Assembly: GCA_022925895.1 (NCBI GenBank)
Contig: JAKSYS010000197.1
Location: forward strand, 26,370 to 90,369
Reading direction: 5' to 3'
From: Fragilaria crotonensis
Lineage: Eukaryota; Bacillariophyta; Fragilariophyceae; Fragilariales; Fragilariaceae
DNA length: 64,000 nucleotides
Shown: positions 1 to 64,000 of the stretch, in pieces
Position numbering within the stretch: position 1 is the stretch's first letter
How the letters are laid out: every line of letters begins with the position of its first letter
The notes under the pieces: generated by a model
Databases searched by the model: none
What the model was told of the DNA's origin: nothing
Seen by the model: only the letters and a program-made list of their open reading frames with translations
Program-made: the position numbers and the translations under genes

Positions 1-345
1 GGTGCCCCTCTGATGGTTGTATCGATCGATCCGTCTGTGAGATACTTGGGCCTCACGGTCGCCATCACATTCTGTTCGGCAGGAATCTTGTTTCCCATCA
101 TGTCTCCCAAAGTAAGCCAAGTCATGGAATGGAAAGCCGCGAAGGCCGCCAAGGAGGCTCGGAGGCTAGAACGCAGGCTCCGGGCGGATGCCTATTTTGC
201 CCGTGTCGGAGGAGACAAGAATTCGGCGCCGCCGCCGACGCCTCAATCGGAGCAAAACAGTCTTACCACCAACGTTACAAAGCCATCTGTACGCTCGGCT
301 CCGAAAGTCGTATTCAAACCAAATCTCGTTACATGTCCTGAGTGA
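1..345 (+). CDS. 3' end of a membrane protein gene (possible class C GPCR-like tail)
   Basis: The reading frame is open from base 1 and stops at 343-345, so this is the C-terminal ~114 residues of a gene that begins outside the window. One hydrophobic helix (YLGLTVAITFCSAGILFPIM) is followed by SPKV and then a basic, Ala/Arg-rich stretch likely to be helical (residues around EWKAAKAAKEARRLERRLRA) and a disordered Pro/Ser tail. A last transmembrane helix followed by a (V/S)PK motif and a cytoplasmic coiled-coil tail is how diatom GABA-B/class C receptor-like proteins end, but the fragment is too short to prove that. It could equally be any membrane protein tail. No start can be chosen. Confidence 0.4.
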   Translation, partial: GAPLMVVSIDPSVRYLGLTVAITFCSAGILFPIMSPKVSQVMEWKAAKAAKEARRLERRLRADAYFARVGGDKNSAPPPTPQSEQNSLTTNVTKPSVRSAPKVVFKPNLVTCPE

Positions 346-864
346 GGAGTAAAAGCAAAGCACTATTCTATTGATAGGAGTTAATCTCTGTATTGAATTC
401 TGTGCGAACTGACACCGGCTTCACAGCAGCTTGGGGGTTTCCATGCTTTCGACCACCGGACATTTTTGTCCTGACCAACGCATCCATGGATGCCGATGCG
501 GTGGCAAAGGATCAAAAATTCCCTGTGCCATGCAGCAAGCTGCATCACTATCACTACGGGGGAGTAGTCGATCGGGTTGACTGCAATTTTCAAAGTATGA
601 TATGTCATTTTGGGAATGTTGGCACCGACTCGTTTTGGGCGAGGGTCTGCCTGCATATGGTTGTTGTAAAGAGTGTAAGTCAACTCCAACTCGTTGATTA
701 GGGTGATACAGATCTCGCCACTCAAAGTTTGCATTTCTGGAAAGTACGCAGAACTACTTGTTTGTTCTTCTCGTTGACTCTCCTTTTATGGAACATCTAG
801 TGGTTTGTTAAATTTGTCTCATTCTCTCGTTCTATTCATAGACACTTTGGCGTTCAAACAATAT
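346..864. other. gene-free stretch
   Basis: Intergenic DNA between the tail of the first gene and the convergent minus-strand gene that ends at 865. Open frames here lack any protein-like composition. Nothing else was recognised. Confidence 0.5.
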
Positions 865-1826
865 TCATTCATCCACATCCAATTTGCTGGGTGACACAAA
901 GGCTCGGTACGCCAAGACAGTTGTGGTGATCAAACTTGGAATGTACAGATATGCCAGTGGTCGAATGGGCCATGTCCACAAGTACCGATGCCAGCACAAT
1001 TGCATGTAGACCCACACCATGTGGGCATAATTGTGATAGTACGACATGTGTGCATTGTAGAACGACAGCATGAGAAGGATCATGGTAACGAGACTGGAGG
1101 ATATAAAGGCATTCATGCGACGAGCCGCTTCACCTTCCGAGTGTTTGGGGATTTCAATTTCAATCGCCGATGCCGCGAGCCAATTGAGAAGGCCCTGAAT
1201 GAAAGTAATCCGGGCCGTGAGGTATTCAAATTCGTGGTTGTGTTGGAGGAATCCCTGGAGGTGGATAGCATCGTGTCAGGAAAAAGAGTCTACCATTTGA
1301 TCAAATCAATGTTGACAATTGTTCGTCATCTCACCATGGGACTATGGTACTCTTCTCCACCCAGATTTCCAGTTGGATGATCTCCCTGCGTCAGGAGCAT
1401 GGTCCCGGTGACAGTCGTTGCAAATATGGATATAGTTTCCAATGCAAAGGCACTTAGAAGTAGGAATCGTTGCAATTGTTTGAATCGTCGAACTTTGGCA
1501 GTATCGTTTCGCATGGGAGCCATTTCTTCTCGTGTTTCTCCTAGTGTTACCAAGACGGCACCTGCCACCAGGGCTGCGGGTGCTCCTAGATTGGAACACC
1601 ATGCAAATGCTTCGGATGCCATTTCAAGATCGATCGATCCGCCGCGAATTTGTGTCAAGAATGTGTCGACATGAATTCTTTTCTTGCCGTTTCTGTTGTA
1701 ATGGTTGTTGTTGACACCTGGTGTGGCACGACTTGATTTCGATACAGAAGGACTGCGAAACGGATGAATAGCAAGTACCGACGGGAGAAGAAGAGCGAGG
1801 CACGTTGTTTTGGCAAAGGTTGTCAT
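865..1826 (-). CDS. spliced multi-pass membrane protein, unknown function
   Basis: Two exons, 1826-1335 and 1254-865, joined by a GT-AG intron of 80 nt (donor GTGAGA, acceptor CTCCAG, phase 0), give a 293-residue protein. Residues 1-19 form a signal peptide (LALLLPSVLA) followed by HPF. After a low-complexity linker comes an IRGG motif of the kind often seen after the leader of diatom secreted or plastid proteins. Hydrophobic helices are seen at about 80-96, 119-145, 210-235 and 255-278. The last two are separated by a His/Tyr/Trp-rich loop (YYHNYAHMVWVYMQLCWHRY). No family was recognised. The exon join is inferred from frame and splice sites: without splicing, the first frame would stop a few codons after the donor. 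Confidence 0.6.
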
Positions 1827-1956
1827 GATCTACTAATGCACTACAATGTGGCAATACATATAGTCTGGACGAAAAGATACATCGGTCGAAAAGATATCTC
1901 AGAATTGTGAAAACGGGGAAACGGGAAACTGATCCAAGTATGATATACCGATACAT

Positions 1957-2360
1957 TTATTGCGTTTTGCCACCGAAGGGTGGTATTTTGCATTTTGGCC
2001 CGTATGTGTCTACAGGAGGAGTCTGTAGATTGTTGATACTGTGCCTCTGGTCACAGTATTGTTCAAGTTTTTCCTAGTTATTTTTGCCACCCTGGTGGCA
2101 CGTAGGGTGGCAAATTTTACGTGAACATTGCGTTGTTTTGCAACTCGATCCGTGTTTTTGCCACTCGAATTAGTCGATCGCGAGAATGGGACTCCGATGC
2201 AAAAAAAATTGGGGTGGAGTGCGCATTGCATCGCGCAGCACTACCAGAAGATATACCGGTAGTTGGTTATGTGCCTCCTATATTACACAGTATTTTCGTT
2301 TTGCCACCCAGGGAGTGCCGCGACACTCTCCAGTATTGTTGTTTTGCCACCGAGCTGTGA
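1957..2360. repeat. dispersed TTTTGCCACC words
   Basis: TTTTGCCAC(C) occurs five times here (near 1964, 2088, 2157, 2301 and 2342), one copy forming a short palindrome GCCACCCTGGTGGC (about 2091-2104). The inverse GGTGGCAAA appears at about 2106 and again near 4444. No gene was recognised. Confidence 0.45.
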
Positions 2361-4554
2361 TTCCACTCGAATTTTGTCCTGTACTCCGAGTTGAGCATTT
2401 TATGACACGTTGTACACACTTGTACGGAATGATTACTGGATACAGTACTGGAGTCTTGTCAGCGTACCATAATACGATGTATGACTGTAACATAGTCCAG
2501 TACTTAAGCCAGTAGTCACAACTCTACCAATTAGATGTTTGTATGCTGACAAAAATTAGAGTGCCACTAAATTGGGTTTTAACAAATGTCTGTTACATCT
2601 AGCATGCCACCTCCTCTCTGTCTTTGCACTAAGAAAAAAGATGTACTACCAGCATCTTGTTTGCTTCATGGCTTTCAAGGCCATCATAGAAATGACAAGG
2701 ATTCTGACATTGTTGACTTTGCACAACAAAGCAACTTCTATGAATCACTCAATGATGACTTGATGCAATCATGGATGTGGGTGACAGCATATGGAGTGCT
2801 CAATCCAGATCCTCAAGATACAGCACAAGTTGCCATCAATACTGCTGTTGACATCTATTGCGCTTCAACTGGGTATACTACTAGACGTAAAAACAATGTG
2901 ACACAATGACAGTGGGATGAATGCATCCCAGTCTTTGTGAGAACTAAGTTTGTAACAAGCAACATTGATAGATACCATCATGCATGTTGAACGGTGTGGT
3001 TGTCCGGTTAAAGAATGCATGCTAGCTTCTTGCTGCTTGGCTGATGTCCAAACAATCCTGTCCCATGGAATGTATGCACAGACCAAAGACTTCAAGCATA
3101 GCACCACATCCTTATCACCAGTGAGCAACCAGCAGATCATTTTTTTTCTTTAGCATAGCCGTGTGTCCTTGAATTCAATGATAGACGATGAGGCAACTGA
3201 TTATTGATTTGGGAACCAGCACAACTTTTATGTGACATACACAAGAAGTGATAAATCAATGATCATTAACTAAAATCCAATTAAGAGAAGGAGAAGAAAA
3301 GTGAAGTTAGTTGAGGATGCCTTGAAAATTCTCTGGACCATTGTGATAACAGCATAGTTGCTTGCCCTCTTGGTTGAAATCAACAAGCACATGCTTATGT
3401 CTGCTGCTTTCATTTGCTGTATCCCCAATTGGAGCTGCCAAAGTAAACAACTGCACTGAATTGAGTGGAAGGTAAAAATGGTTCTATTAAAGGCCTCATA
3501 TCTGGTGGCAATAGCATGTGATTAGATCAGCATGTCAGCAGTCAACAGGAGGATCAATCACTTTAATCAATTGATGTTTTCGTTGCTGCTTGCCTTGTCA
3601 CATGTTCAGGCAGGACTCCAACTCTGATACAACAACTGCCAGTTCCTTGGGTACTATACTTTTTTGCTGTTTTCTTCTGTCATAGCAGCAGTGCTTGAGG
3701 GGTTGTTGCCGTGCCTTCCACATGTCACAAAACCCGTACCACTGACAACGATTCCTTTGGTTTCAGCTCGCTACTGAGGCGGAGCGTACAAAAGTGTGAG
3801 TGCTGACAAGTATAAAGTTTGCACTAGCTAGCCTATCTTGTAGTACTGAGGATGATAAGTGCTACATGGGCCAATACTTCTAAGGAGTGGTACTAAAAAT
3901 GCAAGATTTCAACAAGTTCTCATAGAATCTGATCTGACACTAGGAAAACATGAAAAGCACTATCATTCCTATGATCTTGAGGAGTTTTACAGAACTGGGA
4001 ACTGGAGTCATTGTCATGAAGTTGTTTGCCTATTGAAATGAACTTTTCCAAAGAAATAAACAACAAAATCGGTCTTAGTGTGGAAAAGTAGTGTCCAGTA
4101 CTCCGTCGTCGAAGCTCCAACTGCTACTGTAGTACTGAAGTACGAGTTTAAACATTGTAGCTGGCTTACAGCGTATGGCCTATGGCATACTACTAGTAGT
4201 ACCTGGTACCTGGTACCCTCTGGCTGTCTACTCGTACTTAGTACCAGGTGCACTACCACTACTAGCAATGGCTTCCTACACGTACTCTAGTAATCGCGAT
4301 TCATACACCGAGTATGACAGTTGCGCTCGCTCCGTTGTTCATCCGCACCCCAAAATTATAAGTTACCGTCAGACGAGCAAGTGACTAGTAACGTGCACTT
4401 CGTAGTTAATGCTACATCAAGTACATTGAATACTAGGTCTACAGGGTGGCAAAAATATGAGCACAAAAGAGAGATACTGGCACAGTGATGAGCATGCCAA
4501 TGAAAGAGGCGGTTAGACACGATGGGGGTACTAGTACTCCAGTAGTGGACAACA
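2361..4554. other. gene-poor intergenic DNA
   Basis: AT-rich DNA with scattered GTACT/AGTAC words, especially 4080-4270, where CTAGTAGTACCTGGTACC-like near-palindromes cluster. An open frame at 2586-2909 has no recognisable features. No RNA gene or conserved domain was seen. Confidence 0.5.
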
Positions 4555-4867
4555 GTACACCGGGTACAGTATTTAGTCTGGATGGGCAAATAGCAAATAG
4601 CCTGGATTCCTAAATACTGTGGTCCAGACTAATATATGTTTGAAACTAATTTTCGCCATAAGGGCATCATAAAAAGTCGGTTTTTTTCATTTGGCTTCTG
4701 AATCGCTAATAGTACGAATCGTAGATGTGTTTCCTAACGTCCCTGGTATCCGTGCGCCAATATTCGCAAATTGGCCGATCCAGACTAATTCATGTTTGGG
4801 GTCAAAAAATGGAGTGTTGCACAATAGTCTGGACTCTGGACCAGACTAAATACTGTACCCGGTGTAC
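4555..4867. mobile_element. MITE with 27-bp perfect terminal inverted repeats
   Basis: The 27 bases at 4555-4581 are the exact reverse complement of 4841-4867. The ends read GTACACCGGGTACAG and, inverted, CTGTACCCGGTGTAC. The 313-bp element has no coding capacity. The outermost GTAC could be a 4-bp target duplication (GTAC|ACCGGG ... CCCGGT|GTAC) or part of the inverted repeat, because GTAC is itself a palindrome. CCAGACTAA recurs internally (about 4625 and 4785), as expected for subterminal repeats. Superfamily not assignable. Confidence 0.75.
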
Positions 4868-5179
4868 TTGAAATCAGTACTGCAGTACTTGTACTGTACG
4901 AGTTATTATATATACCTAAAATAACTCAGATATTGTCGTACTGTATTTTCAAAAGTAATCGTATATATTTATTTTTTAATCCACGTACTGACGTAGCATT
5001 TGCGGTAGAAAACTACATGGTACAAATTTTTCAGTAGAAATCTACATGAAAACTTTTTTACACTGTGTCCAGAAATGTATATTGTATAACGTGGTACGAA
5101 TCGTTGTGTAGAACGGACAACAATTTTATGTACAAGTACTCCGTCAATGCCATATCCAGTTTGTTCGATCTGTCTAGAA

Positions 5180-5337
5180 ATACTGGAAAATGTATTTTGA
5201 ATTCCAGATTCCGTGGTACAAATTTTGCAGTAGAAAACTACATGTCCAAAGTCCAGAGTACTGGAAATGTATTTTGAATTCCAGATTCCAATGCTACCAA
5301 CGTGGTACAAATTATGCAGTAGAAAACTGCATGTCCA
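5180..5337. repeat. imperfect tandem duplication (~80 bp unit)
   Basis: A unit starting ACTGGAAAATGTATTTTGAA and ending in AGTAGAAAACTACATGTCC is present twice in tandem (about 5180-5250 and 5262-5337). A more diverged fragment (GTAGAAAACTACATGGTAC) lies at about 5004-5024. No coding role is apparent. Confidence 0.6.
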
Positions 5338-6830
5338 CATCAATGGTTCGTAACTGTCTTAACTCCGTACTCTAAGATCTTATAACCCACGGGTTTTGTC
5401 AGATGCTATCTGACAACCTAGTAGAAACCACCTATACAGTGCACTGTAGTAGAGTAGCCTACTATCTTTGAAGGTACGGGAACGCACGTCTACATATCAT
5501 CCCCCTCTTGCTCATGTTTGAGTAATCAAGTACCAGGTACATGTAGACTGAAGTATGATACGTATGCATACGATACCTGACACAGGCTTGATACTGCCCT
5601 ATACACGCAATACTTAAATGCTGCAAGATTTTACCATTTGTAGATCGTCGCAATAGTTTGGCCAATTAAATACTCAGAGTACATTTCAGGAAGGACATCG
5701 CAGTTTTCCTTCAAGTACCGGTAATTTACTTAGGGATTCCGAAATCAAAAGGCAGTACTCAAGTACTCCACACTGATTCATTATATTTATTTGGCCAATC
5801 AAATATCAATCTGAACCTGAAAGGCAGAATATCATTTTTAATTAGATCGATTTGCTAAATCAAATATATGCTATCATAGTACAAAGGCATTATATTAGAA
5901 TAACGAATAATATCAAATTCAGATACATACACACTGAATCTATTAAGTAAGCAATTTGATTCGACCAAATTGGTTGTCGAAACAAGAAGGCAGTGCATCA
6001 TTCTTACTTACATTGATTTGGCCAATCGTATGATCTTCTGGAACAAAAGTCATTAAATCAATAATTATAGTTTGATGGGCAATTGCAATACTTAAAGACT
6101 GGCTTCTTAAGTATCCAACCGATTAGCCCGCTCGGGCAATTTTCTTACCGTAAACAGAAGTTGTCATACAAAATCTGACAAACCGGTAAAGATCAGAGAT
6201 CCGCAACAACACTCCTGTACCTGGTCATACATTATCTACAGGTACAAGAACCAGGATCAACTGGATCCCAAGGTTTTGTCAGAATTCATCTGACAACCAT
6301 CTGACAGACCGCTAGAAAACCCCGCATGCTATCTGACAAACCCTGGGGATCTTACCAGACCTCCTCTACAGTCGTGCAACAACCGCGGCCATCGGCCGCC
6401 CCCAGACTGGTATAATCTTAAAACAAAGGCGGGATTGACATGTGGCTCTCGCAAGCAGCTCATTCCTGGTTTTCAACACAGACAAATCTTGTGGCTGCAA
6501 CTTGGAAACTAAAGTTGAATCATCTCATCGATTATACAAACAGAAAGGCAGGCATTTCTTGGCAGGTGTTCCCAAACTGACGAACGAAGAGGCGACAGTT
6601 GTAACGGTTGTCACATCTGTCTTCAATATTGCAAAACATGTCTGCTTGTTCGCTGAAGAAGCAGACGGATTCTGTGGTGTCGCTGGAATGCTTGCCCAGA
6701 ATGACAACAGAGATTTGTCCAGAGTGCAGATGGTACAAGTGTACGGTGTTTGCGTGTATTCGTGTGTTCGATGTGCGAGGAAGTAAAAATTCGGGGCAGG
6801 CATGCTGTATGTTGTTTGGTCTGTTCCCCC
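5338..6830. other. gene-free AT-rich stretch with TCTGACAA hairpins
   Basis: The stretch contains several TTGTCAGA/TCTGACAA words, including a perfect 9-bp-stem hairpin at about 5395-5415 (TTGTCAGAT GCT ATCTGACAA), and repeated TTGGCCAAT words (about 5657, 5790, 6018). No gene was found. An open frame at 6442-6786 has no ATG start. Confidence 0.5.
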
Positions 6831-6840
6831 TATATAAAAA
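6831..6840 (+). promoter_or_regulatory. TATA box of the thioredoxin gene
   Basis: TATATAAAAA preceded by a C run, 155 bp upstream of the ATG at 6995. The spacing leaves room for a transcription start near 6860-6870 and a 5' leader of about 130 nt. Inferred from sequence only. Confidence 0.45.
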
Positions 6841-6994
6841 GTGTATACGAGATGCCCTCACGTTTCTTCGCCTCCCCGACACATTATCGATCGGTCACTC
6901 GAGTACCACCTCTCCGCTCTCCGAGTAGTACACATCACATTGTTTCACACATCAACAACACGACCACTCTTACCGACTGCAGATACATATAATC

Positions 6995-7844
6995 ATGCAT
7001 CCCTTTGCTTCTTCACATTCTTCTCTGCTACTACTCTCACTAGTAGTAGCATCGTTGTTAACTGGTAACACTGTCCATTCATTCGGAATTGGACGATTCT
7101 ATCAGCACAGTAACAATCACAATCCGGCATCAACCCATCATGAACCCGAATCACTCAAGTCCACAACAATGACCGAAGCCACAACAAGCACTCATGAAAT
7201 TCAATTCGGACCACGAATTGAAGTCATTCATAACACAAAAGAATATCTGGATTTTATTGCTCAAGATGATCGTCTTTGTGTTGTCAAGTAAGTTGATGGT
7301 GTCGATGATGATGACGATTACCTTGAATTATACACTTACTAACATGATCCTACATTCGTCCAGATTCTACGCATCATGGTGCAAATCCTGTCAAAAGTTT
7401 GGTGTCTTGTACAAGCGTTTGGCAACACAATGTGGTGACCTCTATGAAACAACATCATCATTATCGGAAAAACACCATCATGATCAATCCCAACTCTTGA
7501 AACGCGGCAATGTTCGTTTTGCCGAAGTCGAATTCGGTGCCAATGCTGAACTCTGTCGTTCTCTGGGAATTAAAAAATTGCCCAATGTTCACATTTACAA
7601 GGGTACAGAATTGGGACGCATTACAGGATTTCCCTGTGGACCAAGCAAATTTGGAATGTTGGAAGACACACTGCAACGATTCCGAACCATGAGTGATGAT
7701 GATTTGAAACTAGAAAAGACTCTCGAAGAAGGAGGTGAGTTGGTGGATCAAATTTTGCAAACACTCCACAAGGAACGTGACAATGGTGGTGGTACTGCTG
7801 CTGCTGTAAAGGCAAATGGAAATCAACAGCAACAGCAGCAGTAG
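6995..7844 (+). CDS. plastid-type thioredoxin-domain protein (ACHT/TrxL-like)
   Basis: Exons 6995-7287 and 7364-7844 encode 257 residues. The 76-nt intron begins GTAAGT, ends GTCCAG and contains a good branch-point word (TTACTAAC). It splits the codon just before the active site. The thioredoxin fold has the motif FYASWCKSC (C104 and C107) and the cis-proline loop KKLPNVHIY, so it should be a dithiol-disulfide oxidoreductase. The WCKSC spacing resembles plant ACHT/TrxL proteins more than typical WCGPC thioredoxins. The N-terminus is a signal peptide ending VHS-F, matching a diatom plastid leader, so location in the chloroplast stroma is inferred. The C-terminus ends in a glycine/glutamine-rich tail (QQQQQQ) without a domain. 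It is convergent with the hydrolase gene downstream. Confidence 0.85.
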
Positions 7845-8013
7845 TAGTAATATCTGGCAGAAGCTGCCTAAATGCGAAATGCGCAAACCAAGACAGATAC
7901 GAAGTAGACGCTATAGCATGAAGCAACAGAAAGGGATATCCTATTCCAGAGTCTGATTGTAGTTTTACCCCAGACACATGATATTTTAGCGCACTCGAAA
8001 GCATTCGTCTGGA

Positions 8014-9336
8014 TCAAAGTTGGTCCAACCACTGTAGCATGGACTTGTGACTATCCATGGGATTGTCATCAAATGGAATGTGACCACCCGACACTACCTG
8101 AAACGATACGTGGTCACGATTCGTTGCCATGGTCTTGTAATACTGTCCCACCCCACCACCCAATGGCGTGACCGCATCATCATCGCCCCAAATCAAGTGA
8201 ATGGGAATTTTACTCAAAATAGCAGCACCATCTGTAGCATTATCAACATAATCATACTTGCGATGCAAATCCATGGGTGTGGCTCCAGGATCATTCGTGT
8301 AAATTTGGCTCAATGCTTCGACCGATCCACGATCTTTGGCTGGAAGATAAAAGGAATCGACCAATTCGTCATCGACACGATCTGGTTGGTGGTTGTACAG
8401 ACTTGTCAGCGCATCACGCAACAACTCTCGAGTCACGACCGTATCCAATACATAGGTCAGTAAAAGTGTGTTGCGGAATATCAACACATCCAATACATTG
8501 TATAATCCATTAATAAGGAATCGTTGCCATGGAGTCCATTGATCTTCATTGGCAATACCTCTAGAATTCAATCCAACACCACAATTGAACATGCATATTC
8601 CCTTGCAATAACGATGATTCCAATCATGGCTCGTGGACGACGTGGGATTTGTTTGGAAATCTTGTGTCACGGCCGATAGTGCCACAAGACTTCCCAAACT
8701 GTTTCCACAAAGGACAATACCACCATGAGTAGATTCATCATTCTTCATAATCTTTTCCTTGATATACGCATCGACTTGTTCGGCCCACAAATGAATCGAA
8801 TAGTCAATGCCATCGACACGACCTGGTTTTTCTGATTTTCCCTGTCCCAATAAATCAATGCCATGAACTTCATGATATCCATTCTCCAACAGTGCTTTCT
8901 TGGTTTCACGCCAATACGTCGTGGAACAGGCAAATCCATGAACGAGTAGGACAACAGGTTTATTGGAGGTAGTTGTAGCAGATGCTGATGATTGTATTGG
9001 TTTGGATACTTCCGTGTACACTTTGTGACCACGAAAGGTCCAATACGATGACGTCGTCGTCGATGTCATTGTTGTTGTTAATGTCGTCTCATCGGGAACA
9101 GAATTGTTGTCCGATGACGTGGTTGTTGTTAATGATTGTGATACATCTCGTTTTGGTACCATGTTGTTACTGCCAACGCCATTACGGATACTTCTCATCG
9201 TAGTAATCGGTGTCATTGTAAAGGAGTAAACACCATGACCGTGTTGACCATTATGTGGGGTTGTGATGAACACGAGACAAACAATAACTAGTATGTGCAC
9301 TTGGAATTGCAACAGTAGTGAGGATGTTGCAACCAT
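8014..9336 (-). CDS. alpha/beta hydrolase, secreted or plastid-targeted
   Basis: 440 residues from the ATG at 9336, chosen for its context (GAAAATGG) and because a hydrophobic leader (LVIVCLVFITT) follows at once. The same frame is open upstream but looks like untranslated sequence. The fold is complete: oxyanion-hole segment VHGFACSTTYW, strand GIDLLGQGKSEKPG, nucleophile elbow CGNSLGSLVAL (Ser near residue 212), acid loop LIWGDDDAVTP (Asp near 385) and catalytic His in VSGGHIPFDD (near 417). Sequence around the elbow and the DLLGQGKS strand resembles plastid hydrolases of the pheophytinase/chlorophyll dephytylase/epoxide hydrolase group. The substrate cannot be told from the sequence. A Thr/Ser-rich linker separates leader and domain. 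The 3' end faces the thioredoxin gene, about 170 bp away. Confidence 0.88.
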   Translation of the reverse strand: MVATSSLLLQFQVHILVIVCLVFITTPHNGQHGHGVYSFTMTPITTMRSIRNGVGSNNMVPKRDVSQSLTTTTSSDNNSVPDETTLTTTMTSTTTSSYWTFRGHKVYTEVSKPIQSSASATTTSNKPVVLLVHGFACSTTYWRETKKALLENGYHEVHGIDLLGQGKSEKPGRVDGIDYSIHLWAEQVDAYIKEKIMKNDESTHGGIVLCGNSLGSLVALSAVTQDFQTNPTSSTSHDWNHRYCKGICMFNCGVGLNSRGIANEDQWTPWQRFLINGLYNVLDVLIFRNTLLLTYVLDTVVTRELLRDALTSLYNHQPDRVDDELVDSFYLPAKDRGSVEALSQIYTNDPGATPMDLHRKYDYVDNATDGAAILSKIPIHLIWGDDDAVTPLGGGVGQYYKTMATNRDHVSFQVVSGGHIPFDDNPMDSHKSMLQWLDQL

Positions 9337-9549
9337 TTTCGTCGTCGTTGTCACCTTGATATGGATTGAATGAATAAGAAAGAATAACAGAATGTAAACG
9401 AAACGTCGATGACGGTTGGGTGTTGCGTTGCTCACACTGAAGCAGTGACTAATGTGTGTGTATGTTCTGCTAGTGTTTGTAGATGCCGTGCTGTTCTGAC
9501 TGACTGCTGCGATGTTGTGGGCGTGGTGGCATGGATGACACCATCTCAC

Positions 9550-10117
9550 ACCTCAACACCAAGACCCACCTTTGCATCGTTTTCAGCCCCATGGCCCGTA
9601 ATACTCGGTGTAGGTGCAAACTATACGGTCTACGGTTGGACGGTGCAACCGTAGGATGTACCAGACTGTTGTACTAGTCGTGCAGTACTGGAATCTGCAC
9701 TCTACATTCCAGTGACGCTACGAGTACTGCTACGGATCATACAATGGGAAGCCCGCAGCGCTGTGCAGTCGTACTACAATGCATTACTACACGCAATGGC
9801 AAAGGAACGGCAAGAGTTAACTGGGTCAGAGAGATTTAATAAACAGAACGATATAATGAAAAAGAGCCTGTGATGATGATGAGAGGGGTTGGTTGATCAG
9901 GAAATTGTTTCCTTCATGTAAACCAAAAAGAGATACATCATGTATATCCCGAATTGTAGTACTGAGTAGTTGTAGTAGCCTGCTTATCCGGTGTGGATAA
10001 GAATAAATTTTACAAAACCGAGTTTCTTCGGTTGAAGTGTTGTAGTAGTTGTTGTATTCAGTGTAATGGTATGAGGAGTGGATGGACTTGGTGTGTGTGT
10101 GTATCTGTGTGTTGCTC
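9550..10117. other. intergenic DNA between two minus-strand genes
   Basis: Presumed promoter region of the hydrolase and 3' region of the zinc-finger gene. It holds GTACT-type words at 9655-9770 and nothing else recognisable. Confidence 0.4.
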
Positions 10118-12861
10118 TTACGCACGTTGAGTCATGGGATCTCGATTCATGGATGGTTTGGAGATGGCAGTCATTCCAATATCTCCTTCAGGCCCAAAGT
10201 TGCTATACTTGCAATTCTTGGAAGGTGAATCAAGATACGAACAAATGACAGAACTCCGCCTTCGAAAGAGACTTTGCAAGCCAGGCATTTGCAACTGTTT
10301 CTCAAAGGCTGAGAAAGGAGCTGGATTGGCATACAAAGTCGGCGCACCCGATGGAGGTACCTTGGCGGCTGGTCTTCCAGTACGTGCAAAATGGTCGTGC
10401 GCGCTCTGCGGACGGACCGCCGAGTGACGCTGTTGCTGGTGGTGAGGACCATGGTGATGGTCTGTGCTGGAGGACGCCCGAATGGAATGCTTGGCATCCT
10501 GAGGATGCAGATTCGGACACACGTCTCCAAGCACGCAGCCTTGAGGACTACCCGATAACATGCACGCATTCTTCTTGTAGCTTGATGGATGGTACGCCAT
10601 CTCTTCTCTGGAGTGTGCCAATGGACACATCTCACCCTCACGACACAAATGGACCGTGACCCTATTGCCGCCAGTGATAGCATCCTGGACAGTGACAACA
10701 TCGGGACACATCTCGGCGCGGTACGTGTGCAACTGGGGATTGCGTCGTAGCCAACCCCCATCGACTTCCACATGCGCAAATCCACACAAATAATGGTCGT
10801 GATCGTAACGCTTAGCACACCAAGTTGTACGAAATGTGGCCAGCTCCTTGTCGTTCATCTCGCCTAAAACATCACGGCTCGTGTCCTGCTGTTGGGAATC
10901 ACCGTCATGAGTGACAGAGGGCTTTCCCGAGTCCTCTCAAAGAACGAGCGCCATTCACTGGCAGTTAATTGCAGTTTAGACGCATTCGCAGCGTCTCGAA
11001 TAAACTCGTTGTGACAACGGAAGGCATCTTCTGCCGACCGAACGTTCTCATTGAAGCAAAGCAATACAGATCGCTTGGAATGATGATCATCGCCATCCAC
11101 GTCATGAGCCGAAGCAGGTGCATCCGAACTCGAAAGTCTGGGAGACTGTTGTGCGAACCCCATACGCCACCCTTCTTCACCACGCCTCCTTCTTCTGCCA
11201 AAGACGCATGAAGGACAACATTCTTGTCCACCGTCACATCAGTCCACGGCTCATGGAGCGTCGCTAACAGCGCACGGTCATCCTGTGCGGTTTTCGCAAA
11301 CAGTTGACGAAAGGAATCCCCATTTTCTTCTGTACCGTCAGATCTGGGAATAATGTAGTGAAAGCAGCTGTTCAGAATGATTTGCATGCATCGGTTCACT
11401 TTCGTTCTGGTAATGGCGCCGGCATCAATCTTGGTCGCTACACAGGCGTGCACGCCCGATTGGAGCTGTTGTCTTGAAAAGTATCCATACTCCAGAGCCA
11501 ATTCCCTCCCCACGAGCCAACTAACCAGAGCAACTGCCTTGGAGGTATCAGGTTCGTACAAACAAGCCTTCTTCCTTAAGAGTGTCTTGAGCACCTCCGA
11601 GGATGACCGAGGTTGATTGGCACTAGGACTACTCCCTGCCGGGGATCCGGCCGGTACCTGGGATGGACCAACTTGTCGAATTGGAATAGGGCGGATATTC
11701 GGTCGATTGCGAGGCGATGCCGTCGGCGAACCCGGCCTGCGAGCTGCAGTGGGGTGATACTGACCGGTTGGCGGCAAATGAGACATATGACCGACGTAGT
11801 ATTGGTTGTATTCCGCAGTTCGACGTTGTTGTTGCTGATGTTGCTGCTGCTGACGCCAAACATCAGCGTGAGGCATGTAGTTGTAGTGTGCGTTGTTCGA
11901 GTCGATCGGCTGTTGATCGGTTCTGAACGAGGCAACTCGCGCTTGTCCTGAGCTATTCCATGCATCTCCTTGTCCTCCTAATGATGTAGGGACTGGGAAG
12001 CGCTGGGCCCATTGATTCGGAACAGGTGCAGGCTGTACCTGTAGGCCATGTGCATCATCCCATGAGGTCGATCGACGGTGCGAATTCATGCCAAGCCGTT
12101 GTATTGGTGCCGCAGATAGCGCAGGTCGAGGTGTTGTTGGTATTGCAGTCCCGGAACATCGTCAATCTTCCAAGAGAGTCTTTCAAAAGTAGGGGATCAA
12201 ATACAAAGTCCACCGATACATCATCGGATGATGCAACAGTCGAAGGCGTTCCAAACGCAGATGCGGGAAGTCTACTACTGCTACTTGTTGCAGTATGACT
12301 TTCCCCTGCGTTGTCGTTGTTCACTGATGCTTCCGGTGCAGCGAGGCCACTGTTTCGAGGGCTTGATGTGACGGATGAGTCTCCATCTCCCGCACAATCC
12401 TGATCCTTTCGTTCGGATTCTCGTGTGGAAGTCTCTGCTGCGTTGTTCTCCATTGTGTCTGCTGATTCGTGCGCTATCCACGGATTAGAGCTTGCTGAAA
12501 CGGTGTATCCCATCTCTACTCTGGAAAGGTTGTTCAAACTGTTTGTGTGTGTGTTGTTCAAACGCAAACCCGACTGAAGGAACTGCAACGTGTCACAGTT
12601 CAAGTCGCAACTACTTGGAGTACAACTCGTCACGGTGATAATGCCAGTGTCGACTCCTGTGCGTGCCGGCTGCTTCTCTTCACACAAGGTTGCAATTGAA
12701 TTCGTATTTGTATTCGTATTCGAATCCCCCGCAGTTCTCGTTTCTCTTCCTGATAAATCAGGCTCAGACTCTAATGTCTGTATCGTTGTTTCTGTCGTAT
12801 CGTCGTCGGTCGCCCTCACAATAATTCGTTCCTGATGATGATGCTGTTCCGAGCAGTTCAA
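10118..12861 (-). CDS. CCCH zinc-finger protein (Unkempt-like), reading frame interrupted
   Basis: Consecutive minus-strand frames read as one gene: 12861-12055 (Ser/Thr/Asn-rich, disordered), 12089-about 11170 (a conserved globular part with SEVLKTLLRKKACLYEP and RTKVNRCMQIILNSCFHYI), about 11150-10930, and about 10935-10118. The last contains tandem CCCH-type fingers: TTWCAKRYDHDHYLCGFAH, a CREGEMCPLAH finger and a CMLSGSPQGCVLGDVCPNLH finger, with YHPSSYKKNACM between fingers. This spacing matches Unkempt and plant TZF proteins, which bind mRNA and affect translation or decay. The frame changes three times. One possible join for the first is an intron from about 12210 to 12042. For the others only very short introns (23-35 nt) or 1-nt indels would work. 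Exon structure is therefore unresolved, but the domain assignment is firm. Confidence 0.7.
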
Positions 12862-14996
12862 TTGCTGAAGTTTTTATAATTGCAAAGGCAGAAGAAGAAG
12901 ATGATGATGATGCGGAGAGAAAGCGAATCGTTAGCAATGTTGGGAATGGGCGATTAGTGATTCTGTGTCGTGGGAAAAATTATGTGTTCACTTCGTCTCG
13001 AATAAGAAGAATCGACCCATCAACACTTCTCGGGAAATAAATAACTGTATATGTATGTGTATGGAATACGGGGTGTCACGTGTCACGGGACAAACCCAGA
13101 GGCTGATGTGGCTGAGACGAGTGTTGTTCACTCAAATTCTTCAAGTCTCTTTCTCACAATCTGGTACATGGATGTCCGTGGACAGAGTCATAATTCGTTC
13201 GTGGGATCGAACATCAAAACTCCGAAACAGAGACTCCAAGAGTGAAACCGTTACCGGACAGACGGTGACCAACTGATGACCACCACGAAGCGAGAATTGC
13301 CATGACATCAAGTGGTTTCTCTCGACGCCTCGAAAGGAAACGACGCGAACGATAACGAACGACGATGGGATTCTTTCGAGAATCATAGTTCAATTCAACG
13401 ATGTGTGCCGAGAAAACACATTGCACGGATGACGACATTGTCCTTCGGATGACATACCCTTACCTGCATTCACGTGAAAATTCTACTAATTCCTACTATG
13501 AACCGTTGAAGGCCATCCAGTCGTGAGCTCGAAATTCGAAACAACACGATTTCGGTAGGTTCGCCACCCCCTTCTTGTTTGTTCTTGGCACTACGTTCGC
13601 AATCAATTCTTCGTAAGTTTGTCGTTTCTCAACAGAGCAACAGCAACTGAGTCAGTGAGAATCAACAATTGTTGTTGTTGCTGCTCGTTGTTGTTCGTTG
13701 CTCGTTTTCCTAAAGACGGACAACCACGATACAGATTTGCACAAGAATTCAAGACCGCGTAATGAGTGATGGGTTGGGGTGTTGGGTCTCTCATCACAAG
13801 CAGAGGGTGGTTCGCGAAAAGACGCGAGGTCCCACTTCGGTACTGTATACGACGCTTTGGTACGGTGTCTATGTAGAGTACGATGCTTGCGTAGAAACAC
13901 CCTAATGAGAACCCTCGCTGAAAATATAATATCTACAGTCATGAATAAAATTTTATTGTCAGCTGTACTCCGATTACTACGTAACGTGGATGGTATGTAC
14001 AGCCAGCCTGACTCGTCAAATTCAAGTAACACTCTCAGGACAAGTCAGACACTGGCGAACTGTTCTTCGTTCTTTGGTATTCCGAGTACTGAGCACAAGG
14101 CCCTACTGCCTTTCAATGTGACGTCGTTAGCATGGGGTGGTGAAGAACTATGTCATACGAGTGGTAGAGTGCGGTATTAAAATACGTTGGGCTCAACGCC
14201 TGTCGGAGAATTGAGCCCCTGGCGGTAGTACTGGAGTTGGAGTACTGGCGAATGATTTGGTCGCATACGCGATACACGTCACAAGGCACGTGCATACAGC
14301 GATATGCACCGTGGTCTGAGTGGCGAATGGTGTATAGTAGCATAGTGCATAGAGTGCATAGTTCAGAGTTCAAAGTTCGGAGTTCAGAGAGAGTTCAGAG
14401 TACCGGTACCAGTACACATAAGATGGACTTGTTGGAATTGGGAAAGTTGGGGAAGATTTATCAGCTCTGTGTCCAGTGTACTCCTAGCAGTTCTGGGCGG
14501 CACCATGATCCATGATCCAAGGCATCACCTTGCCCAACAATCCAAGCGCAGATGGGGTCCAGGACTTGGAGTTATTACTCAATCAAGTACTCAAAACGTG
14601 GACCATGGAGTAATGCTCATACAAAGACAACGCAATCACATGCAGCTTCGAATTGCCTTCCAGAGTCATCTGAAGGAAGTACTCCTATTAAAAAATGAGA
14701 TAATTCGCCTATTTCTTGGCACAAGCATCATGTGTTGACTCCCTTGTAGTTGAGGTCTCCTACGTAGTACAAAGTCCATAAACTAATCTGGATTCGATTC
14801 ATTGTAAAGGTTGTAGTGTTGTTGAGGACATCGATCAAGGTTTGAAACAAGCGGATACAGAAAAACCAGTCTGGCAAACCTTGTGCGGACGCAGATCTAT
14901 CCATCGTGTTTCATCACACGGGGTCGTGTGCTTCCCCAAACGTTTGTCACAACAACAATAAACAGCTTCCCCAAAATCCCTCTATCTCTCGCGCGA
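12862..14996. other. gene-free stretch upstream of the zinc-finger gene
   Basis: Starts with a (GAT)n/(GAA)n-rich presumed 5' UTR and promoter of the zinc-finger gene. Further on are CAGAGTT/GTGCAT short direct repeats (about 14340-14400) and GTACT words. Several open frames of 60-130 codons show no protein-like conservation. Confidence 0.45.
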
Positions 14997-15671
14997 TCAC
15001 CGACACGACGACGACCCCAGTGCAGGAGGAAGATTCAATTCCAACGACTCGTCAAAAGTTCCCGGGAAACCACTAGCAACTGCCAATTCCTTGAGAGGTC
15101 GTTCTCCTCCAAGTACTGTCTTATCTTGAAAGATCCAGGTCGGATATCCATCAATTTGTTTTGCCACACACAGGGACGGTTGAGAATGATATCCCTTGGG
15201 ACTGCATTCAACATGATTCAAAAGTTCCCACGCCTGTCGTCCAAATAATTCTCGTTGACGTGCGGAATGAGGACACCAGTAGGTTTCGTACACCTTGGCA
15301 TTGGTACTTTGCAAATGCCTGGCCAATGCCATGGCCTGATCCGACGATTCCCGTGATACTCGTTTGGGAACATAAATGGTTTCCCCCTGACTGTTGGTCA
15401 CTGGGAAATATCCCAATTCTTGTGCAATAATGGCAATTGGAGGAGCGGCCGATGCGGATGATGATGGCAATGTGAGGAGTGTTGCCGTCATTGTTAATGT
15501 GGTTGCGGCAACCACAAGTGTGGCTGCTCGACGTGATTCAGAAATTGTCCTTGATAACCAATCCCGTCGTGACGATGGAGGTTGTGGTGATTGCCATGAT
15601 GATACGACAAGTAAACGAAAGGAAAAGACAAGGAACAGAATAGAAAGACTCTTTGGTTGAATCATCGCCAT
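14997..15671 (-). CDS. thylakoid-lumen VKOR-type thioredoxin-domain protein with CxxS site
   Basis: 224 residues from the ATG at 15671 (context CCATGG); an in-frame ATG 33 nt upstream is less likely. The leader is tripartite: a signal peptide ending VVSS-W (26), a basic stretch with twin Arg (SRR, 46-48), then a second hydrophobic segment ending SSASA-APP. This predicts passage into the thylakoid lumen. The domain matches the thioredoxin-like part that follows VKOR in cyanobacterial and plant LTO1-type oxidoreductases: YETYWCPHSARQRELFG, VECSPKG, LCVAKQIDGYPTW with the cis-proline. The active site normally reads WCPHC; here residue 136 is Ser, giving CPHS. It may thus act as an isomerase, trap partner disulfides, or have lost oxidase function. 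No VKOR membrane domain is attached, so it is a stand-alone domain. Confidence 0.82.
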   Translation of the reverse strand: MAMIQPKSLSILFLVFSFRLLVVSSWQSPQPPSSRRDWLSRTISESRRAATLVVAATTLTMTATLLTLPSSSASAAPPIAIIAQELGYFPVTNSQGETIYVPKRVSRESSDQAMALARHLQSTNAKVYETYWCPHSARQRELFGRQAWELLNHVECSPKGYHSQPSLCVAKQIDGYPTWIFQDKTVLGGERPLKELAVASGFPGTFDESLELNLPPALGSSSCR

Positions 15672-15847
15672 GGGACAGATGATGCTAGAGATTGACTCAA
15701 TCACACAAGGTCGTTTCAGATCAGATATGATCGGGACAAATTGATGGCTTTCCCCGTAACACCCCGTTGGCGTTCGACTGACGTCGAGCTGCCTCGATGA
15801 TGGATGGATACGACTACTGTAGTATGATGGAGAGTATTGCTCGAGGA

Positions 15848-15849
15848 TC

Positions 15850-15882
<33 letters not shown>

Positions 15883-15896
15883 CGCGGTACGCGGTT
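15848..15896. repeat. 7-bp microsatellite (CAGTATG)n/(CAGTACG)n
   Basis: About six tandem copies of a heptamer, four CAGTATG followed by CAGTACG- and CGGTACG-like units, lie in the spacer between the divergent VKOR-like and pRiA4b-like genes. A related heptamer array occurs at 51409-51470. Confidence 0.75.
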
Positions 15897-16168
15897 CGAG
15901 ATGGCCCTCTGTTGCTATGCGCCATAAAACACACTCAACCTTCTTATTGTATTCATACGTATAGCAGTAACCTATTGCGTATTGACACAATCGCATGCAG
16001 AATTCAAGAGGTCATCGCGCCATTTTCATTTTCAATTTTGAATCGTTCAACCCAGTATTCGTCTTCCTCCTCATACCTCATACTACATGGTACCTCATTT
16101 CTTACATTCTCCTACTTCAGCATCATAATGCATGCAACTTAGCAATCAGCATCATCGTATTCTTGACC

Positions 16169-17347
16169 ATGGCTGAACCAGAATTTCGCCGCAGACTTGG
16201 AGTGGTTGACACCAATGTCAACGTCAATGACAATGCAATGATTGACCCAGCTCCAGCTGCCAACAAGAAATCAAAACGTACCCAGCGCATTATCACCTTT
16301 AGTGTTGATCATTCTCCCGTTCAAGTACAAGTTCTCTCGACGCAGACAATCTACGATCTCGTTGACATTATTTGCCAAAACGCGACCATTGGTCAAAGCG
16401 AATCTGTCGACGGTCACGAATGGAACGTTCGCCTACTACCCGATGGGGAAGTCTACGAATATGGGGGCTTTCTTCCCGAATCCCAACAACGCGCTCATAA
16501 AGTTCAACTTGCTGATTTGGCGTTGGAACCGAATGTGACGACCATGGTTTTGCAATATGACTACGGAGGCAGTTTGGAATACAAAATTTATTGCAAGGAA
16601 GCGTCTGATGTTGTCGATCCTATTGTTGAACAGTCCTTGTTCCCTCGTCGCAAACTTAAGGCTGCTCCTGGTGGATTCCTTCCATATGATACACAAAAAG
16701 TCGATCTCAATGTGCTTTTCCCAACCTTGAACAAATGGGCCTTTCAACATGATCGTGCAGTCGAGTTGCATCTCTTCCAGCCTGGCCGCAAACAGAACCA
16801 TGGCTACGTCCAGAGAGACGATAATGGAGTCCTTCACATGCTTTTTCTCCCATGTAGGGCCGGTAAGGATTTATCTACCTATCTCCATTGCTTTGACTAC
16901 GCTTCGCAATTCAAGTTCGAAACATTCAACGACTGTCCAATGTACAACTGGTACAGTGTGGTGGTATGTCCCGAGGGGCATTTGGAATCACTGACGGATC
17001 AATACTCCCGCAATCAAAAACGGGGGTTTGTAGAGATGAAGATTGCCCCCTGTCCCCAAACAATCCCCCATTTCAATTCAGTCTTTCCCAAGCTCGCTTC
17101 GCTCGCTGGATATCGAAAGGACAAGCGGGTTCCTCGTGGATGGTTGACCTATCAAAACAACACATTACTGCTCTGTTCCGGTACTTCCTTGACTTTCAAG
17201 TCCAAGGCACCAAGGGGAACAGCATTTGATGGCAGGTATCAACATGAGCCAGTTGATGAATCTGCCATTCTACGTGAGATGGATGCAGAAATTAACTCCC
17301 TTCACCACTTGTTCTGCGTGGCGGAGGCTTTATTGCAGACGAGTTGA
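16169..17347 (+). CDS. pRiA4b ORF-3-like domain protein
   Basis: 392 residues from the ATG at 16169 (context GACCATGGC); upstream in-frame codons lack coding character. The N-terminal half carries a pRiA4b ORF-3-like domain (PF07929 family), seen as RIITFSVDHSPVQVQVLSTQ, DLVDIIC, the WNVRLLPDGEVYEYGG strand and the hallmark VLQYDYGGSLEYKI, the counterpart of the YxYDFGD-W-H motif. This family is abundant in bacteria, on plasmids and next to transposases, and its function is unknown. The C-terminal half (residues about 170-390) has no recognised domain. It includes a Cys/Trp-rich strand region (CPMYNWYSVVVCPEGH) and a closing helix. No leader is seen, so it is probably cytosolic or nuclear. 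Single exon, as expected for a gene of bacterial ancestry, though that is only suggestive. Confidence 0.72.
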   Translation: MAEPEFRRRLGVVDTNVNVNDNAMIDPAPAANKKSKRTQRIITFSVDHSPVQVQVLSTQTIYDLVDIICQNATIGQSESVDGHEWNVRLLPDGEVYEYGGFLPESQQRAHKVQLADLALEPNVTTMVLQYDYGGSLEYKIYCKEASDVVDPIVEQSLFPRRKLKAAPGGFLPYDTQKVDLNVLFPTLNKWAFQHDRAVELHLFQPGRKQNHGYVQRDDNGVLHMLFLPCRAGKDLSTYLHCFDYASQFKFETFNDCPMYNWYSVVVCPEGHLESLTDQYSRNQKRGFVEMKIAPCPQTIPHFNSVFPKLASLAGYRKDKRVPRGWLTYQNNTLLLCSGTSLTFKSKAPRGTAFDGRYQHEPVDESAILREMDAEINSLHHLFCVAEALLQTS

Positions 17348-17736
17348 TGAATAGGACCGATTCCACCTTGTAGCAGTGGACAGTGCATCATCAAGGCTCT
17401 TGTACTGAAAGATGATAACTGACTCGAGCACCAATTTGAGCAGACAAGGGTCACGTAGTAGGATTCGGTGTACAATCTATGCGCAACCTCGTACTAGGGA
17501 CAAAGGTTGTGAACCAGCAGCTATAGCACCAGGCAATGCATTCCGAAACGTTTTGCAGTAGAATTGTGATGTTGTAGCAAATGAAAAACACGGACAGTCA
17601 AGGGTACTGCCGACATGGAATCGATCGTGATGGATCATAATGTTGCTGGATAGCTATGAGTGTTCTTCAATGAGCAGCAGCAGACCCCCACTTTCCCACT
17701 AGTGTCACCACCCGTGCAATTAACGAGTGCCCCGAC
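17348..17736. other. gene-free stretch
   Basis: 3' flank of the pRiA4b-like gene. No further feature recognised. Confidence 0.4.
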
Positions 17737-17960
17737 TCAAGGAATCCCAATCCTGTTGATGACGATGGGTGTGTCCACATCTCCATCATTTGTTGTGGCA
17801 TGATGTGGTTCAATTCTTGCTTGGAAATGTCCTCCCAGCCAGTGGCTCTGTTCTCTCTCGTGAAAGAAATTCAGCATGATGCCGCTTTGTACTCCGTGGC
17901 CGCATTCAGCATTGCCATCGCGGTTGCCACAAACCGCCATCTTTGTGGCGACTGTAGCGC
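17737..17960 (-). pseudogene. gene fragment cut by the copia element
   Basis: A minus-strand frame is open from the LTR border (17960) to a stop at 17737. Residues such as HGVQSGIMLNFFHERE and GDVDTPIVINRIGIP look protein-like, with acidic and aromatic residues in balanced proportion. If real, it is the 3' end of an unknown gene whose 5' part was removed when the retrotransposon arrived. No family was recognised. Confidence 0.3.
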
Positions 17961-18198
17961 TTGTTGGGCTATCTAAGAATTTCCAAAGAATTCTTCAAGA
18001 TGCGAGTCATTTGACGAAGTCATTCTACGACCAAACTACGACCAAACAAGATGTGAACGAATATGCTTACAATCTCAATTAACTCTTAGGAACGATTACT
18101 TGTGAAGAGTGTGTTATCGACAACCTATTTGACCCCTGACGTATTCTCAAGGAATACAAGAAGGCTATAGTTATAGTCCTCGGGGTGCAATTTCAACA
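17961..18198 (+). repeat. 5' LTR
   Basis: TG...CA boundaries with 5-bp inverted ends TGTTG/CAACA. Nearly identical to 23268-23504. If the PBS complementarity marks the transcript start, U3 is 17961-18068 and R-U5 is 18069-18198. Confidence 0.95.
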
Positions 18199-18213
18199 GT
18201 TAATTGAGATTGT
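18199..18213 (+). promoter_or_regulatory. primer binding site complementary to the element's own LTR
   Basis: GTTAATTGAGATTGT begins at the first base after the 5' LTR, where minus-strand priming occurs. It is the exact reverse complement of ACAATCTCAATTAAC at 18069-18083 inside the LTR (and 23375-23389 in the 3' LTR). It does not begin TGG, so it does not match the 3' CCA end of a tRNA. The arrangement is that of the self-primed Tf1 element, where the mRNA 5' end folds back onto the PBS. Confidence 0.7.
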
Positions 18214-18282
18214 CCGGTCTAGAAAGCGCCGTAAGAATACCGGACGAGTGAAAGTCTGAAGAACACCTGCGAGGTTGAGACC

Positions 18283-19184
18283 ATGAGTGGAAAAGGAAAG
18301 TTCTACAAGAAAGGTCAAGGCAAGGGCAAAAGCCAAGCCAAAGGAGGAAGCTCCGCTACACCAAGGAAAGCAAGAAGCAGTACATCACTGACTTCAACTA
18401 CTATCTTGGATCGGCAAAACAAGCGTCCGATTACGAGACAACTACGGAATTCGTGATAAATCACATCAAGAAGATATACGATTATGGCAATGATATTGGC
18501 ACTGCTCTTGAGAAGCTAGAAGCCATTGATACGGCAGCGTGGAGACCCAGAATGCAGGTTAGCGGAGAAGAGGATGAGACAGTCCGAACCATCGAGAATA
18601 AGCAATTCGAGATTGAGTTCAAGTCCGATTACGATACATATCGGAAGCGCATGCAAGTGTATGAAAACAACTTGACAAAAGCATATGCTCTGCTCTGGGA
18701 ACGTTGTACCAAGGCCATGAAGAATAAGATTGAGGCAAGATCAGACTACGAGTTGATCAGGAATGACCCAATCAAGTTGCTGAAAGCAATAAAGGAACAC
18801 GCACTGAATTATCAGGAGAGTCGATACTCCATGTCAATCGTGTTAGATGCCATGAGAACACTCATGGGCACAAAGCAAAAGGAAGGCGAAAGCCTACAGG
18901 ACTATACCAAGAGGTTTCGCGTGGCGAGAGACGTGCTCAAGTCACATGTCGGCGGTCCCATTGTCTTGACAAAGATAGTCGAAGCGATGGATGGTTATGA
19001 GGACGCGGACAGCGAGAAGCGCAGCAAGATGTGTGAGCAAGCGTTCAATCAATTCTTGGCATTTCTCTACCTCGACAATGCCGATAAGGCAAAGTATGGC
19101 TCCATTTTAACCGGTTTGAATACCCAACAGTCACTGGGAACGATCAGTATCCAAAGACAATCACGGAGTCTAACAACGTTCTAA
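18283..19184 (+). CDS. gag: copia Gag (frameshifted)
   Basis: Gag starts at ATG 18283 (MSGKGKFYKKGQGKGKSQAK, a basic start) and continues, after a 1-nt frame change near 18351-18356, through KKQYITDFNYYLGSAKQ to the main 243-codon frame. The latter is helical and charged, with the copia Gag pattern (RMQVYENNLTKAYALLWERC; YTKRFRVARDVLKSHVG). It forms the virus-like particle around element RNA in the cytoplasm. A second 1-nt frame change at the G run 19136-19138 separates it from the zinc knuckle. In the intact ancestor Gag and Pol were evidently one frame, since reading the next frame from there gives coding-like sequence into Pol. Confidence 0.85.
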
Positions 19185-19204
19185 GCAATCATAAGTTCGA
19201 CGCC

Positions 19205-22200
19205 ATGGCAAACAAGACTGCAGGCAAGAAGAACAATGCATCCGATGGGAGCAAGAACAAGGAAAAGAAAGATGACGAAACCAAAGAAGACGAAGAGGTT
19301 AATCTCTCGTTTGCCCAAATGGAGGGCAAGTGCTACTGCTGTGGAAAAGCGGGACACAAATCGCCATCATGCCGCGACAAAGGCAAGCCCAAGGAAGAGT
19401 GGGCAATCAATAAGGCTCAACAAAGTCATGCACAGACAAAGTCTGATGCGAGTGTTGCTCCACCAGGTTCAGTATCAGGAGGGAGTGTAACGCCATCAAG
19501 CTCGAGTTCGAGTACAACTGGATGGGCTGGTGCTCATATCGAAGTACAGTTTCAGCAATTCGATCCTTACGAGATGAGGAATTGGATTCTTTTGGACAAT
19601 CAATCGAGTGTAAGTGTTTTCTGCAACCGCAACTTGGTGCAGAATATTCGAAAGTCGGACGAAGGCGACATGTATTTGTCGACCAATGGAGGAGTACTCG
19701 TGACGACTGACAAGGCTGATCTTCCCGAATGGGGAGAAGTGTGGTTCAACGAAGGAGCCATTACCAACATTTTCAGCTACGCAGAAATGGCGGATCGATA
19801 TCGGATCACTTATGACTCGACTAAGGAAGACGCATTCGTCGTTCATATAAGCGATGACAAAAAAGTGCGCTTCAACAGGCTAGGAAACAACCTATATGTG
19901 TACAAGCCGCCTATCAACAATTACACAAACAAGGCACAGCTTTTAAATACTGTGGAAGAGAACAAGAGTTTCTACACGCAACGTCAGTTTGACAGAGCAA
20001 AACGAGCGCGAGATTTATATCATGCACTCGGAACACCATCAATCCACGATTTCAAGGCAATGTTGCGAATGAACAGTATCAACAACAACCCTGTCACTAC
20101 CGAAGATATCAACATTGCTGAAAAGATCTTCGGAATCGACATTGGGAGAATGAAGGGCAAGACGACTCGTCGCAAACCAGCACCAGTAGTCAATGACTAT
20201 GTCGAGATTCCGAAGGAGTTAATCGCGAGTCAGCGAGAGGTAACGCTCTGTATGGATGGCATGAAGGTGAATGGTGTTGTGTTTCTCACAGCTGTCTCTA
20301 AGAATTTGCAGTATCGGACTGCGCAATTCGTTAAACACCAGACAGCAGAGGTGTATCGCGAAGCATTGAAAGAGTTGTTCCGGATTTACAGCACGGGTGG
20401 TTTTCGTATCACCATCATTCGGTGCGACAATGAGTTTCGTCCATTGCTCGATCCTTTATCTCATGAATTTCATGTTGGTATGAACTTTGCCAATCCGCAG
20501 GAACACGTCCCGGAGGCAGAACGAAATAATCGCGTCATTAAAGAACGCGTACGAGCAACGTATCATCGTTTGCCTTATAGGCATTTAACTCGGATGATGG
20601 TGAAGATGCTGGTTACTGAATCGGCCAAGAAGTTGAATTTCTTTCCGGCCAAGCACGGAGTGTCTCCGTACTACAGTCCGCGCATGATTCTACATCAGCG
20701 CAACTTGGACTACGATCGCCATTGCAAATATGCGTTAGGCACGTATGTCCAGGCTCACGAAGAGCCAAAGTTTTCCAACACAAATGCCGCGCGCAGCCTT
20801 GACTGCATCTACTTGCGCTACAATGACAGTGTGCAAGGTGGACACGAACTCTTGCACTTGCAAACGAATTCGGTATTACGACGCCGAACTGTTACGCCCG
20901 TTCCCATTACGCCGGCGATCATCAAGCACGTCCATACCATTGCTGACACAGAAAACATGCCCGCAGGTCTCAAAATTGTCAATCGCACAGGTCAGATCTT
21001 TTATGATAGTGCCTGGATTGCAGGAGTGGACTATGACGAGGAAGCATTTGACGACGACGAAGATCAAGACGATTACGACGACGACAATAGCGATAGCGAC
21101 GACGACGTTCCATTGGGACAGTTCGAAGCGATTGATGAGAATGATATAACGATCAACAACGATGATGATGCATCCGATGAAGAAGACGCATTCGACAACG
21201 GCAACGAATCCGATGATGGAGATGAGGATGATCAGGGTCCCCACGGCAACAATGCAGGAGTGGCACCAAGTATTGAACAAGGCGATAACTATGAAACCGA
21301 TGAAGGCAACAACAATGACTTGGAAAGTGACGAAGAAAAGGAAGACACTGACGATGAGGAAGATCTCAATCCAGGCACCACTGCAGATATTGATGACAAT
21401 GATGGCAATCGACAGGGGATAAGAACAACAAGGTCAGGCAGAGTATTGAAGCCTCCTGACAAGTTGAACTTGGCTCAACACCATTTGAAGGTTGACGAGA
21501 ACCATGCAAATCGGGAGGAATATAGCATGGAGAGCGCGAGAGTGATAGCCATGATGATGTGCTACATGCAGGACATGCTTTGCAACCCTCGACGAAAGAA
21601 AGTGTTTCAATTCGTTCAGTCGTATGGTCTAATGAAAGGTCTCAAGAAGTTCGGTGAACGCGGACGAAAAGCAGCGTACAAGGAAATGAAGCAGCTGCAT
21701 GACCGTGTGGTTTTCAAACCAATACGTGTCGAGGAACTCACAGAACTAGAGCGCAAGCGCGCAATGGAAAGTCTCATTTTCCTGGTTGAGAAGAGAGACG
21801 GGACGGTAAAAGGTAGGACCTGTGCTAACGGTAGCACGCAACGTGAATACGTGGACCGTGATGAGGCAGCTAGTCCAACAGCTATGACGGAGTCGGTTAT
21901 TATCACTGGTACAATCGAGGCAAAGCAACAACGTGACATTATGACGGCGGATATTCCGAATGCGTTTGTCCAAACCAGGATTGACGACAAAGAAGTCGGT
22001 GAGAGAATCATTATGAAGATTCGTGGCCCTTTGGTTGACATGCTGTTGGAGTTGAGTCCAGAGACGTATGACGGGTTATCGTCTACGAAGGAAAGAGCAA
22101 GGTTATCTACGTGATGATGGTAATGGCACTATATGGTATGTTGCAATCGTCCTTGCTTTATTATAAGAAGTTCCGAAAGGACATTGAATCGATCGGGTTC

Positions 22201-23244
22201 GTCCTGAACCCATACGACCCTTGTGTTGCGAATCGAATGGTCAATGGAAAACAGCACACCATTACATGGCATGTCGACGATTTGAAGTCAAGCCATGTCG
22301 ACCCTAGAGTGAACGATGAGTTTTTGGAATGGCTCAAGAAGATGTACGCTTCCGACGGAATCGGAGAAGTGAAGACAACGCGAGGTCATCGGCATGACTA
22401 TCTGGCTATGGTGCTGGACTACTCGCGACCAGGAGTGCTTCAAGTCGATATGACAAATTATGTCAAGAGTATGGTCGAGGATTTCCCAGCTAAGTTGGAA
22501 GGAGACGGTACAGTCCCATGGACCGGTAAAATGTTTACCGTCGACGCGAAATCAAAGCGTCTGGATGACGAGAGGGCAAGGATCTTTCATACTTTTGTGA
22601 TGAAGGGAATGTTTTTGTGTAAACGTGGACGCCAGGATATTCAACCCGGTATTGCTTTCCTTGCTACTCGCACAACAGTGCCCACCGAGAAGGATTGGGC
22701 AAAACTAGTTAAATTAATGGTGTTCCTGAAGGAAACGAAAGAGGAAGTGGCGTCGATGAAGGCTGACGACACTCAGACCATTAAGTGGTATGTTGATGCT
22801 TCGTTCGCGGTACACGAAGACTACAAAAGTCATACCGGAGCAACTATGACGCTCGGAGAAGGTGTACTGTGCTCGATATCTACCAAGCAGAAAGTTATGT
22901 CGAGGAGCTCTACTGAAGCTGAGCTCATTGGTGTCGACGACGTTATTTCAAAAGTTCTATGGTCGAAATTGTTTATTGAAGCGCAAGGCTTTGACGTGAA
23001 GATGACGATTATCTATCGAGACAATACAAGCTCGATGAAGTTGGAGGCAAATGGCAAAGCAAGTTCGGGCAAACGCACCCGACATTTGAGTATTAAGTAT
23101 TTCTACATTACTGACTTGATTCAACGAAAGGAAGTTATGATCGAATACTGTCCAACGGATGCGATGATTGCGGATTACATGACCAAGCCGTTGACTGGTA
23201 CGAAATTCTTCAATTTCCGCACTCACATCATGAGAGCATCGTGA
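19205..23244 (+). CDS. pol: copia Pol: zinc knuckle, protease, integrase, RT, RNase H (one frameshift)
   Basis: From the ATG at 19205: a CCHC knuckle (C43-x2-C46-x4-H51-x4-C56); protease WILLDNQSSVSVF (D130), with DNQSS the form typical of diatom copia elements; integrase core with Asp near 350 (CMDGMKVNG), Asp near 407 (IIRCDNEF) and Glu near 440 (HVPEAERNNRVIKE). A long Asp/Glu-rich linker follows (residues about 612-730), then RT from FLVEKRDGTVKGRTCANGS. The frame shifts by 1 nt at the G run 22073-22075. RT resumes at 22111 with ALYGMLQS and catalytic WHVDDLK, then RNase H (WYVDASFAVH, STEAELIGV, HLSIKYFYI). It copies and integrates the element. The shift inside RT would prevent activity if real. 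Confidence 0.93.
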
Positions 23245-23267
23245 TTCATCCGTGTCCAGCAGGAGTG

Positions 23268-23504
23268 TGTTGGGCTATCTACGAATTTCCAAAGAATTCT
23301 TCAAGATGCGAGTCATTTGACGAAGTCATTCTACGACCAAACTACGACCAAACAAGATGTGAACGAATATGCTTACAATCTCAATTAACTCTTAGGAACG
23401 ATTACTTGTGAAGAGTGTGTTATCGACAACCTATTTGACCCCTGACGTATTCTCAAGGAATACAAGAAGGCTATAGTTATAGACCTCGGGGTGCAATTTC
23501 AACA
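23268..23504 (+). repeat. 3' LTR
   Basis: Starts TGTTGGGC, ends TTTCAACA, and is nearly identical to 17961-18198. The preceding bases (AGCAGGAGTG) are a weak polypurine tract. Confidence 0.95.
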
Positions 23505-23913
23505 TCAGGTCGCAGTAGGCTTCTTGATGAAGCTCTCCTTGACATGATGAATGAGGAAAAAAATCGAGGCCGAAGAAGAAGTAGCGATGGATCCAATCCG
23601 CATATCTCTAGTGCTTTTGCACGGAGGTATATCAAGAGGTTTGGAACGATGGGTGCATCCGGAACACAACATTAAGCGACGGGATGAACGTCGGGTGCTA
23701 ATCATGAAGGTACTTCAGGGGCAAGCTCTCAAAATTAAGAATTCTGGTACCAGTGTATGGCATGCAGAGCTCCTTAGGATGATTTCGGTGTCAAGCAGTT
23801 CAACCTCCAGGAAATTCGCTCGCTCTATGGGTGTAGCGGATGAGAAAGCCGTCCTGCAGGAGCGTCGTGGTGAGAAGGTCTGCTGGCCGATTCGACGAAA
23901 GTTGAAGATCTAA
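23505..23913 (+). pseudogene. 5'-truncated copy of the 34864-35466 gene
   Basis: Immediately after the 3' LTR the sequence aligns with 35053 onward of the intact copy: SGRSRLLDEALLDMMNEE here, SGRSTLLDAALLDIINEE there. A seven-A run at 23557-23563 shifts the frame by one. From 23551 the frame MRKKIEAEEEVAMDPIRISL continues to the stop at 23913, with the family core LVLLHGGISRGLERWVHPEH and the C-terminus KVCWPIRRKLKI conserved. Homology continues past the stop to about 24180, so it was a segmental copy, not a retrocopy of the coding region. Its first ~60 codons are missing: the left flank of the retrotransposon does not contain them. Confidence 0.8.
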
Positions 23914-24511
23914 CTGACACATTGCAATTGCAATTCTTCGTGTATGTACATTACCGGCTCAGGTACACTAGGCGAGGAAAGTAATGTGTATCTATTTAAA
24001 TATGCATGTTATACACAAAACTGTTCTTGCGAATTGAAATCCAGCCACAAACAGTGATGAATCATGATCGGAGTTGGAGACGGATTGGACTGCACACACA
24101 TTCCATTATTTGAATGGGACCATTGTTCGAGGTTTGTCAGCAGGGCTTTTCCCATTGATCAGTCTTGATAGTGCTGGTCCGCTCGCTTTGTCTCATCGTC
24201 ACAGGGGGTGCCACATCTAGTCGCGCGTCTACCGTAACGAACATATCGCATAAATTCAGACATCGGCAAAGGCCTGAAGTGAAAGAAAAATAGGTGTATG
24301 CATGCTGCCTATGTATACTTAGACTAGTGGGTGCCTCCCAATTGGTCGGACTTTTGGAATACGTGTACGGTATGGGTTGTGCACGGTTGTGTGTAGTGGC
24401 AAGCGTGCTGCAAATGACGTGTTTTACAACACAATTAGATGAGGAAAAAAAGTGACAAATTCATAGAAATTTGCTAATTTAGATTGCCAAAATACACAGT
24501 ATTGAAGTTGT
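23914..24511. other. 3' flank of the truncated gene copy and spacer to the Helitron
   Basis: The first ~270 bp resemble the flank of the intact copy (about 35470-35790), for example GTGATGAATCATGA and AATGCTGGTCCGCTC-like words. The rest holds no recognised feature. Confidence 0.5.
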
Positions 24512-25663
24512 TTACAAATCCTGTTGATGATACTGAGGGCACAGTTTTGATATCAGGACCTCCTTATAAACAATGTTGTGCAGAAGATGACCATCAGTAA
24601 ATATGAAAAGATCATGTGGGTTACGAACTCTTGAGAGAGCAACGTAAAGCTGGCCATGTGCAAATACACCTTGTGGCAAGAAAATGCCAACTCTTCGCAA
24701 TGTTTGACCTTGACTCTTGTTGATCGTCATTGCATATGCTGGTTGAACTGGAAACTGACGTCGTTTGAAGACAAATGGCAGCTCATCTTGAGGTGATAGG
24801 AGAGCAATCCGTGGTATGTCCACAATTTCTGCAGTGGTAGGAATCAAACACTGGAGGACAGACCGTGAGATACGGCGAACAATGAGACGGGTGCCATTGC
24901 TGAGTGTGCTTGATAGGTTTCGGAGCAGCATGACCAACATGCCTTTTTTCAGAGTGAGGCAATGTGGTGGAAGGCCAGATAGCTCCAAAGAGTTCAGGAA
25001 TTCAGGAGGATAGAGGGTATGTGCAGGATCATTAGGTTCCTCAGATATGATGTTGTCAATACTGAGAAACACATGTTCATCATGAGGTAGCCTTGAGGTT
25101 ACCATATCATTGATTCTTTGAACATCTTTGTTTTTAGGACATAGAATAGCACGTTCAGACCAATAGGCTGGTTCATTGGAAGAAAAATCATCAAACACAT
25201 GCTCAACCAGTTCGTTTGTATCCTGAGGCTGGAATATATAAGATGGTAGATTTATTGGGGAAGGCTCCATATCCTCGCCGATCCTCAACAGGAAAGATGC
25301 AAAATGGGAAAGTACTTCTTGGAACTCTGGGTTAGCATTTGTGTTCTGTAAGTCCATTCGCAATCGCATATTTTCAGAGAGTTGCATTACATTCACAGAT
25401 GATGTTTGCCAGACTTTGGATTGTAGGACAGTTGAATGCACAGTGGTAGCTCTTCCAGCATGGCGTAGTATGGGAAGCACTTGACGAAAGTCACCACCCA
25501 TGACGACAACCAAGCCACCAAATGGAGCATCATTACGTTCAAGTAAATCACAAAGAGACTGTGAAAGAACATCAAGACCAACACCCTTAAGCATTGTGAT
25601 CTCATCAATGATCAAAATCTTTGCAACCTTCATAACTTCTGCCTTCTCTTTGATAGGTTGCAC
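24512..25663 (-). pseudogene. Helitron helicase, C-terminal half
   Basis: PIF1-like SF1B helicase motifs: Walker B ILIIDEITM, GGDFRQVLPI, QLSENMRLR, and near the end the UvrD-C-like FPVQPAYAMTINKSQGQT and LYVALSRVRNPHDLFIF. It would unwind DNA 5'-3' during rolling-circle transposition. It continues the frame ending at 25630 after a 1-nt shift near 25640. Residues are well conserved, so decay is recent or the shifts are sequencing errors. Confidence 0.88.
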
Positions 25664-27120
25664 ATGGATGTTTCATATAATTGAATTGGAAGCCCGGATA
25701 TATAGTGCAGAGTACGGCCCAAAGGGGCAAAGTTTGAGGCAGCAATGCCTGATATGGCCGTTGCAAGGGCAACCTTCCCTTCACTGCGCACCTTGGCAAG
25801 GATCATCCTGAACAACTCCGTCTTACCTGAGCCTGCAGGTCCATCAACAAAATAAACATTTTTCTGATTTTCAGTACCAGCATTGTTGTTCACAGAAGCA
25901 AGTACAGCATCAAAAATAGCACGCTGTTCAAGATTCAGGAGAGGGAGGCGATCCAGCTGCTGTTGAATATCAGTGTTGGATGATGACAGCTGCAATTCTA
26001 ACAAATGGTTGACTGAATTGTTGTCCATGGCACTCCCATGCTCCTCAACCAGAAGTGTGCGGAGGGATGGTATCCATTCGAATACAGAACGGCTGTGCAT
26101 TATCCCCAGAAGGGCATCAAGTTTACGCACAAGGAGGTCCTGCAGGTGTTGTTCACTAAGGCTGGGTTGACGGTGTGCATAGTCTTCTGACAGGGCAGCC
26201 CAGTGAGAGTCATAGAGTGACCTTGGGTCAGAGACATCACAGTTGAAGAGGATGATTGCAAAAAGTCTTCTGAGCCTTGCTGGGGAGAGTGTCTGTGTGG
26301 CTTCCTGCATGGCTCGATGCCACTCAGTATCATCATCTAGAAGACCCAATGTACGACAGGCATCTTGAAATGTTGGACAAAGTACATCATCAACGGTTCG
26401 TAGAGCTTCAAAGCTTGTTGCACCTTTCACTACAGTCAACATCCTTCGCAGGAAGTATCTCTCACCAGAAGAAGGGGAAGCACTGTAGAGGCGAGACACA
26501 GTGGGGAATGTCTGCCGGTGATTGGAGCGTCGTACCCAGCACTTCTCGACACCAGCACTTTTCCATGTGTAGTGTTGTGGGATGTCATGATAAAGGAACT
26601 GGCGAGCATACTGATCATGCCGATTGAGGTCCAACCAGGCAGTCAATTGTGTACAGGGTGGTCCTCTTGCAAGCACTTGAGCAACATTTTCATTTTCCTC
26701 AAAAACCACTGATTGCTGATTGGGAAGATGGAACATTAGGCGCATCACATTGGGCTTCTCTGAATGTAGACGAAGGCTGAAGAGGCGCCAGCATGCCTCT
26801 GATGCAGAGACATAACGTCCATCAAGATAGAGCTTGATCTCATCAACATCTTCCCCCATCTGGACTGCAGCACGGTCGTGTCCCTTGTATACATACTTGT
26901 AGAGGTACTTGACGGCCTGCACTGAATTGCACACCTCAACATTGATATGACAATCATACTTCTTGGTAAGATGGCAATTATATGGCACAACCCAGCGGTT
27001 GTCCAACTCAGCTCCTCGAACAGTTACAGTCCTTCCATCATCACGTCGATGATATTGAGGGAATCCATCATCATTGAGTGTTGTCTCATCTTGAAAGGGC
27101 CGGGATACTTGTCCTTGCAT
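25630..27120 (-). pseudogene. Helitron Rep C-terminus and helicase N-terminal half
   Basis: Begins with DNRWVVPYNCHLTKKYDCH and VKYLYKYVYKGHDRA, the Rep region holding the two tyrosines that cut and join DNA. A long linker follows (FLYHDIPQHYTWK, RYFLRRMLTVVKGATSFE, TFQDACRTLGLLDDD), and then Walker A VDGPAGSGKTELF of the helicase and GIAASNFAPLGRTLHY. All are standard Helitron segments. Upstream, the piece CMLHGPCGT and CKDKYPGPF in other frames (about 27205-27100) shows two more 1-nt shifts. Confidence 0.88.
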
Positions 27121-27216
27121 TCACCTGCTGGCTTTGTAGAACTATTACAACACTTCAAATTTTTCCATCGATTGGGGAAACTTTGGTGCCACAGGGCCCA
27201 TGCAACATACACCTCT

Positions 27217-28632
27217 TCACAGTTGCAAAAGTTCAGGATCTATCAATGCATCTGGGATCTCAGCTGAAACAATATGGTCAATGTCAGATTCTGTGCGCGG
27301 TTTGTCATTCTCTGCCAAAATGACCAGTACATGTGCATGTGGCAATCCTCGCTTCTGAAATTCGATGGTGTAGATAGCAGCCACAACCCTTCCAAGCACT
27401 TGCCGCTTCTGGAGGTCAAACATCATCTCTGTAAATTTGAGATGGAACACTCGTGCCACCAAATCTGGTCTGTCATTTACAGTTTGGCCAGGAAGAAGGT
27501 TTTCAACAACTTCTGGCCACTGCGGATTGGTTGTCATTGTAATAAAGAGGTCTGGCTTGCCCATTCGGCGCACAATTGCCAATGCATCCTGGCAAAGCTG
27601 GTGCATGTTTCTTGCACTTCCAATGTGAGATGAAGGCAGAATGATTCGTCGCCCCAGCTGTCGAGTGTTTGTCACATCCTCACCAGCAACAGCATCTGCA
27701 ATGCCTTGATAAAGTTCAGCACGCAATCTTGGTTGATTAAGACGGATGAAATTAAGACGGCCTTGTTCCACTTGGGCATAGCAGTCCACAATGTATTGGT
27801 GAAACAGCTTCCCTGCAAAGTGAAGGTGATTGGAGAACTGAGCAGCAGGTCGTACAAAAAGCCGAAATGCAGCATGCATGAGGCAAGTTAATCTTGTCAA
27901 ATGTGGAGTCGTAGCATTTGGACCAGTTTGCATCATGCCAGGATGCCAGCCTCTTGGGGAGCCTGTTGGAAAAAGGAGTACATATGCCAGTGGAGAATAG
28001 TCGGGATGGAGCTCTGAGATTGACTGAATTGCTCCAGCACGAAGCAATACTCGAATATCACGGTTACCTGAACCTTCGTCAGGAAGAATCACAGCTACCT
28101 CACTGGAACTTGGTGCATTGTACCGTCTGTTGTCCAATTCAGGTTGATCCAGGATATGCATTGCAACATTGTGGCCAGGCAATTCAACATCATGATTACC
28201 ATCAGTATTACTGGCCAAGGTTTCCTCATCAAGAGCTTGCTTGAATAATCCATACAGCCGGTTTTGATTCTGAATCATTTGCTGCAATAAAACCAAAGTA
28301 TTCCTGTCCAAGGTATTCAAATGATGTAAACGATTGTCCACCTCATGGTTAGTGTCATAGAAATAGAGTTGTGCAAAAGCAGGATGCTGTCCAGGTTCTG
28401 GGAGCAATGATCCTAACCGGTGGTACATTGAGCCATGAATGCGAAAAGTATAAATTCCACAACTCCTATCAATCAAAGCATCATCCACATTAGCGCCTAT
28501 TGAGGCAAAACTCAAGGCAGAGTTGTAGGCACGGATGTGTGGCATGAACAATTCATGTGCATGAAAAAGATCCATCAACACATTTGGTGTGGGATCGAGA
28601 GGAGGAGAGATACCTTGCCCTTGGCACAGCAA
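27217..28632 (-). pseudogene. Helitron-like N domain and Rep HUH motif
   Basis: 471 codons with Helitron-like N-terminal signatures: LDPTPNVLMDLFHAHELF, IRAYNSALSFASIGANVDD, YTFRIHGSMYHRLGSLLP, QLYFYDT, HPDYSPLAYVLLFPTGS. Rep follows: DLFITMTTNPQWPEV, then EFQKRGLPHAHVLVIL with the HUH pair (H-A-H) that binds the catalytic metal, and IVSAEIPD. The frame closes at 27217, just before the HGPCG cysteine motif. Confidence 0.9.
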
Positions 28633-29423
28633 GATGAAAAGTAGCCCCTTTCAGACCTTGATTCATTTGGAAAATGCAGTGCAGAGCAGCCCTGACATTC
28701 AACTGTGCATGGGCCAAGGACATGACGTGCTGGAGCAGGAGCAGATGAATAGGCTGCGCCATTGGTGCGTTGGCAACTTTGGCGTGTTTGTCTCATGTGC
28801 TCTTGGTGCTGAGTGGTGATGGCAGCCATCTGTGTGGCAGCAACAGGGTCACCTTCTTGAGATCTCTGGAGGCGCTCCAGACGTGTTTGTCTCATCTGCT
28901 CTTGGTTCCTAGTGGTGATGGCAGCCATCTGTGTGGCAGCTACAGGGTCACCTTCTTGAGATCTCTGGAGGCGCTCCAGACGTGTTTGTCTCATGTGCTC
29001 TTGGTGCTGAGTGGTGATGGCAGCCATCTGTGTGGCAGCAACAGGGTCACCTTCTTGAGATCTCTGGAGGCGCTCCAGACGTGTTTGTCTCATCTGCTCT
29101 TGGTGCTGAGTGGTGATGGCAGCCATCTGTGTGGCAGCAACAGGGTCACCTTCTTGAGATCTCTGGAGGCGCTCCAGACGTGTTTGTCTCATGTTCTCTT
29201 GGTGCTGAGTGGTGATGGCAGCCATCTGTGTGACAGCAACAGGGTCACCTTCTTGAGATCTCTGGAGGCGCTCCAGACGTGTTTGTCTCTTCTGCTCACG
29301 GTTCCTGGTGGTGATGGTGGCCATCTGTGTGACAGCAACAGGGTCACCTTCTTGAGATCTCTGGAGGTGCTCCAGACGTGTTTGTCTCTTCTGCTCACGG
29401 TTCCTGGTGGTGATGGCGGCCAT
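28575..29423 (-). pseudogene. Helitron N-terminus: 33-residue repeats and Cys-rich motif
   Basis: 282 codons. Six full and one partial copies of a 33-residue unit (MAAITTQHQEHMRQTRLERL, then QRSQEGDPVAATQ) are followed by CTVECQGCSALHFPNE and GYFSSCCAKGKVSL, the zinc-binding start of Helitron proteins. Arg/Gln-rich repeats are usual at this place in Helitron proteins but are rarely this uniform. The frame is open further upstream to about 29530 without an ATG (RAKLRNLSQEEGGDPVAATQ), so the true start is unknown. It shifts by 1 nt near 28610 into the next segment. Confidence 0.85.
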
Positions 29424-29447
29424 CTGTGTGGCAGCTACAGGGTCACC
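28770..29447. repeat. 99-bp tandem repeat array (six to seven units)
   Basis: A 99-bp unit containing GATCTCTGGAGGCGCTCCAG recurs with few changes. It encodes the 33-residue repeats on the minus strand. Because 99 is divisible by three, the plus strand is also open through the array, but that frame (28770-29561) is a by-product. Confidence 0.92.
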
Positions 29448-29598
29448 ACCTTCTTCTTGGGACAGGTTGCGAAGTTTGGCACGCTTTTCCTTGCTGCAAT
29501 GGCAGCTGGCTTTGTTGATAGTGAATGTTTACTTGGGTGTGACATAATGGTTATATGCTGATTGGAAAGAATTGGAAGCAAGGAATTATGTGAGCGGT

Positions 29599-29694
29599 AC
29601 AATTACTGTAGGTGTATGAGGTACTGAGTCTACAGTACAGCGTACAACAATTACTGTAGGTGTATGAGGTACTGAGTCTACAGTACAGCGTACA
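29599..29694. repeat. 48-bp tandem duplication
   Basis: Two adjacent near-identical copies of a 48-bp unit (ACAATTACTGTAGGTGTATG...). TACTGTA/TACAGTA words continue to about 29810. Confidence 0.85.
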
Positions 29695-30380
29695 GTACCA
29701 TACTGTACAGTACTCGGAGTACATCTTATAGTGAGTGAGTGTATGAGGTACTGGAGTACAATGTAGAGTCGTAACAGGGACTACAGTACAGCCAGCGTAC
29801 AGTACTGTGCAATGACCACCAATAATACAACTTCACGACGCAACCCGCCGTTAATTAAGCGTTATTTTTCAAAAAACCAAAACACCCACCGTTAATAAAA
29901 CGTTATTTGAGTAAGGGATGGCTTTTGTAATCAAAAAATTTGCGTTCATGGGGGGGCCAAGCACCAATACTGGCGAAGCTTCTTGGTTACTGTTACTTTC
30001 AGTACTCAACCCTGGCGAAGCTCCGTAGTGAAAAAATTCAGACAGTATTCATTTGATCCAGTACCCCAGAGTGGTCATACTCCGTAACAGACGGACGCAC
30101 GCACGCACACACGCACACAATTAATTTATAATATAGTAGGATATATTCTATATACAGTGGGCACTGCGATGATATCCAGTAAAAGGTATTAGTACTAGCG
30201 CGACAAGAAGATGCAAAATCATTGCTCGGATCTCAAATAAGCTTCTTGGGTGCTGGTGTTGACGTTTGCAGAATAGATGCTCCCGTCAAGGAATGATTGT
30301 CCTCATTCTTCATGAAGCTTTTTCTAAAATTATAGTAGCTTTCACAAGTCCTTTTGACTTTTAATGAAGAAGCAATTCGT
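29695..30380. other. gene-free stretch
   Basis: GTACAGTAC-rich DNA, then an (ACGC/ACAC) run near 30090-30118. The motif CGTTA(A/T)T repeats near 29850 and 29892 (GCGTTATTTTTC, ACGTTATTTGAG). No gene recognised. Confidence 0.4.
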
Positions 30381-30918
30381 CTCCTTGGCATGACATCATT
30401 AAAATGCCTTCTTTATTGTTCACTTTCTGAGCTACTTTGTCAGCATTCATCAGCTCCACAGCTCCTGGTTAGATTGACAGTTTCATTTCTCCAACCGGGC
30501 CTCTGATAAAGCCAATGGATGCACCAGAAAACTCGAACTCTTAACCTTAGTGCTGTGTCTCTTTCATCAATGAGGACGACGTCAAAACGATGGGAAAGAA
30601 CGATGAAAGCATGCACTCAATCATTCAATACCACCCACCAAGGAACTCCTTGGCATGACATCATTAAAATGCCTCTCTTAATTGTTCACTTTCTGAGCTG
30701 CTTTGTCAGCTTTCATCAGCTCCATAGCTCCTGGTTAGATTGACTGTTTCATTTCTCCAACCGCCGGGCCTCTGATAAAGCCAATCGATGCACCAGAGGG
30801 CTTGAAGTCTTAACCTTAGTAGTGCTGTGTCTCTTTCATCGATGAGGACGACGTCAAAACGATAGGTAAGAAGGATGAAAGAATGCGCTCAATCATTCAA
30901 TACCACCCACCAAGGAAC
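30381..30918. repeat. 265-bp tandem duplication
   Basis: CTCCTTGGCATGACATCATT starts both copies (30381 and 30646), and each ends in CAATACCACCCACCAAGGAA. The copies are about 90% alike by eye, with small indels (an extra CCG and an extra TAG in the second). No protein is conserved in both. Confidence 0.88.
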
Positions 30919-33900
30919 TAATACTCTAGCTAGAACTTGTAATGATAATGAATATGATGATGTTTCGGTGAAATGCGTCTGTGCATATTTCATCCTTGTT
31001 GCTACTGTGCCTTACAGTCATTGTCATACATGACGCACCACTCTGAATCGTGCGTGCTACTCCGACTAGTTTAGCTTAAGACCAATGCACCTCATTGGCT
31101 CACAACTCCAACATAGCATAAATCTTTACCTCCAGCCAGTGCATTCTTGCTGGCTAGTCTAAGATTGCAAGGGTGAAAAGGTAGTACAGTTGAGGCTTCG
31201 TCCACATCAACTACTGCATTCCACAACAACCCTCCCTCGTTTAACACACTTTCGCGACGCGCACCTTGCACGATACCGCCATGCTCTTGATCATTGTGTC
31301 GCTTGTACAGAAAAAATTGTCAGCGATCCTTTTACGAATTCCAGGGTGTATCAGATAGTAACTGGCCAGGTTGTAGATTGAGACGTATGTGAGTTAATCT
31401 GCACAAGAACAACTAGCAAGTGTTCTCGTTGAATATATGAGAGCATTCCTCATCCTAGTGCCTTTAGTTATTTCTGAATGGTACGAACACTCTACATGTA
31501 TGCCCCAATTGTTTTTGTACCCTACTATTTCATAGCTATTTCATGGATCACACCATCACACCTCTTCAACAAATATGAAGAATAATTAAAAGCACGCTTT
31601 AATTTTTGGCAAAAATGTCTTGATTTGTAAGAAGTCGATCAATTGGATTAGCTGCATTCAACAGCCATCGTATAAATCACATACTCCCCCATATTGCATG
31701 TCGCCTTATGAGTGTCAAAAGGGATCAACCTTCCTGCTCCTTATCATGCCGAGCAAGTAGTCCACTACCTGTCCATACTAGCCATGGACAATATTCAGGT
31801 TCCTTTTGGATCAACATTCACGGTCAATTACATCTACACCAGCCAGGACTCACTTCTCTTTCTCATGTGCTGCTGAAGTCTGCAGGACTTCGTCATTGCC
31901 TTCGGCTACTCTGCATCCACATGTTTGAAAAGCTTGTAGTGGCGGTCCTCAGCCTCAAAGAACCTATCTTCTTCACTGGCATCCACATTGCAGCTGGTGT
32001 GTTTGTCACTTAATTGGTCAATTCTGGTCAGAGTGGTTTCAAATCCAGTGTTGCATCATGAATGATGCAACAAACAAGTGCACTTGCTTCTGGAGCAGTG
32101 TCAAACGACGTAGAGTACCTTGCTTTTGTGCACGATATACTTACCATGTATAGTCGTACATCACAATCATGATCATAGGGGATAATCTAATGCCAAACTT
32201 GGTAAGGACGGCCTCAGCTATAAATCTGAACGCGGCGATCTGAAATAATCCAGCTAAACACCCAGATTGCTCGGCGATAAAACTCAAAACCGATGTCAGT
32301 GTGATGGTCGAGAATTCTGAGTTCTAAGTGCGATTTGGGTCATTACATTGATCGATATGTCCAATATATATCTCAGATCCCTCTGGGAACAAGGAACGCA
32401 TCATTTAAGAGAATGACCGTAATCGGAGAAACACTCCCAGACGAGTGTCAAGACTGGGCGAAATGGTCTAGGGTAAAGGCGCTGATTTCGATGACAACAG
32501 GTAGTACATTACCGGATGTCCTGATAAGCGGTGGAGGAAATCATACACCTAAGGTATGACTCTAAAAAGGTACGGAAATGATATAGGGAAATGAAGTTAT
32601 CCAATGTTAGTTGTATTGAAACATGCAACCATGAAGTATTAATCAGATAGGAACGTGTGCATCGCGTTACGTAGCGCAAAACGTAGTACATTACGTTGTA
32701 CCAGTACTAGCGTACTCCATTACGTAGTACATTAGATAGTACTCCGAGTGCCAGGTACATTGTACGTATCGTTGAACAATACGTGGTACATTACGCAGTG
32801 AATTCCTACTCAAGCTAGTAAATTCAGTATTAGTACTCTATTACTCTATTAGGTACTACTATCATAGTGAATTACATTGTACTGTAATGTACTTGTACTC
32901 CGAGTACACGGTAACAGATTACGCACGTGGTGCATGAGGCAGTGAATTCCGTAGTAAATTCCGTAATAAAATCCGAAGTGCATTCCGTAGTACAGTGCTT
33001 TATATTCTAGTAGTTCAGTAATAACATTTTGTATTCCAGAGTTCCATAGTCACATAAAAACCTATTTTCAATTTTTATCGTGCTGCTGTGGCATCCTTGA
33101 TAAGGAATACTCAACCCACATGGATGGGCACTAACTTGGATAAGATAGCAGCCACCAATTTGTATTCCAGCAGAGTCCAGATACAGTCAGAGTATTGCTA
33201 CTACCAGCAATGCACAACTCTGTCGGATTGTTCTCATGTCTCGGGCTAGAGTCCATCTATTCCTCCCCGATTGGACCATCATTGGTGGATATACAAACTA
33301 CTCTTCATGGGGCATCTGCCAAACATCTTCTCCTCAAAAACATTTGACAAAAGAATACATGGAATCTGTCCACTCTTAAATTGATCAACTGTGAAGCTCA
33401 TTATAATGCCACCATTTACCAGACTTTAGTGGCCCAGACTCATATGGTCAAACTCCAGATCAAGCAAACAAATCTGATTGCGGAAATCAAAGGTGTGTCT
33501 TTTTGTCCGGGACAGCCACACAAGAATGCACCCCCTTGATCACTTCCAGCCACAGCATTAGTACTACTACTATATGTTGTGCTGAGCATGGCTATTGCAT
33601 AGAATGGCACAATCAGTTCTTGACTGGACTGTGCTTTCTTTTTTCAGTCAAATACCTTCTCGCTGCTTTGTGCTGCCCTATTGTTGGATGGGTTATACCA
33701 GTGCTGGTTCTGCTCCTGAACCGATATGTGAGAGCTATCACCCCACAGTGCAACACATAATCATACAACAAAACAGGATTGGATGGGCTCCATTATTTTG
33801 GAGGAGATTTAGCATGGGCTGCAGTCAACACCAGCAATGCTATTTATTGCCTCGATGAGGTGACACGATGACCTCAATCAATATAGCTAAGCACCAGCAT

Positions 33901-34863
33901 GGCTGGCCAATGTAATTCAACTAATATGCTTGGAACAATGGTACAGCTTTGGAAACAGCAGAATCAAGAGACACACGGTCACTTTGAGGACACCCAAGCA
34001 GAGGCCTCAAAATGCAAAATGTGCCAGCAATTAATGGAGATCTAATACTGACATCCTCATTCAATGCTGCAGTACGAGACAAAAGTTCAGCAGTTGTCAC
34101 ATCAAGACATTTCCAATCACAACCGACATTCCCTAGTAGGAGTCACCAAAATTGGTGGCGATTCATGCGCCTATCTTGTGTTGGAAAAGTTATTAACTTA
34201 TCAGAGAATTCTTTAATTTGGTTGTCATGACTATGTCACCCAATGGAAAATGACTGCAGATCCCACCAGTGTAGTGCCTATCTATGTTAGTCAAATACCT
34301 TCATCTTAGGCAAATTAGTAGCAGGTTAAATAGACTTGTTATTATTGTTTAATTTTTTTTCAGCCAGCATAGTTGTATTAGTTGTTGACAACACGAACTG
34401 CCACGACAAAACGCTGGATACAATTGTACTGTACTACTGTAGTACTGCATTATTGTAGTTCGTTTTTCTTATGTACTGTACTTCGAGTACTGTTGCACAA
34501 TCTGGATTAGTGCGCGAAATTCAAAATGTTGAAGTAAGTACAGGGGAATAACCATTTTTTAACTGTCAACGCTCGTCAAAACACGGACGTGCATTGGATT
34601 AGGGCCGCGCGGAAAGTCATACAACTTAGTGTATGATTTTCGACATTTGCCCTTGTTCCTACGTGTCGTTTGTACGAGAATGTACGCACAACTGGACCTT
34701 AGGGCAGGTCGGAAAGTATACTTTAATTGTATGACTCTCGGGGAAAATCCTTGTACTGCAGTGTATACTCCGCTCAGGTCCTGGTCCGGTCCACTTTTCT
34801 TGCTTTCAGAAATATAATATTCATATCGCATCCCTACGCACGTAATAACAAACAAACACTCCA
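30919..34863. other. 4-kb stretch without recognisable gene
   Basis: Open frames of 60-100 codons (for example 31708-32013, 32335-32559, 33503-33760) have no domain, no leader and no neighbouring exon that extends them. At 32690-32960 and 34420-34500 GTACATTACGTAGTAC-like words form dense near-palindromes. The text may include decayed transposons too diverged to name. Confidence 0.45.
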
Positions 34864-35466
34864 ATGAAAGGAAAGGAGGAAATGAAGTCAGTTACCTTTG
34901 AGGCCCCAGAACATGTTATTGACATTCCAGGTGCAATCAAGGGCACTTGCGGCGTTTCAAATCCAGGTCCGGTCACGAATACGTGGTATACGAAGCAAGA
35001 TTTCAAAGACTTTACGAATCAAGGTAAGATGATCTCACTGGAGTTGCGAAGGTCAGGACGCAGTACGCTTCTTGATGCAGCTCTGCTTGACATTATCAAT
35101 GAGGAGAAAAGCGATGCTGAAGAAGAAGAAGGCGTAACAATGGATCCGATCCGAGTATCGCTTGTGCTATTGCACGGAGGTATATCTCGGGGCTTGGAAC
35201 GATGGGTCCATCCCGAACACGACATGAAGCGAGAGGATGAACGACGGGAGTTAATTATGAATGTGCTTCAGGGACAAGCTCTCCAAATTGAGAATTCCAG
35301 TTCCTGTGCCTGGCATGCAGAGCTTATTAGGATGATTTCGGAGACAAGCAGTTCAAACACCAGGAAATTTGCTCGCTCAATGGGTATAGCGGATGAGAAA
35401 GCCGTCCTTCAGGAGCGTCGTGCAGTGAAGGTCTGCTGGCCGATTCGACAAAAATTGAAGATCTAA
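34864..35466 (+). CDS. conserved hypothetical protein, intact copy of a duplicated family
   Basis: 200 residues, single exon, ATG at 34864. No leader or membrane helix; charged throughout. Visible parts: an N-terminal segment (EAPEHVIDIPGAIKGTCG), an acidic stretch (EEKSDAEEEEG), a conserved core LVLLHGGISRGLERWVHPEH, and a helical C-terminal half rich in Ser/Arg ending KVCWPIRQKLKI. The core also survives in the fragment at 23505-23913, so purifying selection or recent duplication kept it. Two copies, one beside a retrotransposon, suggest a gene that often travels with repeats. No function can be assigned. Confidence 0.6.
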   Translation: MKGKEEMKSVTFEAPEHVIDIPGAIKGTCGVSNPGPVTNTWYTKQDFKDFTNQGKMISLELRRSGRSTLLDAALLDIINEEKSDAEEEEGVTMDPIRVSLVLLHGGISRGLERWVHPEHDMKREDERRELIMNVLQGQALQIENSSSCAWHAELIRMISETSSSNTRKFARSMGIADEKAVLQERRAVKVCWPIRQKLKI

Positions 35467-36061
35467 CAAGGCATCTTGCAATTGTAATTGCTCGATAATG
35501 TCTCGTTGAGGAACACTGGGCAAAGACAGTTAAATGCAACTTTTGTTTTTCAATTTATATGTGCCAACCGATTACACTACTACTCTATGAATTGAAAACC
35601 GACCACTGATGGCGATGAATCATGAGCAGTGAGCACAGTAGTCCACAATCGGGGAAAGGGGTTGGTATACACAACATTCCATTTTTTTATTGGTACCAGT
35701 ACCATCTTTCCTTTTTTCGGGATATGTCTGTCACTGTGGCATTTCCAATCAATCGGTCGTGGTAATGCTGGTCCGCTCCCGGGGTCGGAGTAGTCGCAAG
35801 TCGCAAGGTTCACAAATGCGCTTCGCGCTACATATCATAGAAACGAATACCGGTCCTTCTTTTGTCTTGTGTCCGGGCTCGTCCGACAAAAGTATCCTAA
35901 TCCACGACTTCATATCTATCTGTTTATACCCCTTCACTTTTACTTGGATTTTGGCGTACCACAGAAACCAGGGGCATTAGGCTAATCCTACAACTTATTA
36001 TGATAATTGCTGTGTCTTCTAGAGAGTAATATTTTATTTAGCAAGAGTAGCTGCACCATAA
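35467..36061. other. spacer with homology to the 23.9-24.2 kb flank
   Basis: The first ~330 bp resemble the 3' flank of the truncated copy. The rest leads to the TAA at 36059-36061 that precedes the Harbinger element. No gene recognised. Confidence 0.5.
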
Positions 36062-36091
36062 GAGCATCCCCACCCGAGGCGCTACTATTTT
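36062..36091 (+). repeat. left terminal inverted repeat of the Harbinger element
   Basis: 30 bp, exact reverse complement of 39678-39707; preceded by TAA. Confidence 0.95.
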
Positions 36092-36357
36092 TTGGACAAA
36101 TTGGTTTAGCGCCCTTTAGAAACCTATTTTGGACATTTTGGTGGTATCTGTTTCGCACCGGTTGGATTACATTTCTACGAATGCAAAAATAAATTACGGC
36201 GCGCGCCGTCAATGAACCACCAGTCTACGCATCACTCTCCTATCATTCAGAGATTGCAATTTGCGTCAAATCCTGCACTCCGTACTTCATTTGTCTGGGT
36301 GGTTTCTCAATTCATCTCACAACAAGAACAACAACTGGCAACAACAATACAAGCAAA

Positions 36358-37854
36358 ATGGACGATGTTACTAATAACAAAGCTGCAGGAGCAGGCCGTG
36401 GAAAAGGGACTTCCAATTTCAGGGTTGACGAGGACATCCATTTGGCGCATGCCTATGTCTTCGTCACTACCAACGCGGCGGTTGGTACAGATCAAGATGC
36501 CAACACCTTCTGGGAAAAGATCACAGAAATCTTCGTTCGTCGTGGTGGGTCAGCCTCCAGGTCGTCTGTTTCTCTGAAGAACAGATTCAACAAGGTCCTT
36601 CAGTTTGAGATTAACAAATATCTTGGAATCCTTCATGGCGTCTTTCGATCGCACTACAGCGGTTGGTCCGTGAATGACTACATATCAAAGGCAAAGGATG
36701 TTTACATGGCGCAATTCGGTAAGCCTTTCAAGCATGAAAAAGTGTATGATGTTCTCAAACGTTCGCTTCCGAAATACGAAATTGATACATCGTCAATCAA
36801 CGCTCGAGTCGTTCGTGCATTGTTTATGATCAGCAATGACAGAGCAGTTGAAGCAGATCAGCTAGAACGCGATGCTATTGGAGCAGGAGGTACACATGCA
36901 CCTCCGCCTGCTGGTAATGGGGGCAATATTCCTACTACAACTTTGAGGAGGACGAATGAAACAAGTGAAGATTCCTCTGGACCCGATGATGGTCGTATGG
37001 AGAAATTGGACACCAGCTACATTGTGAATGCCAGGCTGCTTGCTATTCAGCGACCAACGATTGGAAAGAAGAAGGCAAAGATGTTGGCAGCAAAAGCATA
37101 CAGCGGCAGCAAAGGAAAGAAGGCAATAGAGTTACCTGTTGCGCCACTTGTTTGTAATGCAAGTATCCTTGTGAAACAAGCTCGAAATGATGAGCTGAAA
37201 CGTTTGGCGAATGCAGTTGAAAGCAAGAATGCGTTGTTTCAGGAACAGCTCATGTTCCAAGTATTCATGGCTAACCCGCAGTCTGCGGACTCCATTGCTT
37301 ATTTTAAGCAAAGGAGCAAGCAGTATATGTCTCGCCTTGCCGGAGTCACAACAGAAGAGAAGAACGGAGATGAACATGTCGTCACCGGGAACAAGAACAA
37401 GGACGCTACCATTGAAAAGACCAAGGAGAAAATGGCTGACTTGTCTGACAATGGCGATGAAGATTACTCCGATGATGAATCTGTCGTCCTTCTTGAACGA
37501 GCAGCCAATCGGCCGCTCGTAGTTGTCCTTACTAACACAGACGACAATGATGATGACGACGAATCGGTCGTCTTTCTACCTGCTTTGACCAGAAATCACG
37601 TCGTGAAGAACGTTGACATCAAAAAGGTTTACATCAAGAGCGAGTACATTGCCAACCGAGACAACGTCAATGACCTATTTGCTCTCCCAGGGACACAAGG
37701 ATTGCTCAGCACTCTCAACAAATTCGGAGCTGAATACTATTCCACCTCCGAAGAGGATGCCACAGCAGCAATCGGAAACGAAGCTATGGAAGAGAAGAAG
37801 GAGCAGGACGATGCCCTATTCGAATACGGTACTGAAACGACGCATTTGAACTAA
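36358..37854 (+). CDS. Harbinger Myb/SANT-like DNA-binding protein
   Basis: 498 residues from ATG 36358 (context CAAAATGG). The N-terminal region has a Myb/SANT-like trihelix: FRVDEDIHLAHAYVFVTTNA, then FWEKITEIFVRRGG and SLKNRFNKVLQFEINKYLG. This is the layout of the second protein of PIF/Harbinger elements, which binds the element's DNA and helps bring the transposase into the nucleus. The middle is basic (KKKAKMLAAKAYSGSKGKK), possibly a nuclear signal, and is followed by a helix (ARNDELKRLANAVESKNALF). The C-terminal half has two acidic blocks (DNGDEDYSDDESVVLL; DNDDDDESVVFL). The frame is complete. Confidence 0.85.
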   Translation: MDDVTNNKAAGAGRGKGTSNFRVDEDIHLAHAYVFVTTNAAVGTDQDANTFWEKITEIFVRRGGSASRSSVSLKNRFNKVLQFEINKYLGILHGVFRSHYSGWSVNDYISKAKDVYMAQFGKPFKHEKVYDVLKRSLPKYEIDTSSINARVVRALFMISNDRAVEADQLERDAIGAGGTHAPPPAGNGGNIPTTTLRRTNETSEDSSGPDDGRMEKLDTSYIVNARLLAIQRPTIGKKKAKMLAAKAYSGSKGKKAIELPVAPLVCNASILVKQARNDELKRLANAVESKNALFQEQLMFQVFMANPQSADSIAYFKQRSKQYMSRLAGVTTEEKNGDEHVVTGNKNKDATIEKTKEKMADLSDNGDEDYSDDESVVLLERAANRPLVVVLTNTDDNDDDDESVVFLPALTRNHVVKNVDIKKVYIKSEYIANRDNVNDLFALPGTQGLLSTLNKFGAEYYSTSEEDATAAIGNEAMEEKKEQDDALFEYGTETTHLN

Positions 37855-38002
37855 TGTCAACAAGAATACTAGTCTAGGTGTTGTTGCTGGATTTTAGTAC
37901 GTTGTTTTATATCTCTTCTTGGCTGATGTAGAACATATGAATTTTGTCGAAGTACAGCATTGTTGTTTGAAAACTATGCTAGGATTGTACACTGGTGCTT
38001 CT

Positions 38003-39358
38003 TTACTCGGCAATGTCATCGGCTTCATTGTCGTCGTTGTTGTTTTCGTCGTCGTTGTTTTCATTATACCACCGCTCCCACCGTTCGCTCATTAGGTCAT
38101 GTTGGAGCTGCCTATGAACATCAGAGCATTTCATTTCAGTAATCATTCTCCCCCTGATATCGCCAGTCTGGTTTTGTTGTCTAGGAATAAGTGTGCACGG
38201 ATGCTTTGGAACATACATTGAGTCTTCAATGTATGTCGAGTCCACATTATGCTTGATCTCGTAATCAATGATCAAGTTATGCAAAATGACGCAAGTACGA
38301 ATAACATTTGACATCGCAAATCGATCCCAAAGACGACACCCACTTGTCAAGATATGAAAACGTGCTTGGAGGATACCAAAAGCACGCTCAATGTCTTTCC
38401 TTTTCGCTTCCTGCGCTGAAGCAAACATTTTCTGCATCCTTGTTGTCGGATTTGGAATTGTTTTAACAAAACAAGCATAGGCTGGGTAAATTCCATCGCC
38501 AAGCCAATACGCATACTCGTATGGGTTTCCATTCACAGTGAAGTTTACACGAGGTGCCTCACCACGAACAGCATTTTCAAACAAAGGGGATTTGTCGAGT
38601 ACGTTCACATCATTTACTGAACCTGGCGAACCAAAATTGAAATGCCAAAATCTGGTTTTGCTGTCCGCGATTGCTTCTAGGATAACTGTTGGTATACCAG
38701 ATCTCCCCTGGAACATTCCTTTCCATGAACTTGGGCAGTTTTTCCAATGCCAGTGCATGCAGTCAATACTGCCGATGCAACCAGGGAATCCTGCTTCGTT
38801 CCCTTCATCCAACAGGCGATTGAGATCAGCAGCATTTGGTGGACGCAGCGCATCTTCTGAGTACACGGCAATAATAGCATTACAAAAGCGCTTCATTGCA
38901 TCCATCCCAGTGGAAGCAGCCATGCGGTATTTATCGTCGTGTTCTGCCGAAGAAACACCTGACGTCAACTGACGAACGGAAGAACAAATCTTCTGAAGCG
39001 GTGTCAAACCCCACCGGCCAGCTGCATCTCTTTTCTGTTCGAAGTAAGTGTCGTGAGCAGTGACTTTTGTCACAATTTTGTTGAAAAGCCCAATTGGAAG
39101 CTTGAAAAACCTCTTGAAATATGTGGCATTGTAGGTTGGAGACTCCCCCCAAAAATCATCGTACAATAGACGAGAATAGAACACGCGCTGTCGATCGATA
39201 TTCGGTGCTTTCCCAAGACGAGATCCGCTTCCCCAAACGACTGGGGGATTTCGGATGATTACTTCCGCCACAACGTCACTGTCATCGTCGTCACTGTCCG
39301 ACTCCATCACTGTGATGATAGCGTCCAATTCTTCGTCGTCATTCCAAAGCATATCCAT
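38003..39358 (-). CDS. PIF/Harbinger DDE transposase
   Basis: 451 residues, ATG at 39358, single exon. DDE_Tnp_4 core: GSIDCMHW (D199), PGSVNDVNVL (D250), YWLGDGIYP (D288) and KDIERAFGILQARF (E324), so the catalytic acids are present. The N-terminal part has the helix-turn-helix region seen in the family (FFKLPIGLFNKIVTKV; GLTPLQKICSSVRQL). Acidic runs lie at both ends (ESDSDDDDSD; NENNDDENNNDDNEADD). It cuts the inverted ends and inserts at TWA sites. Intact catalytic residues and frame make activity possible. Confidence 0.95.
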   Translation of the reverse strand: MDMLWNDDEELDAIITVMESDSDDDDSDVVAEVIIRNPPVVWGSGSRLGKAPNIDRQRVFYSRLLYDDFWGESPTYNATYFKRFFKLPIGLFNKIVTKVTAHDTYFEQKRDAAGRWGLTPLQKICSSVRQLTSGVSSAEHDDKYRMAASTGMDAMKRFCNAIIAVYSEDALRPPNAADLNRLLDEGNEAGFPGCIGSIDCMHWHWKNCPSSWKGMFQGRSGIPTVILEAIADSKTRFWHFNFGSPGSVNDVNVLDKSPLFENAVRGEAPRVNFTVNGNPYEYAYWLGDGIYPAYACFVKTIPNPTTRMQKMFASAQEAKRKDIERAFGILQARFHILTSGCRLWDRFAMSNVIRTCVILHNLIIDYEIKHNVDSTYIEDSMYVPKHPCTLIPRQQNQTGDIRGRMITEMKCSDVHRQLQHDLMSERWERWYNENNDDENNNDDNEADDIAE

Positions 39359-39677
39359 CGTGTCTTTACACGCAAGGTTATGGCATCATGCAGTGGAAAA
39401 ACTCCATTACCAAAGTCAGTCACAGGAAAATCATATGAACAAGTGACTGAAAAGAGGAGTCCAAGTGATCGGAGGGTGCATTCGAACGGGTCGATTACGA
39501 CAAAATGAGAGGCTCTATTTTCTAGAGCCGGCGCTACAATTGGGCAAAATTGTGCAAATCTAGCTCCGCTTCTTTTTTCTAGCTCCCCTTCGGGATCAGA
39601 AATAAGTCATCAGGACCAACCGGTGATAGGGATTTTTGGCAATTTTGGACATTTCGGATAAGATTTTCGGGGAAACT

Positions 39678-39707
39678 AAAATAGTAGCGCCTCGGGTGGG
39701 GATGCTC
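39678..39707 (-). repeat. right terminal inverted repeat of the Harbinger element
   Basis: 30 bp, exact reverse complement of 36062-36091; followed by TAA. Confidence 0.95.
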
Positions 39708-39902
39708 TAAGCAGCATGAATAGCGTCAAGCAAAGTCAGAGCCCGCAATTTTCCGAAGTATATATGAGGTATGCATATAGTCGCAGCGTCGTCCACAGTC
39801 GCACAACAACAAGAATCATAAAATCCAACGACGGTCGACCGCTGGCAACATCACCAAAGCACAATTTGGCATTGGTTCCTTGAAGCAGTCGTACTCATCT
39901 TT

Positions 39903-42750
39903 TTACTCCTCGTCCTCTGCAATTATTGGAGCGAAGAATAGGATTGAGATTGGTGGAAGCTTCTCAAAAAAGAGGCTCATCGCTGCCGCTGGCTGGATAA
40001 TCACCGGATCAACTGTGGGCAAATCTACAAAGTCAAGCCGACCGAGAATCTCTTGTGCAAAGATATGAACCATTGCCAGCCGCTCAAGATTTGAATCGCT
40101 ACTCTCCCATGACTGCCGACCGATACTTCGACCATCTGTCCTTCGTCCGTAACGCATAGAATCAGGAGTGGCTCGAACCATCGCCTGCACTTCCTTCTTC
40201 CAGCAATGGTCGAAGAACCGATCGATGAAGTAATTGAGATGAGCCCCAAGAGCAGTCATATTCATCGCAAGGTACGGCTGGTCGACTTCTATGGCATCCA
40301 GTGTATCGTTACATCTCACGATGTGGTCGTACAATGGATTCGCCTTTTGTCTCTCAACGTCCTTATGATACGTGTCCACAACATCCGTGAAATCTCTATT
40401 CACGATGCGGCGAAAGCTCTTCGACAGCTTGTCTGGCTCGATAGGAGTCATTCTTCGTGCAGTGTCTTGTAGCCTTGACCGCGACGGTGCCTTGTTTGAA
40501 GCACCGTGGGCTTTGGAAAACCGGGCGGCCGCCTCGTTGCTCATTCGCCTAGCTTCCTTTACTTCTGTTCCAAAGGCAATCCACCACTGTAGCACGAAGG
40601 TTCCTCGTGTCGGCTTGGGTCCTTCCCAAATCGCTTTGGAGTTTTGAAAATTACGATCCAACGCTTCCAGCGTGCCATGGTTGTCGATGGGCGGCAGTCC
40701 GACTTCTTTCAGAGCATTGTAGAGATGAAGAGTCATGCGCAGTTGGGAGAAGTTATCAACCATCCAGCTTCCCTCTTGCAAATTCGAAAAGTATATAATA
40801 TATCCCATCAAATTCCCGGCGCAGAGTGGATTCCAGAACGCCCGGATTGTTTGTTCGCGACTGGGTTGAAGAGTTGGTGGCGCGACCAAGCATTGCAGCA
40901 CCTGTATCCTTCTCACGTTTTCTGCCCAGTGCTTTGGTTGCGCCCGCCCTTCATACCGCTTAGCAGCGGTGGTCAGCTGGTCAAAGTACAAATCGAAGCA
41001 AGACTCTGCCACATCGGCAATATCATGAACATCATTGCCGCCCTGCACTTCAAAAAATGGACGTTGCGAGAGTATGAATAGAAAAAGCCAAGGCCCACGA
41101 AACAGGCATCTTCGGATCCTTGACGTAGTCTCTCAATAACGTGAACATTGGTAGCAGCTCGTCCTCAAGCGGCAGTTTTTTGCAAAAGTGGACCATCACA
41201 AAGATTGATCAACACCGGTAGAATTTCACCCATCATGAGTTCATCCATGTCTTTCATGATTCGTTTCGCCATGCCCTTCTTGGTCTCGTCCCAGCGCTTG
41301 CCAAAGAATCCCTCCTTCAAAATCAGGTGACAATGTCGTTCTCTAATGACGTTGCTAAGGCTTTGCAAATGCTTCGTGGTCATGAGAATAGTTCGGTCAG
41401 CTGTACCAATGAACTCAAACTGAGATAACCAGCTACCTTCTTCCACAGGCAATCCCTTTTGCCGAATTTCTTCAATGATTGACCGATTCTGCGCCCGCAT
41501 ACTTCCGACTGGAAGTTCGAACGCGACCAGGTCGTTAATACCTTTGATGTAAACTCGCTCCACGGTTTCAGGAGGAACCTGCCACTTGCCACAAAATTCG
41601 GTACCCAGATTCTTCATGACAGGATCGCTGTCGTTTCTGACAGCTCTTTCCAGACAGTCACCCAAGAACATCTTGGCATCGATTTCCGTGAATTCGGATC
41701 CAAGAGGAGACAATCTTGTGATTTCATTCGTCAGCATGCTTGTCAGTTCAGGAAAGACAAGTACCGACAAGAGACGGTAGATCGTATTCATATGAGGGTA
41801 TTCCAAAACCAGTGTTTGTTCCAGATACTGGACGTACTGGATTCCCATGTTGGCTGCGGTAGAAGCCTCCAGCAAATCCTCAATGACAACTGAGGGAGGG
41901 TAATCTTCGCTCTTGTACCTTGCCCAGGCCTTCTTCAAGGTGGAATACATCAAGACGTTGTGTCTCATAATGTCATCCAGTGTCATCAAGAATAAAATAG
42001 CAGCTTCCCGATCAGACCCAGCCATGACTTGTTTCAGAGTAAGCTGAGATGGCTCCTGTGGCACCACAGGTTTGGGCACGGTTCCAGAAGGCAAATCCTC
42101 TTCTTCATCTTCGTCCTCGTCTTCCACCGATAGCGCCGCAAATCTGTTTTCATCTCGTTCAGTCTTCTCCTCGTCCTGCTGTTCGGAACGATGAGCTCGC
42201 TTGGTCAAGGGTGTTAGTTGTCGAAGTACAGCAAAGCAGTAGAGCAACGCTGACAGGAAATAGGAATGTCCAGCATCGCCGCCCTGATACTTGCTGGTTG
42301 CAACCTCTGTCGCACACGGATTGCAAGTTTTAAATCATTCATGAGAGAAACTGGAATGTTTGCAATACTGTTGGCTTCCAGATAATCCACAGCATCGACA
42401 AGGCATCGTACATGTTCCTCACGAAAGATCTCTTCGGGCACCATGGAACGGAGACGTTCCTTGACTCGTTTCGTAGCCTCCTTGTATCGAAAGTAAATAC
42501 TCTGAAAATCACGAGGATTCCGAGGCGCAGCAGTACCATCCTCATCATGTTGGTTGATATAATCACTCCAGTTGGCATTGTCTAGCACTGACTGAGAAAA
42601 TTTCGTCGGCAGCTTCTTCTTCTTGTTGGGAGCCGCGCCACTGGCTCCATTTGGTTCTGACTTGGAACTACTTCCACCACCACCATGACCAAGTTTGCCC
42701 TTTTTCTTCTTGTTGTTGCCTCGCGGTGCTTTCTTATTGCCTGGAGCCAT
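39903..42750 (-). CDS. DUF6604-like protein, reading frame interrupted
   Basis: One gene in several frames, ATG at 42750, stop at 39903. It starts basic (KKKKGKLGHGGGG) and then has the DUF6604-type helical start: SIYFRYKEATKRVKERLRSM, VDAVDYLEANSIANIP, LKLAIRVRQRL. A 41-nt GT-AG intron (about 42302-42262, donor GTATCA, acceptor TTTCCTGTCAG) would join this in frame to LYCFAVLRQLTPLTKR. An acidic linker (EDEDEDEEED) and a long helical region follow. The frame then changes by one base at two homopolymers, plus-strand T6 at 41176-41181 and A6 at 41052-41057. Removing one base from each gives continuous coding sequence. The rest runs to 39903. The family has no known function. Either a pseudogene or a good gene with two assembly errors. 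Confidence 0.62.
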
Positions 42751-43345
42751 GCTCTCGTTGTGTTGACTTCGTTTGGCGTTCCAAGGGCGAGGACAAATCC
42801 TGCGAATGTGAGAGTCTCTGGAATGAACTGTGAATGTAATTGGAGTGTTTTGGAATGCGCCGCCACTTGTTATGTCAGTCTTGCTCGCGTCGGTGTCTAC
42901 TCGGATCTTTTTAACTGGACTCTAATTTTAAAGACTCCGACTAAAATGAAACCTACACAAGTACTTGTACTGGGTCGTACTTAGTACTGGAACTTTGAAA
43001 GGAGATCAGGAGTATCCTACATACACATATGCGTACATGTAGTTCTCAGTACTTGTACAACTCGGAGATAGGAGAGAGCCCTACATGGGTATGATTAAAA
43101 CTGGCTACTGTTTTGCAACGAGTACTTGTACTGTATATCAGCATGTCTATGCATACGGCGGTTCGATGGCCTCCAGCAGTAGCAGCTATCTATCACACGA
43201 ACGTTCACCACGTGCACGCAAACTCACTACCGTAGATATGATATGACGTACGACGAGTACACAGTGTAAATCCGTCGTGTTGTCAACTAATCGATCACAA
43301 ATACTGAAAATCATCGAACACTTATTCTGAGTCGAGTTTCGACAC
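42751..43345. other. divergent promoter region
   Basis: Lies between the minus-strand DUF6604-like gene and the plus-strand gene at 43346. It is rich in GTACT/AGTAC words (about 42958-43060). No clear TATA box. Confidence 0.4.
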
Positions 43346-43924
43346 ATGGGGGGTCGACAGTGGTGGATGCTGGCATTGCCTCTCTGTCATGCCTTCCAAA
43401 ATGGCATTTGCTTTGACAGAAGCCTCCGTTTAACGAAAAGTCGCACTCGATGTGTAGTCCGAATCAACGAAAACATCAAACGGAAGACCATGTCCAACGT
43501 AGTCTCGAATTTGATCGCGTGCAACCTTGTGAAACGTGACATCGTAGCCGATTCATCCAATGAATGGCCTACAGATGCCCCATCGTGGGCACTAAGTGGT
43601 TGGGAGACGCCGCCCACATCAGATGGCAGCGATCCTCCAGACCAGGGCTCCTGCAAAACGGGAACCAACCATCAGAACAAATTCTCCGTCACGAACGATT
43701 CGCCGACATGGGAATTGGTCCTTGCAAAGACGTTGCCAGATGACGGTACTTCTTCTGTCTCTCCAGAATCAGCAATCTTGGCTCCTCGCGGAGGGTGCGA
43801 TAATCTGTGCGACGATACACAACGGTATTCCGATACTTGTGAGTTCACCGTGTTGGGCAATGCCAAGTGGTTGATAATTCGGACTGAGGATCAGCGCTGG
43901 ATCTTCGAACCATCGCTGTTGTGA
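43346..43924 (+). CDS. conserved hypothetical protein in the segmental duplication
   Basis: 192 residues from ATG 43346. The N-terminal ~65 residues are unique to this copy. From about residue 76 (DAPSWALSGWETPP) the sequence is shared with 53889-54241, and the C-terminal part (SPTWELVLAKTLPDDGTSS, APRGGCDNLCDDTQRYSD, CEFTVLGNAKWLIIRTEDQR) keeps its frame in both copies. It has paired cysteines and a compact beta-rich look but no known domain. The N-terminal stretch ALPLCHAF could be a weak leader. The duplication border falls inside this gene, so the other copy is headless. It is convergent with the DUF547 gene (stops 87 bp apart). Confidence 0.5.
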   Translation: MGGRQWWMLALPLCHAFQNGICFDRSLRLTKSRTRCVVRINENIKRKTMSNVVSNLIACNLVKRDIVADSSNEWPTDAPSWALSGWETPPTSDGSDPPDQGSCKTGTNHQNKFSVTNDSPTWELVLAKTLPDDGTSSVSPESAILAPRGGCDNLCDDTQRYSDTCEFTVLGNAKWLIIRTEDQRWIFEPSLL

Positions 43925-44010
43925 CAATCCCTAAAACAGATGAAGACGTTCCAACACCAAGTAGTCAGTGCACCGGCAATGTGAATGCACGCACCTCCAA
44001 CCCAAAGGTG

Positions 44011-46110
44011 TTACTTTTCAGCCGATTCCACAGATTCGCTACCATCATTTTCAATCACCATCTCTTCCAAATAGTCACTCTCATTTTGCTCATCTTGGTC
44101 CACACGTGTCAACAGCTGATGGTACTGTTCGGCACACGGTAGAAACTTGATGGCGTATGGACTGTCCTCCTTCATCAGAGACACGACAGTCCGCTGCCGA
44201 TCGGCGCTCAAGAATCGCGTGCAAAAGGCAAGACATGACAAGGCATCTCCAGGCCCGAAATCGTTCCGGTACACATCGCACACTTTTGGAATCAGAATTA
44301 CGCGCCTTGCGTCATCAATGACAAGGTGACGTTGGATGAACTTTGTACTTGCGGCCTGTAGTTGAGACTCAAGACGATCAGACCTGAGGACCGGGATGGC
44401 TTGGGAGAAAGAAGAATCGCCGGTGTTCAGCATAAAGATGATTCTCGGATCTGTGTAGGTTAATGCGTAGATACTGTAGGCAGAAGACTTGCGAGGAATG
44501 TCGATGTAAGGATGCTTCGGCGAGACAGGCTTGGACATGTTTCCACGAAGAACACAGTGGTAAAGTTCGGCCAATGAAAAAACGTCGCCTCCGATTTCAT
44601 AACAAGAGGTACGAAAAAAATGCCCAACCGACTTCTTGTAGAGTGGGCCATTAATCGTCAGCAAAAGAGCGTGTTGGAGGAGACAGTGATAAATATTAGC
44701 AAAGATGCACAATGCTGATGGTTGTGAAAGATCCAAGCGATCGAGTTGTATTGATCGTAGTTGACTCGTCATGTCAAGAAACGCAGAGAAGGAAGCAGGG
44801 TCTGATTCGATTGTATCGAATGTTGTCGAAAGGGCGAATGCAAGCAACTTGTTGACGAAGGACTCGATTCGTTGCGTTTCAAAATCCTCCTCGTCATCTG
44901 AGGACGCCAGCGTCTCGATATCAAAGGTCATTCGCCGCCCGTTCATCACTGACCGGTGCATTGACTTGGAACCAGAAGGTATCTTGGACCATTTTTGGTT
45001 TCCAGTTGATGCCGCTGCTTCAACAGAGTCCTGAAAGCCCTGCCAGAAGCGAGCTTTCCACATATCGTTGTCGGCATCTATGCTCTCTTGGCGGAGGCCT
45101 TTCTGAGCCATGATTCTCAAACAAAATTCATCTCTCGACTCCTCGCCAGGAAATGCCAGATAATAGCACTGCCACGCAGTTTCAATTACAACAACCGGAT
45201 ATCCTGGCAAGGGAGACAACTCATTCAGATCCAAGGGTCGAACCAAACTAATGTCAAAGTAAGAGAGCTGCAGCGATGGAAGTTTCGACCCCGGCGTAAA
45301 CAATACGACTTTCTTTTCGTACACACCAAGCCACTCTTCTCGCCAGTGACTCTCCCAAAGACACCTAGCTACAAGCGAGGCAAACAATCGCTTCTGGTCG
45401 TCTGGGGGTACAACTCCGACCTGGTAAGCGCCGCCCTGTAGAAACGACATGTCTAGCTCGGTGGTCTGGAGGAATTGAGCCTGTGCGATGGCTTCAAAGT
45501 ATTTTCCCATCTGCGAAGAAGGCGCGGCACTTGAAATCCGATTGAGGGCGCGGGACGTTGTTCGTAACGACTGCTCGGACGGCGACAGTAGCCCGGCGAG
45601 TGAGGTTGGGTGAGTTCTCCAAATGGCCGAATTCCTCTTCTCGAAACGCTTGACTGTGCGATTCACCGCCAAAAATTCGTTTTCCTTTCTGCGCTTGCTT
45701 GTTTTTACTCCAGGTGTGACTTTCGGCGCCTTCGGGTCTCGGGACGGCGGTTTCTTTGAATGTTGAATGGCAGTCGCTGTCCGCGAAACTGGAGCGATGA
45801 TCGCCTTTCCAGCAGTAACTCCAACCTTTTTCCCTTGCTTGACAACCTGCTTTCCAGTTTTGGCCGTGCTTGTGGCCACTGATCTGGCGAATTGGTCAAA
45901 ATTTACTGTCTTCGCGATCTGATCCATGATTTTCCGCCCCTTGGTCCTGGGCGTTCTTTCCGCTTGATCAAAGTCAATCTCATCTTCAGTCAGCTGCTCG
46001 CCATCGTCATCAGTCATTGACGGCATGTTTTCAAGAGATTCTTGTCGTTGGGAAGTAACTGGATCATCTGCCTCCGACGGAACTCTGCGAGGGTGATTGA
46101 CCCGTTGCAT
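44011..46110 (-). CDS. DUF547-domain protein with PH-like region
   Basis: 699 residues from ATG 46110 to the stop at 44011, uninterrupted. Residues 1-240 are disordered and basic (TKGRKIMDQIAK; AKTGKQVVKQGKKV). About 245-335 looks like a PH domain: WREEWLGVYEKKVVLFTPG, LQLSYFDISLVRP, VVVIETAWQCYYLAFPGEES. From about 440 the DUF547 signature follows: CIFANIYHCLLQHALLL, VGHFFRTSCYEIGG, FSLAELYHCVLRGNM, DPRIIFMLNTGDSS. DUF547 proteins occur in plants and bacteria with no settled function. The PH-like part suggests membrane lipid binding. The start lies only ~40 bp beyond one possible end of the DUF1769-like gene on the same strand, so the two may be one spliced transcript. The other copy (54366-56458) is broken. 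Confidence 0.72.
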   Translation of the reverse strand: MQRVNHPRRVPSEADDPVTSQRQESLENMPSMTDDDGEQLTEDEIDFDQAERTPRTKGRKIMDQIAKTVNFDQFARSVATSTAKTGKQVVKQGKKVGVTAGKAIIAPVSRTATAIQHSKKPPSRDPKAPKVTPGVKTSKRRKENEFLAVNRTVKRFEKRNSAIWRTHPTSLAGLLSPSEQSLRTTSRALNRISSAAPSSQMGKYFEAIAQAQFLQTTELDMSFLQGGAYQVGVVPPDDQKRLFASLVARCLWESHWREEWLGVYEKKVVLFTPGSKLPSLQLSYFDISLVRPLDLNELSPLPGYPVVVIETAWQCYYLAFPGEESRDEFCLRIMAQKGLRQESIDADNDMWKARFWQGFQDSVEAAASTGNQKWSKIPSGSKSMHRSVMNGRRMTFDIETLASSDDEEDFETQRIESFVNKLLAFALSTTFDTIESDPASFSAFLDMTSQLRSIQLDRLDLSQPSALCIFANIYHCLLQHALLLTINGPLYKKSVGHFFRTSCYEIGGDVFSLAELYHCVLRGNMSKPVSPKHPYIDIPRKSSAYSIYALTYTDPRIIFMLNTGDSSFSQAIPVLRSDRLESQLQAASTKFIQRHLVIDDARRVILIPKVCDVYRNDFGPGDALSCLAFCTRFLSADRQRTVVSLMKEDSPYAIKFLPCAEQYHQLLTRVDQDEQNESDYLEEMVIENDGSESVESAEK

Positions 46111-49100
46111 CAAGGCTCATGAGGATCTCTCTAGGTTCAAGTCGTTCGATTACAGGGGGGTCGAAAATTTTGTTGTTGCGCGACTCTACCCCGCTGATTC
46201 TTCGATCCCTAACAGGTTTGGGTGATGTCCTCCACTTGGAGTTACCAAGTCCAGATCGAATGATATCAGCCAGTGTCCTTCCACTTCGAAGTCGACAGAA
46301 CGAAGATGATTTCTTTCTTCCTTCCGCGTCATCGTCTTCGCTGTCTACAATAACTCTCACAACGTACACCAGCTTGCGGCGGCGTTCTGTTCGATCAAGC
46401 ATCTCGATCCATACAGGGACATCGAGGTTACAATTCAAGGTTGTCAAACGTAAGCCATTCTGGGCTTCAACCATGTCGACATTTTCGAAAGAAAAAGAAC
46501 CCTCTCTTTCAAACTTGGGGGTCGCCAACCTCGCTACTGCCGCTGGAAGTTGAGCGCAAAAGAGTATAGGCTTCATCCACTTGCCGCCATTCCCTTCAGT
46601 GCCGTCTCCCAAAACGACTTCGTCGTCCTCTTCGTCCCTCCTGTTTGCAGAGTCGTACAAACCAAGCATGCGGCCGCCATACATCGCAGACTCTTGAGTC
46701 CTTACGCCTACGTGGAAACCATTCCATCGTTTGTGTTGCAAGCCGAACGTCCCTCCAATTGTGATGTAGGAGCTTTGGTTCTCTTGAATAAAGTTGTCAG
46801 TATCGGGGATGTGAACGCTGAAAAATCCGTTGTTCTTCGGTTCAGCATTAACCCATTTCAGCCACCACCCCCTATGAATCGACAAGTACTTGTACTCAGT
46901 TGAGTCACCGGCACCCTGCACGACGAGCTTCACCTTCACTGTATCTCCTGATCGTATTAGCAACGATCTATCTGTCACACTCGTTTTCTTCGATGTCGCT
47001 TTCTCCAAAACAACAACTGCTGACGCGCTTTCTTGAACAACAGTGAAACCTCCACCGTTACATACGAAACCGTCGATACCCTGATCCGGAGACGAAACTT
47101 CCAAGATAACTGGATCGCCACTGCGAAGATAGAGTCCTCCTCCGAGTTCTGCAATGGTTTGCTCCTCCAAATAGGAGTCTTCATCGACTGATTCATTGTC
47201 CTCTAACAACGGATTTTGATCTCTGAAAATGGATGTCGCAGTTAGTTGACTATTGGCTTCCATCCATGCTTTGGCAGCGCCAACTTCCATTTCTCGACTG
47301 TTCGAAATCTCAAGGTCAGTACAGACTTGCATGACACTTCGCAAATGCCGTTCTTGTCCAAAGGGCAACACGTAAAGGGTAAGGTGAATCGGCTGCGGAC
47401 CCACCACGCTGGCTAACCCAAATGGCTTAATTCCTGGAAAGTTCAACGTTTTCCATTGGAGAAAATCAAAGTAACTGCTGTACATGGACATGGTATAGGT
47501 ATCCTCCGTATTCCAATCTACAAAGCCCGTCTTGAGACGGCGCTTCAAGTGTTCTGGATCTTCCAGTAAATCTTGTCCCAGCGTCGGCGGGGTTTCACCG
47601 GGTTTGGTAACAACAATGCGAGAAACCAGTTTCGACTCCAAATGCCATGTGGGGTTTCTCTTCCGTGCCTGACGACGATGACGACCCCGTGATCGAATAA
47701 TCCACTGTGCCAGTACTCATTTTTGGACAAAGGCCATGGCGACCCCCACAAAGGCACGTTGGAAGACTCCCATTTTGACAGGTTCTTCCAGTTCGCAAGC
47801 AAAGAAGACTCTGCCCTTGGGCTTTATTGGAATAAAAACGTAATGTAGTGGTCGAGAAATGAACGATAACGGCAGGGTGAGCAGATGCACAAATACAAGG
47901 GAGAGTTAAATCTTGGCATTGTTGGTGTTGAGAAAGTTGCAAACAAGCGTACCTTTTCCTTCAATTTGAATTGCCATTGAAATTCAAACCTGCGTTGTTT
48001 TGTGCAAAATAAGAGGCATAGAGTTGTTGCTGTGAATGACCCGGTGCTGGTCCCCTTGCAGCAGCGTCTTCTAATGGATGATCGACATCTGGTGTGCGTA
48101 TCATTGATAGCATTTGGCCCTTGAATAAGAAATTGTCCAAAACAAAAGTTTCTGTCGAGTTGGGAAAGAATCGCTGGCCATTCGAAGTGTTCATGATGAA
48201 GAGGTGCTCCAACGATGGATGAGGTTGGGGAAGAGAGGGATCTGGTACCAGCGCAGGCGTCTGGTTCTGACTACCACGATCGCCATCCATACCATCATCG
48301 TCATGGTCGTATTCATCAACGTCTACAAGGTGTGCACGCCGTTGGATGAGGGAAGGAGGAGAAGGGGGGATCTCCGTGGCAGATGATATTGACATTGACT
48401 CGACCAACGCACGGTTATTGTTGTTGTTGTTGCGGAAGTGATTCCAGTATGACAGAAGCAAAATACTCCGACACGTGAGCCATGCCACGACAAGGTATTC
48501 TGCCAAGCGACGGACCACCGGAAAGGCACCTGGAGAGTGGACTCCACAAGAATATGCCAATACAAGTAATCCGATATGAATCAAGACACGCTCTATTGAG
48601 GCAATCACATCTTTCTGGTTCGCATCCAAGGAGAGACCGAACGTATTTTTGCCAACGTTTTGTTGGCCTTCGTTCGAGTCATCATTGTCCTTGATTGGCA
48701 TGCTTGTCATTGTCATTGGTTGATTCAAGCGATGATTGGTCGGATGAGAAGCTGAAGAGATACTGTAATCATTTTGGCTTTGTGGCAGCGATGTGGGATC
48801 ATCGCCGTCCGAGTAACCACCTTCTCGTCGAAGACGATTGTGATGATTGTTGTTATTACCGGTGTCGATGTTGTTGCGTGAATCTCTAATTCCTTGTTCC
48901 TTTCGCACTCGTAAACCACGACTAACAGCTCGCTTCCAATAGGGTCGACCAAGTAGAGATTTCCTTCCTTGTTGTTCCAGTTCCTGGTCTACTAGCGGTA
49001 CTTCTAGGTCTCCTTCTATGGGTCGTTCCGGCTCCTGTTCTACCGGTAACACAAGTTCCGGCTCCTTATCCTGCTCCAGCTCTGGTGGAGACGCACGTAG

Positions 49101-49208
49101 CTGTTGCCTATTTTTCGGTATCGTTCGTGGTGATTGTGGCTGTTCTTGTTGGAGTAGTGGTTGTCGTGTTTCATCATTGTGATGATTCGTTTTCAACGAC
49201 AACGGCAT
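46064..49208 (-). CDS. DUF1769-like membrane protein, copy A (frame interrupted)
   Basis: ATG at 49208. Residues 1-200 are disordered (Glu/Gln/Asn-rich). Two hydrophobic helices follow (IHIGLLVLAYSCGVHSPGAF; YLVVAWLTCRSILLLSYW), then a DUF1769-like domain: HLFIMNTSNGQRFFPNSTE, FLFKGQMLSMIRTPDVD. A T4 run at 47998-48001 (five in copy B) breaks the frame just before RRFEFQWQFKLKEK. A GT-AG intron (47952-47822, phase 0) then joins PKGRVFFACELEEPVKMG. More shifts follow near 47720 and 47640, after which the frame is open to 46064: IVVTKPGETPPTLG, FVDWNTEDTYTMSMYSSY, WKTLNFPGIKPFGLASV. The protein looks membrane-anchored with a lipid-binding-type domain. Function unknown. With C5 instead of C6 at 46155-46160 it would stop at about 46152, as in copy B. 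Confidence 0.6.
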
Positions 49209-49260
49209 GGTGAACAAGCAACGACGCTCTTTTGGCGCTTGGGAAAGTGAGCGAAGGTCT

Positions 49261-51397
49261 TCCAGGGGTCCAGACGGGGCATACCGGAATTTTGGTTACT
49301 ATTTAGATATCTGTATACATGATTGATGTTTGAGCAGTTTTTGAGCAACCGGCAGAAGCATCTGTTACCGAAGTACTTTGCTACTACTCCAATATTCCAC
49401 TGTACTGGAGTATGAGGAGCTCTTGGTACTGTATACATGTTATTTTCTAAGAAAAAATAGAAAATTTACTGTTATTTAAACATCTGAGTAAATTTTCAGA
49501 CTAAATTACGTAAATGTGACGAAATTCGGTTGTCCTTAACGCCACGACATTGATATCGGTTATTCCGATTGAAGAGGCTGGCGTGAAACGACGAACTTAA
49601 GCATAAAATGGCATCAATTTAGGTAAATCGTGATTTTCGTATGATAGCACGTAGACCCGGTATCGATTTATTCTCCCGTATAATGATCTAAAGTAATATT
49701 TTTATATTAAAATCGTTGATCGGCGAATCCTTGTGGGATTCCCCATCTTTCCTGCTGTTTCGACCAGTGTCGACGAACGCTGCTTCATGGCTCTATCCGC
49801 CTGTTCTGAAGCTGTTCGGTGTTGCTGAGTAGACTGTTAAGCCTTGTCTAGGTCCGCTTAAGCTTTCAGTTCAGCGGATGAAAACGAAAGGGCGAGGGCA
49901 AATCCTGCGAATGTGGGAGTGTGTTGCAATGAAAATGTAATCGGAGTATTCTGTAAGGCGCCGCCATATATGAATGTCCCGTCTTGCTTGTCGGCGCACC
50001 CGTATCTTTTGCTTTGACATCTGAACCCCGAATAGCTAGGCGTACTCCAGTGAGGGTGTGTTAGTCAGTAGTAAGCCTACCAGTAGGTTTTACTACTAAA
50101 GCAAACTTTACTTGGATAACTAACGCTCCACCTTATCCTTAGTAAGTGCAACTTACTAATGAACCTACTGACTTACTGTTGTGTTTTGTACTACTACCGG
50201 TACTACAAACATGTAATGGTGACGTGAGAGGTTTCATTTCATCTATGTCCATTGGTTATTTATGTGAACAAATTGCTGAATCATGTAACAGATTGGATGG
50301 TGAAGATGAAAATGTGAAAATCAAATAGTTAGTTTAAATATATCCTGCATCAGAACTCATGGTGGGGAGGGATTGTGAAATTGCACAAACATCAATGGGT
50401 ACTAGTATGCATAAAAAAATGACCTAAGAGTGTCATTCCAATTAAGACACATTATCAAAGCCTATAAAGCCATTCTTTGCATCTCTAAGCCAGCCCTCAG
50501 ATGTTGTTTCTAATTAGGAATGCTGGTGCATCTAAAAAAGCAAGTGGGGTGGGGAGTGTCGATTGTTGCTCAAAAGATGATGGTTGCCAGGCATGTTTTA
50601 TCTTAGTATGATGAATAGAGTAAAGCCTCCTGCAAGAATGCAATGACAGTGCATATTCATGGTGGTGGGTTAAAGAATGAAGAATTTACATGGATTCTTT
50701 TCCAGCAGCAGAGGCCTTCACTGCTTGGCAGATGTATTCACAGTATTACATGTACATGCCACCAATTGCAGTACAACTTGACAGTTGGTGCCATCCCTCC
50801 TGCAGCAACAAATGACATGTCTATGTTGGCTTACTGAAAGCTGTGGAAGGGGTTGCTGCTCAATGAATGACATGTGTACACATCACATGTAACCTCTCCA
50901 CATTGCATAGCACCTTGAGAGAATTGACATATTGGCATCATTCTTTCAGTATGGCCAGATGAATAGGAAGCCTCCAAACCTAACTGCAAAGCAGTGATGC
51001 TAAACAAACTTGACCACAAACTAGATTTGCACAAGTAGTTGGACTCCTTCTGACTCTTCAAAGAACCAAAGATTGTAAAATATACCTGTACTTGCATATG
51101 AAACAGCAATATAGAGAAAAATCCAAGTTTATGACCCTATTCAAGAACAAAAAATTTGTACCTGCGGCGGGCCTTACTTTAGTAGGTTATCCTACTAAAC
51201 AAGTTGATTAGTTACTAACTTGTAGCTAACGTGGTCTTTATATATATCATATCTACGGATATACTGAAAATGCTAGTTACTAACACACCCTGACACAGTA
51301 TATAAAGTGTACAAATATGCTTGTGATTTCTTATATCTTACTGTATATCATTCTGTAGTACATTGTACCAGCTGAATACTGTCCATGCAAACAAATA
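49261..51397. other. gene-free stretch
   Basis: It contains a GC-poor spacer, TAGTA(A/G)-rich words near 50060-50170 and again near 51180-51230 (GTAGTAAGCC, TTAGTAGGTTATCC), and no frame with protein-like character. GTGTGTTAGT near 50056 and its inverse ACTAACACACCCTGA near 51281 flank a ~1.2-kb block, possibly a decayed element. Confidence 0.4.
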
Positions 51398-51615
51398 TTG
51401 TTGTTTGCACTGCGTACTGCGTACTGCGTACTGCGTACTGCGTACTGCGTACTGCGTACTGCGTACTGTATAGCGGCAACAATAACATTATACTGGAGAA
51501 CGGACCGGACTGTACCACGGTACCAGGTAAACTGTAATTGTTGTTTGCACTGTACTGTATAGCGGCAAACATTAACATTATACTGGAGAACGGACCGGAC
51601 TGTACCACGGTACCA
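51398..51615. repeat. tandem duplication with heptamer microsatellite in one copy
   Basis: The unit from ATTGTTGTTTGCACTG to ACCACGGTACCAGG occurs twice (about 51398-51531 and 51536-51615). The first copy carries eight or so tandem TACTGCG heptamers (51409-51468); the second has none. Confidence 0.88.
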
Positions 51616-51847
51616 GGGACATCCGGAACATCTCCTTATCCCTAACTATAGGTTGTTTATTGGGTTACGGGGTCGAGCTCTGGCAGTTATTTTGACGATT
51701 TGCTTCATTTGCTTAAGTTTTGTGCAGAGTATTGAAACTGGCGTACGAGCCTGCCCGCCACTGGAGTAAAAATTGATATGGAGAAGGCAACAAAAATCTC
51801 CTTATTGTTGCGACTTGGGACTTCGTAAAACTTATTGTTGAGACGTT

Positions 51848-53256
51848 CATATTATCCGGATGAAATTTGTACTTTATTGTACTTTTGTACTTTCAAAAGT
51901 ACAAAACCCGGAACTTAAACCCGGAAACCATGTACTTTTGTTTCCGGGTTTTGTACTTTCAAAAGTACAAAAAGACAATAACATTTTCAATAACATTGTC
52001 GATGTTAGGCGAACCCGGATTGTACTTTTGTACTTTTGCGAGATATGGGGTGTGCTGTGTGCTGTCGGTTTGAAGAATGAAATAGGCACTGTTATTTATC
52101 ATGCGCCGGCACACTGCCCTACAATATCTACAACACAAAAACTTTGCATCATGCCCATTTGATTTAGTGTCATTTAACCTTGTCTAATACATCTTCATTG
52201 CTTCTGTTGCCATTGTGCAATCGATGATTGTCAATTCGGTTTCGTCATCATTGCTGATGTCAGTCATTTTCATCGTTGCCGTCAAAGAATATTCAATGGA
52301 TGATCATTATCATTTTAGTTTTTATTTTCGTTGTCATTCATGGTCTCGCTCATTCTGGACACAACATTGTTATGCCCTAGACTGCTTTTGATTGATTGTC
52401 ATTTTGCATGATCAATTGATTGATCGACATTTTAAAGATCAATTGATCGATAGTCGCTTTCGTTCGATCAATCAATCGATCGTTGTTTTTGTCGTCAATT
52501 TGTCTTTACCTTTGTTAATCGTTTATTTGCTTGTCTTTGTTTGCAAGGCACTGCCATGGTAGTCATTGTTGCCATCCTTGTATCAAGCATTGTTTCTTTT
52601 CAATATCCATTGTTGTTGAGTAGTATCCGTCCTCTACACATTCAATTGATCAACATGGTGTTGCCCTTCTTCACAGGGATTGACTCCTTCTTCCTTGTTT
52701 CCAATCACTTCGTACAAAACTCAAGTACAAGTTTTGTGTGTACACTATACACTACTTCTTGCTTTCTATTTACATTCATGCATGAAGCTAAATATGTAGT
52801 TAGGATTCATTACCTAAAAGTGTTGCCCTAAGTTTTAAATCCTTTTATACGTCTATGATTTATTGAATTGAAACTTATTTAGACTGTTATTGCTTAAGTA
52901 AGCCTCGTTTCCTTGACATGGTGTAGCTCATCTCTTGAACTTTAGCTAGGTTTGCAATCCGTCGGCGTGGAGTAAATATCCTTTACTTAGATTTTAATCA
53001 ATTAAGTATTTGTAGTGTACCAATTTCCGTGTAGATTTCAACGACGTAAGTAAAACTCCTTCTGACTTAAAGGGGATTTCGGATGGTGAACCCCAAAACG
53101 TCTTTCACAATGAAATTGCAAAAGTCACATTTCATATATACTGCATCCGGTTGAGACCCATTGTACTTTGAAAGTACAAAGTACAAAGTACAATGTACTT
53201 TACTGAGTACTTGAAAGTACAAAGTACAAAAGTACAATTTTCATCCGGATAATATG
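51848..53256. mobile_element. possible non-autonomous element with 18-bp inverted ends
   Basis: CATATTATCCGGATGAAA at 51848-51865 is the exact reverse complement of 53239-53256. Inside both ends lie clusters of GTACTTT/AAAGTAC palindromes (51868-51972 and 53165-53234). The 1.4-kb interior has no transposase. It holds TCATTG-rich and GATCAATTGATCGA-type palindromes (52380-52480). No target duplication was identified, so the element status is inferred from the ends. Confidence 0.5.
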
Positions 53257-53888
53257 CACCCTTACATAAGGAAGGATGAGAAATTTGAGAATCTGCTTAA
53301 ATCTCCTTTTTCCTTCGTTGTACTGTACTGTAATATGGGAACATCAAAACACCGTTACTACATTGTTGTGAAGTGCGTTACATAAAAACATTCTTGAAAA
53401 ACATCTTATTTTACTATGACAAATAAGTGCTTTGTCGTTATGGCGATATAAGGAAATATAAGGAGATTCGAGAACTGCTTAAATCTCCTTTTTTCCCTTA
53501 TGAATGAGAAGGAAGTACGTCAAATATATTTTTGAGATGATTTTGTGAAACAACTTCTCCCAGAGAAGGTGACAAGAATCGGCATGACTACTACTATGCA
53601 TAGCACCCTGAGCGTGCCGGTGCAAATCGGTTAGCGTGGCACAGATGTATGATGGTAGTGCTTAAAAATATATTTGAGAAATAACGGTTAAAAAGTAGGC
53701 CACAACGAGATGAAGTGGAAATTCCGGATGTCCCAGTTAAGCTGTCCACTGGTACGAGTACGAAGGCCTTCACACGCAGTGCATTCATAGCAAAACCATT
53801 CACCGCGTGCAAGCATCCTCAACGACCACAAAGAATATCTGGTGTGTGTCAAGTGTCAGCAGACGACAGTCAACGAATCGACCACACA
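53257..53888. other. spacer before duplication copy B
   Basis: Two similar words, GAGAATTTGAGAATCTGCTTAA-like near 53280 and 53470, both followed by ATCTCCTTTTT. Nothing else was recognised. Confidence 0.4.
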
Positions 53889-54241
53889 CGGATGCCCCAT
53901 CGTGGGCATTAAGTGGTTGGGAGACACCACCAACATCAGCTGGCAGCGATCCTCCAGACCTTGGCTCCTGCCAAACGGGAACGAACCATCAAAACAAATT
54001 CTCCGTCACGAACGATTCGCCGACATGGGAATTGGTCCTTGCAAAGACGTTGCCAGATGACGGTACTTCTTCTGTATGTCCAGCATCAGTAATCTTGGCT
54101 CCTCGCGGAGGGTGCGATAATCTGTGCGACGATACAGAACGGTATTCCGATACGTGTGAGTTCACCGTATCGGGCGATGCTACGTGGTTGCTTATTCAGA
54201 CTGAGGATCAGCGCTGGATCTTCCAACCATCCCTGTTGTGA
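53889..54241 (+). pseudogene. headless copy of the 43346-43924 gene
   Basis: It shares the C-terminal ~117 residues with copy A in one open frame, including SPTWELVLAKTLPDDGTSS and RGGCDNLCDD, with substitutions such as LIQTEDQRWIFQPSLL at the end. Upstream of 53889 the sequence is unrelated to copy A, so the gene's start is missing. Confidence 0.6.
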
Positions 54242-54365
54242 CAGAGACTTCCAGATCCGTTTCTATGCGATGTGAAGAACAATCTCTCAAACTGATGATG
54301 ACGCTCCAACACCAAGTAGTCAGTGCACCGGCAATGTGAATGCATGCACCTCCAACCCAAACGTG

Positions 54366-56458
54366 TTACATTTCAGCCGATTCCACAGATTCGCTACTAT
54401 CATTTTCAATCACCATCTCTTCCAAATCGTCACTCTCATTTTGCTCATCGTGGTCTAAATGTGTCAGCAGGTGATGGTACTGTTCGGCACACGGTAGAAA
54501 CTTGATGGCGTATGGACTGTCCTCCTTCATCAGAGACACGACAGTCCGCTGCCGATCGGCGCTCAAGAATCGTGTGCAAAAGGCAAGACATGACAAGGCA
54601 TCTCCAGGCCCGAAATCGTTCCGGTACACATCGCACTTTTGGAATCAGAATTACGCGCCTTGCGTCATCAATGACAAGGTGACGTTGGATGAACTTTGTA
54701 CTTGCGGCCTGTAGTTGAGACTCAAGACGATCAGACCTGAGGACCGGGATGGCTTGGGAGCAAGAAGAATCGCCGGTGTTCAGCATAAAGATGATTCTCG
54801 GATCTGTGTAGGTTAATGCGTAGATACTGTAGGCAGAAGACTTGCGAGGAATGTCGATGTAAGGATGCTTCGGCGAGACAGGCTTGGACATGTTTCCACG
54901 AAGAACACAGTGGTAAAGTTCGGCCAATGAAAAAACGTCGCCTCCGATTTCATAACAAGAAGTACGGAAAAAATGCCCAACCGACTTCTTGTAGAGTGGG
55001 CCATTAATCGTCAGCAAAAGAGCGTGTTGGAGGAGACAGTGATAAATATTAGCAAAGATGCACAATGCTGATGGTTGTGAAAGATCCAAGCGATCGAGTT
55101 GAATTGATCGTAGTTGACTCGTCATGTCAAGAAACGCAGAGAAGGAAGCAGGGTCTGATTCGATTGTATCGAATGTTGTCGAAAGGGCGAATGCAAGCAA
55201 CTTGTTGACGAAAGACTCGATTCGTTGTGTTTCAAAATCCTCCTCGTCATCTGAGGACGACAGCGTCTCGATATCAAAGGTCATTCGCCGCCCGTTCATC
55301 ACTGACCGGTGCATTGACTTGGAACCAGAAGGTATCTTAGACCATTTTTGGTTTCCAGTTGATGCCGCTGCTTCAACAGAGTCTTGAAAGCCCTGCCAGA
55401 AGCGAGCTTTCCACAAATCGTTGTCGGCATCTAGGCTCTCTTGGCGGAGGCCTTTCTGAGCCATGATTCTCAAACAAAATTCATCTCTCGACTCCTCGCC
55501 AGGAAATGCCAGATACTAGCACTGCCACGCAGTTTCAATTACAACAACCGGATATCCTGGCAAGGGAGACAACTCATTCAGATCCAAGGGTCGAACCAAA
55601 CTAATGTCAAAGTAAGAGAGCTGCAGCGATGGAAGTTTCGACCCCGGCGTAAACAATACGACTTTCTTTCGTACACACCAAGCCACTCTTCTCGCCAGTG
55701 ACTCTCCCAAAGACACCTAGCTACAAGCGAGGCAAACAATCGCTTCTGGTCGTCTGGGGTTACTACCGACCTGGTAAGCGCCGCCCTGTAGAAACGACAT
55801 GTCTAGCTCGGTGGTCTGGAGGAATTGAGCCTGTGCGATTGCTTCAAAGTATTTTCCCATCTGCGAAGAAGGCGCGGCACTTGAAATCCGATTGAGGGCG
55901 CGGGACGTTGTTCGTAACGACTGCTCGGATGGCGACAGTAGCCCGGCGAGTGAGGTTGGGTGCGTTCTCCAAATGGCCGAATTCCTCTTCTCGAAACGCT
56001 TGACTGTGCGATTCACCGCCAAAAATTCGTTTTCCTTTCTGCGCTTGCTTGTTTTTACTCAGGTGTGACTTTCGGCGCCTTCGGGTCTCGGGACGGCGGT
56101 TTCTTTGAATGTTGAATGGCGGTCGCTGTCCGCGAAACTGGAGCGATGATCGCCTTTCCAGCAGTAACTCAACCTTTTTCCCTTGCTTGACAACCTGCTT
56201 TCCAGTTTTGGCCGTGCTTGTGGCCACTGATCTGGCGAATTGGTCAAAATTCACTGTCTTAGCGATCTGATCCATGATTTTCCGCCCCTTGGTCCTGGGC
56301 GTTCTTTCCGCTTGATCAAAGTCCAATTCATCTTCAGTGAGCTGTTCGCCATCGTCATCAGTCATTGACGGCATGTTTTCAAGAGAATCTTGTCGTTGGG
56401 AAGTGATTGGATCATCTGCCTCCGACGGAACTCTGCGAGGGTGATTGACCCGTTGCAT
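54366..56458 (-). pseudogene. DUF547-domain protein, copy B
   Basis: Aligns with copy A (44011-46110) throughout. Damage seen: loss of one base at about 56061 and 56170, an altered GGGGTTACTACC stretch near 55758, T4 to T3 near 55667, a nonsense change TAT to TAG at about 55517 (within the QCYYLAF motif of copy A), and a 2-bp loss near 54637. The DUF547 core (54860-55130) remains nearly unchanged. It cannot give a full-length protein. Confidence 0.85.
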
Positions 56459-56497
56459 CAAGGCTCATGAGGATCTCTCTAGGTTGAAGTCGTTCGA

Positions 56498-59400
56498 TTA
56501 CAGGGGGTCGAAAATTTTGTTGTTGCGCGACTCTACGGTGATTCTTCGATCCCTAACAGGTTTGGGTGATGTCCTCCTCTTGGAGTTACCAAGCCCAGAT
56601 CGAATGATACCAGCGAGAGTCCTTCCACTTCGAAGTCGACAGAACGAAGATGATTTCTTTCGCACTTCCTCGTCATCGTCTTCGCTGTCTACAATAACTC
56701 TTACAACGTACACCAGCTTGCGGCGGCGTTCTGTTCGATCAAGCATCTCGATCCATACAGGGACATCGAGGTTACAATTCAAGGTTGTCAAACGTAAGCC
56801 ATTCTGGGCTTCAACCATGTCGACATTTTCGAAAGAAAAGAACCCTCTTTTCAAACTTGGGGGTCGCCAACCTCGCTACTGCCGCTGGAAGTTGAGCGCA
56901 AAAGAGTATAGGCTTCATCCACTTGCCGCCATTCCCTTCAGTGCCGTCTCCCAAAACGACTTCGTCGTCCTCTTCGTCCCTCCTGTTTGCAGAGTCGTAC
57001 AAACCAAGCATGCGGCCGCCATACATCGCAGACTCTTGAGTCCTTACGCCTACGTGGAAACCATTCCATCGTTTGTGTTGCAAGCCGAACGTCCCTCCAA
57101 TTGTGATGTAGGAGCTTTGGTTCTCTTGAATAAAGTTGTCAGTATCGGGGATGTGAACGCTGAAAAATCCGTTGTTCTTCGGCTCAGCATTAACCCATTT
57201 CAGCCACCACCCCCTATGAATTGACAAGTACTTGTACTCAGTTGAGTCACCGGCACCCGGCACGACGAGCTTCACCTTCACTGTATCTCCTGATCGTATC
57301 AGCAACGATCTATCTTTCACATTCGTTTTCTTCGATGTCGCTTTCTCCAAACAACAACTGCTGACGCGCTTTCTTGAACAACAGTGAAACCTCCACCGTT
57401 ACATACGAAACCGTCGATACCCTGATCCGGAGACGAAACTTCCAAGACAACAGGATCGCCACTGCGAAGATAGAGTCCTCCTCCGAGTTCTGCAATGGTT
57501 TGCTCCTCCAAATAGGAGTCTTCATCGACTGATTCATTGTCCTCTAACAACGGATTTTGATCTCTGAAAATGGATGTCGCAGTTAGTTGACTGTTGGCTT
57601 CCATCCATGCTTTGGCGGCAGCGCCAATTTCTATTTCTCGACTGTTCGAAATCTCAAGGTCAGTACAGACTTGCATGAGACTTCGCAAATGCCGTTCTTG
57701 TCCAAAGGGCAACACGTAAATGGTCAGGTGAATCGGCTGCGGACCCACCACGCTGGCTAACCCAAATGGCTTAATTCCTGGAAAGTTCATCGTTTTCCAT
57801 TGGAGAAAATCAAAGTAACTGCTGTACATGGACATGGTATAGGTATCCTCCGTATTCCAATCTACAAAGCCTGTCTTGACACGGCGCTTCAAGTGTTCTG
57901 GATCTTCCACTAAATCTTGTCCCAATGTTGGTAGCGTTTCACCGGGTTTGGTAACAACAATGAGAGGAAACTAGTTTCGACTCCAAATGCCATGTGGGTT
58001 TCTCTTCCGAGCCCGACGACCCCGTGATCGAATAATCAAATGCACCAGGACTCATTTTTGACAAAGGCCATGGCGACCCGCACAAGGCACGTTGGAAGAC
58101 TCCCATTTTGACAGGTTCTTCCAATTCGAGAGCAAAAAGACTCTGCCGTTGGGCTTTAGTTGGAATAGTGAGCAGATGCACAAATATAAGGGAAATTAAA
58201 TCCTGGCATTGTCGGTGTTGAGAAAATTGCAAATAATCGTACCTTTGCTTCACTTTGAATTGAAATTGAAATTCAAACCTGCGTTGTTTTTGTGCAAAAT
58301 ACGCGGCATAGAGTTGTCGTTGTGTACGATCCTGTGCTGTTCCCTTGCAGCAGCGTCGTCGGCTGGATTATCGACATCTGGGGTCCTGATCATTAACAAC
58401 ATTTATCCCTTGAATGAGGAATTGTCCAAAACAAATGTTTCCGTCGAGTTGGGAAAGAGTCGCTGGCCATTCGATGTGTTCATGATGAAGAGGTGCTCCA
58501 ACGATGGATGAGGTTGGGGAAGAGAGGGATCTGGCATCATCGCAGGCGTCTGAATCTGACTTCCACGATCGCCATCCAAACCGTCATCGTCATGGTCAGT
58601 TTCGACATGGTCGTATTCATCAACGTCAACGAGGTCTGAACGACTTTGGATGACAGGAGGAGGAGGAGAAGGGGATCTGCGTGACAGATGATATTGAATT
58701 GACTCGACCAACGCACGGTTGTTGTTGTTACTGTTGCTGTTGTTGTTGCGGAAGTGATTCCAGTATGACAGAAGCAAAATACTCCGACACGTGAGCCATG
58801 CCACGACAAGGTATTCTGCCAAGCGACGGACCACCGGAAAGGCACCTGGAGAGTGGACTCCACAAGAATATGCCAATACAAGTAATCCGATATGAATCAA
58901 GACACGCTCTATTGAGACAATCACATCTTTCTGGTTCGCATCCAAGGAGAGACCGAACGTATTTTCGCCAACGTTTTGTTGGCCCTCCTTAGAGTCATCA
59001 TTGTCCTTGATTGGTATTGTCGTCATTGTCATAGGTTGATTCAAGCGATGATTGGTCGGATGAGAAGCTGAAGAGATACTGTAATCATTCTGGTTTTGTG
59101 GTAGCGATGTGGGATCATCGCCGTCCGAGTAACCACCTTCTCGTCGAAGACGATTGTGATGATTGTTGTTATTGCCGGTGTCGATGTTGTTGCGTGAATC
59201 TCTAATTCCTTGCTCCTTTCGCACTCGTAAACCACGACCAACGGCTCGTTTCCAATAAGGTCGACCAAGTAGAGATTTCCTTCCTTGTTGTTCCAGTTCC
59301 TGGTCTACTAGCGGTACTTCTAGGTCTCCTTCCATGGGTCGTTCCAGCTCCTGTTCTACCGTTAACACAACTTCCTGCTCCTTATCCTGCTCCAGCTCTG

Positions 59401-59524
59401 GTGGAGACGCACGTAGCTGTTGCCTATTTTTCGGTATCGTTCGTGGCGATTGTGGCTGTTCTAGTTGCAGTAGTTGTTGTCGTGGTTCATCATTTTGATG
59501 ATTCGTTTTCAACGACAACGGCAT
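56498..59524 (-). pseudogene. DUF1769-like membrane protein, copy B
   Basis: Aligns with copy A (46064-49208). A CAA to TAA change at about 58411-58413 stops the frame right after LDNSSFKG. Other damage: an A run one base shorter at the exon end (near 58247), G3 instead of G4 at 57996-57998, an extra base near 57966, one base lost from an A run at about 57350, and small losses near 56850 and 56535. It keeps T5 at 58287-58291, where copy A has T4, so here the RRFEFQFQFK segment reads in frame. Confidence 0.85.
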
Positions 59525-59610
59525 GGTGAACAAGCAACGACGCTCTTTTGGCGCTTAGGAGCAAAGTGAGCGAAGGTTTTTCACGTGACCAGACGGGGGC
59601 ATGGATTCCA

Positions 59611-59757
59611 TTAGAATGCAGTGAAATGACGTCAACTATGACGTCTTTATACTGAGGCCTGCATGTACTTCCTACTGTTATACAGTACCCATTACGACAG
59701 TACCATACGGAGAGCATGCTGATTGGTACGTCATGACGTCATTTCACTGCATTCTAA
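59611..59757. mobile_element. 147-bp MITE with 24-bp inverted ends carrying TGACGTCA
   Basis: The 24 bases at 59611-59634 (TTAGAATGCAGTGAAATGAC...) are the exact reverse complement of 59734-59757. Counting TA as the target site, the ends read GAATGCAGTG, as in Tc1/mariner-like MITEs. The comparable place in copy A (after CCAGACGGGG, about 49280) lacks it. The full insertion in copy B is slightly longer (about 59604-59786, with CAT on both sides). The palindrome TGACGTCA lies inside each inverted repeat. Confidence 0.8.
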
Positions 59758-60027
59758 GATACAGCTTAAGCCTAAGATACATACCGGAATTTTGGTTGCT
59801 ATCCAGATCTCTATGAGTACCGACATTTGTGCAGTTTTGCAAAACATCTGTTACTGATGTAATCTACTGCTACCTCAATCAACCACTGTACTGAAGTACA
59901 AGAAGCTCCGAGTCTTGTTCAAGTTGATCCTCCTGAAAACAAAAGGCATTTCTTCCTGTTCGAGTTCTCTATTGTACTACAGTACTAGCAGTACTGGTAC
60001 CGTATCCGGAGAACTATACGGACATGT

Positions 60028-61639
60028 CTATTCCCAAACATCATTGCTGGGAGAATTGCAACTCGAGGCGTCATTGTTGTTGCTCATACGGATCGATGGC
60101 GACTGTACACTATTGCCAATACGCAAGCATTCCGTAGACGACAATGATGGATCAGAGGAAAGTGGACTAAAATCACAGAGCAAGCCCACGACAGTTGTGA
60201 ATCCATGCATATACGTCCCTCAATAACCTCATGCGGTTGGAATCCCGCGACTCCAACGGGGCCAATTTCGCCATTGGCAAAGAATCCTGCGACAGGAGGA
60301 GGTGCAGCAGCAGATGCACCTTCCTCACTCTCATCTGTTGGATTCTCAAACAAACTGCTCACATACGACACATCCACATTGGGACATTCGAACATGCCTT
60401 GCCCACGGGCCACACACGATACTTGCAGTGCGGCACTGGCGTTCCACAGTGAGCACGTCCACCAGCAAAGAGTCGTTCGGTGAGAGTCCGTTCCATTTGG
60501 AGTTTCATGTCATCTCTGGCGGCCTGTGCATCTCTCATGGAATCGCACTCGATCGCCCAATTGAACATCGCGAGAGCCCACAACGACAGCGCCCTTGTCC
60601 GGTTGGAAACCAATAATTTGACGAATTAAAAAGTCAGTTCTGGAAGATGATGTTCCACGTTCCACTCCATTGGCTGATGCGATTCCGACGAGATACCCTG
60701 CGGCACTCATTAGTTTCCGATCTTCCGCGGACGCGTCGTTGGCAACCTTTGAAGTTTTTGCAGAGCCTGACTCCATCAATTCTTCCAAAGCGTTCCCTGT
60801 TGTCTTGGTAACTGTAAATATAGGCCCAACAGGTCGACATCCCTGTGACACAATGGCTTGGAGTCCCATGGTTCCGGTCCATTTCAGAATGACCGCCGAT
60901 CCCTGTGGCAATGGTTCACCGTTCATGGCGACTGTGGGTTGAAACTGGCCTGTGCGGGAACAGATATGCCACCTGCCACAACCGATCCACGAAGTCCCTG
61001 CAAGATGGTATCAATAGGAGACCAGGGGTCGACAAATAGAAGAAAGGATGGTGGTCGTTGTTGTTGTTGGTCTTGTCCCGATGGTTGACGGGAATAATCA
61101 TTGTTCGATTGCAATTCCTTCCAGAATTTTGGATCATTTGGTGGTGGATTGTTTAGTTCATTAAAACTTAGCATTTCCACAGTAGCACCTTTTGGTAGAG
61201 TACCTGATAACATGGACATGGCAGGTTGATTCGGTCGATCAACTTCAGACCCTTGCCCGACAATACCACCTCCCACCAATGCCATGAGTTGTGTCGTTTT
61301 TGGCAATTGCTCCCATGCGTGCTTCACAAGTCTCTTGAAGGATCCCGCATGTGATGAACTTACAAACAAGAATGCAATGTCCGGATCTTCCGGTCCGATG
61401 GAGGATAACAATTCCTGTAAAGCAGAATCTGGATCAAGGTCTGTGGACAGACATGATTTCCATGCCGATAGCGTAGTTCGTCGTTTTGTTTCTATCGTGG
61501 TCGTTTGGACGGATGGAACAAATCGATGCGACTTTTGGTCCAGATGAGGGATGGGTGCCACAAGAAAGGATTGAACACCAACATTTGTGAAGAGGTGAAG
61601 AATCAGTGCAAGAAATAGTAGTTCCGCATGAGGTCTCAT
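60028..61639 (-). CDS. FIST-domain protein with plastid-type leader (frame interrupted)
   Basis: ATG at 61639. The leader LLFLALILHLFTNVGVQS-F followed by LVAPIP fits a diatom plastid signal. FIST-N follows: IAFLFVSSSHAGSFKRLVKH, ALVGGGIVGQGSEVDRPNQP, FLLFVDPWSPIDTILQGLRG. FIST-C follows in other frames: GPIFTVTKTTGNALEELME, DFLIRQIIGFQPDKGAVVVG, MKLQMERTLTERLFAGG, ARGQGMFECPNVDVSYVSSL, AGFFANGEIGPVG, and MHGFTTVVGL at the end. FIST domains bind small ligands, probably amino acids, in bacterial sensors. Four single-base frame changes occur (near 60943, 60533, 60430 and 60208), the first and last in T3 and G3 runs. The protein order is otherwise complete, so either a decaying gene or assembly errors. 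Confidence 0.75.
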
Positions 61640-62986
61640 GATGGTTCAGAGGTATATGAGTCAATCCAATCGGAATTGTTGGGCAGAAGAAGGCTGTTGA
61701 GCATATGAGGAACACAGCAGGTCACAAAAATAAATGAGAGAAAAAAGAGAGGAAATGGTGATGTCATCTGTCAGCTGTCACATGAGAATCCTTGCTCCGC
61801 ATGAGAACTCACGAACCGGTACGTGTACTTCAGGGTACTCCAGTACTGTAGCATCTACGACCTCGTACTACTTGCGTAAATTCAAATCTTTAACATACGA
61901 GTTTAATCAATACATATATATATGTTATATATATGATCTTAATCAAGAATTCTCGGTGTGTATTGAAAAACTGAAGGATCCCAATCAAAGCATGGTCCTA
62001 CCGGTAGTCTCCTCAACAACGTGCCAATGACGACGATTTCTATCCATGCGGCCACTACGATCACTATCTATATGAATGAACCTGTAGAATACCTTCATCG
62101 TTGGTTGGAGTGGCATCGCCAAGCCACTTTTTGACATTTCAAAGCCCTCGATGCATCAACTCAGTGGTGTAGGTGGCCTTGGGTCACAGGAGGGTGTCAT
62201 GCTCTTGTGATTGTGGATGGGATGGCAACATGACAGGAGGGTGATTGTGTTTTCACGTCCAACGATGCAATTGCGGGGATACAAAAATGACGATCAAAAG
62301 TGTTTATGACTTTTATCCTCGTCGTGAAATGACTTTCTCATTATTGCACGGGACTTGGAGGATGCCATCTCTCATCAGACCGACGACTTTACGGCCATGC
62401 CCAAGCAACACAAAACAAGGTCCTGGACAATCATGACGAGGATAGCGCAATACGCACAATTGAAATTGCCGCATCCAGAAGAACATTTTCCTTGATCGGA
62501 TGGCTTGCGGGTCGCTTCCATTGTCGCCAACAGAGCTGCTCGAGATTATCGATGAAATCACGTACATTCTTGGAGAATCACGGAAACAGTCATGCAGAAA
62601 ATATGAACCTATGGGAAAAGAAGGAACGCTCCAGCTTTTGTGAAGGGAAGCTGACACTCCATGCATCATCGAGTAGTAGTCTCAGCCGCATTGACCGATG
62701 AGTTGGAATTCATCTGAGAAAACGACTCCCAAACCCGATGTTTTGCAGAACAAGCTGCAACCTGCTTCTGTCTCACAGTGAGAATTGATGGTGGCTGTAA
62801 ATTCGATGCATGTCTATTGTTTCCACCCAAGTGAAGTACCTCTGTCAGCGGCCAATCTCTATGGTGGACGACAATATGATCATGGAACTAGTTATTTCAC
62901 CGATTCACAAAATGTTGGTGATGCAGAATGCCTTTAAATTTTCCTTTAAATCTACCGTAATGAAAAGAGTTGTCATACTCCGATTA
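61640..62986. other. gene-free stretch
   Basis: It contains an (AT)n patch (about 61908-61936) and GTACTCCAGTACTGTA near 61845. Open frames at 62245-62436 and 62313-62669 lack support. Confidence 0.4.
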
Positions 62987-64000
62987 TTATACAATCTCGT
63001 GCTTGCGAATTTCAGCCACACAAGAGAGCTCTCCTCTAGTTTGGACTAAGATCGCTGGTGCTTTTATTGCCGAACTGGACACTAGGCGCCGCGCACTCTT
63101 GTCTTTGCACGCAGCCAACTGGGAGCGAAGACTTGCAATTGTGGCGACCCTTTCCCCAATGCCTTTCGCTTCTCCAATCGGCGCGTTCCTTGTATTCGGC
63201 AAATGACGCTTCAAACTCGCGCGACAATTCTTCTCTGGTCCCCTCGACTGCTTCGTGAATTAACTTTTGTCTCCTCTTCAGGTCACGACACTTTTCTCGC
63301 AATTCTTTTTCAGCTCCTTCTTTTCTTCGTCCATCATCAAGACATCGGCACGCGCCTGTACTAACGATTTCTCCAACACCTTGACTTTGACTTCATCTTG
63401 AAGTTTCATGTAACTGTCATTGTTCAATTTCGTTTCCAACGAAATCGCCAATTCTTGCCATTGCTCACTGGCAGCCTTGACAGTCCGATTGCGCAATGTC
63501 GCTTGTCCTCGTGTCATGGCCGAATTGAGCAGCGAGAGAGCAATTTCAGGATCGACTGTGGGCATTCGCACAAAGGTGGTCATTTGTTCGAGCATCTTAT
63601 CGTCCATGTCGGGATAGTCCTGACAGAATCGTGCCACGACGCGACTCAATTTGAGTGAATCACCACAAAAGTCCGGCGTGGTAACAATCTTGTGAAGCGT
63701 GGCTGGAGTCAAACGACGCAACTGTTCTTCACTCAATTCACCAAAGTGTTCGCCACACAATACCCCAGCAGCGTCCATTATTTTAGTATCGTTGTAGAGA
63801 CTCGCCTCGACGAGGTACGTAATGGCTGTGGAGGAATTGAAATCTTGTTGCACGAATCGATTGACAGATTCAAAGAGTTCTTCAATTTCAAAGTAATTTG
63901 CCAAGTATCGGAGTGCCACTGCGGTGTAGGTTGTCGCCTTAATTTCAGTGCTGTGATAATACATAAAGTCCAACATGGCGGGAACGGCATGAGCTGCAGA
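62987..64000 (-). CDS. BTB-BACK protein with coiled-coil tail (5' end outside window)
   Basis: The frame enters at the window edge with VPAMLDFMYYHST, the last part of a BTB/POZ domain. The BACK-like helices follow (ALRYLANYFEIEELFESVNRF, YLVEASLYNDTKIMDAAGVL, ATLHKIVTTPDF, VVARFCQDYP), then a coiled coil (LQDEVKVKVLEKSLVQARAD). A run of five A (minus strand, about 63308) shifts the frame. With six it continues as ELREKCRDLKRRQKLIHEAV and EFEASFAEYKERA. Another shift near 63190 leads to RVATIASLRSQLAACKDKSA and a stop at 62987. BTB proteins dimerise and often recruit cullin-3 ubiquitin ligases, but the partner is unknown here. Confidence 0.75.

Follow-up and report, generated by a model that had tools for sequence, protein, structure and literature searches.

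Covariation of an LTR segment with the primer binding site points to self-priming in a group of diatom copia retrotransposons

Here we describe a group of copia families in the diatom Fragilaria crotonensis that very probably prime reverse transcription with the 5′ end of their own mRNA, in the manner of Tf1, as judged from the sequences of their long terminal repeats (LTRs) and primer binding sites (PBSs). The primer of most LTR retroelements is a tRNA taken from the host. The pattern was noticed in one copy, which lies in a window of 64,000 nucleotides, the whole stretch of DNA that was analysed. That self-priming belongs to a group of families, beyond the window copy alone, is well supported: the lineage appears self-priming because the primer stretch and the PBS change together from family to family. 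All of the evidence comes from one genome, in which many copies are closely related. Its diatom character agrees with a CP43 protein encoded on contig C881, whose best matches are 7vd5, 6j3y and 8iwh, structures of diatom photosystems.

The window element, an LTR retrotransposon of the copia type, occupies 17962-23504 and has LTRs of 237 bp each, the 238 bp of the original prediction being one too many. Its features are the following.

17962..18198, plus strand: 5′ LTR of 237 bp, two substitutions apart from its partner at 23268-23504; its termini, TGTTG...CAACA, have the TG...CA ends that are a Ty1/copia trait
18069..18084, plus strand: proposed self-primer ACAATCTCAATTAACT, predicted mRNA +1 to +16 and start of R; complements 18198-18213 exactly and covaries with the PBS of relatives
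18141..18157, plus strand: U5 hairpin GTATTCT-CAA-GGAATAC, with two covarying pairs in five relatives (alignment columns 73-89)
18198..18213, plus strand: PBS, the LTR-terminal A plus 15 nt, in a position that matches that in the exact junctions (38 of 41)
18214..18243, plus strand: CCGG...CCGG stem directly 3′ of the PBS, from the consensus of five relatives (columns 148-151 with 177-180), invariant
18283..23244, plus strand: gag-pol coding region, in several frames in the window copy, with RT-RNase H at 22111-23244
23258..23267, plus strand: polypurine-tract-like AGCAGGAGTG, immediately 5′ of the 3′ LTR
23268..23504, plus strand: 3′ LTR, with the primer segment repeated at 23375-23389

A polypurine-like stretch also precedes the 3′ LTR in relatives, and we take AGCAGGAGTG to act as the polypurine tract. 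The C120 copy has an uninterrupted frame of 1658 aa whereas that of the window copy is split across several frames, and because its coding region is interrupted the window copy need not be active. Perfect 5-bp target-site duplications were seen by eye in C361, C218, C55 and C14; the flanks of the window copy, GCGCT (17957-17961) and TCAGG (23505-23509), form none. As a separate observation, in L037, L044 and L046, members of groups 2 and 3, the pol frame stays open for the first 205-227 nt of the 3′ LTR.

The 15 bases that directly follow the 5′ LTR, GTTAATTGAGATTGT at 18199-18213 of the plus strand, are perfectly complementary to 18069-18083 inside this LTR and to 23375-23389 inside the 3′ LTR. 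Both matches had been claimed in the original prediction and are confirmed here with one addition, since T18084 also pairs with A18198, the final base of the LTR. The helix thus comprises 16 pairs, 18069-18084 with 18198-18213. No further site for GTTAATTGAGATTGT was found within the window when up to two mismatches were allowed, and the window 15-mer has only three exact sites in the 62.1-Mb genome (881 contigs), all of them inside the window element. When the LTR was shuffled 5000 times with its dinucleotides preserved, runs anchored at the primer 3′ end extended to 11 nt at most and to 15 nt in no case.

Relatives were retrieved through their RT (119 matches) and through LTR DNA, and the 41 junctions between 5′ LTR and PBS that were read are a subset of these, the window's included. 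The complement is exact over its full length in 38 of the 41 (15/15 in 37 of them, 14/14 in the remaining one). These 38 junctions carry 14 distinct sequences, pairing from the LTR-terminal A, among them CAATCTCAATTAACT (window), TACTTTACTAAAACT (C361), CTTTAATTTAATTTT (C733), TATTTAATTTAAAAT (C501), CTTTCTCGCAACAAT (C59) and TTCTCTCGAAACAAT (C108). The other three junctions match at 13/15, with one mismatch and one G-U each in C239 and C560, the latter with a stop in its RT, and two G-U pairs in C445. C685 differs from C501 in that one primer base is missing and the matching PBS base is missing too, which leaves a helix of 14 nt. Some further sequences stand outside the 41: C124, whose 5′ LTR is unrecognisable and whose PBS matches its own 3′ LTR at 13/15 by eye; C125 and C251, whose retrieved sequence has no 5′ junction; and C216/L087, which shows no complement and is no 5′ junction, because its downstream sequence is identical to the flank of the C220 3′ LTR. 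An LTR segment that serves as primer predicts near-perfect pairing of drifting sequences, matched deletion included, whereas with a tRNA as primer the PBS should track the sequence of the tRNA.

That PBS and LTR segment should change together had been set as a test beforehand, and the 14 exact variants do covary. We quantified this in an alignment (A2) of 34 of the 41 rows, 33 of them distinct, from which C685 and near-identical copies were left out. Standard pairs fill 99.6% of the 495 cells of the 33 distinct rows (2 of 495 are unpaired), and double changes occur at 13 of the 15 helix pairs. The covariation score is 0.816, compared with 0.183 (sd 0.019) in shuffles, none of which (0/500) reaches it, and sliding the partner by a single column lowers pairing to about 51%. 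Weaker measures discriminate less: 13 of 500 shuffles reach the count of double-change pairs and 130 of 500 reach that of further pair types. When PBSs were swapped among the 16 variants of 15 nt, the best of 20000 permutations scored 188 against an observed 234. Because shuffles ignore relatedness, changes were also counted on an RT tree of 21 of the 41 elements, those with both an RT piece and a junction, all of which are exact matches. The tree requires at least 35 changes in the primer site, and the PBS and the pair state match this with 35 apiece; without C685 the counts are 33, 33 and 33, so that the single C685 deletion accounts for some of the changes. The counts for primer and PBS are equal because all 21 elements are exact, and what the tree adds is the spread of the changes over many branches.

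These numbers bear on the idea that the match arose by chance, or as an inherited inverted duplication without function. The A/T-rich composition of the PBSs and the close relationship of many copies would favour such an origin, but the failure of all 5000 LTR shuffles to reach 15 nt and the double changes at 13 of 15 pairs speak against it, as does the lack of a match at all four junctions of a distantly related copia lineage that shares the genome. Contradicted by the covariation, this idea is extremely improbable.

Priming by a tRNA or half-tRNA, as in most copia elements, has the weight of custom behind it: in most plant copia groups the PBS complements the 3′ end of tRNA-Met, and some use half-tRNAs (PMC6317226). 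The window PBS, however, does not start with TGG. Over 17 PBS sequences, the longest match to a tRNA is 5 to 9 nt among 63 tRNA predictions, a number that includes repeats and derives from 30 of 63 tRNA places; the 9 nt are reached by the window PBS with a tRNA-Val on C881, a contig with plastid genes. The search of tRNAs for the 15-mer, also set beforehand and made genome-wide with the window variant, found it in no tRNA gene of the assembly. A tRNA primer was therefore rejected as scarcely credible. This absence, together with the covariation of PBS and LTR, lends support to the self-priming interpretation that had been offered for the window copy.

If the LTR segment complementary to the PBS is the primer, we would predict it to be the 5′ end of the mRNA, and the surrounding sequence is consistent with this. 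An A lies immediately 5′ of the complementary stretch in 41 of 41 junctions, as part of CA in 39. The oomycete initiator is YCAYTYY, and oomycetes, like diatoms, are stramenopiles (PMC3599244). At 24 of 41 junctions, which cover 6 of the 14 distinct contexts, this motif coincides with the predicted +1, compared with 3 of 6505 other positions in these stretches. The form YYANWYY is found at +1 in 32 of 41 (9 of 14 contexts) versus 87 of 6505 elsewhere, and TCAKTY in 16 of 41 versus 2 of 6546. The same source cites mammals for transcription starting usually at adenine and states that the initiator, alone among its motifs, seemed to occur in a diatom (PMC3599244). Nine of the 41 junctions, including that of the window (TTACAAT), match neither YCAYTYY nor YYANWYY. 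The window sequence fits none of the three consensuses tried, and its start at 18069 is predicted from the motif of its relatives. Taken together, the preceding A and the initiator match suggest that the mRNA would start at the A, with pairing from +2 to +16. The +1 base is unpaired in 34 of 41 junctions and pairs too in the other seven, namely the window element, C239 and five C361-type copies.

A further observation concerns the predicted start in group 3 (L097-L111). With one mismatch permitted, 15 of 18 junctions of this group have an inverted repeat across the start with 8 or more matched pairs; the other 23 junctions have at most 6 matched pairs. In these group-3 elements the primer copy of the 3′ LTR could be locked in a hairpin.

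From these features we infer the following course of transcript start, cleavage, primer use and rewriting by copying. The first transcribed base would be an A within the LTR, here 18069, which in most relatives is the initiator A. The first 16 nt of the mRNA would then fold back onto the PBS, about 130 nt downstream, whose first base is the final base of the LTR. The RNase H of the element would cut the mRNA after about nucleotide 16 (or 15), releasing a short RNA primer whose 3′ end would be extended into U5; the U at +16, which faces the LTR-terminal A, is invariant in A2 and is compatible with a cut after either nucleotide. In LTR elements generally, minus-strand synthesis starts at the U5 edge, and when the plus strand is made the primer serves as template for the PBS of the progeny. 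By such copying, an argument carried over from retroviral replication, the PBS of a new insertion would be rewritten from the mRNA 5′ end. Because each round would rewrite the PBS in this manner, drifting primer and PBS would stay matched.

The predicted structure of the leader is compatible with this model. The primer helix, with at least 13 pairs, is present in the minimum free energy (MFE) fold of 41 of 41 leaders, which is weak evidence by itself because a sequence with an exact inverted repeat should fold in this way in any case. The nested fold of the window leader, begun at 18068, one base ahead of the predicted start, is better than that of any of 200 shuffles (z -3.3). Among five close relatives, the primer helix encloses the U5 hairpin with its two covarying pairs, and the invariant CCGG/CCGG stem follows. 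Double changes affect 12 of the 52 pairs of the consensus leader: 8 in the primer helix and 4 elsewhere, of which 2 are in the U5 hairpin. The CCGG/CCGG stem, being invariant, has no covariation to support it, and a single-sequence fold of the window pairs 18214..18243 otherwise than in the consensus stem. A search of 17900-18500 against Rfam gave no match.

Two other readings of the helix are to be weighed against this structure. The LTR segment might prime in trans, with the 5′ fragment of another element RNA, or the 3′ copy of R, annealing to the PBS. Covariation of sequence is blind to the difference between cis and trans, the segment is also present in the 3′ LTR, and related elements package their RNAs as dimers. 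The leader, however, is confidently predicted to fold on itself, with high probability for the pairs, and where the start-site inverted repeat is present (15 of 18 group-3 junctions, the window's group being without it) it would hide the 3′ copy; we consider trans priming unlikely. Alternatively, the helix might serve packaging, translation or dimerisation while an unrecognised cellular RNA primes. Some retroviral leaders do have long-range helices near the PBS, and the remainder of the present leader is predicted to be structured too. Against this stand the position of the helix, which in all 41 junctions begins at the LTR-terminal base, the expected start of the minus strand, and the absence of the window 15-mer from every tRNA gene; moreover, no single cellular RNA could be complementary to all 14 PBS sequences. 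We hold such a structural role to be very unlikely, and priming in cis by the mRNA 5′ end remains the preferred reading.

The assignment to copia rests on the RT. Three relatives, with RTs 40-46% identical to that of the window, have matches to Pfam RVT_2 at 1e-17 to 2e-20; the window ORF alone scores 19.7 bits against RVT_2, below the cut-off of 31.6. The RT of the relatives is thus of the RVT_2 (copia) type and not that of the Ty3/gypsy chromoviruses to which the Tf1/sushi lineage belongs. Invariant columns of the alignment contain acidic residues that we assign to the RNase H motif. A profile search of the PDB with the RT alignment gave no match.

Tf1 is the founder of the self-priming group of elements, in which RNase H cleavage makes the primer (PMC7175516). 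As in Tf1/sushi elements, the mRNA 5′ end, here a predicted one, complements the PBS (PMC7175516), and the leader is predicted to be structured. Unlike those Ty3/gypsy chromoviruses, the window group belongs to copia and has a complement of 15-16 nt rather than 11. It differs from Tf1 also in that pairing runs from the predicted +2, with +1 unpaired in most junctions, and in that the helix takes in the final base of the LTR. Furthermore, self-priming of Tf1 has been tested in the laboratory, whereas that of the window group is predicted from sequence.

The original prediction had presented the window element, should its transcripts start near 18069, as an independent case of self-priming in copia. 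Self-priming is supported here, but the case is not the first, because it was predicted earlier, likewise from sequence, for the plant Ty1/copia TAR lineage (Houba, Osr-1; PMC6317226). TAR is a plant lineage, and its prediction as given in that source comes without an analysis of covariation or start sites. Among other copia elements, those of the CoDi type are, like the window group, copia elements of diatoms; CoDi-like clades belong to copia branch 1 (PMC5445492). The terms 'primer binding', 'tRNA' and 'priming' are absent from the CoDi paper (PMC2806351), whose main text was searched for them. The fungal copia element GalEa has no tRNA PBS and carries a palindrome after the LTR, the Conserved Hairpin Site; unlike the window element, it is described without a Tf1-like LTR complement (PMC5445492). 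We found no report of self-priming in diatom copia elements in the open-access literature, a coverage outside which most subscription papers fall. IMG/VR was scanned with the window RT, which returned nothing, and with the RT profile, which returned four pattern matches, none of them confirmed, so that the finding rests on one genome.

On balance we lean towards a wider picture, a stramenopile copia radiation without tRNA primers. An mRNA end set by the initiator would be the primer and the PBS would be rewritten each round, both drifting yet matched; in one subgroup, with the 3′ copy hidden by the inverted repeat, priming would be left to the true 5′ end alone, and the origin of the system would be separate from that of Tf1/sushi. 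Self-priming in the present group, multi-family and backed by covariation, would be a further case, in copia outside plants, beside Tf1/sushi and the predicted TAR lineage. It would explain why such elements would be missed by PBS searches based on tRNAs, and it is relevant to the suggestion of self-priming in an early LTR precursor (PMC3601003). The model yields a prediction of the transcript start at base resolution, and the natural sets of matched primer and PBS offer material for testing primer choice by the element.

The distant copia lineage, whose RT is 25-27% identical to that of the window, is represented by four junctions (L121-L124 on C221, C45, C867 and C733:79845-80047) that are counted apart from the 41. 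Three of them are RT matches, and C733:79845 is assigned by its LTR only, over the 150-odd LTR bases compared. An LTR complement of at least 9 nt occurs in 0 of these 4 junctions, and their post-LTR sequence has no match longer than 6 nt to the tRNA predictions. Directly after the LTR they carry a palindrome, CGTTTATAAACG at three junctions and CGTTTTAAAACG at one, followed by ATCAGTT. This palindrome is reminiscent of the hairpin site of the fungal GalEa element (PMC5445492).

Several other repeats and reading frames were observed elsewhere in the window. About 5.2 kb at 43528-48717 are repeated 10.3 kb further on, at 53845-59033, with 87-100% identity, and the paired ORFs of this repeat resemble host genes. 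A 99-bp tandem repeat occupies 28684-29574, with seven overlapping copies of a three-unit reference. Finally, two large ORFs lie on the minus strand at 24512-27120, which we presume to encode a helicase of the Pif1/Helitron type.
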